Under the pieces are notes generated by a model that did not search any database, was not told where the DNA came from, and saw only the letters and a list, made by a program, of their open reading frames with translations. Both the position numbers and the translations under genes were made by a program. From an uncultured Gammaproteobacteria bacterium (GTDB lineage: Bacteria; Pseudomonadota; Gammaproteobacteria; Pseudomonadales; Pseudohongiellaceae), in NCBI GenBank assembly GCA_913060975.1, contig CAJXVC010000002.1, positions 1-64,000 on the forward strand: a stretch of DNA of 64,000 nucleotides. The letters run 5' to 3'. Of this stretch, positions 1 to 64,000 are shown piece after piece. Numbering within the stretch: position 1 is the first letter of the stretch; the number at the start of each line of letters is the position of its first letter.

Positions 1-47
1 GAGATTTCTGCCTGTCTCGTGGGCTCGGAGATGTGTATAAGAGACAG
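1..47 (+). other. Illumina/Nextera adapter contamination: P7 tail (1-5), 8-nt i7 index TTCTGCCT (6-13), read-2 transposase adapter with Tn5 mosaic end (14-47)
   Basis: GTCTCGTGGGCTCGGAGATGTGTATAAGAGACAG read directly at 14-47; preceded by GAGAT + TTCTGCCT, matching the known P7-index layout. Confidence 0.98.
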
Positions 48-623
48 ATGCATGCGTTGCTCCTTGTTTGTAATTTTATTGTTATATTGCTTGTAACGCT
101 TTGTTCCTGGAGTCTTGTTTGCAGCGTGTCCAGCAGTATATAGCAGGCTGCCGAGAATTGACCAGTTGGGTTAAATCCTGAGTTCTCAGCGACTTCTGAG
201 CACCCTTCCAATCCTACTGCACGGACGCAAGCCATGTCGGACACGAACAGACCGATCTTCTTTAATCCGGGGCATCATGCCAGTGACTTGGTGCAAGCCA
301 GTGGGTGGAAAATTTTGCGTGAGGGACCTGGCCGCAGCCTTTACCGCTGAGCGTATTGGTTTCTCAGGCAAGATTGTCATACAAGACCCGAGCCAGTCTG
401 TCTTCGTAGACGGGCGGCTGCAGCGCATCCGTCAATATGTGCGCGTAGTTCCCAATGTCCACTCGGGCAGGGAATCAGGTATCAGATAATGGAATTACAG
501 ATAGGAGTACAGCTAGCGTGGCGGTTGCAGCAATCGCGCTGTGGCGATGCTGCGGATGGTGGGCGGGAAAGTAGAGCGAGCCACTACCGGTAAGCTGACG
601 CTAGCAGTAGCTCGCACAACTCC

Positions 624-1931
624 TTACATCGAGTAGCCTTTCTCTTCGTGGTCGGTGATATCAAGGCCTTGCTGTTCTTGTTCGGCGGTCACACGAATGC
701 CGCCAGTCATGGCGCTAACGAGTTTGTAGAGAACGAACGTCAGCACGGCGGTGTACAAGCCCGTGGCGAGAATACCCAGCAATTGCACACCCAGCTGAGA
801 AGCCATGGTCATGCCATCGGCGTAACCATTGCCGCTGAATATGCCGAGATTGCCAGACACCAGAATGCCGGCCAGTAAGGTGCCGACAATACCGCCGACT
901 CCGTGCACGGGAAATACATCGAGCGAGTCATCAATACGCAGGGTCTGTTTCAGATAAGTAGTCGCAAAATAGCAAACCACGCCACCGCTTAATCCTACTA
1001 ACAAGGCGCCAGCCGGGCCGACTGAGCCGGAGGCGGGGGTTATTGTCGCCAGTCCGGCGACCATGCCGGTAATCGCACCAAGACCACTGGGTTTGCCGAA
1101 CTTGAACCATTCAATCAGCATCCAGGTAAGTGCGCCGGTGGCGGCTGAAATATGCGTGACGAACATGGCCATACCGGCGGCATTGTCGGCTGCCAGCGCG
1201 CTACCAGCGTTGAAACCAAACCAGCCAACCCAGAGCATTGCTGCACCGGTGAAGCTCATGGTGAGGTTATGTGGCAATGTCGTCGCAGAGAGAAAGTCGC
1301 GACGTTGGCCTAACATTATTGCAAATACCAGAGCGCCGACACCCGCGGTAACATGAACAACGGTGCCGCCAGCAAAATCGATCAATCCACGTTGCCCCAG
1401 CCATCCGCCGCCCCAGACCCAATTGGCAACCGGGAAGTAAACCAGCAAAGTCCACAGCACACTGAACAACAGCATGGCGGAGAATTTGATGCGCTCAACA
1501 AAGGCACCGACGATCAATGCCGGTGTGATGATGGCGAATGTCATTTGAAAGGACGCAAAGACTGTTTCGGGAATATCACCGGACATTGAATCTATGGTGA
1601 TGCCACTGAAGAAACTCTTGGAGAGGCCGCCCCACCAGGCTGATTCTGCTGGCCCGAACGCAATGCTGTACCCGACGACTAGCCAAAGCAGGGAAATCAC
1701 AACGGCAATGGAAAAGCATTGCATCAAAACTGACAGAACATTTTTAGTGCGTACCAGTCCAGCATAGAAAAGGGAGAGTCCTGGTAAAGTCATAAACAGC
1801 ACGAGTGCGGTCGATGTCAGAATCCAGGCGGTGTTGGCGCCGTTAAGAGCATCATCCTGAGCAAAGGCGAGAGACGGCAGGCTGATTAACAGGAAAGCCA
1901 GTAGTGCTTTGGGCGTATGGTTTTTTGTCAT
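624..1931 (-). CDS. amtB: Ammonium transporter AmtB
   Basis: 435 aa, signal peptide, Amt family motifs (GLSLFYAGLVR, HNLTMSFTGAAMLWVGWFGFNAGS); downstream of glnK. Confidence 0.96.
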   Translation of the reverse strand: MTKNHTPKALLAFLLISLPSLAFAQDDALNGANTAWILTSTALVLFMTLPGLSLFYAGLVRTKNVLSVLMQCFSIAVVISLLWLVVGYSIAFGPAESAWWGGLSKSFFSGITIDSMSGDIPETVFASFQMTFAIITPALIVGAFVERIKFSAMLLFSVLWTLLVYFPVANWVWGGGWLGQRGLIDFAGGTVVHVTAGVGALVFAIMLGQRRDFLSATTLPHNLTMSFTGAAMLWVGWFGFNAGSALAADNAAGMAMFVTHISAATGALTWMLIEWFKFGKPSGLGAITGMVAGLATITPASGSVGPAGALLVGLSGGVVCYFATTYLKQTLRIDDSLDVFPVHGVGGIVGTLLAGILVSGNLGIFSGNGYADGMTMASQLGVQLLGILATGLYTAVLTFVLYKLVSAMTGGIRVTAEQEQQGLDITDHEEKGYSM

Positions 1932-1957
1932 TGTTAGTAGATCCTGCGTGCTGTTTT

Positions 1958-2311
<354 letters not shown>

Positions 2312-2550
2312 CTATTTTGGTTCGTTTTGCGCGAAAATTCAGAAATGATCAATAAAGGTGCGGCTTTGGTCGGGTTTGCAACCACAAGCACGCCGGCAAT
2401 TCCGAATAGCCACGTAAAAGCCGTGAAACTGTATCATGCAGCTTTATGAACCGCCAAATACTGCTCACCAGGCAGCTCAATTTTGATCATAAATTGTGCG
2501 TACTGATTGCGAATTGCCCGAATCCGGGTGGGTAGGAACCGTCCTTGTGC

Positions 2551-2607
2551 AAAAAAAATGGAAGCAGCCACTCATCAGGGGAGGGGGAGGGATGAGTGAC
2601 TGCCTCC
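2551..2607 (-). terminator. Intrinsic terminator downstream of the MFS gene
   Basis: Minus-strand arms GGAGGCAGTCACTCAT / ATGAGTGGCTGCTTCC (imperfect) followed by TTTTTTTT; loop is C-rich. Confidence 0.8.
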
Positions 2608-2622
2608 AAAGGGAGGGGACCG

Positions 2623-3825
2623 TTAAGCAGCGGCCCGCTGCTGAATCGTGCGCACTGACTGAATCAATGGCCACATGACCAGAAAAAACATCGCTATCAA
2701 GGTCATCGCCAGTGCGTAAAGCGTCGCATCCAGGCCTCGGGTTTCAGCCAAATAGCCAACCAAGGGGCCTGTGGCTATGAACGACAAGCGAAACAGAAAA
2801 CTGGTAAACGAGTTAGCTGTCGCTCGAAACTCACTGGGTATTCGCCTGTTCAGGGCATTAACCAGAATGACCTGGTTCAGGCCGCGGCAGACAAAGACCA
2901 GTAAACCGATCGATATGCCTACCCAGCCCTTGAACCACGCCATACCGAAATGGCCGACAATGGGCAGAATGCCGATTACGCCGAGCGCAAACGCGGCGCC
3001 CATTCGTCGTTCAAGTACAAAGCCGAATTTATTGGCTAACGCTACAGCCAAACTCTGGGCAAACCACAGCGCACCAAATATCGCCAGTGATAAACCCTGG
3101 GCTTCCCAGTACGGCTGCATCAGCCAGGCAACATGAAAAGTGGCCAGGCTGTAAAGTGGTATAGCGATGACGATCTTGCGAAGCACCGGATCCTGTAAGA
3201 ACAGGTGCTTGAGGATATCCATTATGCGAATTCGGTCAGCAATGTTGGTCTCGCGCTGGTTGGGTGGCTCGACAATAATCAATGCCAGCGCCAGGCACGC
3301 CCAGGCGACGATCGATTGCACCAATACCATCAAATCAAATGACACTAATGCCAGCGCTCCACCCAGTAGGGCGCCAATCGCTTCTGCGCTGCTCTTGAAA
3401 AATCCAAGATGAGCAATCACCTGACTGTGCTCAGTACCTTCTTCATCTTCCAGTGCTTTTTGCGTGTCATACAACAAGGCCAGATCGGCACCCGACAACA
3501 AACTTGAGGCAACGCCGAGTACAATCTCGAAGACGATCAGCCCTGCGAGATCATTGGTAAAGTTAAGCAACAGGTAGCCAGCGCCATGCATCACGCTACC
3601 AATCAATAATGCGAACCGCCGGCCAAACAGGTCGGCGAAATATCCCGATGGCGCTTCAAGCAAAACGATTGTTGTCGCGTAGATCGCTTGTAGATAAAAA
3701 ATATCTGCAAGGCTCAACCCCTTGGACATAAACAAGGGGACGATAACCGGCACGATAATCAGAAAGCTGTGGAAAAAAGCCAGTGCGTAGATTGTTGTAA
3801 TATTTCTGTGCAGTTTTTTAGGCAC
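2623..3825 (-). CDS. Major facilitator superfamily transporter
   Basis: About 12 hydrophobic segments, MFS-like SGYFADLFGRR loop; GTG start at 3825 preferred over the TTG at 3873. Confidence 0.85.
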   Translation of the reverse strand: MPKKLHRNITTIYALAFFHSFLIIVPVIVPLFMSKGLSLADIFYLQAIYATTIVLLEAPSGYFADLFGRRFALLIGSVMHGAGYLLLNFTNDLAGLIVFEIVLGVASSLLSGADLALLYDTQKALEDEEGTEHSQVIAHLGFFKSSAEAIGALLGGALALVSFDLMVLVQSIVAWACLALALIIVEPPNQRETNIADRIRIMDILKHLFLQDPVLRKIVIAIPLYSLATFHVAWLMQPYWEAQGLSLAIFGALWFAQSLAVALANKFGFVLERRMGAAFALGVIGILPIVGHFGMAWFKGWVGISIGLLVFVCRGLNQVILVNALNRRIPSEFRATANSFTSFLFRLSFIATGPLVGYLAETRGLDATLYALAMTLIAMFFLVMWPLIQSVRTIQQRAAA

Positions 3826-3882
3826 AATAGTTCCCCAGTGCCTGCTCAAAATGAGCAAGTCATAAAAAATCAAAGCAAAAAA

Positions 3883-3915
3883 AAAGACCTCTAGGTGTTT
3901 GGACTTAGAGGTCTT
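3883..3915 (-). terminator. Intrinsic terminator/attenuator in the leader of the MFS gene
   Basis: Minus RNA AAGACCTCTA-agtccaaacacc-TAGAGGTCTT followed by a T run; lies between promoter/leader ORF and MFS start. Confidence 0.85.
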
Positions 3916-3954
3916 TTCTTTGATTCGATTGCTAATCGATTGTTGGTCAGAAAA

Positions 3955-4065
3955 TCACTCCAAGCAGGTCTCCCAATTCTTTACCACGCGCGCACAGAAC
4001 TGATGACCCTGAGAAGGCATGGTCATGATCTGTAGCGTAATGGTGGAAAGAAGGTAAGTGTTCAT
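3955..4065 (-). CDS. Putative 36-aa leader peptide MNTYLLSTITLQIMTMPSQGHQFCARVVKNWETCLE
   Basis: ATG..TGA ORF ending 40 nt before the terminator; promoter-like TTGACT-N16-TACAAT upstream; no strong Shine-Dalgarno. Confidence 0.5.
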   Translation of the reverse strand: MNTYLLSTITLQIMTMPSQGHQFCARVVKNWETCLE

Positions 4066-4101
4066 TGGTCTGACAACATTAAAAGGTTTTTGGACGCGGG
4101 A

Positions 4102-4129
4102 ATTGTAGTCCCATGAGTTTTTAAGTCAA
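4102..4129 (-). promoter_or_regulatory. Candidate sigma70 promoter for the leader/MFS transcript
   Basis: Minus strand TTGACT (4129-4124), 16-nt spacer, TACAAT (4107-4102). Confidence 0.6.
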
Positions 4130-4150
4130 CCCTGAATGTTGATTTTTTAC

Positions 4151-5104
4151 TTATTGTTCCGCATTCGTTTGTTGTTGGTCTTTCAACAAGTAATCCAACG
4201 TTGTTCTTTTGCGGCTCCAGCGAGCAGCGAGTAGTGAGCCGCTGATATTATGCCAAATGCTGAATAGCGCGCCGGGTAGTGCGGCTGTCGCAGAAAAATA
4301 CTGCAACGCAAGCGCAACCCCAAGCCCGGAATTTTGCATGCCTACTTCTATGGCGATCGTTTGGCTTTGACGTAAGTTAAAGCCGAACAACCGGCTGACA
4401 AAAAAGCCGCCAGCCAGACCAAGTGAGTTGTGCAGTATGACGGCAACCAGAGTGAGTAAACCCACCTGGGGAAGCCGCTCGGCATTCAGGGCCACGATGA
4501 CGGCTATAATAATAAGAATAAGTACAATCGCAATTGAAGGAAGTGCCGGTTCTATTTTTAGTACAACTGGACGTTGGAAGTGGTTGACGAGTGATCCAGC
4601 CACAACCGGAATCAACACCATCTGTAGAATGCTGATCAGCATAGAGATCGAATCAACCGCGATGGTTTCAGACAAGTAAAAAGCGCAGAGAAATGGCGTG
4701 GCTACGACGCCGATCAATGTTGACGCTATTGTCATGCTGATGGACAAGGCCACATCGCCTTTGCTGAGATAGGCAATCACATTTGATGCAGTGCCGCCGG
4801 CGCAGCTGCCTACCAATACCATGCCTGCAGTTAGCTGCGTAGACAACTCGAGCATATTGGCCAGCGTAATGGCGAGAATGGGCATCAGGACAAACTGTAA
4901 AATCACACCGACCATCACCGGTTGAGGCTGGGCGATGATGCGCTGGAAATCCTTTTTCTCTAACGTTAACCCCATAAGAAACATTATGCCTGCTAGCAAG
5001 GGAACAATAGCAGGTTCGAGCAGGGCTATGCTGTCACGCGCAATAATTGCGGCGACGGATAGCAAAATAGCCCACAGAGGAAAGAGTTGATTGAATTTCT
5101 GCAT
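4151..5104 (-). CDS. Bile acid:sodium symporter (BASS) family transporter
   Basis: 317 aa, multiple TM segments, family motif GSCAGGTASNVIAYLSKGDVALS. Confidence 0.9.
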   Translation of the reverse strand: MQKFNQLFPLWAILLSVAAIIARDSIALLEPAIVPLLAGIMFLMGLTLEKKDFQRIIAQPQPVMVGVILQFVLMPILAITLANMLELSTQLTAGMVLVGSCAGGTASNVIAYLSKGDVALSISMTIASTLIGVVATPFLCAFYLSETIAVDSISMLISILQMVLIPVVAGSLVNHFQRPVVLKIEPALPSIAIVLILIIIAVIVALNAERLPQVGLLTLVAVILHNSLGLAGGFFVSRLFGFNLRQSQTIAIEVGMQNSGLGVALALQYFSATAALPGALFSIWHNISGSLLAARWSRKRTTLDYLLKDQQQTNAEQ

Positions 5105-5311
5105 AACGGATAGCTATTGGTTGACGGTGTTGTGCGCTATTCAGCGCCAATTCAGCAGCGAACGCTACCATGCTCATAAGACGCTTTGTAACCTTTTTTC
5201 ATAGAGAGCGTCTTAACAGAGATGAGAGGGATGTTGAGCGTTAAAGAATCACCTTTCTCTATCAATTGGGCTTTTTGGCTATAGCAATGATAAACCACTG
5301 CGGGGAACATA

Positions 5312-5671
5312 ATGATTAAATCAAGCTTGATACTACTGGCTGCACTAATGATGACGGGCTGTCTGGTGACAGTGGATTCAGACTCCAGACCGCTTACTAC
5401 TTCCTGGCATGACGGCGAAGTAGCTCGGCTCCAGATCGGCAATACGGATCAAGAGTTTGTCAGAAACTCCTTTGGCGACCCGATCACCAAGCTCACCTAT
5501 GCTGATGGTACAGAAATCTGGAAATACCGTAATCGCTCTGAGAAGGACACAGAAGTCGGATTGTTTCTGGTGTTTTCAGTAGATGTGGAAGAAGAGCGAA
5601 TCGAGACCCTGTCCATCGAGTTTGTCGATGGCCTGGTGAGCAATTTCTGGATCGAAGAACAGCGCTACTAA
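5312..5671 (+). CDS. Small lipoprotein, DUF3192/SmpA-OmlA-like
   Basis: Lipobox LMMTGC; QIGNTDQEFVRNSFGDPITKLTYADGTEIWKYR typical of BamE/DUF3192-like folds. Confidence 0.7.
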   Translation: MIKSSLILLAALMMTGCLVTVDSDSRPLTTSWHDGEVARLQIGNTDQEFVRNSFGDPITKLTYADGTEIWKYRNRSEKDTEVGLFLVFSVDVEEERIETLSIEFVDGLVSNFWIEEQRY

Positions 5672-5705
5672 GTCGTTCAGGGTAGGGAGTTTTGGTTGTG
5701 AGAGG

Positions 5706-6389
5706 TTATTGGCCGGCGCTTTGGAAGCTTTTCGCCGATTCCAGCCAAGACTCCAGCTCTTCCCAATTTAGCGGGAAAGTGTGGCGGGCGCCCGGGACTA
5801 CAGCGGCGTCTACCAGAGCACCAGCGCGCTCCAGATGTTCGATCATGTCCGTGATTTCCTTATTCCAGCGAAAATCATCCTTCTCACCAATTCTCAAATA
5901 GACAGGCAGACCGTGCAAGGCACCCAGGTCCACGTCATTGTGGATTCGCCCCGGGGCTGCAATCACGCCCATATAATGATCAGGGTTGCGCGCCGCGATT
6001 GCCAAAGCCGCACTACCGCCACTGGAAATGCCTACCAGCAATGTCTTGGCAGGTTGAATGCGATGTGTCTCGCGAACATGACTGATAATATCCGGGAACA
6101 GGGCGGCGTTCTCGATGAAGTACTTGCGGCCTTCGGGCGAGATAGGGATAGCGATAGCCCAGCCACGCGAGACCATTTCCTTGCCCATCCAGAACTGGGT
6201 GCGTGCCATGAACTCATTGTTGGAACCACCGGCGAGCAGGACCGCCAGTGGCGTCTCGTTATTAAAACCGTCAGGCTGGAAGTACAACACTTTGATCATT
6301 TCGCCATCGATAAGCGTGATAGTCTCCTCGGCGGCTTGCGCTGAGTAGCTGATCAATAGACAGAGTAATAAGGCGAGAAGATTTTTCAT
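5706..6389 (-). CDS. Secreted alpha/beta hydrolase
   Basis: Signal peptide; GISSGG nucleophile elbow; C-terminal GARHTFP histidine region. Confidence 0.8.
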   Translation of the reverse strand: MKNLLALLLCLLISYSAQAAEETITLIDGEMIKVLYFQPDGFNNETPLAVLLAGGSNNEFMARTQFWMGKEMVSRGWAIAIPISPEGRKYFIENAALFPDIISHVRETHRIQPAKTLLVGISSGGSAALAIAARNPDHYMGVIAAPGRIHNDVDLGALHGLPVYLRIGEKDDFRWNKEITDMIEHLERAGALVDAAVVPGARHTFPLNWEELESWLESAKSFQSAGQ

Positions 6390-6575
6390 GAACTGGATTG
6401 TGTGCCAAGCCCCAAGTGAATGTCGCGCAGTATAGCAATGATCGACATTTTGGCGCAGAACCTTGAGATGAATGCGCGCTTAAAGCGGTCAATCGCCCGT
6501 CGCTACAGTTGGGCACTATTTTGCAGCCACGGTCAGCTGTAACTTTTTTATCACCCCTGCGTCTTTTAAAAGCAA

Positions 6576-7148
6576 ATGATCACCGAATATCGACAAGCTA
6601 TCGCCACTCATCGACAAAGGATTTACTCCTTTGCTCAATACAGCTTGCGTGCGCCTGCTGATGCTGATGATGTGACCCAGGAAGTCTTCATCAAGCTCTG
6701 GCAGCACTGGCAGAAGATTGATCATGATCGCCTGGGTGCCTGGCTAATGCGGGTTGCTCACAACGCAGTCATCGATCATGTTCGCAAGCAACGCACTGTG
6801 CAAGGGCACGTGGATGAATACAGCGATGTTCAGGAGCAAGCGGATGATGTTGATGCCGGCAAAGAGCTGGATCAGGCGTCCATACGCGAAAATCTGCAGT
6901 GCGCTATTCAAGCGCTCGATGACCCTTTTCGCAGCATTTTGATCATGCGCGATGTGCAAGGGCTGAGTTATCAGGATATTCAGGAAACACTGGAAATCAG
7001 TGAAAGTCAGGTCAAGGTTTATTTACATCGTGGCCGCCGAAAATTGCGAGAGAACACGGCGTTGAAGCAGGTGTTCAGCAGCTATCTGGGGCTTGAGAGC
7101 AAGCGCGATTCAGCCACTGCGAAAGATTCCAGAGCGCGATCGGACTAG
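6576..7148 (+). CDS. ECF RNA polymerase sigma factor
   Basis: Sigma-2 region ADDVTQEVFIKLWQHW; sigma-4 region LSYQDIQETLEISESQVKVYLHRGRRKL. Confidence 0.92.
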   Translation: MITEYRQAIATHRQRIYSFAQYSLRAPADADDVTQEVFIKLWQHWQKIDHDRLGAWLMRVAHNAVIDHVRKQRTVQGHVDEYSDVQEQADDVDAGKELDQASIRENLQCAIQALDDPFRSILIMRDVQGLSYQDIQETLEISESQVKVYLHRGRRKLRENTALKQVFSSYLGLESKRDSATAKDSRARSD

Positions 7149-7268
7149 TTGTAGTGAGGTGACAGGTAACAATTCAAGACGCGACCACGTCTTTACTCAA
7201 ACAAGGCGGCAGTCAGGAACAGGATTCGACTAACGCCAAAATAGTGGGATGACCACAGGTGAACAGCA

Positions 7269-7892
7269 ATGACACACAAGAATGACTCACAGTGCTATTT
7301 CGTCCAGTTGCAGATAGACAGTTATCTGGATGGTGAGATGAATGCGCCGCAACGCGAGACTTTCACTGCGCATGTGCATGAGTGTCTGTCCTGCGCCGCA
7401 GAATTGCGTTATGCCCAGTCAATCCATGATGCGGTAATGGATCTGCCGGCACTGGATTGCCCGGATGAGTTGCTCGAACCGGTTTACCGATTAACCCAGC
7501 ATGATGAACAACAGCGGTCCGGCGAATCTGCCTGGCAAGGGTTTTTGAATTGGTTGGGAGCTGCCCCGGCAATGATTCGCTACGCAGTGCCAGCAGCGGC
7601 GTTGACCGCTTTGGTTCTGAGTCTGGCGCCAGCGCTGACATTGAATGAACAAATACAGCCGGAAGTTGCTGTGCAGACGGCAACCGGAGAGCCCGAGTAC
7701 ACGCCCGAAGAAGTGATCGCCGCGCTGCGTGATCTCAACACAGCTATCAATTACATGAACGAAGTCAGTGAACGTACTGAGGTCATGATTGGCGACAGAT
7801 TTATTATTTCTCCATTGCAGGAAACGCTTAACGCATCATTTGAAAATCTGATTGATGAAGATGCTGAAAGTGTGAGCAATGGCCCTATTTAA
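7269..7892 (+). CDS. Anti-sigma factor with zinc-finger domain
   Basis: zf-HC2-like IDSYLDGEMNAPQRETFTAHVHECLSCAAEL; downstream of ECF sigma; central hydrophobic segment. Confidence 0.85.
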   Translation: MTHKNDSQCYFVQLQIDSYLDGEMNAPQRETFTAHVHECLSCAAELRYAQSIHDAVMDLPALDCPDELLEPVYRLTQHDEQQRSGESAWQGFLNWLGAAPAMIRYAVPAAALTALVLSLAPALTLNEQIQPEVAVQTATGEPEYTPEEVIAALRDLNTAINYMNEVSERTEVMIGDRFIISPLQETLNASFENLIDEDAESVSNGPI

Positions 7893-7939
7893 TCAAGCGT
7901 CCGGGTCGATGCCGGAATGCGAAGCAACGAGGTATTAGC

Positions 7940-8494
7940 ATGAAGATAATCAAGCAGTGGATTCTGCCCCTGGTCATTATCGGAGTAATCCCGATGGCTT
8001 TTGCCCAGGAGGATATCGAGAGTCATCCAGGCTTTGTGGACTTCTCATCATTGACGGCAATCGCCAACTCCGAGCCTACGGTCGAAATCAGTTTGAAAGC
8101 ACCATTGCTCAACATGGTCACCAATCTGATTCGTGCCGAAGACGAACAAGCGGCGAATTTTATCTCCAAGCTGCTGCGCGTCACAGTCAACGTTTTTGAT
8201 AGTTCCGCTGTAGATGTTGACGAGATTAGTGACTCTATGGAAGGTGTCGCCAACAGTCTCGAAGCCGAAGGCTGGGAGCGAGTGGTCAGAGTGCGGGAGG
8301 AGGATCACGTGGATATCTACGCACGTCTGTCCAGCAATGGTGAGTTTATTCACGGTCTGGCCATAATGGTAGCTGGACTTGAAGAAACAGTGCTGGTCAA
8401 TATCGTTGGTGATATCAGTGGTAATGATCTCGCCGCTTTGGGCCGTCGGTTTGATATCGACGAACTATCAGACCTGAACATGGACGTCGATTAA
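7940..8494 (+). CDS. DUF4252-like secreted protein (copy 1)
   Basis: Signal peptide; WERVVRVREEDHVDIYARL...LVNIVGDI shared with the next gene. Confidence 0.75.
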   Translation: MKIIKQWILPLVIIGVIPMAFAQEDIESHPGFVDFSSLTAIANSEPTVEISLKAPLLNMVTNLIRAEDEQAANFISKLLRVTVNVFDSSAVDVDEISDSMEGVANSLEAEGWERVVRVREEDHVDIYARLSSNGEFIHGLAIMVAGLEETVLVNIVGDISGNDLAALGRRFDIDELSDLNMDVD

Positions 8495-8545
8495 TTTGCC
8501 AGCATTGTGCTTAAAAACAGCAGCCTGAGTCAGTAAGGAACCCGG

Positions 8546-9100
8546 ATGAAGAATAATAAATACATGGCAACATGCGCGAGACTCACAACTGTACTGCTCG
8601 TTATTTTTACTACCGGCTGCATGAGTTTCTCTGACCGGCATTTCCGGCCAGTCAAGGATTCCTTGGCACAACAGATGCCAGATATTCGGCTCGACAAGGA
8701 GATGGCGTTCTCAGCCAATTCGGGATTGATCAACCTTGTCGATATTCTCGGCGGTAATGAAGTCGATCTTGATGACCTGAACCGGGTTCGCATCGCGGTT
8801 TACAAAGTAGTTCCAGCCAACCAGTCGAAGCGTTTCAATGATGTTGTCTTTGAGATGGCCTTGTTGGCAACCAACAGTGAATTGACCTGGGAGCGAATCG
8901 TACGAGTGCGCGAGGAAACGGAGCAGTTGTGGATCTTTGCTGGCTTGCATGAAGCCGAGCAACGCCTGGAAGTGCTGTCGATTTTCACGCTCGAACGCGA
9001 CGAACTGGTGCTAATTAATGTCGATGGCGATCTAGGCAGCCTGTTGCAGCACGCCATGGCCCCGGTGCGAGGCCGCCGTGGCGTTTATCGCGCTGGCTAA
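8546..9100 (+). CDS. DUF4252-like lipoprotein (copy 2)
   Basis: Lipobox FTTGC; WERIVRVREETEQLWIFAGL...LINVDGDL parallels copy 1. Confidence 0.75.
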   Translation: MKNNKYMATCARLTTVLLVIFTTGCMSFSDRHFRPVKDSLAQQMPDIRLDKEMAFSANSGLINLVDILGGNEVDLDDLNRVRIAVYKVVPANQSKRFNDVVFEMALLATNSELTWERIVRVREETEQLWIFAGLHEAEQRLEVLSIFTLERDELVLINVDGDLGSLLQHAMAPVRGRRGVYRAG

Positions 9101-9511
9101 TCAGTCAGCGATTCCTTCGATTTCCATTCTTTCGCTACTGGCGACGGTGACCGTCAGCCCCCCCACAGTGGTGAAACTGCGCTGTCCCAATTGATACTTG
9201 TAGACCTCATAGGTGACCGGTTCGGCGGCGTTATCACGGTGTAATGTCACTGTCACGATAGTGTGGTCATCTTGCCACTGGTAGTAGTAAAGCGCGGCCC
9301 CGATACCCACCATAAAGATGACGAACAGGTAAGCGCCAGTGCGCAACTCCTGCGCCAGTGGTGTGACTTCAGGTTTGTTACCGGATTGGTCGCTACTTGT
9401 GGCTGACCTGGTCTGGGTAAGACGCGCTTGTGCATCGGTTCGATGACGCTGACGCAGTATCACGAAAGCAATCACAATGACAAACAGGGTGAGGAGGAGT
9501 TTTGTCAGCAC
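9101..9511 (-). CDS. Hypothetical membrane protein
   Basis: 136 aa, two hydrophobic segments; convergent with the DUF4252 gene. Confidence 0.6.
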   Translation of the reverse strand: MLTKLLLTLFVIVIAFVILRQRHRTDAQARLTQTRSATSSDQSGNKPEVTPLAQELRTGAYLFVIFMVGIGAALYYYQWQDDHTIVTVTLHRDNAAEPVTYEVYKYQLGQRSFTTVGGLTVTVASSERMEIEGIAD

Positions 9512-9797
9512 CTGGGGAGTTTCCGTTTCAATTCAGCCCTGATGGTAGCAGTGGCCTGAAGCTGTGCCTAGTGAGCGCAGTAGGTAAGGAGTCGCCGTGT
9601 TTGCACTAGTTGGAAATGAAACGTCGCTTGCATGGGTCTCATCGGGTAACAAGCACTTTGTATCCTCCGGAAATTGCTGCTACGTTCCGCCAGCACGCAG
9701 GAACAAGCCGCATACAGTTGTTGCATCAAGTCATGGAAGCAGGACAGCTCACTTGTCAGAAACCGACAGCAAATCCAGTCAGTACGTCGCCAGCGGT

Positions 9798-10874
9798 ATG
9801 CCACCGCTCGAGCATGACGGGCGTACAACCTCATTCTTCGAATTTTGGCCCATGTGGGTCATGTATCTGCCAGTAGTGTTGCAGTGGCTGTTTCTGAGTA
9901 TCCGCTACCGGAGCTTGACGCTGCCATTGCTCGCCAATCCCGCTATCCCGCTATCCGGCATGGTTGGTATCAAGAAATCTGCAATATTCGATGTCGCTGG
10001 TGATCAGGCCAGGCAGTGGATTCTGCCCTGGGTGAATTATCGGGTCTCCGGGCAGCAATTGCCGCAGCAATGTGAGCAAGTCCTGCAATTACTGGCCAGT
10101 CACGAGCTGACTCTGCCAATCGTCGCTAAACCCAATATCGGTTGTCGCGGTGCCGGGGTCAAACTGTTGCAGGATCAGGAACAGTTGCTGGGCTATCTAG
10201 GGGATTTCCCTGCTGGCGGCGAAATCCAGTTTCAACGACTGGCCGAATGGGAAGCCGAGGCTGGCGTTTTTTATGTCCGCCATCCGGATGCCAGGCAAGG
10301 GCAAATCACTTCGCTGACTCTGAAATACACTCCCTTTGTTGTCGGTAATGGCAAACACACGCTTGCGCAATTGGTTGCGGCTGACCCGCGGGCTGGTGAA
10401 CTGCTGCATCTCTATGAAGAGCGGCATGCAAGTCAATGGCAGGACATTGTTCCGGCTGGCCAGCCCTACCGGCTCGTATTCTCGGCCAGTCACTGCCGCG
10501 GTGCCGTCTTTCGTGATGCCAGCGAGCACACCACGGCGGCACTGACGGCCACGCTTGATGCCATTTTTGATGATATTCCAGGCTTTCACTATGGTCGCCT
10601 GGATATCAAGTTTCGTGATCTGGATAGTCTGAAAGCCGGGCAGAATCTGGCTATTATTGAAATTAACGGGGCCAGTGCAGAGTCCATTAATATCTGGGAC
10701 CGCAAGACCGGCCTGGGACAGGCAGTGGCAACACTGTTGCAGCAATACAGGACCCTGTTTACACTTGGCGACGCCAACCGACGGCGCGGACATAGAGCCC
10801 CCGGCATTGCTGCATTGTGGCGAGCCTGGCGCTATGAAAATAATCTAATCAAACAATATCCGCTGAATGACTAA
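9798..10874 (+). CDS. ATP-grasp family ligase with N-terminal hydrophobic segment
   Basis: LPIVAKPNIGCRGAGVKLL nucleotide-binding region and GRLDIKFRD...AIIEINGASAES metal-binding region; start within ORF 9597-10874 uncertain. Confidence 0.75.
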   Translation: MPPLEHDGRTTSFFEFWPMWVMYLPVVLQWLFLSIRYRSLTLPLLANPAIPLSGMVGIKKSAIFDVAGDQARQWILPWVNYRVSGQQLPQQCEQVLQLLASHELTLPIVAKPNIGCRGAGVKLLQDQEQLLGYLGDFPAGGEIQFQRLAEWEAEAGVFYVRHPDARQGQITSLTLKYTPFVVGNGKHTLAQLVAADPRAGELLHLYEERHASQWQDIVPAGQPYRLVFSASHCRGAVFRDASEHTTAALTATLDAIFDDIPGFHYGRLDIKFRDLDSLKAGQNLAIIEINGASAESINIWDRKTGLGQAVATLLQQYRTLFTLGDANRRRGHRAPGIAALWRAWRYENNLIKQYPLND

Positions 10875-12612
10875 CCCTTGCCGCTTACCAATTAAACCCA
10901 GATGGCTGGCCGCTTTACTGGAAAAAGCTCTGGGCCTGGCGCCACTCGGCGCCATTTACGATGCTCGCCCACGGGGCCTGGACCCAGTTGCCTTTCTGGA
11001 TTACGGGCTCAAGGCTCTGGGCGTCAGTGTGCGATTGCAAAATGGCGAACTACTCGACGATATCCCGCGCGAAGGCCCCGTCCTGATTGTCGCCAATCAC
11101 CCTTTGGGTGGGCTGGAAGGCATGGCAATAGCCCGGGTGATCGCCGCTGTCAGACCCGACCTGAAGGTCTTGACCAATGAATTGCTGAGACGCATCCCGG
11201 AATTGGCGGATATGTTCATTGGTGTCAACGTACTGGACAAGAAAGCGGCAGCGGGCAATGTCGGAGGTATCAAACAAGTACATCGGCATCTGGGGCAAGG
11301 TGGTGCGGTATTGCTGTTTCCGGCTGGCATGGTGTCCGCTTATGAGTTCCAGCATCGACGTATTCAGGATCGTAGCTGGACGCGATTGGCTGGTCAGTTG
11401 GTCAAACGCTATGAAGCCACAACGGTCCCGGTCAATGTCACCGGCCGCAATAGTGCCTACTTCTACGCGGCGGGAATCATCCATCCGCGCCTTAGAACTG
11501 TGTTGCTCCCCAGACAGTTGGCTAACAAAAAGAATTTCACATTACCGCTGACTCTCGGGCGGCCGATTCCCTCACAGGAATTACGCTTGCTGCAAAGCCC
11601 CGAGGCAGTTACCGACTATTTGCGCGTCAGTACTGATGCACTGATTCGACAGGTATCGAAACACAAGCCGCTGAGTCTGCAAGGCATCGACGTCAGCGAC
11701 TCGCATCTCAATACAGCGCAGATCGATGCGGCAATTGCCGGGCTTGAGTCAAAGCGTCTGGTCGAGCATGAAGAATTTGATGTGTACTGCGCTTCGTTTG
11801 CGGAGCTGGGCGTCATCATGGAGCAGATTGCCATAGCGCGCGAAGTCACTTTTCGCGCCGTGGGCGAGGGCACCGGACTGAGCAAGGACTCGGATCAGTT
11901 TGACCCGTATTATCAGCACCTGTTCTTGTACGACAAGCAGCAAAAACGCATTGCCGGCGCCTACCGGGTTGGTTTGGTCGATGAAATAGTGGCCAAACAA
12001 GGTGTTAAGGGCCTGTATACCCGGTCGCTGTACAAATACAACGAGGCCTTTACCAGGCAGTTGGGCTCAGCCATTGAAATGGGGCGCTCCTTTATCCATC
12101 CCGATTATCAGCGTCGGCCTGTGGCCCTGAATTTGCTGTGGCGTGGAATCGGTGCGATTCTGGTGAACAACCCCAAATATCACACGTTATTCGGGTCTGT
12201 AAGTATCTCGCGAGAATACAGTGATCTGGCCCGTGCCTTGATTGCCGATACCATGTTGACCAACTTCCGGGCCAACGAGTATGCGCCGCTGGTGCAGCCA
12301 CTGACCCCGCACCGAATTTCCAATCGCGTCTGGTCGCAGCGCATGCTGGCCGAGTTAGCCAACGTTAAAATGCTCGGCAAATTGATTGGTCGCTGTGATC
12401 CGGGCAAGGCCGTACCGGTCCTGTTGCGTCATTATTTGTCCCTTAACGGCCGGTTGGTATGCTTCAACATTCATTCCAAATTTAACCATTCTCTGGAAGG
12501 CCTGATCGTGGTCGATGTCCGCAAAACCGACCCGAAAACACTGTCGCGCTTTCTTGGTGCCGACGGTGTAAAATACTTTTTCTCTTTCCATGAATTGCAA
12601 GACTCTGCCTAG
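10867..12612 (+). CDS. Bifunctional lysophospholipid acyltransferase / ornithine N-acyltransferase-like protein (OlsF-like)
   Basis: N-terminal PlsC motif ANHPLGGLEGMAIA; C-terminal OlsB/GNAT-like region VGLVDEIVAKQGVKGLYTRSLYKYNEAF...AIEMGRSFIHPDYQ; overlaps upstream gene by 8 nt. Confidence 0.85.
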   Translation: MTNPCRLPIKPRWLAALLEKALGLAPLGAIYDARPRGLDPVAFLDYGLKALGVSVRLQNGELLDDIPREGPVLIVANHPLGGLEGMAIARVIAAVRPDLKVLTNELLRRIPELADMFIGVNVLDKKAAAGNVGGIKQVHRHLGQGGAVLLFPAGMVSAYEFQHRRIQDRSWTRLAGQLVKRYEATTVPVNVTGRNSAYFYAAGIIHPRLRTVLLPRQLANKKNFTLPLTLGRPIPSQELRLLQSPEAVTDYLRVSTDALIRQVSKHKPLSLQGIDVSDSHLNTAQIDAAIAGLESKRLVEHEEFDVYCASFAELGVIMEQIAIAREVTFRAVGEGTGLSKDSDQFDPYYQHLFLYDKQQKRIAGAYRVGLVDEIVAKQGVKGLYTRSLYKYNEAFTRQLGSAIEMGRSFIHPDYQRRPVALNLLWRGIGAILVNNPKYHTLFGSVSISREYSDLARALIADTMLTNFRANEYAPLVQPLTPHRISNRVWSQRMLAELANVKMLGKLIGRCDPGKAVPVLLRHYLSLNGRLVCFNIHSKFNHSLEGLIVVDVRKTDPKTLSRFLGADGVKYFFSFHELQDSA

Positions 12613-12630
12613 GCTATCTATAATTCGCTC

Positions 12631-12870
12631 ATGAACAAATTTTATGCGGCTGCGCAGTTGCTAATTGCCGCCATATTGGCCATCGCGTCAATAGCAACCC
12701 TCGTGAACCTCATTCTGATAGTGCCACGCCCGGAGACGATTTCGGTCGTCAATACCATCATTGGTCAGGGTGTGATCATTATTTTCCTGTCGGCGATGGC
12801 TCGAATTCTGTTCCGCAAGGGGATGGCAGGCATGAAATCCAGTGTAAGCGACGAAAACAGCAGCGATTAA
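12631..12870 (+). CDS. Small hypothetical membrane protein
   Basis: 79 aa with two hydrophobic segments. Confidence 0.5.
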   Translation: MNKFYAAAQLLIAAILAIASIATLVNLILIVPRPETISVVNTIIGQGVIIIFLSAMARILFRKGMAGMKSSVSDENSSD

Positions 12871-12967
12871 CGCGGTTTTTACGACAGGCCCTACACGCAT
12901 TTTCTCCTGCACAGGGCGGCGAAAAAGCGTATAATCTCGCGCTTTTACCGGCAGTCCGCCAAATTCC

Positions 12968-13912
12968 ATGATCATTTTCGACGACCCCGAACGGTTCGCT
13001 CAACTCGAACAGAACTGCGTTGCCACGATTGGAAAATTCGATGGTGTTCATCTTGGGCATCAGCTGATTCTCGACCAGCTGAAGCGCAAGGCTGAGGATC
13101 TCGAAATTCCCTCTCTGGTTATTTTGCTTGAGCCTCATCCGGAAGAATTCTTTGCAGGCGAATCCGGTAATTGCCCGGCTCGACTGACAGTCTTTCGGGA
13201 AAAGCTCGAGCTGCTGGAGAGCTTTGGCATTGATTATGTGTTCGAGTTGAAGTTCGACGAAACGCTGGCCAAGGTCAGTCCGGAAGCCTATGTCGATGAT
13301 ATCCTCGTGGGCGGTTTGGGTATTCAGGCCTTTATCGTGGGCAATGACTTTCGCTTTGGTCATGAACGTCGCGGTGATTTCGCCTTGTTGCAGCAGAAAG
13401 CACAGGAGCATGGCTTCGAAGTGTTGGAAACGTTTCCTTATGAGCGCAACGGACAGCGCATCAGCAGTACTTTTATTCGAGAAGAGTTGGCCAAGGATAA
13501 TTTTCCTTTGGTTGAACAGATTCTCGGCCGGCCTTTTTCGATGAAAGGCGAAGTGGAACAGGGGCAGCAGATTGGCACCGACATAGGCTTTCCGACCTGC
13601 AATATCAATCCTCATCGCCGCGCCATACCGCTGCATGGCGTGTATGCCTGCGAAGTGCGCATGGTAGATCGGTACTATCCGGCTGCTGTGAACATCGGTT
13701 ACCGTCCGACTGTGACAGAAGACGGTGAAGCATTACTGGAAGCCCATATTCTGGATTTTGCAGAAGATTTATACGGTAAAACAATCGAAGTGATATTCCG
13801 GCACAAGATCCGGGACGAACAGAAATTCGCGGATCTGGAGGAATTAAAAGCCCAGATTAGCGCGGATGTGGAACAGGTTCGAGCACACTTTGAACTTGCG
13901 ACAACTGAGTAA
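12968..13912 (+). CDS. ribF: Bifunctional riboflavin kinase/FMN adenylyltransferase
   Basis: [33 protein letters not shown] motifs; upstream of ileS. Confidence 0.96.
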
Positions 13913-13920
13913 ACGACATC

Positions 13921-16749
13921 ATGAGTGATTATAAAAACACGCTGAACTTGCCCCATACCGATTTTCCGATGAAGGCCAATCTGGCGCAGCGGGAACCCGA
14001 AATGTTGAAGCGCTGGCAAGCGCTCTCGCTGTATCAAAAAATCGGCGAGAAGAACGCGGGTAAGCCAAAATTTATTCTCCACGATGGGCCACCCTACGCG
14101 AATGGTGAGCTCCACCTTGGCCACGCCATTAATAAAACACTCAAAGACATTGTGGTGAAGAGCCGTCAACTCAGCGGCTTTGATGCACCTTACATTCCTG
14201 GTTGGGATTGTCATGGCTTGCCGATCGAACACAATGTTGAAAAGAAAAAGGGTAAAGCTGGCCAGAAGATCAGCTTCGCAGAATTTCGCGAGGCCTGTCG
14301 CGAGTATGCCGCCAAACAAGTAGAGATTCAGAAAGAAGGATTTGTGCGTTTGGGTGTGTTCGGTGATTGGGACAATCCTTATCTGACCATGAATTTCGAG
14401 ACCGAGGCTGACATTGTCCGTGCTTTGGGTAAGATCGCCGGCAATGGCCACTTGGTCAAAGGCTACAAGCCAGTGTACTGGTCGGTTGTGGGCGCCTCAG
14501 CTCTGGCCGAAGCCGAAGTGGAATATCAGGACAAGCAGTCTTTTGCTATCGATGTACGTTTCCCGGTATTGGACCGCGATACCTTCCTGGCTTCGTTTAG
14601 TGCCAGTTTAGGCAAGAGTAGTAGTGAGCCGGTGTCGGTTGTTATCTGGACGACAACACCCTGGACGTTGCCATCCAATCAGGCTGTTTGTCTGCATGCC
14701 GAGTTGGACTATGCGTTAGTGCGCTGTGATCTGGGGCAGGGGCCTGAACTATTGGTGCTGGCTAATGCCATGGTGGAAGGCGTCATGCAGCGCTATGGCT
14801 GTGAAGATTATGAAGTGCTGGCGACAGTAGCTGGTGCCTCACTGGAAAACCAGAAACTGAAACACCCGTTTGCACAGCGTCATGTGCCTATTATTCTCGG
14901 AGAGCATGTCACTACGGATGCCGGTACCGGTGCAGTGCACACGGCTCCTGATCACGGTGTCGATGACTTCAATGTGGGCCGCCAGTACGGGCTTGGCACA
15001 CTGAATCTGGTTGACGAGAACGGCGTTTTTGTCGAAGCCGCAGGAGAATTCGCCGGCGAGCACGTTTACAAAGTCGACGAGAATATCATTGCCCGTCTCG
15101 AAGAAAATAAAGCGTTGGTTGCACAAACCACCATTACACACAGCTACGCGCACTGCTGGCGTACCAAGACTCCTCTTATCTATCGAGCCACCCCGCAGTG
15201 GTTTATCAGCATGTCTGAAAAAGGCTTGATGGATTCGGCTCTGCGTGCAGTGAAAGACGTTAAATGGATTCCCGATTGGGGGCAGGCGCGAATTGAATTA
15301 ATGATCAAGGGTAGCCCCGACTGGTGTGTTTCACGCCAGCGTACCTGGGGTGTGCCCATCACCTTGTTTGTGAACAAGGAAACTCAGGAGTTGCATCCAC
15401 GTACCAGTGAACTTTTTGAAGAAGTGGCGCAGCGTATCGAGAAGCAGGGTATCGAGGCGTGGTTCGAACTGGATCCCTCTGAATTACTCGGTGACGAAGC
15501 CTCGGTCTACGAAAAAGTCACGGATACGCTTGATGTCTGGTTTGATTCGGGTGTGACGCATTATTCAGTGGTCGAGCGCCGCGAAGAATTGCAGTATCCG
15601 GCTGACCTCTACCTTGAAGGTTCTGATCAGCATCGCGGTTGGTTTCAGTCTTCATTGAAAACAGCGATTGCCATGCATGGCACTGCGCCTTATAAAGAAG
15701 TACTGACACACGGCTTTTTCGTTGATGCGGAAGGTCGCAAAATGTCGAAGTCGCTGGGCAATACGGTTGCGCCGGCGAAAATCTTTCAGCAGTACGGTGC
15801 TGATATCTTAAGGCTATGGGTGGCTGCAACAGACTATCGCGGCGAGATGACTGTGTCGGACGAAATCTTCAAGCGCGTCGCGGATGCCTATCGCCGCATT
15901 CGCAATACCTGTCGGTTTATGTTGTCGAATCTCAGCGGTTTTGATCCGCTGACTGACAATGTCCAGGACAATGAATTGATCGCGCTGGATTACTGGATTA
16001 TGCGTCGCTGTCAGTTGCTGCAGCAAGAAATCATCGAGCACTATCATGAATATAATTTTCTGAATGTATATCAGAAGCTGCACAACTTCTGTGTGATCGA
16101 ATTGGGCGGCTTCTATCTGGATGTGATCAAGGATCGGCAATACACCACGCAAGCCGATAGTCTGGCACGTCGCTCAACACAAACCGCGATGTACCATATT
16201 CTGGAGATGTTCAGCCGCATGCTGGCGCCAGTGTTAAGCTTTACGGCAGACGAGATCTGGCAAAACATTCCCGGTGAGCGTGCCGAATCCATTTTTCTTA
16301 CCAACTTTGCTGATGCGCCGGACTTGCTGCCAGAGTCCGATGAGTTCAGCGATGAGTTCTGGCAGCAAGTGATGCTCGTAAAAACTGCGGTTAACAAAGA
16401 GCTGGAAAGCAAGCGTGCGGCGAAGGAAATTGGTAGCGGGCTTTCCGCCGAAGTTGATTTGTATTGCGATGCCGCGTTGCGTGCTCACTTGCAGCGTCTT
16501 GGCGAAGAACTGCGCTTTGTATTGATCGTGTCGCGCGCAACCTTGCATGATGCTGATACTGCAACCGCCGAGTCTGTAGCCACTGAAGTAGCCGGGCTAT
16601 CTCTGCAAGTGACTGCATCAAGCGAAGAAAAATGCGAACGCTGCTGGCATCATCGCAGCGATGTAGGCAGCAACACCAGTCATCCGACTCTTTGCGTGCG
16701 CTGTGTCGATAACATCGATGGCACGGGCGAGCAAAGGGCATTTGCCTGA
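13921..16749 (+). CDS. ileS: Isoleucyl-tRNA synthetase
   Basis: 942 aa; HIGH-type [14 protein letters not shown]-terminal zinc motif CERCW...CVRC. Confidence 0.98.
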
Positions 16750-16757
16750 GCGGCGTC

Positions 16758-17243
16758 ATGTCAGCGGATGAGTTAATTCAGTCGGGCTCGCAGGTGAGTC
16801 TGCATTTTTCACTGGCTTTGGTCGGTGGAGACATGATCGACTCCAATTTTGACGGGCGCCCGGCCAGTTTCCGATTGGGAGACGGCAGTATGTTGCCAGG
16901 TTTTGAAGAAACCCTGATTGGCCTGGCAGCTGGCGCGGAGCAGGAGTCAATTGTGCCTGCGGAGAAGGCGTTTGGTGCGGTCAACCCGAAAAACCTGCAG
17001 TCGTTTCCGGTAGAGCAGTTTCAGCATTTGCTGGACGATGATCTCATTCCGACGGAGCCGGGCAGCGTTGTCTCATTCAAAGACCCGGCCGGCTTTGACT
17101 TGCCCGGGGTTGTACGCAGTATCGATGCGCAGTTTATCAGGGTGGATTTCAATCACCCATTGGCGGGCAAGGACATTGTTTTTCGCGTCAAAATACTGTC
17201 CGTTCTACCGCCAACAGTAGACACTGTTGAAATCAAGCTATAG
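16758..17243 (+). CDS. fkpB: FKBP-type peptidyl-prolyl isomerase (SlpA/FkpB)
   Basis: [35 protein letters not shown]; between ileS and ispH. Confidence 0.93.
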
Positions 17244-17256
17244 TGTGAGCAGGACT

Positions 17257-18255
17257 ATGGAACAGCAAACCAACACAGTCGTGAAACAGCAAGAACCTGA
17301 CGCGCCGATTCGGCTCGCCAATCCGCGTGGGTTCTGTGCTGGAGTCGATCGTGCGATCGATATTGTGAATCGTGCATTGGATATTTTTGGCTCGCCGATC
17401 TATGTGCGTCACGAAGTTGTGCACAATAAATTTGTTGTTGAGCGCTTAAAGACACGCGGTGCGATTTTCGTCGATGAGCTAAGCGATATTCCTCTGATTG
17501 ATAGCAGAGGTCGTTCTTCTATCGTCGTGTTCAGTGCCCACGGTGTCTCGCAAGTGGTCAAGAAAGAAGCCGCCAGCAAAGGTTTCAAGGTTTTTGATGC
17601 CACCTGCCCACTGGTGACCAAGGTGCATCTGGAAGTTACCAATTTCAGTAAGTCGGGCCGTGAATGTGTGCTGATCGGTCATCAGTTCCACCCTGAAGTA
17701 GAGGGAACAATGGGGCAGTATGATGAGAGCCGCGGCGGCAAGATCTATCTTGTTGAATCTGTTGACGATGTTGGCAAGTTAAAGGTCAATAACCCGGACA
17801 AGCTGTCTTATGTAACGCAAACGACGCTGTCAATGGATGACACTGCGCGCATAATCACTGCACTGCGCGAGCGTTTTCCCTCCATTCAGGGGCCTCGCAA
17901 GGAAGATATCTGTTATGCCACTCAGAATCGTCAGGATGCCGTTAAGCAGCTGGCGCTGGAATGCGACCTGGTCCTGGTTGTCGGCTCGCCAAACAGCTCA
18001 AACTCCAATCGTTTGCGTGAATTGGCCGAGCGCCTGGGCTGTACTTCTTATCTGATCGACAGCGTTGATGACATACAGCCGCAATGGTTTGATGGCAAGC
18101 AGCGTTATGGTGTCACGGCGGGCGCTTCAGCCCCGGAAGTCCTTGTTCAGCAGGTAGTTTCGCATCTGAAAAAAATCGCTGCGCAAGATCCGCAAGAACT
18201 GTCTGGTGTTGAAGAAAATATTGTCTTTTCGATGCCGAAAGAGCTGCGCTACTAA
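17257..18255 (+). CDS. ispH: 4-hydroxy-3-methylbut-2-enyl diphosphate reductase
   Basis: [43 protein letters not shown]; upstream in-frame starts also possible. Confidence 0.97.
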
Positions 18256-18697
18256 GCGAGCGCATAACCGCACCTTTGCTGGCCTATTTCGGCCAATTAC
18301 AGCCCTCCTGAATTCTACGTTTCTGCATCAGTAATTATACTGATATTGCTCTCAAAAAAGCCCCTTTTATCTAAAAAACTCTAGTCATATCAATTGATTA
18401 GATGATTTTCTTTCACCCGTCGAAATACGAAGTTATTTGCCTGAAACGCTAAAGCACATCCGTCTGGGCGTCGTATAAACCCTTGTTAATTCATAGCGAG
18501 TCAGGTGTTAGCTATTTACGCGTTGCGGCGAAAGTAACTAAAGCTTTGGACAAGAATTTCCGTATGCCTATTACAACTATGTTGTTACCGAGCTCATTAA
18601 GAAGGTCTGAAGGAAGGCCGCGCGCAAGTATGCAAGTAAGACCCGAATCAAGCTTTTTATATCTGTCATGCACCCTGCAACCTGGAATTCAATAGCC

Positions 18698-21394
18698 ATG
18701 TCAAAGACTACCGCTCTCTTTAATAGTATCGCGTCACTCTTCCGTAAGTTGTCGCTCAAGAACCTGCGTCTGGCGCATAAATTTGGAGTCGTACTGCTCG
18801 TGCTTATTGCGGGGTTCGGCGCATTGGGGATGGCTTACTATCAAGTAACCATCGTCAACAGTCAGGCCAGTTCCGACCTGGAAGCCATCAATGAATTTGG
18901 TGATCTGTCGGATCGCATCAATATCCAATTTCTGGAAATGCGACGACTGGAAAAAGATTTCATTATCAATCACGACGAGTCATTGCTTGAAGAGCATGCG
19001 TTGGCGTTGGCAACTGTCGAAAACCTTATTGCCGAGTTGCTGGAAAATCCGCCAACAGAAGAAACCGCAGAATTGGTTGAAGAGATGTCTCTTTACCTGA
19101 TGCTCTATCAGGGTGGTTTTTCAGAAATGGCCGACACCATGATTGCCGCTGGTCTGGACGCCGAGTCCGGTCAGCGCGGTCAGTTAACAGACAGCTCAAA
19201 TGCTATTGCCGACATCCTGCTGGATTACGATGAGCTTGGCTTGAGCAATTCTCTCCTGAGACTGCGTGAACTCGAAAAACTGGTCGTGGTCGAGCCTCTA
19301 CCTGAGTACAGCGATGCTGTGCTGGCCGAGCAGTCAAATTTTGAATCATTGCTAGCCAGTTCAGAACTTTCGCTGGATGACCGTGAAACTGCGCAAGAGC
19401 AAGTAGCCTTTTTTGCTGACACGTTTATTGCTTTGGCGGATAACGAGCGCCGTTACATGAGCGAACGTGAGACGTTCTCCGAAATTGCCTTGGAGTTTGC
19501 GCCTATTCTCACCACTATGCGTGATACTAAAAATGCTCTGCAGACTGCGAGTCAGGAATCTGCCAGTGCTGATCAGCGTAAAATTTCGACCATTTTCGTT
19601 GGCATCGTTTTGGGTGTCGGTGCATTCGTCTCACTGACCTTCTTCAGCATGTCTCGCATTATTCGCCGACCGCTGCAGCAAGCCCTTGATCTGTCTATCG
19701 CTATTTCTGAAGGTCGCCTGCAGAACGAAGTGCAGATCGAGTCCAGTGATGAAACCGGTGAGCTACTACAAGCACTGGAGAATATGCAGACACAGTTGCG
19801 CGATCAGAAACTGCAGTTGCAGAAGCAATCTGAAGAAGATCGCAAGCGGGCTGAAGAGTCCAAGCGCCTGGCTGATGAATCCAAGCGTATGGCTGAAGAG
19901 CAAGCAATCGTTGCTACTGAAAATGGCCGCATTAAACAGGCACTCGATGGTGTCAGCTCGGCAGTATTGATGCTCAATGCTGATTTGGAAATCATCTACC
20001 ACAATGAAGCTGCCCACCAGATGTTCCGTGATGGTCAGCAAGACATTCGTAAAACTCTGCCTGGCTTTAGTCCAGAAGGACTCGTGGGCAAGGGATTCGA
20101 ATGCCTGTATGCCAATGCTACCGATGAAGGCCGTTTATTGAACAACTTGACCTCATCATCAACTTCCGAGAAGGAACTCGGCGATCGTACTTACAAGATT
20201 ACAGTTAGTCCTGTCTTAGACAAGGAAGGCAATCGCATTGGTACAGTTGCTGAATGGACTGATCGTACGGCAGAGCTGGCGATTGAGGAAGAAGTTCAGG
20301 CCATGGTTGGCGCAGCCAAAGAAGGTAATCTCGGTCAGCGAATTGAACTGTCTGACAAGTCTGGTTTCTACCATAGCTTGAGTGAAGGTGTGAACGACCT
20401 GGTCGGTGTTGCTGAGCAGGTAATCAATGACACTGTAGTTGTGCTGCATGCTCTGGCAAAGGGTGACTTGACGCAAACGATTGATGGTGACTTCAAAGGC
20501 GTATTTGCGAAACTCAAGAGCGATGTAAATACAACAGTAGAGAAGCTGACCGAGGTGGTTCGTAACATTCAAACTGGCGCTGGATCGGTAGACAGGACAG
20601 CTCGCGAGATTGCAGAAAGCAACGCTGAAGTCTCTTCACGCACCGAAAATCAGGCGGCTGTCCTGGAAGAAACAGCTTCTGCGATGGAAGAGATGACAGC
20701 CACAGTGAAACAAACTGCCAATAATACGGCCGAGGCAAACAAGCTCGCCAACGATGCCCGTACACAAGCTGAAGCTGGTGGAGAGATTGTTGGAGAGGCG
20801 ATCACGGCCATGAGTCACATCAATGATTCCGGCAATCAGATTTCCAACATCATCAGTGTCATCGATGAGATCTCTTTCCAGACCAACCTTCTGGCGTTGA
20901 ATGCTGCCGTAGAGGCAGCTCGTGCCGGAGAGCAGGGCAAGGGCTTTGCGGTAGTTGCCGACGAAGTGCGCCAGTTGGCTGCTAACAGTGCCAACGCGGC
21001 CAAAGAGATTAAAGAGCTTATTGATCACAGTAATCAGCAGATTAATCGCGGGACTGATCTGGTCAATAAATCCGGTGAGGCGCTGAAAGCCATTGTGGAA
21101 TCAGTCAAGCAAGTGACGACTATCAACTCCGAAATCGCTGCTGCGAGCCAGGAACAGGCTCAAGGCATTGATCATGTGAATCAATCCATTACCAACATGG
21201 ATGAAGGTACCCAGCAGAATGCTGCCATGGTTGAACAAGTGACCGGCGCTAGCAACATGCTGGAGGATGAGGCACATAAACTTAACCTGATGATGAATTT
21301 CTTTACCCTGAAGAACGACGAATTTGTCTCTGGAGGACGTTTGTCGCCTAACGGCTACGACGGCGCTACTTCCGGCGATATAACCAGGCATTAA
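18698..21394 (+). CDS. Methyl-accepting chemotaxis protein with HAMP and PAS-like region
   Basis: TM segments, HAMP, coiled-coil, PAS-like region, MCP hairpin [37 protein letters not shown]. Confidence 0.95.
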
Positions 21395-21439
21395 TTGCAA
21401 ACCCTGTAAATTACTTAACCTCTCTACTCGAGAAGGAGA

Positions 21440-21736
21440 ATGACGATGAAAAAACTGATGCTGACTTTTGGATTACTTGCCGGACTTGCTTTCAGCAACG
21501 CAACTCTGGCCCAGGATTGCGTCAAGCCCGACGCGCCAGTAATCCCTGAAGGCGACGCAGCTAGCGGTTCCGATATGTTGAATGCCAAGAAAGCAGTTGA
21601 AGCTTATGTGAAAGCTGCTGAAGAATTCGTAAATTGTACACGCAGTGGCATGCAGAAAGATCGTATGATCGCTGACATGGAAGAAGTTGCCAGCAAATTC
21701 AATCGCGAACTTCGCTCTTATAAAGCCAAATCTTAA
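21440..21736 (+). CDS. Small secreted hypothetical protein
   Basis: Signal peptide; 98 aa; two cysteines in mature part; directly downstream of the MCP. Confidence 0.65.
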   Translation: MTMKKLMLTFGLLAGLAFSNATLAQDCVKPDAPVIPEGDAASGSDMLNAKKAVEAYVKAAEEFVNCTRSGMQKDRMIADMEEVASKFNRELRSYKAKS

Positions 21737-21823
21737 TCGATTAAATATTACTGTCAGCAGCTGTGTAGTATGAAGCAGTAGTAAAAGAGAAGTCGATCGC
21801 GCAAGAACGCAGATAACCTGATG

Positions 21824-21873
21824 AAGGGCCAGTGGGGTTAGATACTGAGTATCTGGACCAACTGGCCCTTTTT
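21824..21873. terminator. Bidirectional intrinsic terminator
   Basis: AAGGGCCAGT...ACTGGCCCTTTTT between convergent genes. Confidence 0.75.
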
Positions 21874-21919
21874 AGTTTATATGCTTTACTAATCGGCGAC
21901 TGACAGAAATGAGGTGTTG

Positions 21920-23281
21920 CTACTCGATCGTGTAGCAAGGACGATAGTCGTCGGCGCTAATCTTCATGCGCTTGTGCGCCACGAAATCCTTCAGCATGGT
22001 ATCCATCGCAGCCATCAGCTTGGCATCTCCCTTCAAGCGGAATGGGCCGTGTTGTTCAATCTGGCGAATACCGTAGGCTTTCACATTGCCAGCCACCAGC
22101 CCTGAATAGGCCTTGCGTAACTGCGAAATCAATTCGCCGCGTGGTAGCGACGGGTCCAGTTGCAATGCAGCCATAGATTCATGTGTTGTATAAAATGGCT
22201 TCTGCATGGATTCAGGTATAGTCAGCCCCCAATTAAATGCATATGACTCGTTAATCTTGCGGCGGTGAGCCACTACCCGGTTGATGTTGCGCAGCGATAA
22301 CTGTGCCACCTGTTCAGGGCGATCAATAATAATCTCATAGTATTTGGCAGCCTCGTCACCCAGCGTGTTGCGGATAAAACGGTCCATGCTGATAAAATAA
22401 TCAGCACTGTCTGATGGGGCGGCGAAGATCAATGGCATTGGCACATCGGCGTTGTCTTCGTGCATGACCAGGCCGAGCAAATAGAGAATTTCTTCCATGG
22501 TGCCGACGCCGCCCGGGAAGACAATAAAACTGTGGGCCAGTCTGACGAACGCTTCGAGTCGCTTCTCAATGTCAGGCAGGATGACCAGCTCGTTTACAGT
22601 AGGATTGGGTGATTCTGAGGCAATAATGCCCGGCTCGGAAATGCCAACATAACGCCCGCGTGAATTCTTCTGCTTGGCGTGACCAATCATGGCACCTTTC
22701 ATTGGCCCTTTCATGGCGCCGATACCACAACCCGTGGCGATATCCACGCCGCGCAGGCCGAGGTGATAACCGACTTCCTTGGAGTAGTCGTACTCTTCAC
22801 GACTAATTGAGTGTCCACCCCAGCACACAACCATATTCGGAGCCGTATTGGCCCGGACCACGCCGGCATTGCGTAAAATTCGGAATACGGCGTCGGTAAT
22901 GCCGGTGCTGGTGGTGATGTCGAAACCGCCAGTGCGGTCTATCTTGTCCTGTGTATAGACGATGTCGCGCAGGGCAGCGAATAGATGTTCCTGAACACCG
23001 CGAATCATTTTGCCATCGACGAAAGCCGTTCCCGGGGCATTGTTGATCTTTAATTTGATACCGCGGGATTCTTTGATGATTTCTACAGAAAAGTCTTCAT
23101 AGGCTTTCATCAACTCGTCCGCCTCATCGGTGTCGTTCCCGGTGTTGAGCACGGCAAGTGCGCAGTCTCTAAACATCCTGAACACTTCATCATTGGTTTT
23201 CAGTGCTGCCAGAATTTCGTTATGGGAAAGCAAGTCCAGGCTGACCGAGGGGCGTACAGTGCATTCGCTAATTTTGCTCAT
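21920..23281 (-). CDS. ppnN: Nucleotide 5'-monophosphate nucleosidase (PpnN/YgdH)
   Basis: 453 aa; LOG-family motif FPGGVGTMEEILYLLG; YgdH-like N- and C-terminal regions. Confidence 0.9.
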   Translation of the reverse strand: MSKISECTVRPSVSLDLLSHNEILAALKTNDEVFRMFRDCALAVLNTGNDTDEADELMKAYEDFSVEIIKESRGIKLKINNAPGTAFVDGKMIRGVQEHLFAALRDIVYTQDKIDRTGGFDITTSTGITDAVFRILRNAGVVRANTAPNMVVCWGGHSISREEYDYSKEVGYHLGLRGVDIATGCGIGAMKGPMKGAMIGHAKQKNSRGRYVGISEPGIIASESPNPTVNELVILPDIEKRLEAFVRLAHSFIVFPGGVGTMEEILYLLGLVMHEDNADVPMPLIFAAPSDSADYFISMDRFIRNTLGDEAAKYYEIIIDRPEQVAQLSLRNINRVVAHRRKINESYAFNWGLTIPESMQKPFYTTHESMAALQLDPSLPRGELISQLRKAYSGLVAGNVKAYGIRQIEQHGPFRLKGDAKLMAAMDTMLKDFVAHKRMKISADDYRPCYTIE

Positions 23282-23492
23282 AGTTCGTTGTCTCTACTAC
23301 GTAAACTACCTTTGTTGGATTCATAACACATTTGTCTTACGTCTAGTTTACATGATTTGGCTGGCGGAGCAGCTCGATACTGCCGCATAGGTGGGCGCGC
23401 CCGCGGAATGAATCGCAGGCACAGGGTGTTTTAGGATGGAGAGAGGTGGTGCCGGAGGCCTTGAGGCAGGGTCAGCAAAGCTGACGCTGACC

Positions 23493-26276
23493 TCAGAGTT
23501 TGTCCAGTCCGTTCAGTTTGTCGCGCAGTGAGGCCAAGGCGCTGCTCATTTGTGCTTGCTTTTCCTTTTCCTTGGCAACGACTTCTTCGGGAGCGTTGTC
23601 GACGAACTTGGCATTGCCCAGTTTGCGTTCCACGGCTTCCAGACCTTTTTCAAGCTTGCTGATTTCCTTGGTCAGTCGCGCTCGTTCAGCATCGACATTG
23701 ATCAGGCCGGCCAGCGGTACAAGAATCTCGACTTTGCCATGCAGTCCCGTTGCTGCCGCAGGGGCCTCCTGATCTTCTGTCAGCCACTCAATGGATTCCA
23801 GCTTGGCCAGTTTTTGCAGGTAAAGCCGGTGTGCTTCCAGGCGCTGCTGATCGCCTGTATCGCCATGCCGCAAGAACACGGGAATAGCTTTGCCCGGTGA
23901 GATATCCATTTCGCCGCGAATATTGCGGATTGCCACGATAATGCCTTTCAACCACTCGATCTGCTCTTCGGCTTCGCGATCAACCGTGTCGTTGTCGAAT
24001 TGCGGATAGGGCTGCAGCATGATGCTCTCGCCTGCTATCGCTAGCTGAGGCGCAACTTTCTGCCAGACTTCTTCAGTGATGTATGGCATGAACGGGTGTA
24101 GCAGTCGCAGGCTCTTTTCCAAGGTGCTTAGTAACACGCGGCGAGTTGCTTGTGCGGCTTCGGGGTTATTTTCTTCATCCCAGAGTACCGGTTTGGACAG
24201 CTCTACATACCAATCACAGTATTCGTTCCAAACGAACTCATGCAAGGTCTGGGCAGCGATATCAAACCGGTAATTGGTCATGGCCTCTTCGACGGCTTTG
24301 GCAGCTTGCTCGAAGCGACTCATGATCCAGCGGTCGGCGATGGAACATTTGTTGGGGTCGATTGTCTCGGATAAAACCTTGTCCTCGCTATTCATCATGA
24401 CATAGCGGGCAGCGTTCCAGATCTTGTTGCAGAAATTACGAAACCCTTCGGTGCGTCCCAGGTCGAACTTGATGTCGCGGCCGGTGGATGCCAGGGAATA
24501 AAAAGTAAAACGCAGCGCATCGGTACCGTAGCCGACGATGCCATCGGGGAACGAGTTGCGGGTGTACTTTTCGATTTTCTGTTTGAGCTGGGGCTGCATC
24601 ATGTCAGCTGTGCGCTTTTGCACCAGTTCATCCAGTTCAATGCCGTCGATGAGATCGATAGGGTCGAGGATATTGCCCTTTGACTTGGACATCTTCTGAC
24701 CGTGTTCATCACGCACCAGACCTGTGATGTAAACCTTCTTGAACGGAATCTCGCCGGTGAATTTCAGGGTCATCATGATCATGCGCGCGACCCAGAAAAA
24801 GATGATGTCGAAACCCGTGACCAGCACATCAGTTGGATGGAAACGGTCAAAGAATTCCCGGTCATCAGGCCAGCCTAGCGTTGAGAATGTCCATAGCGCA
24901 GAAGAGAACCAGGTATCCAGTACATCTTCATCCTGACGCAGGACGATGCCGTCGCCCAGCTTGTGCTTGGCGCGAACTTCTGCTTCGTTGTTGCCGACGT
25001 AAACGTTGTCTTCTTCGTCGTACCAGGCCGGGATGCGATGCCCCCACCAGAGCTGGCGAGAAATACACCAGTCCTGAATGTTGCGCATCCAGGCGAAATA
25101 GGTGTTCTCCCAGTTCTTGGGCACGAATTCAATATCGCCATCTTCGACCGCCTTGATGGCAGGGTCAGCCAGTGACTGAATCGCGACATACCACTGATGA
25201 GTCAGATACGGCTCAATGACAACGCCGCTGCGGTCACCACGTGGCACTTTTAATTTATGGGGTTCGATTTTTTCCAGCAGGCCGGCAGACTCCATGTCAG
25301 CCACAATTTGTTTGCGTGCTGCGAAGCGATCCAGACCCTGGTAGGGGGCGGGCACTTCGTCGTTCAGGCTGGCGTCGGAATTGAGAATATTGTGCATGTC
25401 CAGATCGTGACGCTTGCCAATTTCATAGTCATTGAAATCGTGCGCTGGGGTGATCTTCACACAGCCGGTACCGAATTCGGGATCGACATAGTCGTCAGCG
25501 ATGATGGGGATACGACGATCGCACAGTGGCAAGTCAATAAACTTGCCTACCAGATCAGCATAGCGTTCATCATCGGGATGCACGGCAACTGCTGAGTCGC
25601 CGAGCAGGGTTTCCGGACGCGTGGTAGCAATGGTGATGTAAGTGCTGCCATCGGCAGTGGTGGCACCATCGGCCAGCGGGTAATTGAAATGCCACAGGAA
25701 GCCATCTTCCTCTTCGGCAATGACTTCCAGATCAGAGATCGCGGTGTGTAATTGCGGGTCCCAGTTGACCAGACGATTGCCGCGATAGATCAGGCCTTCG
25801 TTGTAGAGGTCGATAAAGACTTTTTCGACAACGCTGGAAAGCTGCTCGTCCATGGTAAAGCGCTCGCGCGACCAGTCCAGCGATGAGCCCATGCGGCGTA
25901 TCTGTTGGGTGATAATGTCCCCGGATTCTTCTTTCCAGTCCCAGACTTTCTCAACAAACTTTTCCCGGCCAATTTCCTGACGTGAGGAGCCCGCCGCATT
26001 CAATTGTCTCTCTACGACCATTTGCGTGGCGATACCGGCGTGATCGGTGCCCACTTGCCAGAGTGCCTGACGATCCAGCATGCGGTGGTAACGGGTCAGG
26101 GCATCCATGATGGCGTGCTGGAAGCCGTGCCCCATGTGCAAGCGACCGGTGACGTTGGGCGGTGGGATTACGATGCAATAGGGATCGCCATCGCCTGATG
26201 GGGCGAAATAGCCACGGGATTCCCAAGTCTTGTACCAGTGATCTTCGAGTTGCTGCGGTTGGTAAGTTTTTTCCAT
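23493..26276 (-). CDS. valS: Valyl-tRNA synthetase
   Basis: 927 aa; [27 protein letters not shown]-terminal coiled coil. Confidence 0.98.
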
Positions 26277-26457
26277 CGGTGGGTCTTGGTGTCGGTTGAT
26301 TGTCGTGGTTCAAAAGAAGGCGCAAGTATACATGAAGCGCGGGGCGAATACTGTCCCGAGCGACGTAATCTGGCGGCTTTCCCATGGTCCTGCAAGCGGC
26401 TGAGACTGGGCGAGAGGGGCTGAGAGAAGATGAGAGTAACGGTGAAGCTTTGTGCGG

Positions 26458-26886
26458 CTAGATCTTGAAGGTTTCCAGCTCGTGACCACCCTTGGCATAG
26501 TGCCGGTAGCGTTCGCGTCCCAATGCGAGCACCGCCGGATCGGCGCAAATGATCTCATTGATGCGCGAAAACTGCTCGGGAGTCTCGCAGGCAGCTTTGT
26601 CGAGGTTGATGAGGACATCGTGGTGCTGCCCGGCATGGGCTTGCTGACCAATAGCAACAGACTCTGAGTTGGCTTCTTCACCAGTCGCATTGCTGGTATG
26701 TGGCAAAAAAGCGCCAGCGCGGTACTGCCAGAGCAGGCTGCTCAATGCCTGCCCTTGCTGTTCAGACTCAGTTTGAATGAAGACCCGGTGCCCGAGCGAG
26801 CGGGCCTTTTCTGTCAGCCGGCAGGCAAACAGCAAGCGACTTTCCAGATCTTCATTCTGCAAGGAATAGAAATTGACTTGGGCCAT
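26458..26886 (-). CDS. holC: DNA polymerase III chi subunit
   Basis: MAQVNFYSLQ...ACRLTEKARSLGHRVFI; between valS and pepA. Confidence 0.92.
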   Translation of the reverse strand: MAQVNFYSLQNEDLESRLLFACRLTEKARSLGHRVFIQTESEQQGQALSSLLWQYRAGAFLPHTSNATGEEANSESVAIGQQAHAGQHHDVLINLDKAACETPEQFSRINEIICADPAVLALGRERYRHYAKGGHELETFKI

Positions 26887-26957
26887 GCTGACTCGTTAAC
26901 TCCAGTGACTCAGTGTGACGGCACTGGCATGAGGCTTGTCCAGTCTGCGTGCCGTCC

Positions 26958-28445
26958 TCATGCTTTCTGGCGGCGCAGGTATTCCACCAACAGGGCAACC
27001 GGGCGACCAGTGGCACCCTTGGCGGCCCCGGAGTTCCAGGCACTGCCAGCGATGTCCAGATGCGCCCACTTTTGTTTTTCGACAAAGCGGGACAGGAAAC
27101 AGGCGGCTGTGATCGTGCCAGCACGCGGGCCACCAATATTGGCCAGATCAGCAAAATTACTGTGCAGTTGCTTTTGGTATTCGTCATACATCGGCAGTTG
27201 CCATGCAGGGTCGTCGGCACTGTCACCACATTCCAGCAGTGTCTTGGCCAGACGGTCATCATTACTGAGCATGGCAGTCACCACTGACCCAAACGTGGCC
27301 ACAGCAGCCCCAGTCAAAGTCGCGATGTCGATAATGCTACGCGGTTCAAAGCGTTCGACGTAAGACAGCGCATCACATAACACCAGACGACCTTCTGCAT
27401 CAGTATTGAGAATCTCAATGGTCTTGCCCGACATGCTGGTGACGATATCGCCGGGCTTGGTGGCCTTGCCGCTTGGCATGTTTTCCGCCGCTGCCACGAC
27501 ACCGACAACGTTAATTGGCAATTTCAATTCGACGATAGCCTGCATCATGCCAAACACGCTGGCAGCGCCACACATATCGAACTTCATTTCATCCATGGCG
27601 GCGCCAGGCTTGAGGCTGATGCCACCGGTATCGAAAGTAATGCCCTTGCCGACAATCGCATAAGGCTTGCTCTTGTCTGCTGCGCCCTTGTATTGCATGA
27701 CAATGAGCTTGGCTTCTTCGGCTGAGCCCGCAGAGACTGAGAGCAGGGAACCCATGCCGAGGCGTTCCATCTGCTTCTCGGTCAGAATCTTGGTCGTGAC
27801 AGACTTGTTGCGCGCGGCCAGCTCGTTGCCTTGCTTGGCCAGATAGCTTGGCGTGCAGATATTACCCGGCAGGTTGCCCAGTTCCTTGGCTTTATTGATG
27901 CCTTTGCCAACCGCAGCGCCGTGCTTCAGCGCGTCCTGCAATGTCTTGCGGCGCGCGCCGGTGGCGACGGCCAGGGTGACTGTTTTTAAGGCGATAGCCG
28001 GGGCTTTCTTGCTCTTGGTAGTGTCATAGCGATAGCTGTTGTCCTCGCATTGCTGGGCCAGACGAGCCGCCAACCAGGCATCATCCTGATCCTTGATCTC
28101 CAGACTGGCGAGGGCGATATGGGCACTGGTGGCTTTCAGTTGCATGAGCGCTTTACACGCGGCATTGAGTACTTTTAGCCCCTGTTTGCTGGCCAGCTTG
28201 TTCTTGGGCCCCACACCAACCAGCAGAATACGTTTGGCGGGAATCCCTGTTGGGCCGGACAGCAGTTGGGTTTCGCCCAACTTTCCGGAAAAATCCCCGC
28301 TCTTGACCAGCTTGCTGATTATCTTGCCGCAGGCCTTGTCCAGCGCGGTTGCTTCTTCGCTCAGGGTGCCTTTGCTGTAGACCGCAACGACGACACAATC
28401 CGTGCTTACTTTCTCTATTGCACCTGCTTTCAATGAGTACCGCAT
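26958..28445 (-). CDS. pepA: Cytosol (leucyl) aminopeptidase
   Basis: NTDAEGRLVL signature; VGKGITFDTGGISLKPG. Confidence 0.97.
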   Translation of the reverse strand: MRYSLKAGAIEKVSTDCVVVAVYSKGTLSEEATALDKACGKIISKLVKSGDFSGKLGETQLLSGPTGIPAKRILLVGVGPKNKLASKQGLKVLNAACKALMQLKATSAHIALASLEIKDQDDAWLAARLAQQCEDNSYRYDTTKSKKAPAIALKTVTLAVATGARRKTLQDALKHGAAVGKGINKAKELGNLPGNICTPSYLAKQGNELAARNKSVTTKILTEKQMERLGMGSLLSVSAGSAEEAKLIVMQYKGAADKSKPYAIVGKGITFDTGGISLKPGAAMDEMKFDMCGAASVFGMMQAIVELKLPINVVGVVAAAENMPSGKATKPGDIVTSMSGKTIEILNTDAEGRLVLCDALSYVERFEPRSIIDIATLTGAAVATFGSVVTAMLSNDDRLAKTLLECGDSADDPAWQLPMYDEYQKQLHSNFADLANIGGPRAGTITAACFLSRFVEKQKWAHLDIAGSAWNSGAAKGATGRPVALLVEYLRRQKA

Positions 28446-28644
28446 AGGAACTTTTTAACTCCTCAACTGTCTGAATTAGTCGCCGGATCGGATCAATCGT
28501 TGACGAACTTTTGTGAACGATAATCCTAAAGTTATTCAGTAGCTTAAGCAACACGCCCAGCAGCCCGCTGGCTTCGCTAAGCATAGGTCCAAGCCTGGGT
28601 CATCGGTGATTGCCGTCGAAATCGTGATAGATCAGGCGTTTTCA

Positions 28645-28722
28645 CAGGCACTTTACACAGGCACTTTACACAGGCACTTTACATAGGCTTTTTACATTGG
28701 CACTTTGCATAGCCACTGTGCA
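28645..28722. repeat. Six tandem copies of a 13-bp unit (CAGGCACTTTACA; 3 exact, 3 degenerate)
   Basis: 28645-57, 58-70, 71-83 identical; TAGGCTTTTTACA, TTGGCACTTTGCA, TAGCCACTGTGCA follow. Confidence 0.95.
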
Positions 28723-28853
28723 ATGTCCGACAAGAGCCTATGCAATTGTTTGCCACGTAAGTAGATGGAATTTTTGACTCGACTTGCCAGAGCTGTCCGT
28801 ACATTGGCGCACATCTGGATCAACCAGGTCGAGATATTGTCAAAGGAGTAGTT

Positions 28854-29327
28854 ATGTCTCGCGTGAAAGTTACCAGCCCTGAGCACTATTTATTCAGTAT
28901 GGAACGTACTGTGGGCATTAGCGACGTCAACTACGCCAAGCACCTCGACAGCGTTGCTATGGTGCAAATTCTTCATGAAGCTCGCCTGCAGTTTCTGGCC
29001 AGTCTGGGTTTTACAGAAGCCAATATCTATGGTCTGGGCCTGGTAGTCACCGACATGGCTGTCGACTATCGTTCCGAATCCTTTGCCAATGATTGCCTGA
29101 TTATCGATGTGGGCGTATCGGCTTACAATCGCTACGGATTTGATATTGGTTTGCAAATCACCAACAGCGCGCTGGAGGCCATTGTCTGCAACGCCAAGAT
29201 CGGTGTCGTCTTCTTTGACTTTGACCGGCATCAGATAGCGCCCATTCCTGAGCAATTCAAGGCGCTGGTCAAGCTGCCCAGTGATGCCTCTGATCGAGAG
29301 GCTGAGCAGCAAGTCCAAGTGGCCTGA
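28854..29327 (+). CDS. Acyl-CoA thioesterase-like hotdog-fold protein
   Basis: 157 aa with 4HBT-like layout: DVNYAKHLDSVAMVQILHEARLQFL. Confidence 0.8.
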   Translation: MSRVKVTSPEHYLFSMERTVGISDVNYAKHLDSVAMVQILHEARLQFLASLGFTEANIYGLGLVVTDMAVDYRSESFANDCLIIDVGVSAYNRYGFDIGLQITNSALEAIVCNAKIGVVFFDFDRHQIAPIPEQFKALVKLPSDASDREAEQQVQVA

Positions 29328-29465
29328 GTCGGACAAGTCGGTCCAGGTTGAGCACCCCGCCGTAATCCCGCAATTGCCAAACGAGCCAATCTCGCCCTGA
29401 CTTGACTGCCGGGGTTCGAGTACACTTGGGTAATTCGCAGTGTTTCACCGCAAGGGCAGGTTCGA

Positions 29466-30563
29466 TTGATCATATTCCGCTATCTGAGCAAGCAGATTCT
29501 TCAGGTGACCGCTGCGGTTACCCTGATTCTGCTGATCGTGGCACTGACCAGTCGCTTTATTCAATATCTCGGTGATGCCGTCGCCGGCCAGCTGGCTTCC
29601 GACATCCTCCTGCTGCTTATGCTATACCGGCTGCCGGATTTCCTGCTGGTCATCCTGCCGTTAGCCTATTTTCTCGGCATTATTCTCGTGTATGGCCGCA
29701 TGCATGCTGATAACGAGATGGTGATTCTCAGTGGCTCCGGTTTTTCGCCGCGGCGCTTGCTTGGCTTCACGCTCGGCACAGCCGTAATTGTCATGCTGCT
29801 AGTGGCCAGCCTGAGCCTGTATTTGGCGCCCTGGGGTGTGCGCAATACCGAACAACTGAAGCTCAGCCAAGAGCAACTGACGGAGATCGATTTAATCGTC
29901 GCCGGGCAATTTCAGATCTTCGGCAGTGGTGATCGCGTGACTTATGCTGAATCGATACGCAGCACAGAAGCAGGGCGGCAGTTGCAAAATGTCTTTGTCG
30001 CGCTTAGCCGGCCGGGTGCGGATTATCAGGAGCCACCGCGGATTGTGCTGGCTTCGACCGCGCAACCGGAAGTTGACCCGGAAACCGGAGCCCGCTTCAT
30101 GCGCCTGGAGGACGTGCAGCAATACGATGGCAATCCCGGGTCGGCTGACTTCAGTGTTGGTCAGTTCGCGGCGCAGGGCATTTTATTGCCAGAACCGACA
30201 GAGTTTGAAGAAGTGCTGGAGGAAGCCACTCTGCCGATCGCCACGCTGTTTGGATCTGATGAGTTGGCGCATCGTGCTGAGTTGCAATGGCGCGTTTCTA
30301 TCTTGTTGTTAGTGCCTATCATTAGCCTGATAGCCGTCCCCATGAGCAACGTCAAGCCGCGTCAGGGTCGCTACAGCAAACTCATTCCGGCGGCGCTTAT
30401 CTATGCGACGTATTTCGTCTTGCTGCAGTTCTGTCGCGACCTGATTGCGGAGGGCAGTTTGTCAGCAACGCTGGGTCTATGGTGGATTCACGCCCTGTTC
30501 CTGTTACTTGCTGTGGCCATGCTACGTTTTCCGCGCGTTCTGCAAGCGCTCAGGTTGGCTTAA
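29466..30563 (+). CDS. lptF: LPS export permease LptF
   Basis: MIIFRYLSKQILQVTAAVTLILLIV, YjgP/YjgQ architecture; followed by lptG; TTG start. Confidence 0.93.
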   Translation: MIIFRYLSKQILQVTAAVTLILLIVALTSRFIQYLGDAVAGQLASDILLLLMLYRLPDFLLVILPLAYFLGIILVYGRMHADNEMVILSGSGFSPRRLLGFTLGTAVIVMLLVASLSLYLAPWGVRNTEQLKLSQEQLTEIDLIVAGQFQIFGSGDRVTYAESIRSTEAGRQLQNVFVALSRPGADYQEPPRIVLASTAQPEVDPETGARFMRLEDVQQYDGNPGSADFSVGQFAAQGILLPEPTEFEEVLEEATLPIATLFGSDELAHRAELQWRVSILLLVPIISLIAVPMSNVKPRQGRYSKLIPAALIYATYFVLLQFCRDLIAEGSLSATLGLWWIHALFLLLAVAMLRFPRVLQALRLA

Positions 30564-30566
30564 CCG

Positions 30567-31643
30567 ATGCGCAGACTGGATCGTCATATCTCTCGCTCTG
30601 TAGTGCTGGCCATGCTGGTAGTGATCGCATTGATTGCGTCACTGGACCTGATTTTTTCACTGATCGATGAACTGGGCGATGCAGAGGGCGACTATACGGT
30701 TGCCAGCGCGCTGGCTTTTGTAGCCATGACTACGCCGACCAGTGTTTATGAATTATTACCCTTTACCGCCCTGGGCGGGGCACTGATCGGTCTGGGGGTG
30801 CTGGCATCCAATAACGAACTCGTGGTGATGCAATCGGCCGGCGTACGCAATAGTCGTATCGTTTTTGCCGTGCTCAAACCTACTGCTGTAATCATGTTAC
30901 TCAGCTTGCTGATCGGTGAATATGTGGCTCCACCGCTTGAGCAGTTAGCCAATAGTAACAAGGCCGTGCAATTGAGCGGCAATGCCTCGATCAATGCCGA
31001 GCAAGGCGTCTGGCGCAAGATTGGTGAGGATTACATACACATCAATGCGATTGCCCCGGGTGGTGCTTCGCTCTTTGGAGTGACTCGTTATCGTGTAGAC
31101 GGGCAGCGCCGATTGAGTTCGGCCAGTTTTGCTGAATCAGCGGAATACCAGCAAGCCAGTGATCGGCCCTATTGGCTTCTGAATAATGTCCAAACCACCG
31201 TCTTCACACAGGCAGGACTGCGCACGCAAAATTATCTGCAGGAAGAGTGGCAAGTGGAATTATCACCCGAGCTGCTTAGTGTCTTGTTGGTGGAGCCGGA
31301 TCGGCAGTCCATATCCGGGTTGTATCGCTTCGCCCGCTTTTTCGAATCCGAAGGATTGGACAGCAGCACGTATTTTCTGGCGTTTTGGAAAAAGCTTTTT
31401 CAGCCCGTGACTACATTGGCGTTAGTGATACTGGCAATTTCATTTATCTTTGGGCCATTGCGCGAGAGCACTATGGGATTTCGCGTCTTTGTGGCGCTGG
31501 CTATCGGGCTTGTCTTCACAATCCTGCAGCGCATGATGGAGCCGGCCAGTCTGATCTATGGTTTTAGTCCCTTGCTCGCAGTTCTGGTGCCCATTCTGAT
31601 TGCCGTTGCTGCCGGCAGTTACTTGCTGCGCCGCACGCAGTAA
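30567..31643 (+). CDS. lptG: LPS export permease LptG
   Basis: RRLDRHISRSVVLAMLVVIALIASLDLIFSLIDELGD; adjacent to lptF. Confidence 0.94.
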   Translation: MRRLDRHISRSVVLAMLVVIALIASLDLIFSLIDELGDAEGDYTVASALAFVAMTTPTSVYELLPFTALGGALIGLGVLASNNELVVMQSAGVRNSRIVFAVLKPTAVIMLLSLLIGEYVAPPLEQLANSNKAVQLSGNASINAEQGVWRKIGEDYIHINAIAPGGASLFGVTRYRVDGQRRLSSASFAESAEYQQASDRPYWLLNNVQTTVFTQAGLRTQNYLQEEWQVELSPELLSVLLVEPDRQSISGLYRFARFFESEGLDSSTYFLAFWKKLFQPVTTLALVILAISFIFGPLRESTMGFRVFVALAIGLVFTILQRMMEPASLIYGFSPLLAVLVPILIAVAAGSYLLRRTQ

Positions 31644-31777
31644 CCGGTGCGCGATGGCTGCCAGAAATATTCAAGCCAATAGCGCAGGATTGTTATGCGC
31701 GCGGCAATCCTGCAAATGACAAACCGATACTGTATGTTGTTAAATGACAGCGCGTTAATGATGAGGAGACCAGCACG

Positions 31778-32137
31778 GTGACAGAACTCTACTCGGCACA
31801 TCCTGCCATGTTCAAGAACAGGCCTTTCAGTTTTATCTTGAGTATCCTGTTAATACCGGCCTTTGGTCTGGGTATTCTTATTTTGCTGGTCTGGTATCTG
31901 CGCTGTAAATCCTCCAGGCTTATTGTTAACGAAAAGGAAATTTTGTTTGAAGAGGGCTTGTTGAGTAAGAGCCGCTCGGAAATTACGTTGAGCAGTGTCC
32001 GCACTGTCAAGGTTGAGCAATCATTCGTCAATCGTATCTTCGGAGTTGGCACTATTGAGCTCTATACGGCCGGTGACACCCCGGAGATTATTGCCCATGG
32101 CATGCCAGATCCGAATAAAATTCGCGACATTATCTAG
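31778..32137 (+). CDS. PH domain-containing (bPH2/YdbT-like) membrane protein
   Basis: Hydrophobic N-terminus then SRLIVNEKEILFEEGLLSKSRSEITLSSVRTVKVEQSFVNRIFGVGTIELYTAG. Confidence 0.8.
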   Translation: MTELYSAHPAMFKNRPFSFILSILLIPAFGLGILILLVWYLRCKSSRLIVNEKEILFEEGLLSKSRSEITLSSVRTVKVEQSFVNRIFGVGTIELYTAGDTPEIIAHGMPDPNKIRDII

Positions 32138-32159
32138 CTGCTGATTACAGGAATAGAGC

Positions 32160-32474
32160 ATGGTAGGCGAGTCAGATCAAAAAGATAAAAATGAATCGCG
32201 CAAGATTCTTATTGCGCTGGTGTCGCTGATACTCATAGCTGCTATTGGCGCGATCTTGCTGTTCCCCGCTTTCAGTGAAATCGTTAGCGCACATCTCGCT
32301 CCAGGATTGGGGCTACGTGATTCTGCTGTGCTGTCGTTTTTTATTACGCTGGTCATCATGGTTATCTTTGCCGTGGCTTCCGGAGATGGTTTGCTTGGTG
32401 AGATTCAGTTTATTCTGGCTGGCTTTTTTGTATTTTTTCTTATCATCTGGTTACTGCTCGCCTGGATTTTCTGA
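32160..32474 (+). CDS. Hypothetical small membrane protein
   Basis: 104 aa, about three hydrophobic segments. Confidence 0.55.
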   Translation: MVGESDQKDKNESRKILIALVSLILIAAIGAILLFPAFSEIVSAHLAPGLGLRDSAVLSFFITLVIMVIFAVASGDGLLGEIQFILAGFFVFFLIIWLLLAWIF

Positions 32475-32618
32475 CGAGCATTGTTGATCGGGCTGCACCG
32501 GTTCACTGTTGTGCCGGGCAAGGAAGACAATTTTCGTCAGTACTTGCGACACAATCTCCAGACTTTACTATTGCGCCTCCGGCAGATTGGCTGCCGCTAT
32601 TTCGACTAACTGCAAGGA

Positions 32619-33203
32619 ATGTTTACCGTGAATCGATTGCTGTTGCCTGCAGACAGTGCAGTGCAAATCGTCCTGGCCGCCGCGTTAGTGGCGCTATGCG
32701 CACAATTTTCTTTCCCTATTCCCGGCACTGAAATCCCGCAAACTGGGCAAACGGTCGCAGTATTGGTCTGCGGTGCCTTGCTGGGTGCGCGTTTGGGGGC
32801 CGCCGCGTTAGCCTTGTATTTGCTGGCCGGTGTTGTTGGCTTGCCGGTCTACAGCGATGGCGGATCAGGCTGGTCAGCCTTGACCGGCGGCAGTGCTGGT
32901 TATTTTGCCGGTTTTGTTTTGGCCGCTGCAGCCATGGGGGTGTTGCACAAAAATCTCCAGAGTCGGAAAAATGCTTTGTGGATGCTCTATTCTCTGGGTT
33001 TTATGCTGCTTGGGCACCTGATTATTTTGTTGGGTGGCTGGCTTTGGCTCAGTATCGACGCAGGCTTGTCAGGGGCCTATCGGAGCGGAGTGCAGCCGTT
33101 TTACTATGGTGGCTTAGTGAAATCAGTGCTGGCCACAGCCATTATCGCCCTGACTTGGCAAATACCGGTGAAATGGCGGCTTCGAGCGCTGCCCAAAGGC
33201 TGA
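32619..33203 (+). CDS. bioY: Biotin transporter BioY
   Basis: [52 protein letters not shown] typical of BioY. Confidence 0.93.
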
Positions 33204-33345
33204 GCAGGCGCAAGTTTTAAGCGAGTGCATACGTATGGGCTGCTGGTATGAGTTGCCAGCGTCGCCGAGATGCGTACAATACGCCGCTCGCACCGTGAAA
33301 GTGCCCCTCAAGAGCCGGGTACGGAGAGAATTTGCGGAGAATTCT

Positions 33346-33726
33346 ATGCTTCTGACATTACTGAAAGGCAAGCTGCACATGGCAGCGGTCACCCAGGCTG
33401 AAATCTGGTATGACGGCTCCTGCGCCATCGATGCCGATCTCATTAAACTCGCCGGCTTGCGTGAATTCGAGCAGATCGATATTTACAACGTCTCCAACGG
33501 TGAGCGCTTCACCACCTACGTGATACAGGCGGCTGCAGGCTCTCGCACAATCTCCATGAATGGTGCGGCAGCGCGCAAGGTACAGATAGGTGACCGGATC
33601 ATCATCGCGGCTTATGGCCAATTTGATGAAGCCGAAGCGGCGAATTTCAAACCCAGCCTGGTTTATCTGAATCCGGATAACTCCATCGACCGTATTTCCA
33701 ACGCGATTCCCGAGCAGGCAGCCTGA
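33346..33726 (+). CDS. panD: Aspartate 1-decarboxylase
   Basis: [32 protein letters not shown] with the GS processing site. Confidence 0.95.
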
Positions 33727-33841
33727 GTCCAGAGGCGGTCAGTCTCCGGACGACCCTCAGCTGACTACTTGCCAGCTTCAGTTTACGGATAATTCCCACC
33801 GCCGACTTCAAAATCAGGCCAGCGATTGCTAGTCTGGGCCT

Positions 33842-34399
33842 ATGACAACAACAATAAACTATCTGCAAGATCCTATTCCTCAGGACCAAGAAGCTGATGC
33901 GTTGCAAAACCTGTGTCAGTACCTGGTCGCTAAAGGCAAATACAAGAATCTGGACGCCGCGCTCAGTGATGCTGACAAGCGTGTGACGTTTCTGGAGGAT
34001 GCCGATGTCTACTCGGACGACCCCCAAATGGCGACCGCCTCCAAAGACCTGAAACTTACCCATGCGCTGATAGCTGGCCACAAATTACACGATATTCTGT
34101 CAGAAAATGACGGCTACCTGCCACAGCTGGAAGAGGCTAAAGTAGCCAGGAAGGGCAGTTCGCGCTCGATCACGGATGTGTTTGGCTCGATTGCGCTGGA
34201 TATCAAAGTCGGCATGAGTAGAGAGCAAATCATCGCCAAGCTGGTAGATGATGGGCTGGCAACTGAAAATGCTGAGGAAGCCTACCAGTTTGTTATGCGG
34301 CAACAGGCGCAAAAGAAGCAGGCCCGCCTTACCTCCGTGATCGCGATTCTTGTGCTGGGTTTGGTTTTATTCGGCCTGAGTTTTTTCTGGTTCCGGTAG
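33842..34399 (+). CDS. Hypothetical protein with C-terminal TM anchor
   Basis: 185 aa, soluble N-terminal region, terminal hydrophobic helix. Confidence 0.6.
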   Translation: MTTTINYLQDPIPQDQEADALQNLCQYLVAKGKYKNLDAALSDADKRVTFLEDADVYSDDPQMATASKDLKLTHALIAGHKLHDILSENDGYLPQLEEAKVARKGSSRSITDVFGSIALDIKVGMSREQIIAKLVDDGLATENAEEAYQFVMRQQAQKKQARLTSVIAILVLGLVLFGLSFFWFR

Positions 34400-34579
34400 T
34401 GGCAACCAGTAGCATCTGAATAATCGACAATACAATCTGGGTTTTTTGCCGGCTTCGCGTTGCCACCGCGCTGCAAGCCTGTGGTTAGAAACAGCAAATT
34501 TGCCGAAAAGTTGCGAACTGTAAAATCTGTTCTACTCTGAAATCACGCAATTCATTAATTCAACCAAAGGAGTGAAATT

Positions 34580-34798
34580 ATGCGTGAGTTAACATTGGAA
34601 GAGCAGGATAAGGTTGTTGGTGGGTCATTAATGGCTGATGCTGCGGCTGAAGGCGCGGCGGTAGGCACTATGGTTGGCGCTATAGCAAGAAACACTGTTC
34701 GAGGGGCCGTCACCGGAGGTGCATGGGGCGCAGTAGGTGGAGCAGCATTTGGTGCTGTTTATTCAGTCTCAAGCTACATCTACGATCGAGCGTCATGA
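34580..34798 (+). CDS. Candidate double-glycine-leader bacteriocin/microcin precursor (72 aa)
   Basis: Leader MRELTLEEQDKVVGG resembles class II/microcin V leaders; mature part rich in Gly/Ala with GxxxG motifs; strong AAGGAG upstream. Confidence 0.7.
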   Translation: MRELTLEEQDKVVGGSLMADAAAEGAAVGTMVGAIARNTVRGAVTGGAWGAVGGAAFGAVYSVSSYIYDRAS

Positions 34799-35115
34799 GT
34801 GTGATGATTAGTAGTCGCGCAGCCAATGTCTTTACTAAAGTACTTTTTGCTGTGTCGGTGTTTATGTCGCTGGAAGGCACGTTTGTTTCACTGAATTTTA
34901 TTCAAGCTGCAGTGAATATTCCGGCAGCATTTTGCTTCTATTTCCTGATTCGCAATCCAGTGCTTTTGGTAGCTAAAGATTTTGATGAATTTGGAGAATT
35001 GTTCGACGATGCCGTGGACAAAAAGTTCATTTGGGGTACTGCACCAATCTGCCCGGCAATGCTACTAATCTCGATCAGCTATATTGCCTTCATGAAATAC
35101 GGCTTGCCATTCTAG
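34795..35115 (+). CDS. Small membrane protein, candidate immunity protein
   Basis: 106 aa, hydrophobic segments; ATGA overlap with the GG-leader peptide gene. Confidence 0.55.
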   Translation: MSVMISSRAANVFTKVLFAVSVFMSLEGTFVSLNFIQAAVNIPAAFCFYFLIRNPVLLVAKDFDEFGELFDDAVDKKFIWGTAPICPAMLLISISYIAFMKYGLPF

Positions 35116-35207
35116 GCAACCTGAAGCTGGGGTTTGCTGGCAGGAAATCCTGTTAGCAAGTCCCGGCTGCTTTTCTGATTGATATTCTTCTAGAGTGATG
35201 CGAGTGA

Positions 35208-35705
35208 CTATTTGAACGGCTGATGCGACTTCGGCAGTAACACCACGCGTGTACGACTAAAACGGTCATGCATGGTGTCGCCATTGGGGTCGATAAAGAT
35301 CCACAGGAAGCCAACGCCAAACAGCGCGAAGGATGGCCATGACAGGATCCAGCGCAGTGCCGCACGCTGAAGACCGACTAATTGTCCGGCAGGCGTTTCC
35401 AGACGCAAGCGCCAGGCAATCATGCCAAGGGTCTGACCGCTCTTCATCCAGAACCAGGCATAAAAGCCGAAGGCGCTGGCGATCATTAACGCAAACAGTA
35501 TTGCGCCCATAACGGGGTCGGTTTGCACCTGACCATCAACCAATTGGTTGGCGTCCGGGCCAAACAGCAGCTGCATGAAATAGCCTATGACGAACCAGAT
35601 GGCTACCACCAGAAAGCCGTCATAGAGCAGCGCGGCCAGACGGCGCAGCAACCCGGCACTTGGATAGCTACCGGGCGCTGTGGTCTCACTCGATTTGATT
35701 GTCAT
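35208..35705 (-). CDS. RDD family membrane protein
   Basis: AGLLRRLAALLYDGFLVVAIWF...GQTLGMIAWRLRL...LRAALRW-type RDD pattern. Confidence 0.88.
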   Translation of the reverse strand: MTIKSSETTAPGSYPSAGLLRRLAALLYDGFLVVAIWFVIGYFMQLLFGPDANQLVDGQVQTDPVMGAILFALMIASAFGFYAWFWMKSGQTLGMIAWRLRLETPAGQLVGLQRAALRWILSWPSFALFGVGFLWIFIDPNGDTMHDRFSRTRVVLLPKSHQPFK

Positions 35706-35797
35706 GCTGTTACTCTCTAAACATCGGTAATCGACTAACGCCGCGCTAAGCCTGCAATATTCTCTTCGAATTGCTGCTGAGCGCGGCGCGTCAGGCG

Positions 35798-37237
35798 CTA
35801 GCCCAGCTCTTTGACTGAGACAATCAATTCATTGGCAGCTTTTTGGCCGTCACCAAACAGCATTTTCGTGTTATCGGCGAAGAACAGTGGATTCTCGACC
35901 CCGGAGAACCCTGTACCGCGTCCGCGTTTAACTACAATGACATTCTCTGACTTGATGGCATCAAGTATGGGCATGCCGAACAAGGGGCTGCTGGCATCTG
36001 ACTTGGCCGAGGGGTTAACGACATCGTTGGCGCCAATAACCAGCGCCACAGTCGTGTTCTTGAAGTCAGCGTTGATGTCTTCCATGTCGTAGATCATGTC
36101 GTAGGGTACCCCGGCCTCGGCTAACAGCACATTCATGTGGCCGGGCATACGGCCTGCGACAGGGTGGATGGCGAATTTAACAGTGACTCCACGCTCATTC
36201 AGAAGCTGTGTCAGCTCCCAGATTTTATGTTGGGCCTGTGCCACTGCCATACCGTATCCCGGAATGATGATTACCTGGCTGGCGAAGGCCATCAGGATGC
36301 CGGCATCTTGCGATTGAATCTCTTTCATCTCGCCCTGTTCACCATCAGCCGCAGCTGCTGCGCCGGTGCCAACGCCGGCGAAGAAGACATTGCTGACGGA
36401 GCGATTCATGGCTTTGGCCATGAGATGGGTTAGCAGGCTGCCTGCTGAACCAACCACAATACCGGCAATAATCATGGCGGCATTGCCCAAAACGTAGCCT
36501 TCAAAACCCACGGCCAATCCCGTCAAGGCATTGAACAGGGAAATGATGACCGGCATGTCTGCACCGCCGACCGGAACCGTTATGAATACGCCCAGTACCA
36601 GTGCCAGGCCAAAGAACGCAATAATAGGTGCCAGGTCGTTGCTAAAGTAAATCGCTACGGCAAAGCCAATAGTCGTGACGGCTACCATGGCATTGATGAT
36701 GTGCTGTGCTGGCAGCAGGGTATTGCGATTCAGACGACCATCCAGCTTCGCCCAGGCGATGATGCTGCCGCTGAAGGAGATGGTGCCGATGATGGCGCCG
36801 AGAATAGCCAGAATAGTGACATCGCTTCCCAGTCGGTCAGCAATCGTTATTGTGCCGGTGGGGTCGAGTTGAGCTTCGCGCGTTGCTTTGAGGAGTTCAA
36901 CGGCAGCGATCGTCGCAGCCGCGCCACCGCCCATGCCGTTGTACATGGCAATCATTTGCGGCATGTCGGTCATGGCAACTTTCTTGCCAGTCACCCACGC
37001 GTAGCCACCGCCGATAGCGATGGCCACAATGATGAGAACGATATTGGTAACCGCGTGTTCGGAATCGATCACTTCTGGTACGGCAAACGTGACCAGCGTA
37101 GCCAGCACCATACCGGCGCCGGCCCAGACGATGCCGCGACGAGCGGTGACTGGTGAACTCATTTGCTTCAGGCCGAGGATGAACAACATGGCGGCGACGA
37201 AGTAGGAGCCTTGAATCAGAAATTCCATAGTCATCAT
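35798..37237 (-). CDS. pntB: NAD(P) transhydrogenase subunit beta
   Basis: YNGMGGGAAA, IIPGYGMAVAQAQHKI, C-terminal domain III. Confidence 0.97.
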   Translation of the reverse strand: MMTMEFLIQGSYFVAAMLFILGLKQMSSPVTARRGIVWAGAGMVLATLVTFAVPEVIDSEHAVTNIVLIIVAIAIGGGYAWVTGKKVAMTDMPQMIAMYNGMGGGAAATIAAVELLKATREAQLDPTGTITIADRLGSDVTILAILGAIIGTISFSGSIIAWAKLDGRLNRNTLLPAQHIINAMVAVTTIGFAVAIYFSNDLAPIIAFFGLALVLGVFITVPVGGADMPVIISLFNALTGLAVGFEGYVLGNAAMIIAGIVVGSAGSLLTHLMAKAMNRSVSNVFFAGVGTGAAAAADGEQGEMKEIQSQDAGILMAFASQVIIIPGYGMAVAQAQHKIWELTQLLNERGVTVKFAIHPVAGRMPGHMNVLLAEAGVPYDMIYDMEDINADFKNTTVALVIGANDVVNPSAKSDASSPLFGMPILDAIKSENVIVVKRGRGTGFSGVENPLFFADNTKMLFGDGQKAANELIVSVKELG

Positions 37238-37240
37238 GGC

Positions 37241-37540
37241 TTAACCCTCGCCTTCTTTTTTATTGCTGGATTTGAACATTTCCAGCATGCGTTCCGTCAC
37301 AACGTAGCCACCGACTGCATTACCTGCACCCAGCAACACGGCGACGAAGCCGATGAATTGTTCGACAGGAGTCTCGGCGATGCCGAGTGCGAACATGGCG
37401 CCAACCAACACAATGCCATGCACGAAATTGGAACCTGACATCAAAGGCGTGTGGAGAATGACCGGAACCCGGCTGATGATTTCATAACCGGTGAAACCCG
37501 CCAGCATGAATATGTATAGAGCTGCCAGACCTTCAATCAT
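37241..37540 (-). CDS. pntAB: NAD(P) transhydrogenase alpha-2 subunit
   Basis: 99 aa membrane domain between pntB and pntAA. Confidence 0.93.
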   Translation of the reverse strand: MIEGLAALYIFMLAGFTGYEIISRVPVILHTPLMSGSNFVHGIVLVGAMFALGIAETPVEQFIGFVAVLLGAGNAVGGYVVTERMLEMFKSSNKKEGEG

Positions 37541-38670
37541 GAGTCACCTCCTTGAAGCTGTTCTTTGATTCCGGCGTGAACAATTTCTCCGCCGTGTGTA
37601 ATGAGACTGCCTTTGATAATTTCGTCTTCCAGATTGATGTTGATTTCACCCTCCTGAATTAACAGATCGAGAAAGCTGAGCAAGTTTTTGGCGTACAGCT
37701 CACTGGCATGATTGCCGACAGTGGCCGGCACGTTGATCGGGCCAAAAATCTTCACGCCTTTGTGGTCGACTGTCTCGCCAGCTTTGGTGAGTTCGCAGTT
37801 GCCACCCCCTTCAGCTGCCAGATCGACAATCACCGAGCCGCCTTTCATACCCTCGACCATCTCTTTGCTGATAATGCGCGGTGAGGCGCGACCGGGAATG
37901 GCGGCCGTGCTGACGATGACATCGGCGGCAGCGACATGCTTGGCCAGAATTTCCTGTTGTTGGGCTTTTTCGTCGTCGGTCAGTTCGCGGGCATACCCGC
38001 CGCTGCCTTCGGCCTTGATTTCAATGTCGACAAATTTGGCACCCAATGATTCCACCTGCTCTTTAACGGCAGCACGAACGTCATAACCTTCAACCATGGC
38101 GCCGAGTCTCCGCGCGGTTGCAATCGCTTGTAGTCCGGCGACACCGGCGCCAATCACCAGCACCTTGGAAGGGCGAATTGTGCCGGCTGCTGTAGTCAGC
38201 ATGGGGAAGAACTTGCCAAGCAAGTTAGCTGCCATCAATACGGCTTTATAGCCTGCGATTGAGGCTTGCGATGACAGGGCGTCCATGGCCTGAGCGCGAG
38301 AGATGCGCGGGATCAATTCGACGGAAAAAGCGCTGATATTACGCTGGGCTAACTGAGTAAACCGTTCCAGATCAGAGTAAGGGTTCATGTAGCCAACCAG
38401 CACAGATCCTTTTTTTAATTGCTTAATCTGTTCGCTAGTGGCCGGGTTGACCATCAAAGTGATGTCGCCAGCGGCCAGCAATTCAGTGCTGGAGGGCACA
38501 ATCTCGGCGGCGCTGTAGTCGGCATCGAAATAGCCGATTCGGTCGCCTGCGCCGGCTTCGATGCTAACAGACAGCTCTTGTTTGCTCAGTTTAGCGGCTG
38601 AGTCTGGGATCAATGCGACCCTCTGTTCGCCGTCGCGAACTTCCCTGGGTACACAGATTTTTATGGACAT
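37537..38670 (-). CDS. pntAA: NAD(P) transhydrogenase alpha-1 subunit
   Basis: AlaDH/PNT fold: VPREVRDGEQRVALIPDSAAKL, VIGAGVAGLQAIATARRLGAMVEGYDVR. Confidence 0.96.
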   Translation of the reverse strand: MSIKICVPREVRDGEQRVALIPDSAAKLSKQELSVSIEAGAGDRIGYFDADYSAAEIVPSSTELLAAGDITLMVNPATSEQIKQLKKGSVLVGYMNPYSDLERFTQLAQRNISAFSVELIPRISRAQAMDALSSQASIAGYKAVLMAANLLGKFFPMLTTAAGTIRPSKVLVIGAGVAGLQAIATARRLGAMVEGYDVRAAVKEQVESLGAKFVDIEIKAEGSGGYARELTDDEKAQQQEILAKHVAAADVIVSTAAIPGRASPRIISKEMVEGMKGGSVIVDLAAEGGGNCELTKAGETVDHKGVKIFGPINVPATVGNHASELYAKNLLSFLDLLIQEGEININLEDEIIKGSLITHGGEIVHAGIKEQLQGGDS

Positions 38671-38876
38671 AGATTACCTCGGTGTTCGGCTCGGGCATGG
38701 GGAGAGGCAGTATATAACGCGCGCAGAACAGGTCAACTCCGCGGTGTGTTGTTGCAAGTCAGTTAATTTCAATGACTGGCTTCTTGCAGGCTCTTGTTTT
38801 TGATAGAATTCTCGCCCTTCGCTCCGGGCAGGTAGCTCAGGCGATCTAATTACAGCATCTGTATCAGGACACCACC

Positions 38877-40421
38877 ATGAGCGCCAATGCGCAAAACCGA
38901 CAAATCAAGCTGCTCGACACGACTCTTCGTGACGGCGAACAGACCCAGGGAGTCTCTTTCTCAGTTAACGAGAAGATGAATATTGCCAGGGCTTTGTTGC
39001 AGTCGCTCAAGGTCGATCGCATTGAAGTGGCGTCTGCCGGTGTTTCAGAGGGTGAGAAAGAGGCAGTGAGCCAGATCACGGCCTGGGCCGCTAAACACGA
39101 TCTGGCTGATCGCATCGAAGTGCTCGGTTTTGTGGATTACAAACGCAGCGTTGACTGGGTGAAAAGTGCCGGCTGCCAGGTTTTGAATTTACTGACCAAG
39201 GGCAGTGAAAAACATTGTCGCGAGCAGCTGGGCAAAACTTTGGAACAACACGTTGCCGATATCGAGCGCACTGTTGAATATGCCAAAGAGCAGGGGTTGC
39301 GGGTTAATATGTATCTGGAGGACTGGTCCAATGGCTATGTACAGAGCAAGGATTATGTCTTCGGATTAATTGAAGGCACCCGGCACCTCGGTATCGGCCA
39401 TTATTTGCTTCCCGATACGCTGGGTATGATGGCCCCCAAGGAAGTCACAGTTGCTTTGACTGAAATGCTGGGCAGGTTTCCTGATGAGGTTTTCGATTTT
39501 CACCCACATAACGATTACGGTTTGGCCACTGCCAACGTCTTGGCGGCCGTGGAAGCAGGCATCAGTAATATTCATTGCACCATGAATTGTCTTGGTGAAC
39601 GTGCGGGCAATGCCTCGCTGGCTGAAGTGGCCGTAGCTCTGCGTGACAAACTGGACGTCGAATTGTCAATCGACGAGACCAGCATTGCCATGGTCAGTCG
39701 CATGGTGGAGAATTTTTCCGGTAAATGGATTGCGGCCAATACGCCGATCGTCGGCGCCGATGTGTTCACCCAAACCGCCGGCATCCATGCCGATGGTGAT
39801 CTCAAGGGTGATCTCTACAAAACGAAACTGAGCCCGGAACGCTTTGCCCGCAAGCGCACTTACGCGCTAGGCAAGATGAGCGGTAAAGCATCACTGATCA
39901 ACAATCTGGAAGAGTTGGGCATCAGTCTGTCTGAAGAAGACCAGGCCAAGGTGTTGGAGAGAGTCGTACAACTGGGCGATTCCAAGCACATTGTGACGGT
40001 GGAAGATTTGCCATTCATCATTGCCGATGTGATGGAAAGCCGCGAATTTCACCATATCACCATGCTGAATTGTTATATCAACACCGGCTTCAACGTCGAT
40101 AGCACAGCCAGTATCCGGGTCGATATCGAGGGCAAGCAAGTGCAGGGCTCAGGTGCCGGTAATGGCGGCTTCGATGCGTTCATGGATGCCATTACCCGAT
40201 TGCTTGCCGAGCGGGACTTCGTCATGCCTTCGCTGGAAGACTATGAAGTGCATATTCCGCGCGGCGGCAAGACCGATGCCCTGACAGAATGTATTATCAC
40301 GTGGAATTCTGGCGAACGGAATTTCAAGACGCGTGGCGTCGATGCCAATCAGGTGTTGGCTGCGGTCAAGGCCACCATGCGCATGATCAATATTCGTATG
40401 GCTGGAACTGCCAGGAAATAG
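38877..40421 (+). CDS. cimA: (R)-citramalate synthase-like enzyme (isopropylmalate/citramalate synthase family)
   Basis: LLDTTLRDGEQTQGVSFSVNEK; recalled similarity to Leptospira CimA across the protein (LGFVDYKRSVDW, VLNLLTKGS, NMYLEDWSNG, GADVFTQTAGIHADGD, EVHIPRGGKTDAL). Confidence 0.75.
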   Translation: MSANAQNRQIKLLDTTLRDGEQTQGVSFSVNEKMNIARALLQSLKVDRIEVASAGVSEGEKEAVSQITAWAAKHDLADRIEVLGFVDYKRSVDWVKSAGCQVLNLLTKGSEKHCREQLGKTLEQHVADIERTVEYAKEQGLRVNMYLEDWSNGYVQSKDYVFGLIEGTRHLGIGHYLLPDTLGMMAPKEVTVALTEMLGRFPDEVFDFHPHNDYGLATANVLAAVEAGISNIHCTMNCLGERAGNASLAEVAVALRDKLDVELSIDETSIAMVSRMVENFSGKWIAANTPIVGADVFTQTAGIHADGDLKGDLYKTKLSPERFARKRTYALGKMSGKASLINNLEELGISLSEEDQAKVLERVVQLGDSKHIVTVEDLPFIIADVMESREFHHITMLNCYINTGFNVDSTASIRVDIEGKQVQGSGAGNGGFDAFMDAITRLLAERDFVMPSLEDYEVHIPRGGKTDALTECIITWNSGERNFKTRGVDANQVLAAVKATMRMINIRMAGTARK

Positions 40422-40483
40422 CGATTGGGTCGCGGGTAACTGCAGTTAGAGTTGTAGGCGTGAAGCCGCATATTGCACAAAAG

Positions 40484-40520
40484 AAAAAAGGCTGACCGGT
40501 TGTCCGGGCAGCCTTTTTTA
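40484..40520. terminator. Bidirectional intrinsic terminator between cimA-like gene and leuB
   Basis: AAAAAAGGCTG...CAGCCTTTTTT. Confidence 0.8.
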
Positions 40521-40580
40521 GTATTGTGGTTCTCTTGGTGAGATTCTAACGGCGCGGTATTGCCGTCTTGGAGCTAGTCG

Positions 40581-41678
40581 TTAGCTCTTGCCAAGAGCAG
40601 CAACAACCCGATCGCCAAAATCAGCAGTGCTGATCAGTTTTACATCGGCGCCGGGTCGCGACAGGTCTGGTGTTGAAAAGCCATCAGCAAAGACGCTTTG
40701 CATGGCAAGCCATACGTTGCGCGCCTCATCAGCCATGCCAAAGCTCATCTCCAGCATCATCGCCACAGAACCGATCATCGAATAGGGATTGGCAATGCCC
40801 TGACCGGCGATATCAGGGGCGGAACCATGGGAGGGTTCATAATAGGCTTTCTCTGGCCCAATGCAGGCAGAAGGCATCAGGCCCAGCGAGCCAAGAATGC
40901 CGCCGCCCTGATCGGACAGAATATCGCCAAACATGTTTTCCATGACCATGACATCGAATTGGCCAGGATTCAGGCATAAATAAGTTGCTGCAGCATCGAC
41001 GAGAATGTTCTTTACTTCGACATCAGGGTAATCTGCCCCAACTTCGTCCATGACTTCATTCCACAGCACGCTGGACTTCAATACATTGCTCTTGTGAATA
41101 TTGTGCAGCACTTTCTTGCGTTTTTGGGCTGTCTCGAAAGCGACTTTGGCGATGCGCGAGATCTGGTCTTCATCGTATTCCAGCATCTCGTTGACATAGC
41201 GCTTGCCAGCCGCGTTGACCCCTGTTTCTTTTTTGCCGAAATACAGGCCGCCGACCAATTCGCGAATAATAATGAAGTCGATACCTTCACCGATGATCTC
41301 TGGTTTCAGCGGCGAGAAATGAGCCAGGCCTTTGGGTAGCGATACTGGGCGGAAATTGGCGAACGTATCATAGCGGCGACGCAGTGGTAGCAAGGCGCCA
41401 CGTTCGGGTTGTTCGTCAACGGGAATTTTCTTGGAGTCTTCATGACTCAGGCCGATTGGACCTTTGATAATGGCGTCTGCTTCATCACACAGAGCCTTGG
41501 TCTCTTCTGGAAACGATTGGCCATGACTGAAGTAGGCGCTGGCACCAAATGCACCAGGCAGTAATTGGAAGTCTACGTTCTGGCGCTCGGCAACCAGATT
41601 AAGGACTTTAACGGCTTCGGCCATGATTTCTGGGCCGATACCGTCGCCGTCAAGAAGGGCGATTTTATATGCGCTCAT
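40581..41678 (-). CDS. leuB: 3-isopropylmalate dehydrogenase
   Basis: LLDGDGIGPEIMAEAVKVL, ENMFGDILSDQGGGILGSLGLMPSA. Confidence 0.96.
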   Translation of the reverse strand: MSAYKIALLDGDGIGPEIMAEAVKVLNLVAERQNVDFQLLPGAFGASAYFSHGQSFPEETKALCDEADAIIKGPIGLSHEDSKKIPVDEQPERGALLPLRRRYDTFANFRPVSLPKGLAHFSPLKPEIIGEGIDFIIIRELVGGLYFGKKETGVNAAGKRYVNEMLEYDEDQISRIAKVAFETAQKRKKVLHNIHKSNVLKSSVLWNEVMDEVGADYPDVEVKNILVDAAATYLCLNPGQFDVMVMENMFGDILSDQGGGILGSLGLMPSACIGPEKAYYEPSHGSAPDIAGQGIANPYSMIGSVAMMLEMSFGMADEARNVWLAMQSVFADGFSTPDLSRPGADVKLISTADFGDRVVAALGKS

Positions 41679-41874
41679 GCCATTTCTCTGTGTTTAGTTG
41701 GGCTTGTGACAGGACAGACTGGGTCTGACATGCAATTGGAAACTGCTTGAAAATTGAAAGGCGCGTAATTTAGCACGCGAAGACGCCCGATAACAGGGAG
41801 AGCGGGGCGCCTGTTACGGGTAATTTGCAGTGAGACTTGGTGCCGGAGGAGTATCGAACCGGGGCGTGGCAGGA

Positions 41875-42051
41875 CTAGCTAAGAGCTTGAATGACAACCG
41901 AGACCTGGCGAATAAAAACCAGTGTCAGTATGATCACAATGGTATAAACCACGCCATCACTCAGTTCCAGGCCGAAAAACGTCTTCGGTTGGCTCTCATT
42001 ACCAGGCCGCTTTTTGGCTGGTTGTTGCTCTGTATCTTCATCAAAACCCAT
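41875..42051 (-). CDS. Small hypothetical membrane protein
   Basis: MGFDEDTEQQPAKKRPGNESQPKTFFGLELSDGVVYTIVIILTLVFIRQVSVVIQALS; in-frame internal ATG. Confidence 0.4.
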   Translation of the reverse strand: MGFDEDTEQQPAKKRPGNESQPKTFFGLELSDGVVYTIVIILTLVFIRQVSVVIQALS

Positions 42052-42256
42052 GAGCAGATTTCCCCTACTACTGTTAATTCGCAACCGATCTGTACTTACC
42101 CGGTTTGCCCAATTCTTTGACCGCCGGTCGGTCAATTCCTGAATTATATCGGCGACTTGGGGCTGTACTATAAGGTATTTGGGTAAAATTGGGGAGTAAA
42201 CCCTGCATCTCAATAGCATTTTGAAGAAATAATAGGCTATTTGATGTCTTAAGAGA

Positions 42257-42343
42257 TGGTACCAGTGGACGGACTTGAACCGTCACTCCCTCGCGGGAAC
42301 CGGATTTTGAATCCGGCGTGTCTACCAATTCCACCACACTGGC
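42257..42343 (-). tRNA. tRNA-Leu (anticodon CAA)
   Basis: Minus strand GCCAGTG...CCGGATTCAAAATCCGG anticodon arm, GGTTCAAGTCC T-loop, CACTGGTACCA 3' end with encoded CCA. Confidence 0.95.
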
Positions 42344-42584
42344 ACTACAGTCGAATCCGCAGGGCCAATAGTGTCCTGGTGAGATATCAGGATCAGTTGC
42401 TGCGGTTTCGAGGGCGCGATTATACCAATTGCCAGACCGCGCGCAATCAAAGTAAATGAAAGGCCTCATGTCGGCATAGTTGCGGCTTGGAGTAGCGCCC
42501 GGTTTCCGCTAGGCTTGGCGCACTTTGTGCCAGCCATCAGCTAAATGGGGCTTGCGATCGCGAATCCTGAGTATGGGACATGGA

Positions 42585-43619
42585 ATGCAACTGACTGACT
42601 TTACTTACGAATTGCCTGACGAGCTAATCGCTCGCTTTCCAGTTGAGAAACGCAGTGCCAGCCGGTTGTTGGCGTTGCGTCGGGCGGATGGGCAGATTCA
42701 GCACAGGGTGTTTAGTGATCTGGAGGAGTACCTGCAGCCGGGTGATTTGTTGGTGCTGAATGATACCCGTGTCATTCCCGCACGTATTTATGCCCGCAAA
42801 GACACCGGTGGGCGTGCTGAAATTCTGATCGAGAGAATACTTGCTGAGAATGAGGTTCTGGCGCAAATACGCGCCAGTAAATCGCCCAAGCCGGGCACTG
42901 TGTTGCAGTGCCTTGACGGTAGTGACAATTGCGACACAGAGGCCGAGGTCATTGGCAGGCAAGAGGAATTTTTCCGCTTACGTTTTCCAGCGCATTGCGA
43001 TTTGGGTGAGGTGTTTGCCCGTATCGGTCATATGCCGTTACCGCCATACCTAAAGCGAGAGGACGTGGACCTTGATTCGGAGCGCTACCAGACTGTCTAT
43101 GCGAAGAATGCGGGGGCAGTTGCCGCCCCAACCGCAGGCCTGCATTTCGATGCGGAGTTATTCGCCAGGCTCGAGACCAAAGGCGTTAACAAGGCGTTTT
43201 TGACTCTCCATGTCGGAGCCGGGACTTTTCAACCTGTGCGTGTAGAGAATATCGCCGAGCACCGCATGCACAGTGAATATGTCAGTGTTCCGGAATCGGT
43301 GTGTGAGGCCATCGCAGCCTGTAAAGCAGCCGGCGGCAGGGTAGTGGCAGTGGGTACAACCTCGGTTCGCAGTCTGGAAAGTGCAGCAAGCAACGGCGCC
43401 CTTGCGCCATTTTCAGGAGAGACAGATATCTTTATCTTTCCTGGATTTGAATTCAAAGTCGTGGATGCCATGGTGACCAATTTTCATTTGCCCGAGTCCA
43501 CGTTGCTCATGCTGGTTAGTGCTTTCTCGGACAAAAAAATGCTACTTGACGCTTATCAGGAGGCAATCAAGGAGCGCTACCGATTCTTCAGTTACGGCGA
43601 TGCGATGTTGCTGTATTGA
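42585..43619 (+). CDS. queA: S-adenosylmethionine:tRNA ribosyltransferase-isomerase
   Basis: MQLTDFTYELPDELIARFPVEKR; VAAPTAGLHFD; TLHVGAGTFQPVR. Confidence 0.97.
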   Translation: MQLTDFTYELPDELIARFPVEKRSASRLLALRRADGQIQHRVFSDLEEYLQPGDLLVLNDTRVIPARIYARKDTGGRAEILIERILAENEVLAQIRASKSPKPGTVLQCLDGSDNCDTEAEVIGRQEEFFRLRFPAHCDLGEVFARIGHMPLPPYLKREDVDLDSERYQTVYAKNAGAVAAPTAGLHFDAELFARLETKGVNKAFLTLHVGAGTFQPVRVENIAEHRMHSEYVSVPESVCEAIAACKAAGGRVVAVGTTSVRSLESAASNGALAPFSGETDIFIFPGFEFKVVDAMVTNFHLPESTLLMLVSAFSDKKMLLDAYQEAIKERYRFFSYGDAMLLY

Positions 43620-43833
43620 ATACCAATCTCGCTGCCTGGCAGATGGAAGCGCAGGCTGTACGGGCAACAAATTCAAGTGTCAGTGCGCGTAAGCCACGGA
43701 CAAATCAAGCATTTTCTACTCCGCAGGCAGAATCTGCTATACTTGCGTCCATCACGGCCCGACTATTCGAGCCTAGCCGCTGTTCAATGTGTCGATAGTT
43801 TCAATCTCGATGCTTTACCGACAGGTCAGTCCA

Positions 43834-43849
43834 CCGATACATCGGTGCA
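43834..43849. repeat. 16-bp perfect inverted repeat upstream of mdh (CACCGAT-AC-ATCGGTG)
   Basis: Read directly. Confidence 0.85.
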
Positions 43850-43912
43850 ATCTGATAGTTGGTCAAACAGTAAATTTGTCGATAAATCAGTAATAAGGAT
43901 TATTAAGTCATC

Positions 43913-44887
43913 ATGAAAGCACCAGTTCGCGTCGCTGTTACCGGAGCCGCCGGTCAAATTAGTTATTCCCTCTTGTTCCGAATTGCCGCTGGCGAAATGC
44001 TGGGCGCAGACCAGCCGGTCATCCTGCAACTACTGGAAATCACACCAGCGCTGGAAGCCTTGAAAGGCACAGTAATGGAAATTGAAGATTGCGCATTCCC
44101 ATTGGTAGTGGACATTGTTCAGTCCGATGATCCCGAAGTGGCTTTTAAAGACATCGATTACGCACTGCTGGTTGGTGCGCGGCCACGTAGCCAGGGCATG
44201 GAGCGCAAGGATCTGCTCGAAGCCAACGCCCAGATATTCTCTGTGCAGGGCGCAGCATTGAATAAAGTCGCCAGCCGCGACGTGAAGGTGCTGGTAGTCG
44301 GTAATCCAGCCAACACCAATGCATTGATCGCTTATCGCAATGCCCCGGACCTGGATCCAGGTCAGTTCACTGCCATGACTCGTCTCGACCACAATCGAGC
44401 CATTAGTCAATTGGCTGCCAAGACTGGCAAGCACAGCACTGATGTTGCTGACATGATCATTTGGGGTAACCACTCAGCCACGCAATACCCCGACATTCAC
44501 CACTGCTCGGTCGATGGCAAAGCCGCGACCGATCTGGTTGATCAATCCTGGGTTGTCGATGATTTTATCCCGACGGTACAACAGCGTGGCGCCGCCATCA
44601 TTAAAGCCCGTGGCGCCTCCAGCGCAGCTTCGGCGGCTAACGCCGCCATCGAACACATGCGCGATTGGGCGCTTGGTAGCGACGGTATCGTGTCCATGGG
44701 TATTCACAGCGATGGCAGCTATGGCATTGCTGAAGGCCTTATCTATTCTTTCCCGGTTACCTGCGAAGGTGGCAAGTACACAATCAAGCAAGGTCTGGAG
44801 ATCAATGACTTTAGCCGTGACCTGATGACCAAGACCGAGACGGAATTGTCTGAAGAACGAGACGCTGTCGCCGATCTTCTGCCCTGA
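43913..44887 (+). CDS. mdh: Malate dehydrogenase (NAD)
   Basis: [42 protein letters not shown]. Confidence 0.97.
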
Positions 44888-44968
44888 ATGTGAATGAGTC
44901 TGATCAGCGCGCTGCGCTGATCAGATTTCACGCTGCTTCTGAGACGGGCTTGCCTCAACTTTTCAACC

Positions 44969-45052
44969 TCTCAACCAGGCTCTCAACCAGGCTCGGAACC
45001 AGACACTTAATCAGAATTTCATCCAGGCTCTTATTCAGAACCCAATCAGCCT
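44969..45052. repeat. Seven degenerate tandem copies of a 12-bp unit (consensus TCTCAACCAGGC)
   Basis: TCTCAACCAGGC x2, TCGGAACCAGAC, ACTTAATCAGAA, TTTCATCCAGGC, TCTTATTCAGAA, CCCAATCAGCCT. Confidence 0.85.
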
Positions 45053-45053
45053 C

Positions 45054-46145
45054 ATGGCCAGCAGACCCTTACCGCTCATACGTAAAAGCCAATTCTGGAT
45101 TTTCCAGTTAGTAGGTTGGTCGGCATGGGTTGCCATGCTGGTCTTGCGTGATCTGATATTTGTCCCCCCGGAATACATCTTTCCTCGCGCACTGGTTTTT
45201 TCAGTCAGTGCTTTGCTGGCTGTGTTACTGACCAGCTGTCTCAGATATTTATACACACTGGTCTGGGAGCAGGGGCTCTTCGTTCGCTTGCTGATGACAT
45301 TTTTTGGCTCGTTAGGCGCGGCGATGCTATGGCAGCCTTTTCGTAACTATATTGCCTTGCTGCCATTTGGTGACACTATCGATTTCGCCAACGCCAGCGC
45401 CGAAGATCTGTTTGATGGGTTGTTCAGCAGCTCCTGGTTGCTGCTGCTGGTATGGAGCGGGTTGTACTTTATTATCAAGTATTACCAATTATTCCAGGAA
45501 GAAAAAGAAAAGGGGCTGCGATCCGAGGCGCTTGCCCATGAGGCGCAGCTGTTAATGCTGCGCTATCAGCTCAATCCCCATTTTCTGTTCAATACTCTCA
45601 ATGCAATTTCGACACTTGTGCTGGCCAAGGCCAATGATCAGGCTAATGAAATGCTCACTAAATTGAGCAAATTCTTGCGTTATTCTCTGGATCACTCACC
45701 CTTGGATCGTGTTAGCCTCACTAGAGAATTGGAGACATCCAGACATTATCTGGATATTGAAAAGGTTCGTTTTGCTGAGCGGCTGCGCTTAGAATTTGAT
45801 ATCGAAGCAGGGGCAGAGAAGGCGCTAGTGCCAACCATGCTGTTGCAACCAATTATTGAAAATTCGATCAAGCATGGTATTTCCAAGTCGGAATCTGGCG
45901 GTAGTATTGTAATCAGGGCCAGAAAAGACGGTAATAAGCTGCATCTTGAAGTGGCCGATGATGGGCCGGGATTGAGCGAGAGTAGCGGTTTGGACAACGA
46001 GCTTTCGCTTTCCAAGGGAGTTGGTGTGAGCAATATTCGTAATCGCCTACTTGAAATCTATGGTGAGCACCACGAGTTATTATTTGAGAATGCAAAACCA
46101 AGTGGTCTGACAGTAAAGGTAATTATTCCTTATGACACAGAGTGA
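45054..46145 (+). CDS. LytS/AlgZ-type sensor histidine kinase
   Basis: LRYQLNPHFLFNTLNAISTL (His_kinase); HATPase ADDGPGL; multi-TM N-terminus. Confidence 0.92.
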   Translation: MASRPLPLIRKSQFWIFQLVGWSAWVAMLVLRDLIFVPPEYIFPRALVFSVSALLAVLLTSCLRYLYTLVWEQGLFVRLLMTFFGSLGAAMLWQPFRNYIALLPFGDTIDFANASAEDLFDGLFSSSWLLLLVWSGLYFIIKYYQLFQEEKEKGLRSEALAHEAQLLMLRYQLNPHFLFNTLNAISTLVLAKANDQANEMLTKLSKFLRYSLDHSPLDRVSLTRELETSRHYLDIEKVRFAERLRLEFDIEAGAEKALVPTMLLQPIIENSIKHGISKSESGGSIVIRARKDGNKLHLEVADDGPGLSESSGLDNELSLSKGVGVSNIRNRLLEIYGEHHELLFENAKPSGLTVKVIIPYDTE

Positions 46146-46947
46146 GCAAGTATTGAAAGCCGTCATAGTTGACGATGAAGAGTTGGCGAGACAAGGATTG
46201 GCGATGCGATTGGCAGATATTTCTGGCATCGAGGTTGTCAGTCAGTGCGCTAACGCCAAAGAAGCGTTGCTGGCGATTAGCGAGCTCGAACCTGATGTCG
46301 TCTTTCTGGATATCCAGATGCCTGGCAAGAGTGGCCTGGAGATGATCAGTGAAATACAGGGCGATGTGATGCCCATGATTATTTTCGTAACTGCTTACGA
46401 CAGTTTTGCGGTTGATGCATTTAAGGTGCACGCCATCGATTACTTGTTAAAGCCAGTGGAATCCGAGCGGCTTGAAGAGGCTATCAAAATCGCTCGCGAG
46501 CAGCGTAATCAGGAATTGGCCAGCGACGAGAAGAAAAAGTTGCTGGAGATGGTGGTCTCGCTGACCGGCAAATCACCTGCTGCTATTGATGAAATGTTAG
46601 AAAGTGGCGAGAAGCTGGTCGAACAACCAGATCGTCTGGCTATCAAGGATGGCTCATCAATTACATTCGTACCAGTACATGATATTGACTGGATTGATGC
46701 GGCAGGTGACTACATGTGTGTGCACGTACAAGGTGCGACTCACATCATGCGTACCACGATGAAGGAGTTGGAAGCCAAGCTCGATCCCTCCATGTTTCAG
46801 CGCGTGCATCGCTCAACTATTGTTAATCTGGAGCGCGTTGAGAAAGTCTCATCGCATATCAATGGCGAGTTTCACCTGACTCTCAAGTGCGGTACTTCAC
46901 TGAAGATGAGCCGTTCCTACAAGGACAAAGTGAAGCATTTCTTCTGA
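46132..46947 (+). CDS. LytTR-family response regulator (AlgR-like)
   Basis: Receiver VFLDIQMPGKSG plus C-terminal LytTR MFQRVHRSTIVNLERVEKV; overlaps kinase gene by 14 nt. Confidence 0.94.
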   Translation: MTQSEQVLKAVIVDDEELARQGLAMRLADISGIEVVSQCANAKEALLAISELEPDVVFLDIQMPGKSGLEMISEIQGDVMPMIIFVTAYDSFAVDAFKVHAIDYLLKPVESERLEEAIKIAREQRNQELASDEKKKLLEMVVSLTGKSPAAIDEMLESGEKLVEQPDRLAIKDGSSITFVPVHDIDWIDAAGDYMCVHVQGATHIMRTTMKELEAKLDPSMFQRVHRSTIVNLERVEKVSSHINGEFHLTLKCGTSLKMSRSYKDKVKHFF

Positions 46948-46970
46948 GTAGGAAAACCTGCTGATTCTGC

Positions 46971-47450
46971 TCAGCGGGGTTGCAGGTGAGTCAACGGTAG
47001 CTCGGTGGAGTTCTGTACTTCCCTGAGCATAAAGCTCGAATGCACATCCGAAACACCCTCGATACGCGTAATCTTGTTTAGCAAGAATTGCTGATAATAC
47101 TCCATGTCCGGTACGACTACTTTTAGCTGGTAGTCTGCCGATTGGCCGGTGATCAGCAGGCACTCGATCACCTCCGGAAAACCTCTTACTTTCTCTTCGA
47201 ATTGCTCAAAGCGATCTGGCGTATGCCGGTCCATGCTGATTTGAATCAACGCTGTCAGTTTCAGATCCAGTTTCGATGCGCTCAACAGCGTGACCTGACC
47301 CTTGATGACGCCTGCATCCTCTAGTTGTTTGACTCGCCTGGCGCAGGGAGACGGTGATAGTCCTACCTTGTCTGCCAGTTCCAGATTGGTGATGGCACCA
47401 TTGCGTTGCAACTCCCCAAGTATGCGTATGTCCAGTTTGTCCAATTGCAT
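46971..47450 (-). CDS. Lrp/AsnC family transcriptional regulator
   Basis: LDKLDIRILGELQRNGAITNLELADKVGLSPSPCARRVKQLEDAGVI. Confidence 0.94.
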   Translation of the reverse strand: MQLDKLDIRILGELQRNGAITNLELADKVGLSPSPCARRVKQLEDAGVIKGQVTLLSASKLDLKLTALIQISMDRHTPDRFEQFEEKVRGFPEVIECLLITGQSADYQLKVVVPDMEYYQQFLLNKITRIEGVSDVHSSFMLREVQNSTELPLTHLQPR

Positions 47451-47939
47451 GGTGTCTCCATTGCTAATCAGTACGTGGCCTATGTTGCTCGCCAGCTATG
47501 ATTAGTGAGGTGTGAATAAAGCAGATAAGCTCATAATATTTCATAAAAGGATTAAAATATATAATAAAATATGAATAAATGGTGATAAACACCAATATAT
47601 AAGCAAAATAGGGCAAAAAAGACATAGAATCACCCCGTAAATTAACCTATTCTACTCAACCTCAAGCCACCCTGGATTCACAAGATCCAGGGACTTCAGG
47701 CCAGCTTCCACATCCGGGAGCAAATGCTCGAGATAAATTTCGGCCACAAACTGCGCAGTTATGTCCGCAGATAGCGTGTCACAAGCACGGCGGTCACGAG
47801 CTCGGCGCCACAAGCGTCAGCGATTGAGCAAGCAATAGCGATTAAAGTGAGCGAGTAAGCAAATAGATAGCCAACAGGCCCGAAGGCCGATTACGACGGA
47901 GCCAGCAACTCACAACATGGGTGAGTGGAAACCAAGATC

Positions 47940-49616
47940 ATGAGTAACAAGCGATTCGACCATCGAAAATACAAACCTTTTCCGCCCATCGCGTTAAAGG
48001 ATCGTACCTGGCCTGATCAAGTGATCACCAAAGCCCCGACGTGGTGTAGTGTGGATCTACGTGATGGCAATCAGGCGCTCATTGAGCCGATGTCAGTTGC
48101 GCAGAAACAAAAGCTGTTTGCCCTGTTGGTAGAAGTGGGCTTCAAGGAAATTGAAGTCGGCTTTCCAGCGGCCTCGCAGCCGGATTTCGATTTTGTGCGC
48201 AGCCTGATCGAGGAAAACCGAATTCCTGATGACGTTACTATTCAGGTGCTTACCCAGGCTCGGCCAGAGCTGATTGAGCGCACGTTTGAGTCCCTCAAGG
48301 GGGCTCGCCGCGCTGTTTTGCATGTCTACAATTCAACGTCTGTAGTGCAGCGCCAGAAAGTTTTCAAGACCGACAAGGCAGGCATTATCGATATTGCCGT
48401 CAAGGGAGCGCAGTGCGTCAAGGAATGTGCCGAACGCGCGCCTGAGACCGAGTGGGTGTTCCAGTACTCGCCGGAAAGTTTTACCGGCACAGAAGTGGAT
48501 TTCGCAGTCGCCGTTTGTGATGCGGTGACGGATGTTTGGCAGCCCACACCGGAGCACCCATGCATTTTGAACTTGCCGTCAACAGTGGAGATGGCCACCC
48601 CCAATGTCTATGCCGATCAGATCGAATGGTTTGGCCGCAACATCAAGCGTCGTGATGCCATCATTATCAGTTTGCACACTCACAATGATAGAAGTTGTGC
48701 GGTAGCTGCGGCCGAGTTGGCAGTCATGGCCGGCGCGCAGCGTGTCGAAGGCACTTTGCTGGGCAATGGCGAGCGCACCGGCAACATGGACATCGTTATC
48801 ATGGCCATGAACCTTTACAGTCAGGGCATTGATCCGGAACTCGATCTGCATGACATGGATCGCATCGTATCCATCGTGCGCGAGTGTACACAGATCGATG
48901 TGCATCCTCGTCAGGCTTACTCGGGCGATCTGGTATTCACCGCGTTTTCCGGATCGCATCAGGATGCCATCAAAAAATGTCTGGATGTCTATCAGGAAGG
49001 CGCGCCCTGGGAAATCGCCTACCTGCCGATTGACCCCCGTGACATCGGGCGAACGTATCAGGATGTGATACGTGTAAACAGTCAGTCTGGTAAGGGCGGT
49101 GTTGCTTACGTACTGGCCAATAAATTTGGTTTTGAACTGCCGCGCTGGTTACAGATTGAATTCAGTCGCGTAGTACAAAAGCACACGGAGGAGTCCGGTC
49201 AGGAGATTCACCCGGAACAAATCTGGACCTTGTTTAATGACTATTATCTGAGCAGTGACAAGGCGCTGAGCCTGGAAGATTTCTCCATTAACAAGAGTGA
49301 GGGCAGGGAAACATTTACTGCCAAGCTGGATTACTTTGGTGAAGAACTTGCTGTGAGTGGTGAGGGCGATGGCGTGCTGGATGCGTTCGTCGAAGCGTTG
49401 AAACAAGCCATCAATATAGATTTTGAAATTCTCGAATACGGTGAGCATGCACTTGGTCAGGGTGCTGATGCGGAGGCTGTCACTTATATTCAGATCAAAT
49501 GCAACAATCGGCGCTACAGTGGCGTGGCCATTAGCAAAGATATTATTGCCTCATCACTCAACGCGTTTATGGGAGCGGCGAGCGAGCTGCTCACTGAACA
49601 ACGCGCCGCGGCCTGA
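47940..49616 (+). CDS. leuA: 2-isopropylmalate synthase (LeuA, long form)
   Basis: KYKPFPPIALKDRTWPDQVITKAPTWCSVDLRDGNQALIEPM. Confidence 0.97.
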   Translation: MSNKRFDHRKYKPFPPIALKDRTWPDQVITKAPTWCSVDLRDGNQALIEPMSVAQKQKLFALLVEVGFKEIEVGFPAASQPDFDFVRSLIEENRIPDDVTIQVLTQARPELIERTFESLKGARRAVLHVYNSTSVVQRQKVFKTDKAGIIDIAVKGAQCVKECAERAPETEWVFQYSPESFTGTEVDFAVAVCDAVTDVWQPTPEHPCILNLPSTVEMATPNVYADQIEWFGRNIKRRDAIIISLHTHNDRSCAVAAAELAVMAGAQRVEGTLLGNGERTGNMDIVIMAMNLYSQGIDPELDLHDMDRIVSIVRECTQIDVHPRQAYSGDLVFTAFSGSHQDAIKKCLDVYQEGAPWEIAYLPIDPRDIGRTYQDVIRVNSQSGKGGVAYVLANKFGFELPRWLQIEFSRVVQKHTEESGQEIHPEQIWTLFNDYYLSSDKALSLEDFSINKSEGRETFTAKLDYFGEELAVSGEGDGVLDAFVEALKQAINIDFEILEYGEHALGQGADAEAVTYIQIKCNNRRYSGVAISKDIIASSLNAFMGAASELLTEQRAAA

Positions 49617-49824
49617 CAAGGCCGACGACACCCGTTCAAGCAGGATCGACAGCCTGCTGACTCGTGACAGAATTTGTGCCCACAAGGCGCTTGCCATGCG
49701 GAATGGCTGTCACGAATCGGCAGGTTGCCTGCTACCTTATCTCCGATAATTTGTTTCAGCTTTTGGTTCCCAGCTTATTGCCGTTATGGCTGCAACGGCG
49801 GTCACCTCTGCTATCATGTTTGGC

Positions 49825-50556
49825 ATGAATCAGCGGTTATTACGTTTGTTGCACCGGCGCATGGGAATTACCAGTGCGTTGTTTGTCATTCTGTTAACGG
49901 TCACCGGCTTGCTACTGCAGCATAGCCCAATACTGAAACTCGACACGAGCTATATCCAGTCACCAGCATTGGTGGACTGGTATGGCATCGAAGCGCCCAA
50001 TGTCGACAGCGCATTCGCAGCTGGTACTCAACATGTATTACAAATCAATAATCAGCTGTTCTTCGACACGCAACCACTGACTGGCAGCTTTTCTGACTTG
50101 CGCGGTGTTGTGCGCACGGATTACGGCTATCTGGTAGCGACGACAAATCAGTTGCTGCTCCTGACAGAGTCAGGGCAGATTATTGAAATCCTGAGTGCGA
50201 CTCACAACGTCCCAAGAGCCATTGCGCGTATTGGGGTGTCCACAGATGGTGGCATTCATGTGCAAAGCGGGGCACAGATGCGCCGTTTTGATATCGATGA
50301 ATTACTATGGCCTGTGAGTGAGATTGGTCCGGCTGGTGCGCAATGGAGCAGGCCGACGACTGCCCCGGCTGAATTGATCGAACAACTACGTGCTGAATTT
50401 ACAACGTCCGTATTGAGTTGGGAGCGTGTGCTGACAGACTTGCATAGTGGCAGGTTGTTTGGTGCGCTAGGCGTCATCGTAGTGGATGTGATGGCAGTGC
50501 TGTTTTTGTTGATGGCACTGTCTGGCTTGTGGATCTGGACGCGCCGTCGATCTTGA
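49825..50556 (+). CDS. PepSY-associated TM helix domain protein
   Basis: N-terminal LLRLLHRRMGITSALFVILLTVTGLLLQHS; C-terminal TM ALSGLWIWTRRRS. Confidence 0.75.
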   Translation: MNQRLLRLLHRRMGITSALFVILLTVTGLLLQHSPILKLDTSYIQSPALVDWYGIEAPNVDSAFAAGTQHVLQINNQLFFDTQPLTGSFSDLRGVVRTDYGYLVATTNQLLLLTESGQIIEILSATHNVPRAIARIGVSTDGGIHVQSGAQMRRFDIDELLWPVSEIGPAGAQWSRPTTAPAELIEQLRAEFTTSVLSWERVLTDLHSGRLFGALGVIVVDVMAVLFLLMALSGLWIWTRRRS

Positions 50557-50592
50557 TTACCAATTTCTGGCGCTCGGCGTTATGCTGGGGCA

Positions 50593-51093
50593 ATGATTTA
50601 TTCCATTCTGATCGTATCTGCCGCGGGCTTTTTCAGTTTGTTCGGTGTTAATTGGGAAGCCATCGACGCGCGAATCGCTGAAGAGTATCCGGCCGTGCAA
50701 ACCATTGAAGGCGACGTACTTCTGAAGCAGTTGCAGACGGCAGAGCAACCGGCCCCACAATTAGTTGATGTGCGCGAGCAAGATGAGTTCGCAGTCAGTC
50801 ATTTGCAAGGGGCACGGAATTGGCAATCGGCCACTGAGATCGCGCAACAACTAACAGACAAGACTGCGCCTATAGTCGTGTATTGCTCGGTCGGCTATCG
50901 CTCAGCCGGGGTTGCCAGCGAACTGGCGGCCATGGGCTACACACAGGTACGTAATCTTCGCCATTCAATCTTCGCCTGGGCCAACACTGGCAAGCCCATG
51001 GTGAATGCACAGGGGGCAACCGACAAGGCCCATCCTTTCAATCTTGTCTGGGGTTCGCTACTGATCGAGCCGCTGCGCCAGCGCACGCCGTAA
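50593..51093 (+). CDS. Rhodanese-like domain protein
   Basis: LVDVREQDEFAVSHLQGA; active site VVYCSVGYRSA. Confidence 0.9.
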   Translation: MIYSILIVSAAGFFSLFGVNWEAIDARIAEEYPAVQTIEGDVLLKQLQTAEQPAPQLVDVREQDEFAVSHLQGARNWQSATEIAQQLTDKTAPIVVYCSVGYRSAGVASELAAMGYTQVRNLRHSIFAWANTGKPMVNAQGATDKAHPFNLVWGSLLIEPLRQRTP

Positions 51094-51179
51094 CTCTCCG
51101 CAGGCCCGCTTTCGGGCAAACTATTCTCTCCTGTCTTGCGACTTAGTAATTAAAAACCAGTATCCTGTTTGGTGAATTA

Positions 51180-51875
51180 TTGCGATTTGCGACCGATAAC
51201 TCGCTTGAGCGTTGCATGAATAGTGCGCTGCCAAGGCGAAAGGCAAATCTACGACGAACCACGGGAATGGCTGAGATGAGCTTGGATGCAAGCTTGCAAG
51301 ACGAGGACGAAGCATTAATTGCGGCAGCACTTAATGGCTCAGCCTATGCCTGGGAAAAACTGGTCAGGCGCTATGAGAGCAGGGTCTATAACCATGGAAT
51401 GCGCTTAACGGGCAATAGTTCCGATGCCATGGATCTGATGCAGGAAGTGTTTCTCGGCGTTTATCGCAATCTGCACCGTTTTCGAGGCGATGCGAAATTC
51501 AGCAGTTGGCTGTTTCGTATTGCCCATAATAAAGCCGTCGATTTGAATCGGCGCAAGAAGCTGTTCACATCATCAGCGCCCTCGGGGTGGGATGAGGATG
51601 AACCAGCCGATGTCTACGCCGGGTTTGCCAGCAGCATTGAAGATGAACCGGATATGCGCTTGCGTCGACAACAACAAAACCGCCAAGTAATGCAGATGCT
51701 GGCGATGTTGCCAGTTGAGCAGCGCATGGTAGTGGAATTGAAAGTATTTCAGTCGCTGACGTTTGAAGAAATTGCCCAGCTGCAAGACATATCTGAAAAC
51801 ACGGCCAAGACCAGATTTTATACCGCATTGAAGAAACTGAAGGTGGAAACGGAGGAAACTGATGTCCTGTCCTAA
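51180..51875 (+). CDS. ECF RNA polymerase sigma factor (second)
   Basis: SDAMDLMQEVFLGVYRNLHRFRGDAKFSSWLFRIAHNKAVDLNRR; sigma-4 region; start uncertain. Confidence 0.92.
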   Translation: MRFATDNSLERCMNSALPRRKANLRRTTGMAEMSLDASLQDEDEALIAAALNGSAYAWEKLVRRYESRVYNHGMRLTGNSSDAMDLMQEVFLGVYRNLHRFRGDAKFSSWLFRIAHNKAVDLNRRKKLFTSSAPSGWDEDEPADVYAGFASSIEDEPDMRLRRQQQNRQVMQMLAMLPVEQRMVVELKVFQSLTFEEIAQLQDISENTAKTRFYTALKKLKVETEETDVLS

Positions 51876-52554
51876 GACCCAACATCTATTGCAAGAATAT
51901 TTTGCGGACGATCTGGCGCCTAAGGCCAGCGCAGAAATAGATCACCATCTTCAGCAATGTGAGCACTGCAGTACTGAACTGGAATCTTTATTGCTCGCCC
52001 GCACCAACTTGAATGGCTGGCAGGACGAACGCGTGCCACATTGGGATCGCGGTACTGAGCTGTTTCGTCGTGAGCATGGCAAGCAAGTTCCCGCAGAGCC
52101 ATTCTGGAATCGCTGGCAATGGCTGCCAACGGCGGCGTCATTCGCCATGCTCTGCATTTTGATTCTCAATACAACAGTAGTTAGTAGTGAGCAGGGATTC
52201 TCTATCAGCTTTGGCGCTGGCGCGTCTGGTTCAGAACAATTATCAGCGCAACTGGATGCCAGATTGGCAGAAATAGCCAACGAACAACGTCAGGAAACAC
52301 AGGCTGCGCTGGCCCGTCTCGAAGCGCGACAGGATTCCAATAATGTACAACTGCTTCAGGCGGTCATGGAGCAGACGCAGCAAACCACTGCTGAAAATCT
52401 GGAGCGTATTTACACCATATTTGAACAGCAGCGAATTCAGGATTTGCAAGATATGCGTGCCGGTTATCAGCAGTTGGTTGATAGTGATTATCAGACTATT
52501 CAGTCACTGCAGCAGCTAGCGCAGTATGTCAGCTATGACGGCAATACCAGGTAG
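51862..52554 (+). CDS. Putative anti-sigma factor with zf-HC2-like domain
   Basis: HHLQQCEHCSTELESLL; one TM; coiled-coil C-terminus; overlaps sigma gene by 14 nt. Confidence 0.82.
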   Translation: MSCPKTQHLLQEYFADDLAPKASAEIDHHLQQCEHCSTELESLLLARTNLNGWQDERVPHWDRGTELFRREHGKQVPAEPFWNRWQWLPTAASFAMLCILILNTTVVSSEQGFSISFGAGASGSEQLSAQLDARLAEIANEQRQETQAALARLEARQDSNNVQLLQAVMEQTQQTTAENLERIYTIFEQQRIQDLQDMRAGYQQLVDSDYQTIQSLQQLAQYVSYDGNTR

Positions 52555-53571
52555 ATGATCATGAAGAGAGTAGTGCGCAAGATTCTGTTAACAGCAATGC
52601 TGTCGTGCGGGGTTATCAGCCCGCTGTTTGCACAAGACGATGATTTGCGCGATTTGCGATTGAGTATCGAAGCTTTCGCGGGTGTGCTGGAAGATGCCTT
52701 GGGTTTGAATCAGTCAACCGGTTTGTTCGGCATCAGTCTTGGTGGCACAGAGAGTACTTACTTGCAAGGTCAGGGGGCAGTTATCGAGGTGCGCAGTCCA
52801 TTGGCGACTCAGCGCAACAGGCTGAGCATGGCGTCTTTGAGCACAGCGATGCAATCATTGGCGGCACGGAATAATCCTTTTGAAGCCATGCGCCGACAAA
52901 CGGCGAGTGAGTCTCTGGCTGCAACTGCTGCGGATTCGCCGGCCGACAGTTTTTACAACGAAATGATGGAGCGCATTGCCAGCGTCGATTTTTCGCTGGC
53001 TGTGAATTCTGCACTGCAACAAGCTGGCAATGCAGCACGTTCGTTGCGCTCGCTGGATGAAATAGATACGCCAACTTACGAGTCAGTGCAGTCCGGACTG
53101 GATGATTTGCGCGATCGAGTCAGCGCCCGGCAGAATGAATTGCGCCAGCTGCAAAATGAGATTCGTTCTGCCGTGACACAAGAAGATGTCAGTGAGGATA
53201 CATTGTCTTCTCGAGTTGATACCTTGCTTGGCCAGTTGGAACCGCTACGCAACGAAGCAGAGGCGGCGGCAGAGCAATTGAATGCGCGCATGGAGCAAGC
53301 CTCCCAGCGCTATGCGCAGCAGTGGCAACAGGAATTTGTCAGTTTCGAAGAACAGCTATATACGGCTATGTGTGATTTCGGTGCCAGCTTGCGTGAGTTG
53401 CCCGATAACGAAAACATCTCTGTCATCCTCGTTGGTCTTGGTGAGGACGGCGAAGACAATCGTCGGACAGACAAAGTACACATCTATTCCGTGGCCGATC
53501 TAAGAGCCTGTCAACGCGGAAACATTGATGCGGCTGTCTTGCAGGAGCGAGCTAGCGCGTATAGCTATTAG
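52555..53571 (+). CDS. Secreted coiled-coil hypothetical protein
   Basis: Signal peptide; long helical/coiled-coil region; follows anti-sigma gene. Confidence 0.65.
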   Translation: MIMKRVVRKILLTAMLSCGVISPLFAQDDDLRDLRLSIEAFAGVLEDALGLNQSTGLFGISLGGTESTYLQGQGAVIEVRSPLATQRNRLSMASLSTAMQSLAARNNPFEAMRRQTASESLAATAADSPADSFYNEMMERIASVDFSLAVNSALQQAGNAARSLRSLDEIDTPTYESVQSGLDDLRDRVSARQNELRQLQNEIRSAVTQEDVSEDTLSSRVDTLLGQLEPLRNEAEAAAEQLNARMEQASQRYAQQWQQEFVSFEEQLYTAMCDFGASLRELPDNENISVILVGLGEDGEDNRRTDKVHIYSVADLRACQRGNIDAAVLQERASAYSY

Positions 53572-53650
53572 TAGCTGCTAATTATCGAATAGCATTCTCT
53601 CCAAAATTCACTCTCTCCACAGTTGACTTGCTAACTCGCCACGCGCCAGT

Positions 53651-54463
53651 TCAGAAAGGTGTGCCTGTAATGTTGGCGTCAGCCGGGGTAAACGACTTTG
53701 CGCCATCTTGTTGTTGATACAGCCGGGTGATCAGCAACAAAACTCCTGGCACGTCCAGCAGATCAATGTCATCGAAGACCAGTTTGCGGCGAATGCGTTC
53801 TCGAGTCGTAAACATACTGCCGTCAGTCCTGAAGTTCAGAAATGTAAAGTCCTCATCTTCTTCACCCCAATCCTTGGAGATTTCTTCCTGACCGATGCGA
53901 CCATCAAAGCGTGGGAACGGGTAGAACCAGCGTCCCCCTGAGCGTCCCGCCTGATAGGTGATGATGTTGCGTCCATCGGGGTAGTACCAGGTCACATCGA
54001 AGGCGCGAAAGTAATGTGTCGCCAGATGACCGTTAGGCCAATACAGCGCTTGATCACCATGCATCCAATGGGTGGCCATGACTTCGCCGTTAGGATAGAA
54101 AATGCTGGTATCCAGTCCGGGGCCAGAGAAAAGTTTCTGCCCGTTCGGGAAGCGCCACGCATCGTAGTACAAGTCGGTAGAGGCCAGTGCGCCATTGTCA
54201 TAATGGCTGTTGCCGCGTGTGAACCCGGTGAGAATTACGGGTTGGCAGACCAGCCGATTCATCTGCTCGAGTTGTGACTCCATTTCGATCAATTCGCCAA
54301 TAGGATCATCGTTAGCTGGCAACAGACGGTTTAATGTGACCATCTTGGCCATGAATTCCAATGTCGCACAGGCACTGCTCACATTATCAGCGCCACTTTG
54401 GGCGAAACTGTTAGTGGTCAACATCATGAATACAGTCAGGGCAATTGTTCTCTTTATTGTCAT
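53651..54463 (-). CDS. Secreted protein with MORN-variant-like repeats
   Basis: Signal peptide; repeats FPNGQKLF, YPNGEVMA, WPNGHLAT, YPDGRNII. Confidence 0.65.
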   Translation of the reverse strand: MTIKRTIALTVFMMLTTNSFAQSGADNVSSACATLEFMAKMVTLNRLLPANDDPIGELIEMESQLEQMNRLVCQPVILTGFTRGNSHYDNGALASTDLYYDAWRFPNGQKLFSGPGLDTSIFYPNGEVMATHWMHGDQALYWPNGHLATHYFRAFDVTWYYPDGRNIITYQAGRSGGRWFYPFPRFDGRIGQEEISKDWGEEDEDFTFLNFRTDGSMFTTRERIRRKLVFDDIDLLDVPGVLLLITRLYQQQDGAKSFTPADANITGTPF

Positions 54464-54784
54464 TGCAATCCTCCTACGCACCCAGTCAGGGCATTGTTGC
54501 CAATTCGCTGCGCCTTGCTATTGGTTTTCTTCAATTTGCTACGATTCGTATCGGTTTACAGGAGAGTCTAGGGATTCATAAGTGAATGTGGACTTAATAA
54601 CGCGAAAATGTTGATGCTTACGCAATTGGGGCTTGGTCTTGGGGTGTTTATTCCGATAAAATGCCTGCGTTCCAGGGGTCTTATGAATCCGCCGATACTC
54701 GCTGATAGCAAATCAGGTATGAGCATCAGTTGGCGACACAGATTGAGTCCCGAAAAAGAAAAAGCCGACTCCGAGGAGACCAAG

Positions 54785-55174
54785 ATGGACTGTCCGAAGT
54801 GCAATTCCGAAATGCAGATTCTTAATATCGAGACGCTGCAAGGCAAAGTAGAAATTGATCGCTGTAATAGCTGCCACGGCCTTTGGTTCGACAATGGCGA
54901 AGCCGAAAAACTCAAAGGCGACTGGATGGCTGATTTTGCCGATAGCGGAGACCCCGGCGTAGGAAAGACATACAACACTGTGCGTGATATTCAATGTCCG
55001 CGTTGCAGCAAGCCAATGACCAAGATTAACGATCCCAAGCAGCGTCATCTGGAATACGAGGCATGTGAAGAACATGGCATGTTTATGGATGCCGGTGAGT
55101 TCACAGACTATAAGCATGAGACGTTGCTTGATATTTTTCGTGACGCGGTTTCGCGAATTCGTCGCAAGAAATAG
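54785..55174 (+). CDS. zf-TFIIB-like zinc-ribbon protein
   Basis: MDCPKCNSEM...DRCNSCHGLWFDNGEAEKL, CPRCSKPM...YEACEEHGMFMDAGEF. Confidence 0.85.
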   Translation: MDCPKCNSEMQILNIETLQGKVEIDRCNSCHGLWFDNGEAEKLKGDWMADFADSGDPGVGKTYNTVRDIQCPRCSKPMTKINDPKQRHLEYEACEEHGMFMDAGEFTDYKHETLLDIFRDAVSRIRRKK

Positions 55175-55254
55175 TTTTCGTGAATCGCAAACCCCGAGTC
55201 ACCGACTCAGTTTGATTCAACGCTATAAAATCACAAAGCTGTAAGATTCAGTGA

Positions 55255-56088
55255 TTAAGAAGAATGCCATCTGGGATGTAGCCAGATGGCATTTTTTTTT
55301 GCTTGCGTGTTCAGCGGGGGGAATTTACCAAGATCTGTCCAGTGTGCAGCGCTGTCATGAAAATCTGAACCCTGGGACATGTAGAGTTTGTGATGAATTG
55401 CCAGGTCTTGCAGGCGCTTTTGTTCATCAGGGTCGACATTGCCGTAATTGGTTTCCAGGGCTTCGCCGCCAGCCTGATGAAAATCTTTGACGAGCGTGTC
55501 CAGTTTACTCTTGCTCAATGGATAACGACCCGGGTGTGCCAATACGGCTATTCCGTTAGCCATGGTGATCGCAGCGACCACGTCATCGAGACTGTGCCAT
55601 TGGGCTGGCACATAGGCTTTACCGCGTTTGCCGATGTAGCGTTTGAAGGCTTTCTGTAGTGACTTGCTATGACCTTCAGTAACCAGAAAATCGGCGACAT
55701 GGGAGCGAGTCACCGCTTGCGCCGGCAATTGCGCAACAAACTCGGCCAAGCCGACAATTCCGATCTTCTGCAACTTGGCATCCATGGCAGCCATCCGCTC
55801 ACGACGGGCTTGCTGTTGGCGTTCCAGGAGGGCGTTGAGACTGCGATCCGTGACATCGAGGCAAAGCCCCACAACATGTATTTCCTGATTTTCCCACTGA
55901 CAGGAGATCTCGACTCCTGGTATTAGCTGGACGGAATCGGAGGCCGGTAGTTTGCTGGTTGCATGCAGGTAATCATGGTCAGTGATGGCCAGATGAGTCA
56001 GGCCGACTTCTGTCGCGCGCTGCACCAGCGCCTCGGGCGTATGTTTGCCATCGGAAAAATGGCTGTGACAGTGCAAATCGGCTTTCAT
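55255..56088 (-). CDS. PHP domain phosphoesterase (RNase AM/YciV-like)
   Basis: MKADLHCHSHFSDGKHTPEALVQRA...LAITDHD, AHPGRYP, GSDFHD. Confidence 0.9.
   Translation of the reverse strand: MKADLHCHSHFSDGKHTPEALVQRATEVGLTHLAITDHDYLHATSKLPASDSVQLIPGVEISCQWENQEIHVVGLCLDVTDRSLNALLERQQQARRERMAAMDAKLQKIGIVGLAEFVAQLPAQAVTRSHVADFLVTEGHSKSLQKAFKRYIGKRGKAYVPAQWHSLDDVVAAITMANGIAVLAHPGRYPLSKSKLDTLVKDFHQAGGEALETNYGNVDPDEQKRLQDLAIHHKLYMSQGSDFHDSAAHWTDLGKFPPLNTQAKKNAIWLHPRWHSS
55263..55300 (+). terminator. Strong intrinsic terminator (12-bp perfect stem) overlapping the end of the PHP gene
   Basis: AATGCCATCTGG-GATGTAG-CCAGATGGCATT-TTTTTTT. Confidence 0.9.
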
Positions 56089-56412
56089 AAAGTGAAAATC
56101 ATGTCGTTGGCAGGTAGATGAATGCAAGTAATGCATGTAAAGAAAATTCGTCTGGTGTGCAAGTTTCCCAGACCTCGTCGGTCTTGTGTCTTAATCCCAC
56201 AATAATTGGCTGTTTAACAACTGGCTGATAAACAAGTGGTAATTGTCGACATGCAGGATGCAGCGTAACAGAAAGGTGCGACTGCGTATCATCTGAATGT
56301 GTCATGCTATAGTGCCCGGCATTGCATCGCTTGACCCATAATTTGATCAATAGTTCGAACCAAAGCTCGAGCCCCAGCTAGAGCCATAGACAGTCCAAGG
56401 AAAGTTGCGAGA

Positions 56413-56961
56413 ATGAAAACAAGCAAGGCGCCCAGCGCGTCAATGCAGGACGTTGAGCATACTGAATCGTTGCTGGCAGGCTGTCGGCAATGTCTCGGTC
56501 AGTGTCAGGAATTATTGCAGCTGGTCGACGCTGACGTGTTTGCGCGGGCGGCTGAAAATTGCTCGTCAATCGGTGCTCATTTGCGCCATGTTCTGGATCG
56601 TTTCCAGAGCTTTTTCAACGGCTTGCAATCAGATTGTATCGACTATGACGAGCGTCGCCGCGACGCCTCTATCGAGGCCAATCTTGAGGCGGCAAACTTT
56701 GCGTTGACCACTACGGTGCGCCGCATGAGGGAACTATCTGCAAACGACCTGCAGGGTCGCGCCATTGCAATCCGTGAATCTGTGCATGCTGAAACGCCGC
56801 CAACGTGTCTGGACAGCACTATCGAGCGCGAACTCATGGCCTTGGTCACACACACTACCCACCATCTTGCTTTGATCGCGGTGATCCTGCGCCAACAGGG
56901 TATGGCGCTCGATAGCCACTTTGGCAAGGCACCCTCCACGATCCGTCACGAACAGAGCTAA
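56413..56961 (+). CDS. DinB-family protein
   Basis: SIGAHLRHVLDRFQSFFNGL and HTTHHLALIAVILRQQG metal-site layout. Confidence 0.8.
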   Translation: MKTSKAPSASMQDVEHTESLLAGCRQCLGQCQELLQLVDADVFARAAENCSSIGAHLRHVLDRFQSFFNGLQSDCIDYDERRRDASIEANLEAANFALTTTVRRMRELSANDLQGRAIAIRESVHAETPPTCLDSTIERELMALVTHTTHHLALIAVILRQQGMALDSHFGKAPSTIRHEQS

Positions 56962-57016
56962 ATTCCTTTTGGCTTGTATAGCAGGCGCCCAGACGGCTTG
57001 ATTCGTCCTGTCGTCA

Positions 57017-57041
57017 ATACTTGACTAAATTACTTAGGTAT
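57017..57041 (+). promoter_or_regulatory. Type 1 IscR-binding site upstream of iscR
   Basis: ATACTTGACTAAATTACTTAGGTAT matches ATASYYGACTRWWWYAGTCRRSTAT with two mismatches. Confidence 0.85.
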
Positions 57042-57084
57042 TCGATAATTTGCCCTACAAATTTGCACCTGTTGTGGCATTTCT

Positions 57085-57600
57085 ATGCGCTTGACCACCA
57101 AAGGACGATACGCCGTTACGGCGATGCTGGACCTGGCTCTGCACAAGAATCAGGGGCCCATCAGTCTGGCTGATATCTCCACTCGGCAAGCCATTTCACT
57201 GTCTTACCTTGAGCAATTGTTTGCCAAGTTGCGCAAACGCTCTCTGGTCAGCAGTGTGCGTGGCCCGGGCGGTGGTTATGAGCTGCAAGGCGACGCTGGC
57301 AGCATTTACATTGCCGAAATCATTGATGCGGTCAATGAATCACTGGATACCACGAAATGTAGGGGTAAAGGTGATTGTCAAGGCGGTGAGATTTGCTTGA
57401 CCCATTATTTATGGGAGGACCTGAGCAATCAGATTCACACGTTTCTTGAGAACATTTCGCTAGCCGATCTGGTCGCCAAGAGTGAAGTGAAAGAGATTGC
57501 CGATAAGCAGGATCGCAAACATCTGATTGTCAGTGAGCATCAAGAGCATGCTGACATCAACGAATTAACCAATTTACGTATACCGATCACGAGTCCGTGA
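57085..57600 (+). CDS. iscR: Fe-S cluster regulator IscR
   Basis: [20 protein letters not shown]; Cys-containing [16 protein letters not shown]. Confidence 0.97.
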
Positions 57601-57626
57601 AACAGGAGCTCAGGCGGAGCCAAACT

Positions 57627-58841
57627 ATGCAATTTCCGATTTATCTCGATTATTCAGCCACTACCCCCGTAGACCCGCGCGTCGCGGAGAAAATGGCCCA
57701 GTGTCTGACGCTGGAGGCCAACTTTGGTAACCCGGCTTCGCGTTCGCACATGTTTGGCTGGAAGGCTGAGGAGGCTGTTGAGACAGCGCGCAAGAATGTC
57801 GCTGATCTGCTTAATTGTGATCCGCGAGAAATCGTCTGGACCTCTGGCGCCACCGAAGCTGACAACCTTGCTATCAAAGGGGCGGCGCACTTCTATCGCA
57901 AAAAGGGTCAGCACATCATTACTTCCAAGATCGAGCACAAGGCCGTCCTCGACAGCTGTCGTCAGCTCGAGCGCGAAGGGTTTGAGATCACTTATCTGGA
58001 CCCAAGCAAGGATGGCATTATTACGCCAGAAGCGGTTGCCGAAGCCATTCGGGAAGACACTATTTTGGTGTCGCTGATGCATGTGAACAATGAGATCGGC
58101 GTGATCAATGACATTGCAGCGATTGGTAAAGTCACTCGCGAACATAAAGTGATTTTCCATGTCGATGCCGCGCAGAGCACTGGCAAGCTGGATATCGATA
58201 TGGAGCAAATGCCAGTCGATCTGATGTCACTGACTGCACACAAGATTTATGGCCCGAAGGGTATCGGTGCACTCTACGTGCGTCGTAAGCCCCGTGTTCG
58301 ACTCGAACCACAAATGCATGGCGGTGGTCATGAGCGTGGTATGCGTTCTGGCACGCTGGCGACTCACCAGATTGTGGGTATGGGCGAAGCCTATCGCATC
58401 GCGCGCGAAGAGATGCATGATGAGAATGCCCGCGTGCTGGCACTGCGTAATCGCTTGCTGGAAGGTTTGAAAAATATCGAAGAGGTTTACGTCAACGGTG
58501 ATCTTGATCATCGCATCGCCGGCAACCTCAATATCAGTTTTAATTTCGTCGAAGGTGAATCTCTGATGATGGCATTGCGTGATCTGGCGATTTCGTCTGG
58601 TTCTGCTTGTACATCAGCCAGTCTGGAGCCTTCCTATGTGTTGCGCGCACTGGGTCTTAACGACGAACTCGCGCATAGCTCGCTGCGTATCACGCTTGGC
58701 CGTTTCACGACCGAGGAAGAAATCGACTACGCAGTCGAGAAGATTCACGAAGCGGTTGCTAAATTGCGCGACCTGTCACCGCTTTGGGATATGTTCAAGG
58801 ACGGCGTCGACTTAAATCAAGTTAAATGGGCTGCCCACTAG
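57627..58841 (+). CDS. iscS: Cysteine desulfurase IscS
   Basis: [54 protein letters not shown]. Confidence 0.98.
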
Positions 58842-58856
58842 GCAGAAGAGGTAAAC

Positions 58857-59264
58857 ATGGCTTATTCAGACAAAGTAATAGATCACTATGAGAACCCGCG
58901 CAACGTCGGCAAGATGGACGACGAGGATGTGAATGTGGGTACTGGCATGGTCGGTGCACCAGCCTGTGGTGACGTCATGCGTCTGCAAATCAAGGTCAAT
59001 GACCAGGGTGTCATTGAAGATGCCAAATTCAAGACTTATGGCTGCGGTTCAGCAATCGCATCCAGCTCTTTGCTGACCGAATGGGTCAAAGGGCGTTCAC
59101 TGGACGAGGCAACGACAATCAAGAACAAAGATATTGCCGACGAGCTAGGCTTGCCGCCAGTCAAGATTCACTGTTCTGTGCTGGCCGAAGATGCCATCAA
59201 GGCTGCAATCGCTGATGTGAAGAAAAAGCGTGGCGGTTCAGCGGAATCAGAAGCAGCCGAGTAA
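58857..59264 (+). CDS. iscU: Fe-S scaffold IscU
   Basis: MAYSDKVIDHYENPRNVG; KTYGCGSAIASSS; LPPVKIHCSVLAEDAI. Confidence 0.98.
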   Translation: MAYSDKVIDHYENPRNVGKMDDEDVNVGTGMVGAPACGDVMRLQIKVNDQGVIEDAKFKTYGCGSAIASSSLLTEWVKGRSLDEATTIKNKDIADELGLPPVKIHCSVLAEDAIKAAIADVKKKRGGSAESEAAE

Positions 59265-59291
59265 GGCTGCGTTTTACGACGGTACGAAATA

Positions 59292-59615
59292 ATGACTATC
59301 TCCATAACAGAGACAGCTGCCAAGCATGTAGCACAACAACTGGCGAGTCGTGGTGGCGGCCTGGGCATTCGTGTCGGGGTCACAACAACTGGCTGTTCAG
59401 GCATGGCCTATGTTCTGGAGTTTGCCGACAAGCTGGAAGTTGGCGATCAGGTTTTTGAAGAGCAGGGCGTCAAGATTATTGTTGACCCAAAAAGTCTGGT
59501 TTACATCGATGGAACAGAAATGGACTTCGTCAAACAGGGTGTGAATGAGGGTTTTGAATTCAGAAACCCAAACGCCAAAGGCGAATGCGGTTGCGGCGAA
59601 AGCTTCAGCGTATAA
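59292..59615 (+). CDS. iscA: Fe-S assembly protein IscA
   Basis: [25 protein letters not shown]. Confidence 0.97.
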
Positions 59616-59814
59616 CAGTGGCCTTGAGCCGTTGTTATGCTCTGCAATAGCGGAATGAGAACAATATTCCTGAGCATGTCTTGAAGCCGAACACAAAGAT
59701 TATTCAGCATTACTGCATTTGATTCGCTATATGGGCGTTGCTTGTCGAAATCGACAAGCGACGCCAATTGCCGGGCTACTTATTCACGGACGCCAAACAC
59801 TCTGTCAACTTCCT

Positions 59815-60348
59815 GTGTCACAATCAACTAACAATTTTTTTGAGCTTTTCGGATTGCCGCAAACCTATGCAATCGATGTCGATGCATTGGCGGCTAAATA
59901 CCGTGAGTTGCAAGGCGATGCTCATCCTGATCGACACAGTGGTGCTGATGAGGCGGCAAAGATGCGCGCCGTGCAATTGACGAGCCTGATCAATGAAGGC
60001 TTTGCCACGCTAAAGTCGCCGCTGAAACGCGCAGGCTATCTATTGAGCCTGGAAGGATTTGACGCGGAACAAGTTAGCCAGGCAGATCTCAGCATGGACT
60101 TGTTGATGGAGCAAATGCAACTGCGTGAGAGTCTGGAATCATTACCCAAGGATGAGTCGGCTCTGGATGAGCTGGCAGATCTGAAAAGCGATACGGAACA
60201 GAAAATCGCCAAGCGACAGCAAGAATTCGAAGTGGCGCTGACCAGTAATGACTTGTCAGATGCCAGGCGCTTGTTCCATGAAATGCAATTCCTCGACAAG
60301 TTGCTACAAGAAATAAACAGCGGAGAAGAGCAGAGGCTCGGATACTAG
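59815..60348 (+). CDS. hscB: Co-chaperone HscB
   Basis: NFFELFGLPQTYAID; DAHPDRHSG HPD motif; GTG start at 59815 inferred within ORF 59719-60348. Confidence 0.93.
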   Translation: MSQSTNNFFELFGLPQTYAIDVDALAAKYRELQGDAHPDRHSGADEAAKMRAVQLTSLINEGFATLKSPLKRAGYLLSLEGFDAEQVSQADLSMDLLMEQMQLRESLESLPKDESALDELADLKSDTEQKIAKRQQEFEVALTSNDLSDARRLFHEMQFLDKLLQEINSGEEQRLGY

Positions 60349-60351
60349 ATT

Positions 60352-62223
60352 ATGGCGTTATTGCAAATCGCAGAACCCGGAGACAAGCCTGCCAAACCAG
60401 CGCATCGACTGGCTGTGGGTATTGATCTGGGCACAACCAATTCTCTGGTGGCCGCGCCTTGCGCGGGCAAGGTTGAAATCCTGCCTGATGCCGATGGTGG
60501 CTATTTGCTGCCGTCGATCGTCCATTACGGTGCAGAAGGGGAAGTAACTGTAGGTGCCGACGCGCGCAAATCCTCTCTTACTGATCCTGGCAATACGGTT
60601 GTTTCCGTCAAACGCTTGTTGGGTCGGGGTGTGGCTGAGCTGCGAGACTCTCCGCAATACCGCCACTATGAATTCGCCGCGGATCGCGATGATCATTCGC
60701 CAGCCATCGTAACTCGCGCTGGTAGCAAGGACCCTGTCGAGGTCTCTGCCGAGATACTGAAATCTCTGGCAAAACGTGCCGAGCACAATCTTAACGGCGC
60801 GTTGGAAGGGGCGGTCATTACTGTGCCTGCCTATTTCAATGATGCGCAGCGCCAGCAAACCAAGGATGCTGCCAAACTGGCTGGTCTGAATGTTCTGCGC
60901 TTGCTGAATGAGCCCACAGCAGCGGCCGTTGCCTACGGACTGGATAGCCAGGATCAGGGCAATATTATTGTCTTCGATCTGGGTGGTGGCACTTTCGACG
61001 TGTCATTACTGAGCCTGCAAAAGGGTGTATTCGAAGTTCTGTCTACGGGTGGTGACACCCATCTCGGCGGCGATGATTTTGATCAGTTGCTGGCCGACTG
61101 GATAAGTGAGCAAGCAGGGCTTTCGATTACTGAGGTTGCAACGCAGCGCGCACAACTGAATCAGCTTGCAACGCAATTGAAGCATCAATTGAGTGAGCTG
61201 GAGTCGGTAGAAGTTGAATTTGCTGGCTGGCAGGGTGAACTGACGCGCGCCGAATTTGCTGACTTGTGCAAACCGCTGGTGGCTCGAACGATCACTACTT
61301 GTCGCCGGGTTTTGCGCGATGGCGATCTCAAGGTCGAGGATGTTGACAACATCGTCATGGTAGGTGGTTCGACACGGATGCCTGTTGTGCGCGACGCAGT
61401 GGCCAACTTTTTTGGCAAGCCACCGTTGACCAATATTGACCCGGACAAGGTTGTCGCAATCGGTGCCGGAATTCAGGCCGATGTACTGATTGGCAACAAG
61501 CCGGCTGACAGCTTTCTGCTGTTGGATGTCAATCCGCTGTCGCTGGGACTGGAAACCATGGGTGAGCTGGTTGAGAAAATCATTCCGCGCAACACCACAA
61601 TCCCGGTGGCCCGAGCGCAGGAATTCACGACTTTCAAAGATGGCCAGACGGCGATGTCACTGCATGTTGTGCAGGGCGAGCGTGAGCTGGTATCCGATTG
61701 CCGTTCATTGGCCCGCTTCGAGCTGCGCGGTATTCCTCCCATGGTGGCGGGTGCGGCGAAAATACGCGTGACTTTTCAGGTGGATGCTGACGGTTTGCTC
61801 AGCGCTATGGCGGAAGAACTCAGTACCGGGGTGCGTTCGGAAATCCAGGTCAAGCCGAGCTATGGCCTGAATTCTCAGCAAATCGAGGAGATGTTGCAGG
61901 CTTCCCAGGAGCACGCTCGCGAAGACATGGAAATCCGGGCCCTGAAAGAAGCTCAGGTGGAAGCGGCGCAGCTGGTTGATGCGATTCAGGCAGCGCGCGC
62001 AGCCGATGGTGATTTGCTGACGGCAGAAGAGGGCCAGCAGATTGATACTGCGGTCGCGGCCCTGGCCAAGGCGGTTCAGGAAGCCGACAGCAAACAATTA
62101 CACGAGCAAACAGAAGCCCTTAATCGCCTGAGCGGGGAATTTGCGGCCCGGCGCATGGACTTGCATATCAGTAAGGCCTTGCGCGGCGAATCGATTAATA
62201 AAGTGGAATCAACGCCCGAATAA
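60352..62223 (+). CDS. hscA: Fe-S chaperone HscA
   Basis: Hsp70 motifs [43 protein letters not shown]. Confidence 0.98.
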
Positions 62224-62245
62224 GGGCCGGAATAAAGAGCCAGAC

Positions 62246-62584
62246 ATGCCAAAATTAACCATTCTTCCCCATGAAGTGATTTGCCCGGAAGGCGCTGAAA
62301 TAGAGGCCGAGAGCGGGGAGACCATTCTCAATAATGCCCTGAAGCATAAAATTTCCATCGAGCACGCCTGTGAGAAGTCCTGTGCTTGCACCACCTGTCA
62401 CGTCATTGTCCGTGAAGGCTTTGATTCGCTGGATGAAGCCTCCGAGAACGAGGAAGACTATCTGGACAAGGCCTGGGGGCTGGAGCCGGAGTCGCGGCTG
62501 AGTTGTCAGGCGTTGGTGACGGACGAAGATCTGGTGATCGAAATCCCCAAATACACTATCAATATGGTCTCTGAAGATCACTAA
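62246..62584 (+). CDS. fdx: Isc-type [2Fe-2S] ferredoxin
   Basis: HACEKSCACTTCHVIV; SRLSCQALV. Confidence 0.97.
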   Translation: MPKLTILPHEVICPEGAEIEAESGETILNNALKHKISIEHACEKSCACTTCHVIVREGFDSLDEASENEEDYLDKAWGLEPESRLSCQALVTDEDLVIEIPKYTINMVSEDH

Positions 62585-62598
62585 TTACGAGGTTTCCC

Positions 62599-62796
62599 AT
62601 GAAATGGACTGATGTCTACGATATTGCCATGGCGTTAACCGATGAATTTCCGGATATTGACCCGCAATACATCAATTTCGTTGACCTGCACAGCAAGATC
62701 GTCGCGCTGGAAGAATTCGACGATGAGCCTTCGCGCAGCGGTGAGAAAATACTGGAAGCAATTCAAGCTGCCTGGATCGAAGAAGCCGCAGATTAA
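62599..62796 (+). CDS. iscX: IscX
   Basis: MKWTDVYDIAMALTDEFPDIDPQYINFVDLH. Confidence 0.96.
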   Translation: MKWTDVYDIAMALTDEFPDIDPQYINFVDLHSKIVALEEFDDEPSRSGEKILEAIQAAWIEEAAD

Positions 62797-62797
62797 G

Positions 62798-62819
62798 CCC
62801 TGAAAAATCAGGGTTTTTT
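62798..62819 (+). terminator. Intrinsic terminator of the isc operon
   Basis: CCCTGA-AAAA-TCAGGG-TTTTTT. Confidence 0.85.
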
Positions 62820-62901
62820 GTCACTTTAAAGCGTACAAAACCAGCAAATTACCACGTATAATGCGCGCTCTTTTGCGTTTACCACAATACTGGGAGTTAA
62901 G

Positions 62902-63324
62902 ATGGCGATTGAACGTACTCTTTCCATAATCAAGCCGGATGCGGTTGCCAAGAATGCTATTGGCGACATCATCAGCCGTTTCGAAAAAGCCGGACTTAAA
63001 GTTGTCGCAGCAAAAATGCTGCAATTGGACGACGAGTCAGCCGGTGGTTTTTACGCTGAGCATAAAGAGCGTCCGTTTTTTCCTGATCTGATTGAATTCA
63101 TGACTTCTGGCCCTGTGGTTGTTCAGGTGCTGGAAGGCGAAGATGCGATCGCATTGAACCGTAAATTGATGGGTGCGACGAATCCGGCCGACGCAGAGCC
63201 AGGCACAATTCGTGCTGACTTTGCCAAGTCGATCGATGCCAATGCCGTTCACGGTTCGGATTCCGCTACTAGCGCCGAGCGTGAAGTCGGTTATTTTTTT
63301 ACTGACACGGAAATCTGTTCCTGA
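62902..63324 (+). CDS. ndk: Nucleoside diphosphate kinase
   Basis: [35 protein letters not shown]. Confidence 0.97.
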
Positions 63325-63355
63325 AGCACGATCCAGCCTTTGAGGTAGGTAGAGC

Positions 63356-64000
63356 ATGACGGAAATCAACAAACCCAATCTGGCCGGAATGGGCCGCGAC
63401 AGACTGCGTTCCCTGTTTAAAGACATGGGGGAGAAGTCGTTTCGTGCCGATCAGGTGCTGAAATGGATTCATCAGCGTGGTGTAGTTGATGTTGATGTCA
63501 TGACGGATATCAGCAAGTCCTTGCGCGAGAAGCTCAAGCAGGACACCGTTATTGCTCTGCCCGATGTTGTTGCCGACTATCCGTCCAATGATGGCTGCCA
63601 CAAATGGCTAATCGAAGTCGCCAGTGGTAGTCGCGTTGAGATGGTATTTATCCCCGAAGCGGGCCGCGGCACCCTGTGTATTTCCTCGCAGGCCGGATGT
63701 TCGTTGGATTGCAGTTTCTGTGCCACCGGCAAACAAGGCTTTAATAGTAACCTCACTGTGGCTGAAATTATCGGTCAACTCTGGTGGGCGAATAACAAGC
63801 TTGGCGGATTCGGGGCAAAGATTGAACGCCCGGTCAGCAATGTGGTAATGATGGGCATGGGCGAACCATTGCTCAACTTTGATAACGTACTCGAAGCAGT
63901 TAACCTTATGATGGATGATTGCGCTTACGGCTTGTCGAAACGCAAAGTCACTATCAGCACATCAGGTGTTGTTCCGGCTATTCGCAAACTCAGTGAGTAC
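63356..64000 (+). CDS. rlmN: 23S rRNA/tRNA methyltransferase RlmN (truncated at window end)
   Basis: Radical [35 protein letters not shown]; open to window edge. Confidence 0.96.

Follow-up and report, generated by a model that had tools for sequence, protein, structure and literature searches.

The window, by which we mean the whole 64,000-nucleotide stretch analyzed, contains a small precursor peptide gene and, overlapping its 3' end, a gene for a hydrophobic partner protein, with the following features:

34567..34572 (+): Shine-Dalgarno sequence AAGGAG of the peptide gene, seen in the sequence 7 nt 5' of the ATG
34580..34798 (+): precursor peptide gene, 72 aa, with a double-glycine leader and a 57-aa Gly/Ala-rich core
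34580..34624 (+): leader MRELTLEEQDKVVGG, defined by alignments, with C39 cleavage predicted after GG
34793..34795 (+): TCA codon of the C-terminal Ser72, a residue shared by almost every GG peptide of the genus and a candidate for modification
34795..35115 (+): partner gene, 106 aa, with three predicted membrane helices; likely cognate immunity protein
35125..35168 (+): terminator-like hairpin of 20 pairs with a T-rich tail, which closes the two-gene unit

Both open reading frames (34580-34798 and 34795-35115) are exactly as an earlier note on this DNA had described them, and the AAGGAG ribosome-binding site that it named is present; GGAG-type sites also occur upstream of the peptide genes of most homologues. 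The 72-aa precursor reads MRELTLEEQDKVVGG-SLMADAAAEGAAVGTMVGAIARNTVRGAVTGGAWGAVGGAAFGAVYSVSSYIYDRAS (leader-core). Its TGA stop occupies positions 34796-34798 and the partner ATG begins at 34795, inside the stop region, giving the ATGA overlap that had been proposed. The letters of the suggested promoter (TTGCGA-N16-TACTCT) are likewise in place, but they agree with only 7/12 sigma-70 consensus positions and were not called by a promoter scan, which leaves this element of the note unsupported. The 20-pair hairpin just 3' of the partner gene suggests a self-contained two-gene unit; the hairpin scan yielded one hit where shuffled sequences predicted 1.0, and the argument is one of position and stem length. 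Given the gene overlap and the hairpin, the two genes are likely to be transcribed and translated together. A leader scan returned no further GG-type leader candidate within the window. Directly 5' of the unit lies a gene for a 185-aa protein (33842-34399, +) with a single C-terminal hydrophobic segment and no Pfam match above cut-off.

The precursor family and its membrane partner

Of 61 same-genus genomes, 15-16 contain homologous peptide-partner pairs in the same order, and these have a conserved leader, as expected from the double-glycine leader assigned in the earlier note, which had staked that assignment in part on homologues sharing it. In alignments of the family, M1, R2, E3, L4, T5 and E8 of the leader and several core glycines are invariant. 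A scan of a genome collection for the pair, using a narrow partner alignment as query, yielded 14 loci, all in marine-type gammaproteobacterial MAGs. Genomes from 37 further families of the order showed no clear pair match, and a single-protein scan of genome contigs with the peptide as query returned no relatives. Viral contigs likewise held no relatives, and thus no phage link was seen. Among close relatives, the pN/pS ratios of the peptide (0.14-0.40) and of the partner (0.13-0.29) indicate purifying selection on both. Two precursor homologues have lost the GG motif (VRGRG in L025 of G057 and VSRAG in L037 of G012), both in genomes that keep a C39 exporter, and in G017 the whole peptide-partner pair is duplicated in tandem (L074 / L097).

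The peptide scored below every Pfam and NCBIfam family cut-off. Sub-threshold matches were obtained to MccV (PF17508, 12.1 of 27 bits), Bacteriocin_IIc (PF10439, 15.5 of 27.1) and microcin E492 (NF051486, 15.1 of 50), and to the glycine-zipper family PF13441 (E=0.0042, 17.2 bits, below the 28.9 cut-off), with the core glycines conserved; a PF10439 search of the peptide's own genome gave sub-threshold matches only. The predicted structure is a helical hairpin (H6-37, H40-71; mean pLDDT 81), for which a fold search found nothing significant.

The small hydrophobic protein encoded directly 3' is conserved and predicted to be a three-helix membrane protein. Its model places helices at residues 2-31, 35-53 and 85-102 (mean pLDDT 85) and has no significant PDB fold match; the protein falls in no Pfam or NCBIfam family, even at sub-threshold level. 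Conservation is evident at RNP, EF, G, P and Y positions, and the loop follows RNPxxLxAKxxxEFGExxDxxxDKKxxWG. With 106 aa, adjacency to the peptide gene and predicted transmembrane helices, the partner falls within the class II microcin definition of an immunity gene product (adjacent, 51-216 aa, transmembrane helices). These properties of position, size and predicted topology resemble those of CdzI, an immunity protein with three transmembrane segments in the inner membrane (PMC5380434), and of MceB, located in the inner membrane, which makes the partner a likely cognate immunity protein as far as sequence comparison can tell. One homologous locus, G035:C15 (L098 8001-8084), carries an in-frame stop after 28 partner residues next to an intact peptide gene, reflecting decay, an assembly error or a shorter start. 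A broken partner beside an intact peptide is awkward for strict immunity unless the assembly is at fault.

Related leaders are widespread in the genus. A degenerate leader pattern gave approximately 70 matches in 84 same-genus genomes and 0 for a reversed control pattern, placing the GG-peptide observation beyond chance; such peptides were present in 44/84 genomes, as counted with a DNA pattern restricted to leaders that begin with MREL. The genome studied here encodes a second GG peptide (G000:C11:139848, MRELTIEEMDIVVGG..., ending in SES). This peptide (L072 5849-6106, +) has its own unrelated hydrophobic partner (6136-6537, +), and the pair has relatives in G053, G054 and G057, where the partner has three hydrophobic stretches. 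A distinct GG-peptide type with the core NPLTVTFGTP (L144, L156-L159, L177, L190, L191) lacks a membrane partner, for the most part does not end in Ser, and is possibly a different modified peptide.

GG peptides can also serve in signaling, biofilm formation or autolysis, roles described for some cyanobacteria and gonococci (PMC4997328, PMC11798529), in which case the membrane partner here would be a receptor or modulator. That several GG families of the genus have no membrane partner would suit such a function. We nevertheless regard it as unlikely, given that almost all members of the window family are followed directly 3' by a membrane partner of their own, that the peptide is modeled as a hydrophobic glycine-zipper hairpin, and that unrelated core families are accompanied by unrelated membrane partners, which is a toxin-immunity pattern.

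A C39 exporter encoded in trans

The earlier note had found no C39-peptidase exporter in the window, proposed export in trans and suggested a genome-wide search for an exporter and its membrane fusion protein (MFP). The genome contains a single C39 match (G000:C5:86470), on another contig than the pair. It belongs to a 703-aa peptidase-ABC exporter (G000:C5:86437-88548) whose closest solved relative over the whole protein is PCAT1. Alignment with the LahT and PCAT1 peptidases covers ECGxAxLAM, HWxxxHFVVL and DPAxG of the peptidase domain, whose ECG, HWxxxHFVVL and DPA motifs hold the catalytic Cys, His and Asp, a triad required for the class II microcin PCAT (PMC9746304). An HlyD adaptor (MFP) is encoded just 5' of the exporter (G000:C5:85163-86440), and the genome encodes TolC-type proteins, with a match to the TolC model over its cut-off. 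All five components listed for class II microcins (PMC9746304) are accordingly present, namely peptide, partner, C39 exporter, HlyD and TolC, and the location of exporter and adaptor elsewhere in the same genome fits export in trans. The absence of a C39 exporter and of homologues sharing the GG leader, which the earlier note had named among its grounds for refutation, was not borne out. A 190-262 aa protein is encoded 3' of the C39 exporter in 18/18 loci of this type (for example, L002 18506-19294 (+) and L122 9652-10332); it has no Pfam match and, by eye, looks like a REP-associated transposase-type protein.

The distribution of the peptides follows that of the exporter. Across 61 genus genomes, and with phylogeny and MAG incompleteness ignored in both comparisons, the window family tracks the exporter (13/16 vs 15/45, Fisher p=0.0013), and the presence of any MREL-GG peptide follows it still more closely (26/34 vs 2/27, p=6e-8). 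The pair also occurs without a C39 match in G003, G023 and G058, as does another GG peptide in G014, these being partial MAGs or relics.

Such genomes, together with the distance between pair and exporter and the homologues with broken leaders or partners, could be taken to mean that the window unit is itself a relic, an orphan GG peptide and partner that are no longer exported and are drifting. Purifying selection on both genes among relatives, an intact exporter, adaptor and TolC in the same genome, and a good ribosome-binding site and terminator-like hairpin at the locus all speak against drift, and we consider a relic very unlikely.

Instead, the unit probably encodes a peptide of class II microcin type that is exported in trans, together with its immunity protein, with the antibacterial activity of the predicted secreted peptide and the protective role of the partner both inferred. 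The MREL...GG leader would be recognized and removed by the genome's single C39 exporter, as motif conservation on both sides suggests, and the core would leave the cell through the PCAT, the HlyD adaptor and a TolC-type outer-membrane channel. By analogy with class II microcins and with the Cdz system (PMC10233263, PMC5380434), the 57-aa core, once released, would probably enter the inner membrane of close competitors as a glycine-zipper helical hairpin and kill them in this way, while the three-helix partner would stay in the inner membrane of the producer and protect it.

Acyl genes in the exporter operon and the terminal serine

Upstream of the adaptor and exporter, and in one operon with them (G000:C5:83905-88548), the genome encodes an acyl carrier protein (ACP; PF00550, with a DSL motif) and an LpxL-superfamily acyltransferase (PF03279, 25.3 bits over a 22.3 cut-off). 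The acyltransferase adjoins the MFP and PCAT in 17/17 scorable loci of this exporter type, within a conserved chromosomal neighborhood, and an ACP was found in 15 of these 17 (none in L129 and L133); the G046 exporter is of another type, without acyltransferase, and the G040 locus is cut by a contig end. Among genus genomes, the acyltransferase is present in 27/28 with a strong C39 match and 0/33 without, a phyletic pattern on which we rejected a housekeeping LPS enzyme and which speaks for an enzyme dedicated to the peptide system. A search of plasmid records gave no acyltransferase relative, and neither a lanthionine synthetase nor a class IIb microcin gene was recognized in the exporter operon.

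A sister genus within the family shows a similar arrangement, with acyltransferase, ACP, adaptor and PCAT adjacent in 5/5 genomes that have the acyltransferase. In both of the loci that were annotated (2 of the five), a fatty-acyl-AMP ligase lies 5' of the ACP. At each of the sister-genus loci L236 and L237, two GG peptide genes are immediate neighbors of the exporter gene, and Ser is the last residue of all four peptides (4/4); a leader scan of the other three loci showed no GG peptides beside the exporter. Judged by gene content, this operon plausibly represents a pathway in which a fatty acid is activated, loaded onto ACP, transferred and exported.

The GG peptides with unrelated cores have only two things in common, the leader and a C-terminal Ser. 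The latter terminates 49/61 distinct complete peptides of the genus, spanning most of 13 core clusters, against a baseline of 22/335 long ORFs; the main exception is the NPLTVTFGTP-core type without a membrane partner. Ser also ends 13/14 peptides from related genera within the family, compared with 0/8 in genomes of other families of the order that have C39 exporters (Fisher 5e-6, not phylogeny-corrected and with a small control set of 8). These control genomes contain no clear acyltransferase relative, with one weak partial match in G190 (E=2.4e-8). Within the genus, GG peptides encoded next to exporters without the acyltransferase have R (L201) and D (L121) as their last residue; next to exporters of two other families (L195, L196), the last residues are K, Y and P. 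The association with the exporter is imperfect, in that terminal-Ser peptides also occur without a true C39 match in G466 (a third genus of the family), in G193 and in a few same-genus MAGs, and the association with the operon rests on related genomes.

Since Ser conservation tracks the exporter systems of the acyltransferase type, the terminal Ser is a candidate acceptor. The ACP and acyltransferase in the exporter operon, taken with a terminal Ser common to the exported peptides, lead us to propose, tentatively and at somewhat less than even likelihood, that these microcins are fatty-acylated, perhaps at that residue; acylation would take place before or during export. Other acceptor sites were also weighed. 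The first core residue differs between peptides (S, G, T, F, V, L, I, A and others), making a common N-terminal acceptor unlikely, and the absence of Lys from 50/61 cores does the same for lysine acylation.

The same genes can be read differently. The peptide may carry no modification and be, together with its immunity protein, a simple class IIa-type microcin or a glycine-zipper bacteriocin of the Cdz kind, the acyltransferase and ACP altering membrane lipid or LPS for export or self-protection. Cdz proteins are small, of glycine-zipper type and, as far as known, unmodified, with a three-transmembrane immunity protein (PMC5380434); the operon enzyme belongs to the lipid A acyltransferase superfamily, and a gene that by eye resembles a kdo transferase lies near it in the syntenic block. 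The canonical motif of this superfamily is His-x4-acidic. The operon enzyme has no acidic residue five positions after the His and carries HxGD/E instead, and its substrate could be a lipid instead of a peptide. The absence of the acyltransferase from 33/33 genus genomes without a strong C39 match does not fit housekeeping LPS machinery, however, and the sister-genus operon joins a fatty-acyl-AMP ligase and ACP with the exporter and GG peptides. An unmodified peptide would also leave the terminal Ser unexplained. On this evidence, we hold an unmodified bacteriocin to be possible but rather doubtful.

Class IIb microcins are modified at a C-terminal Ser (PMC10233263), and the strong conservation of the residue here raises the question of whether it carries a siderophore and not a fatty acid. 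Class IIb membership was rejected because the Ser/Gly-rich C-terminal motif is absent and only the terminal Ser remains (SSYIYDRAS). The exporter operon, moreover, encodes an ACP and an acyltransferase, joined in the sister genus by an acyl-AMP ligase, and no class IIb gene and no gene for siderophore glycosylation or attachment was recognized in it; a siderophore microcin appears highly improbable.

The proposal of fatty acylation extends beyond the window. We consider it conceivable, though with a little less than an even chance, that at least two genera of a single marine gammaproteobacterial family share a group of lipidated microcins, in which unrelated cores would be acylated at the terminal Ser by an acyl-ACP-dependent LpxL-superfamily enzyme encoded in the C39 operon. 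As part of the same reading, and put forward just as cautiously, the ACP would in one genus be charged by the fatty-acyl-AMP ligase. An open-access literature search found no precedent for acylated microcins or for acyl-AMP-ligase RiPPs.

Relation to known systems and implications

The system resembles the class II microcins MccV, MccL, MccE492 and MccH47 in its GG leader, small hydrophobic core and adjacent small inner-membrane immunity-like protein, and in the use of a C39 PCAT, MFP and TolC, an export machinery that may serve several microcins. It differs from them in that the exporter is unlinked from the peptide, which itself has no family match over cut-off. What is new with respect to known class II microcins is the exporter operon with ACP and acyltransferase, combined with a near-universal terminal Ser without the class IIb tail.

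Counterparts of the Caulobacter Cdz system (CdzC/CdzD/CdzI) can also be recognized, namely a small candidate toxin resembling a glycine zipper (at a sub-threshold model score), an immunity-like protein with three predicted transmembrane segments, and predicted type I export. Each unit here has one peptide, in contrast to the 84-86 aa Cdz pair, and candidate maturation genes are present; a strict Cdz system was rejected because of the single peptide and the unlinked exporter, which lies outside the cluster on another contig. Selidamides and nostolysamides, which are GNAT-lipidated RiPPs, are similar in that a leader-bearing ribosomal peptide receives (here, as proposed) a fatty acyl group from an encoded acyltransferase. 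The enzyme in the present operon is of the LpxL/PatA superfamily (PF03279), with its own ACP and no GNAT, and the window core, like most others in the genus, lacks the Lys that, with Orn, is the acceptor in the selidamide type, so that class was rejected as well. Mcc17978 of Acinetobacter baumannii is another non-enterobacterial microcin, with a GA leader, a SunT-like exporter and HlyD; unlike here, its immunity protein is cupin-like and its genes share one locus, and no acyltransferase or ACP is named for it.

Few class II microcins have been confirmed by experiment, and a handful of species account for them. The genus studied here, whose members are marine and mostly uncultured, contributes dozens of microcin candidates, many with their own candidate immunity gene, and the combination of leader, terminal Ser and acyltransferase-PCAT operon provides a genomic rule for finding more such systems. 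If the exporter-linked acyl genes act on peptides, they would provide a way of making fatty-acylated ribosomal peptides that differs from the GNAT route known so far; lipidated microcins, if real, would add to the known peptide modifications and to the known acceptors of the LpxL superfamily.
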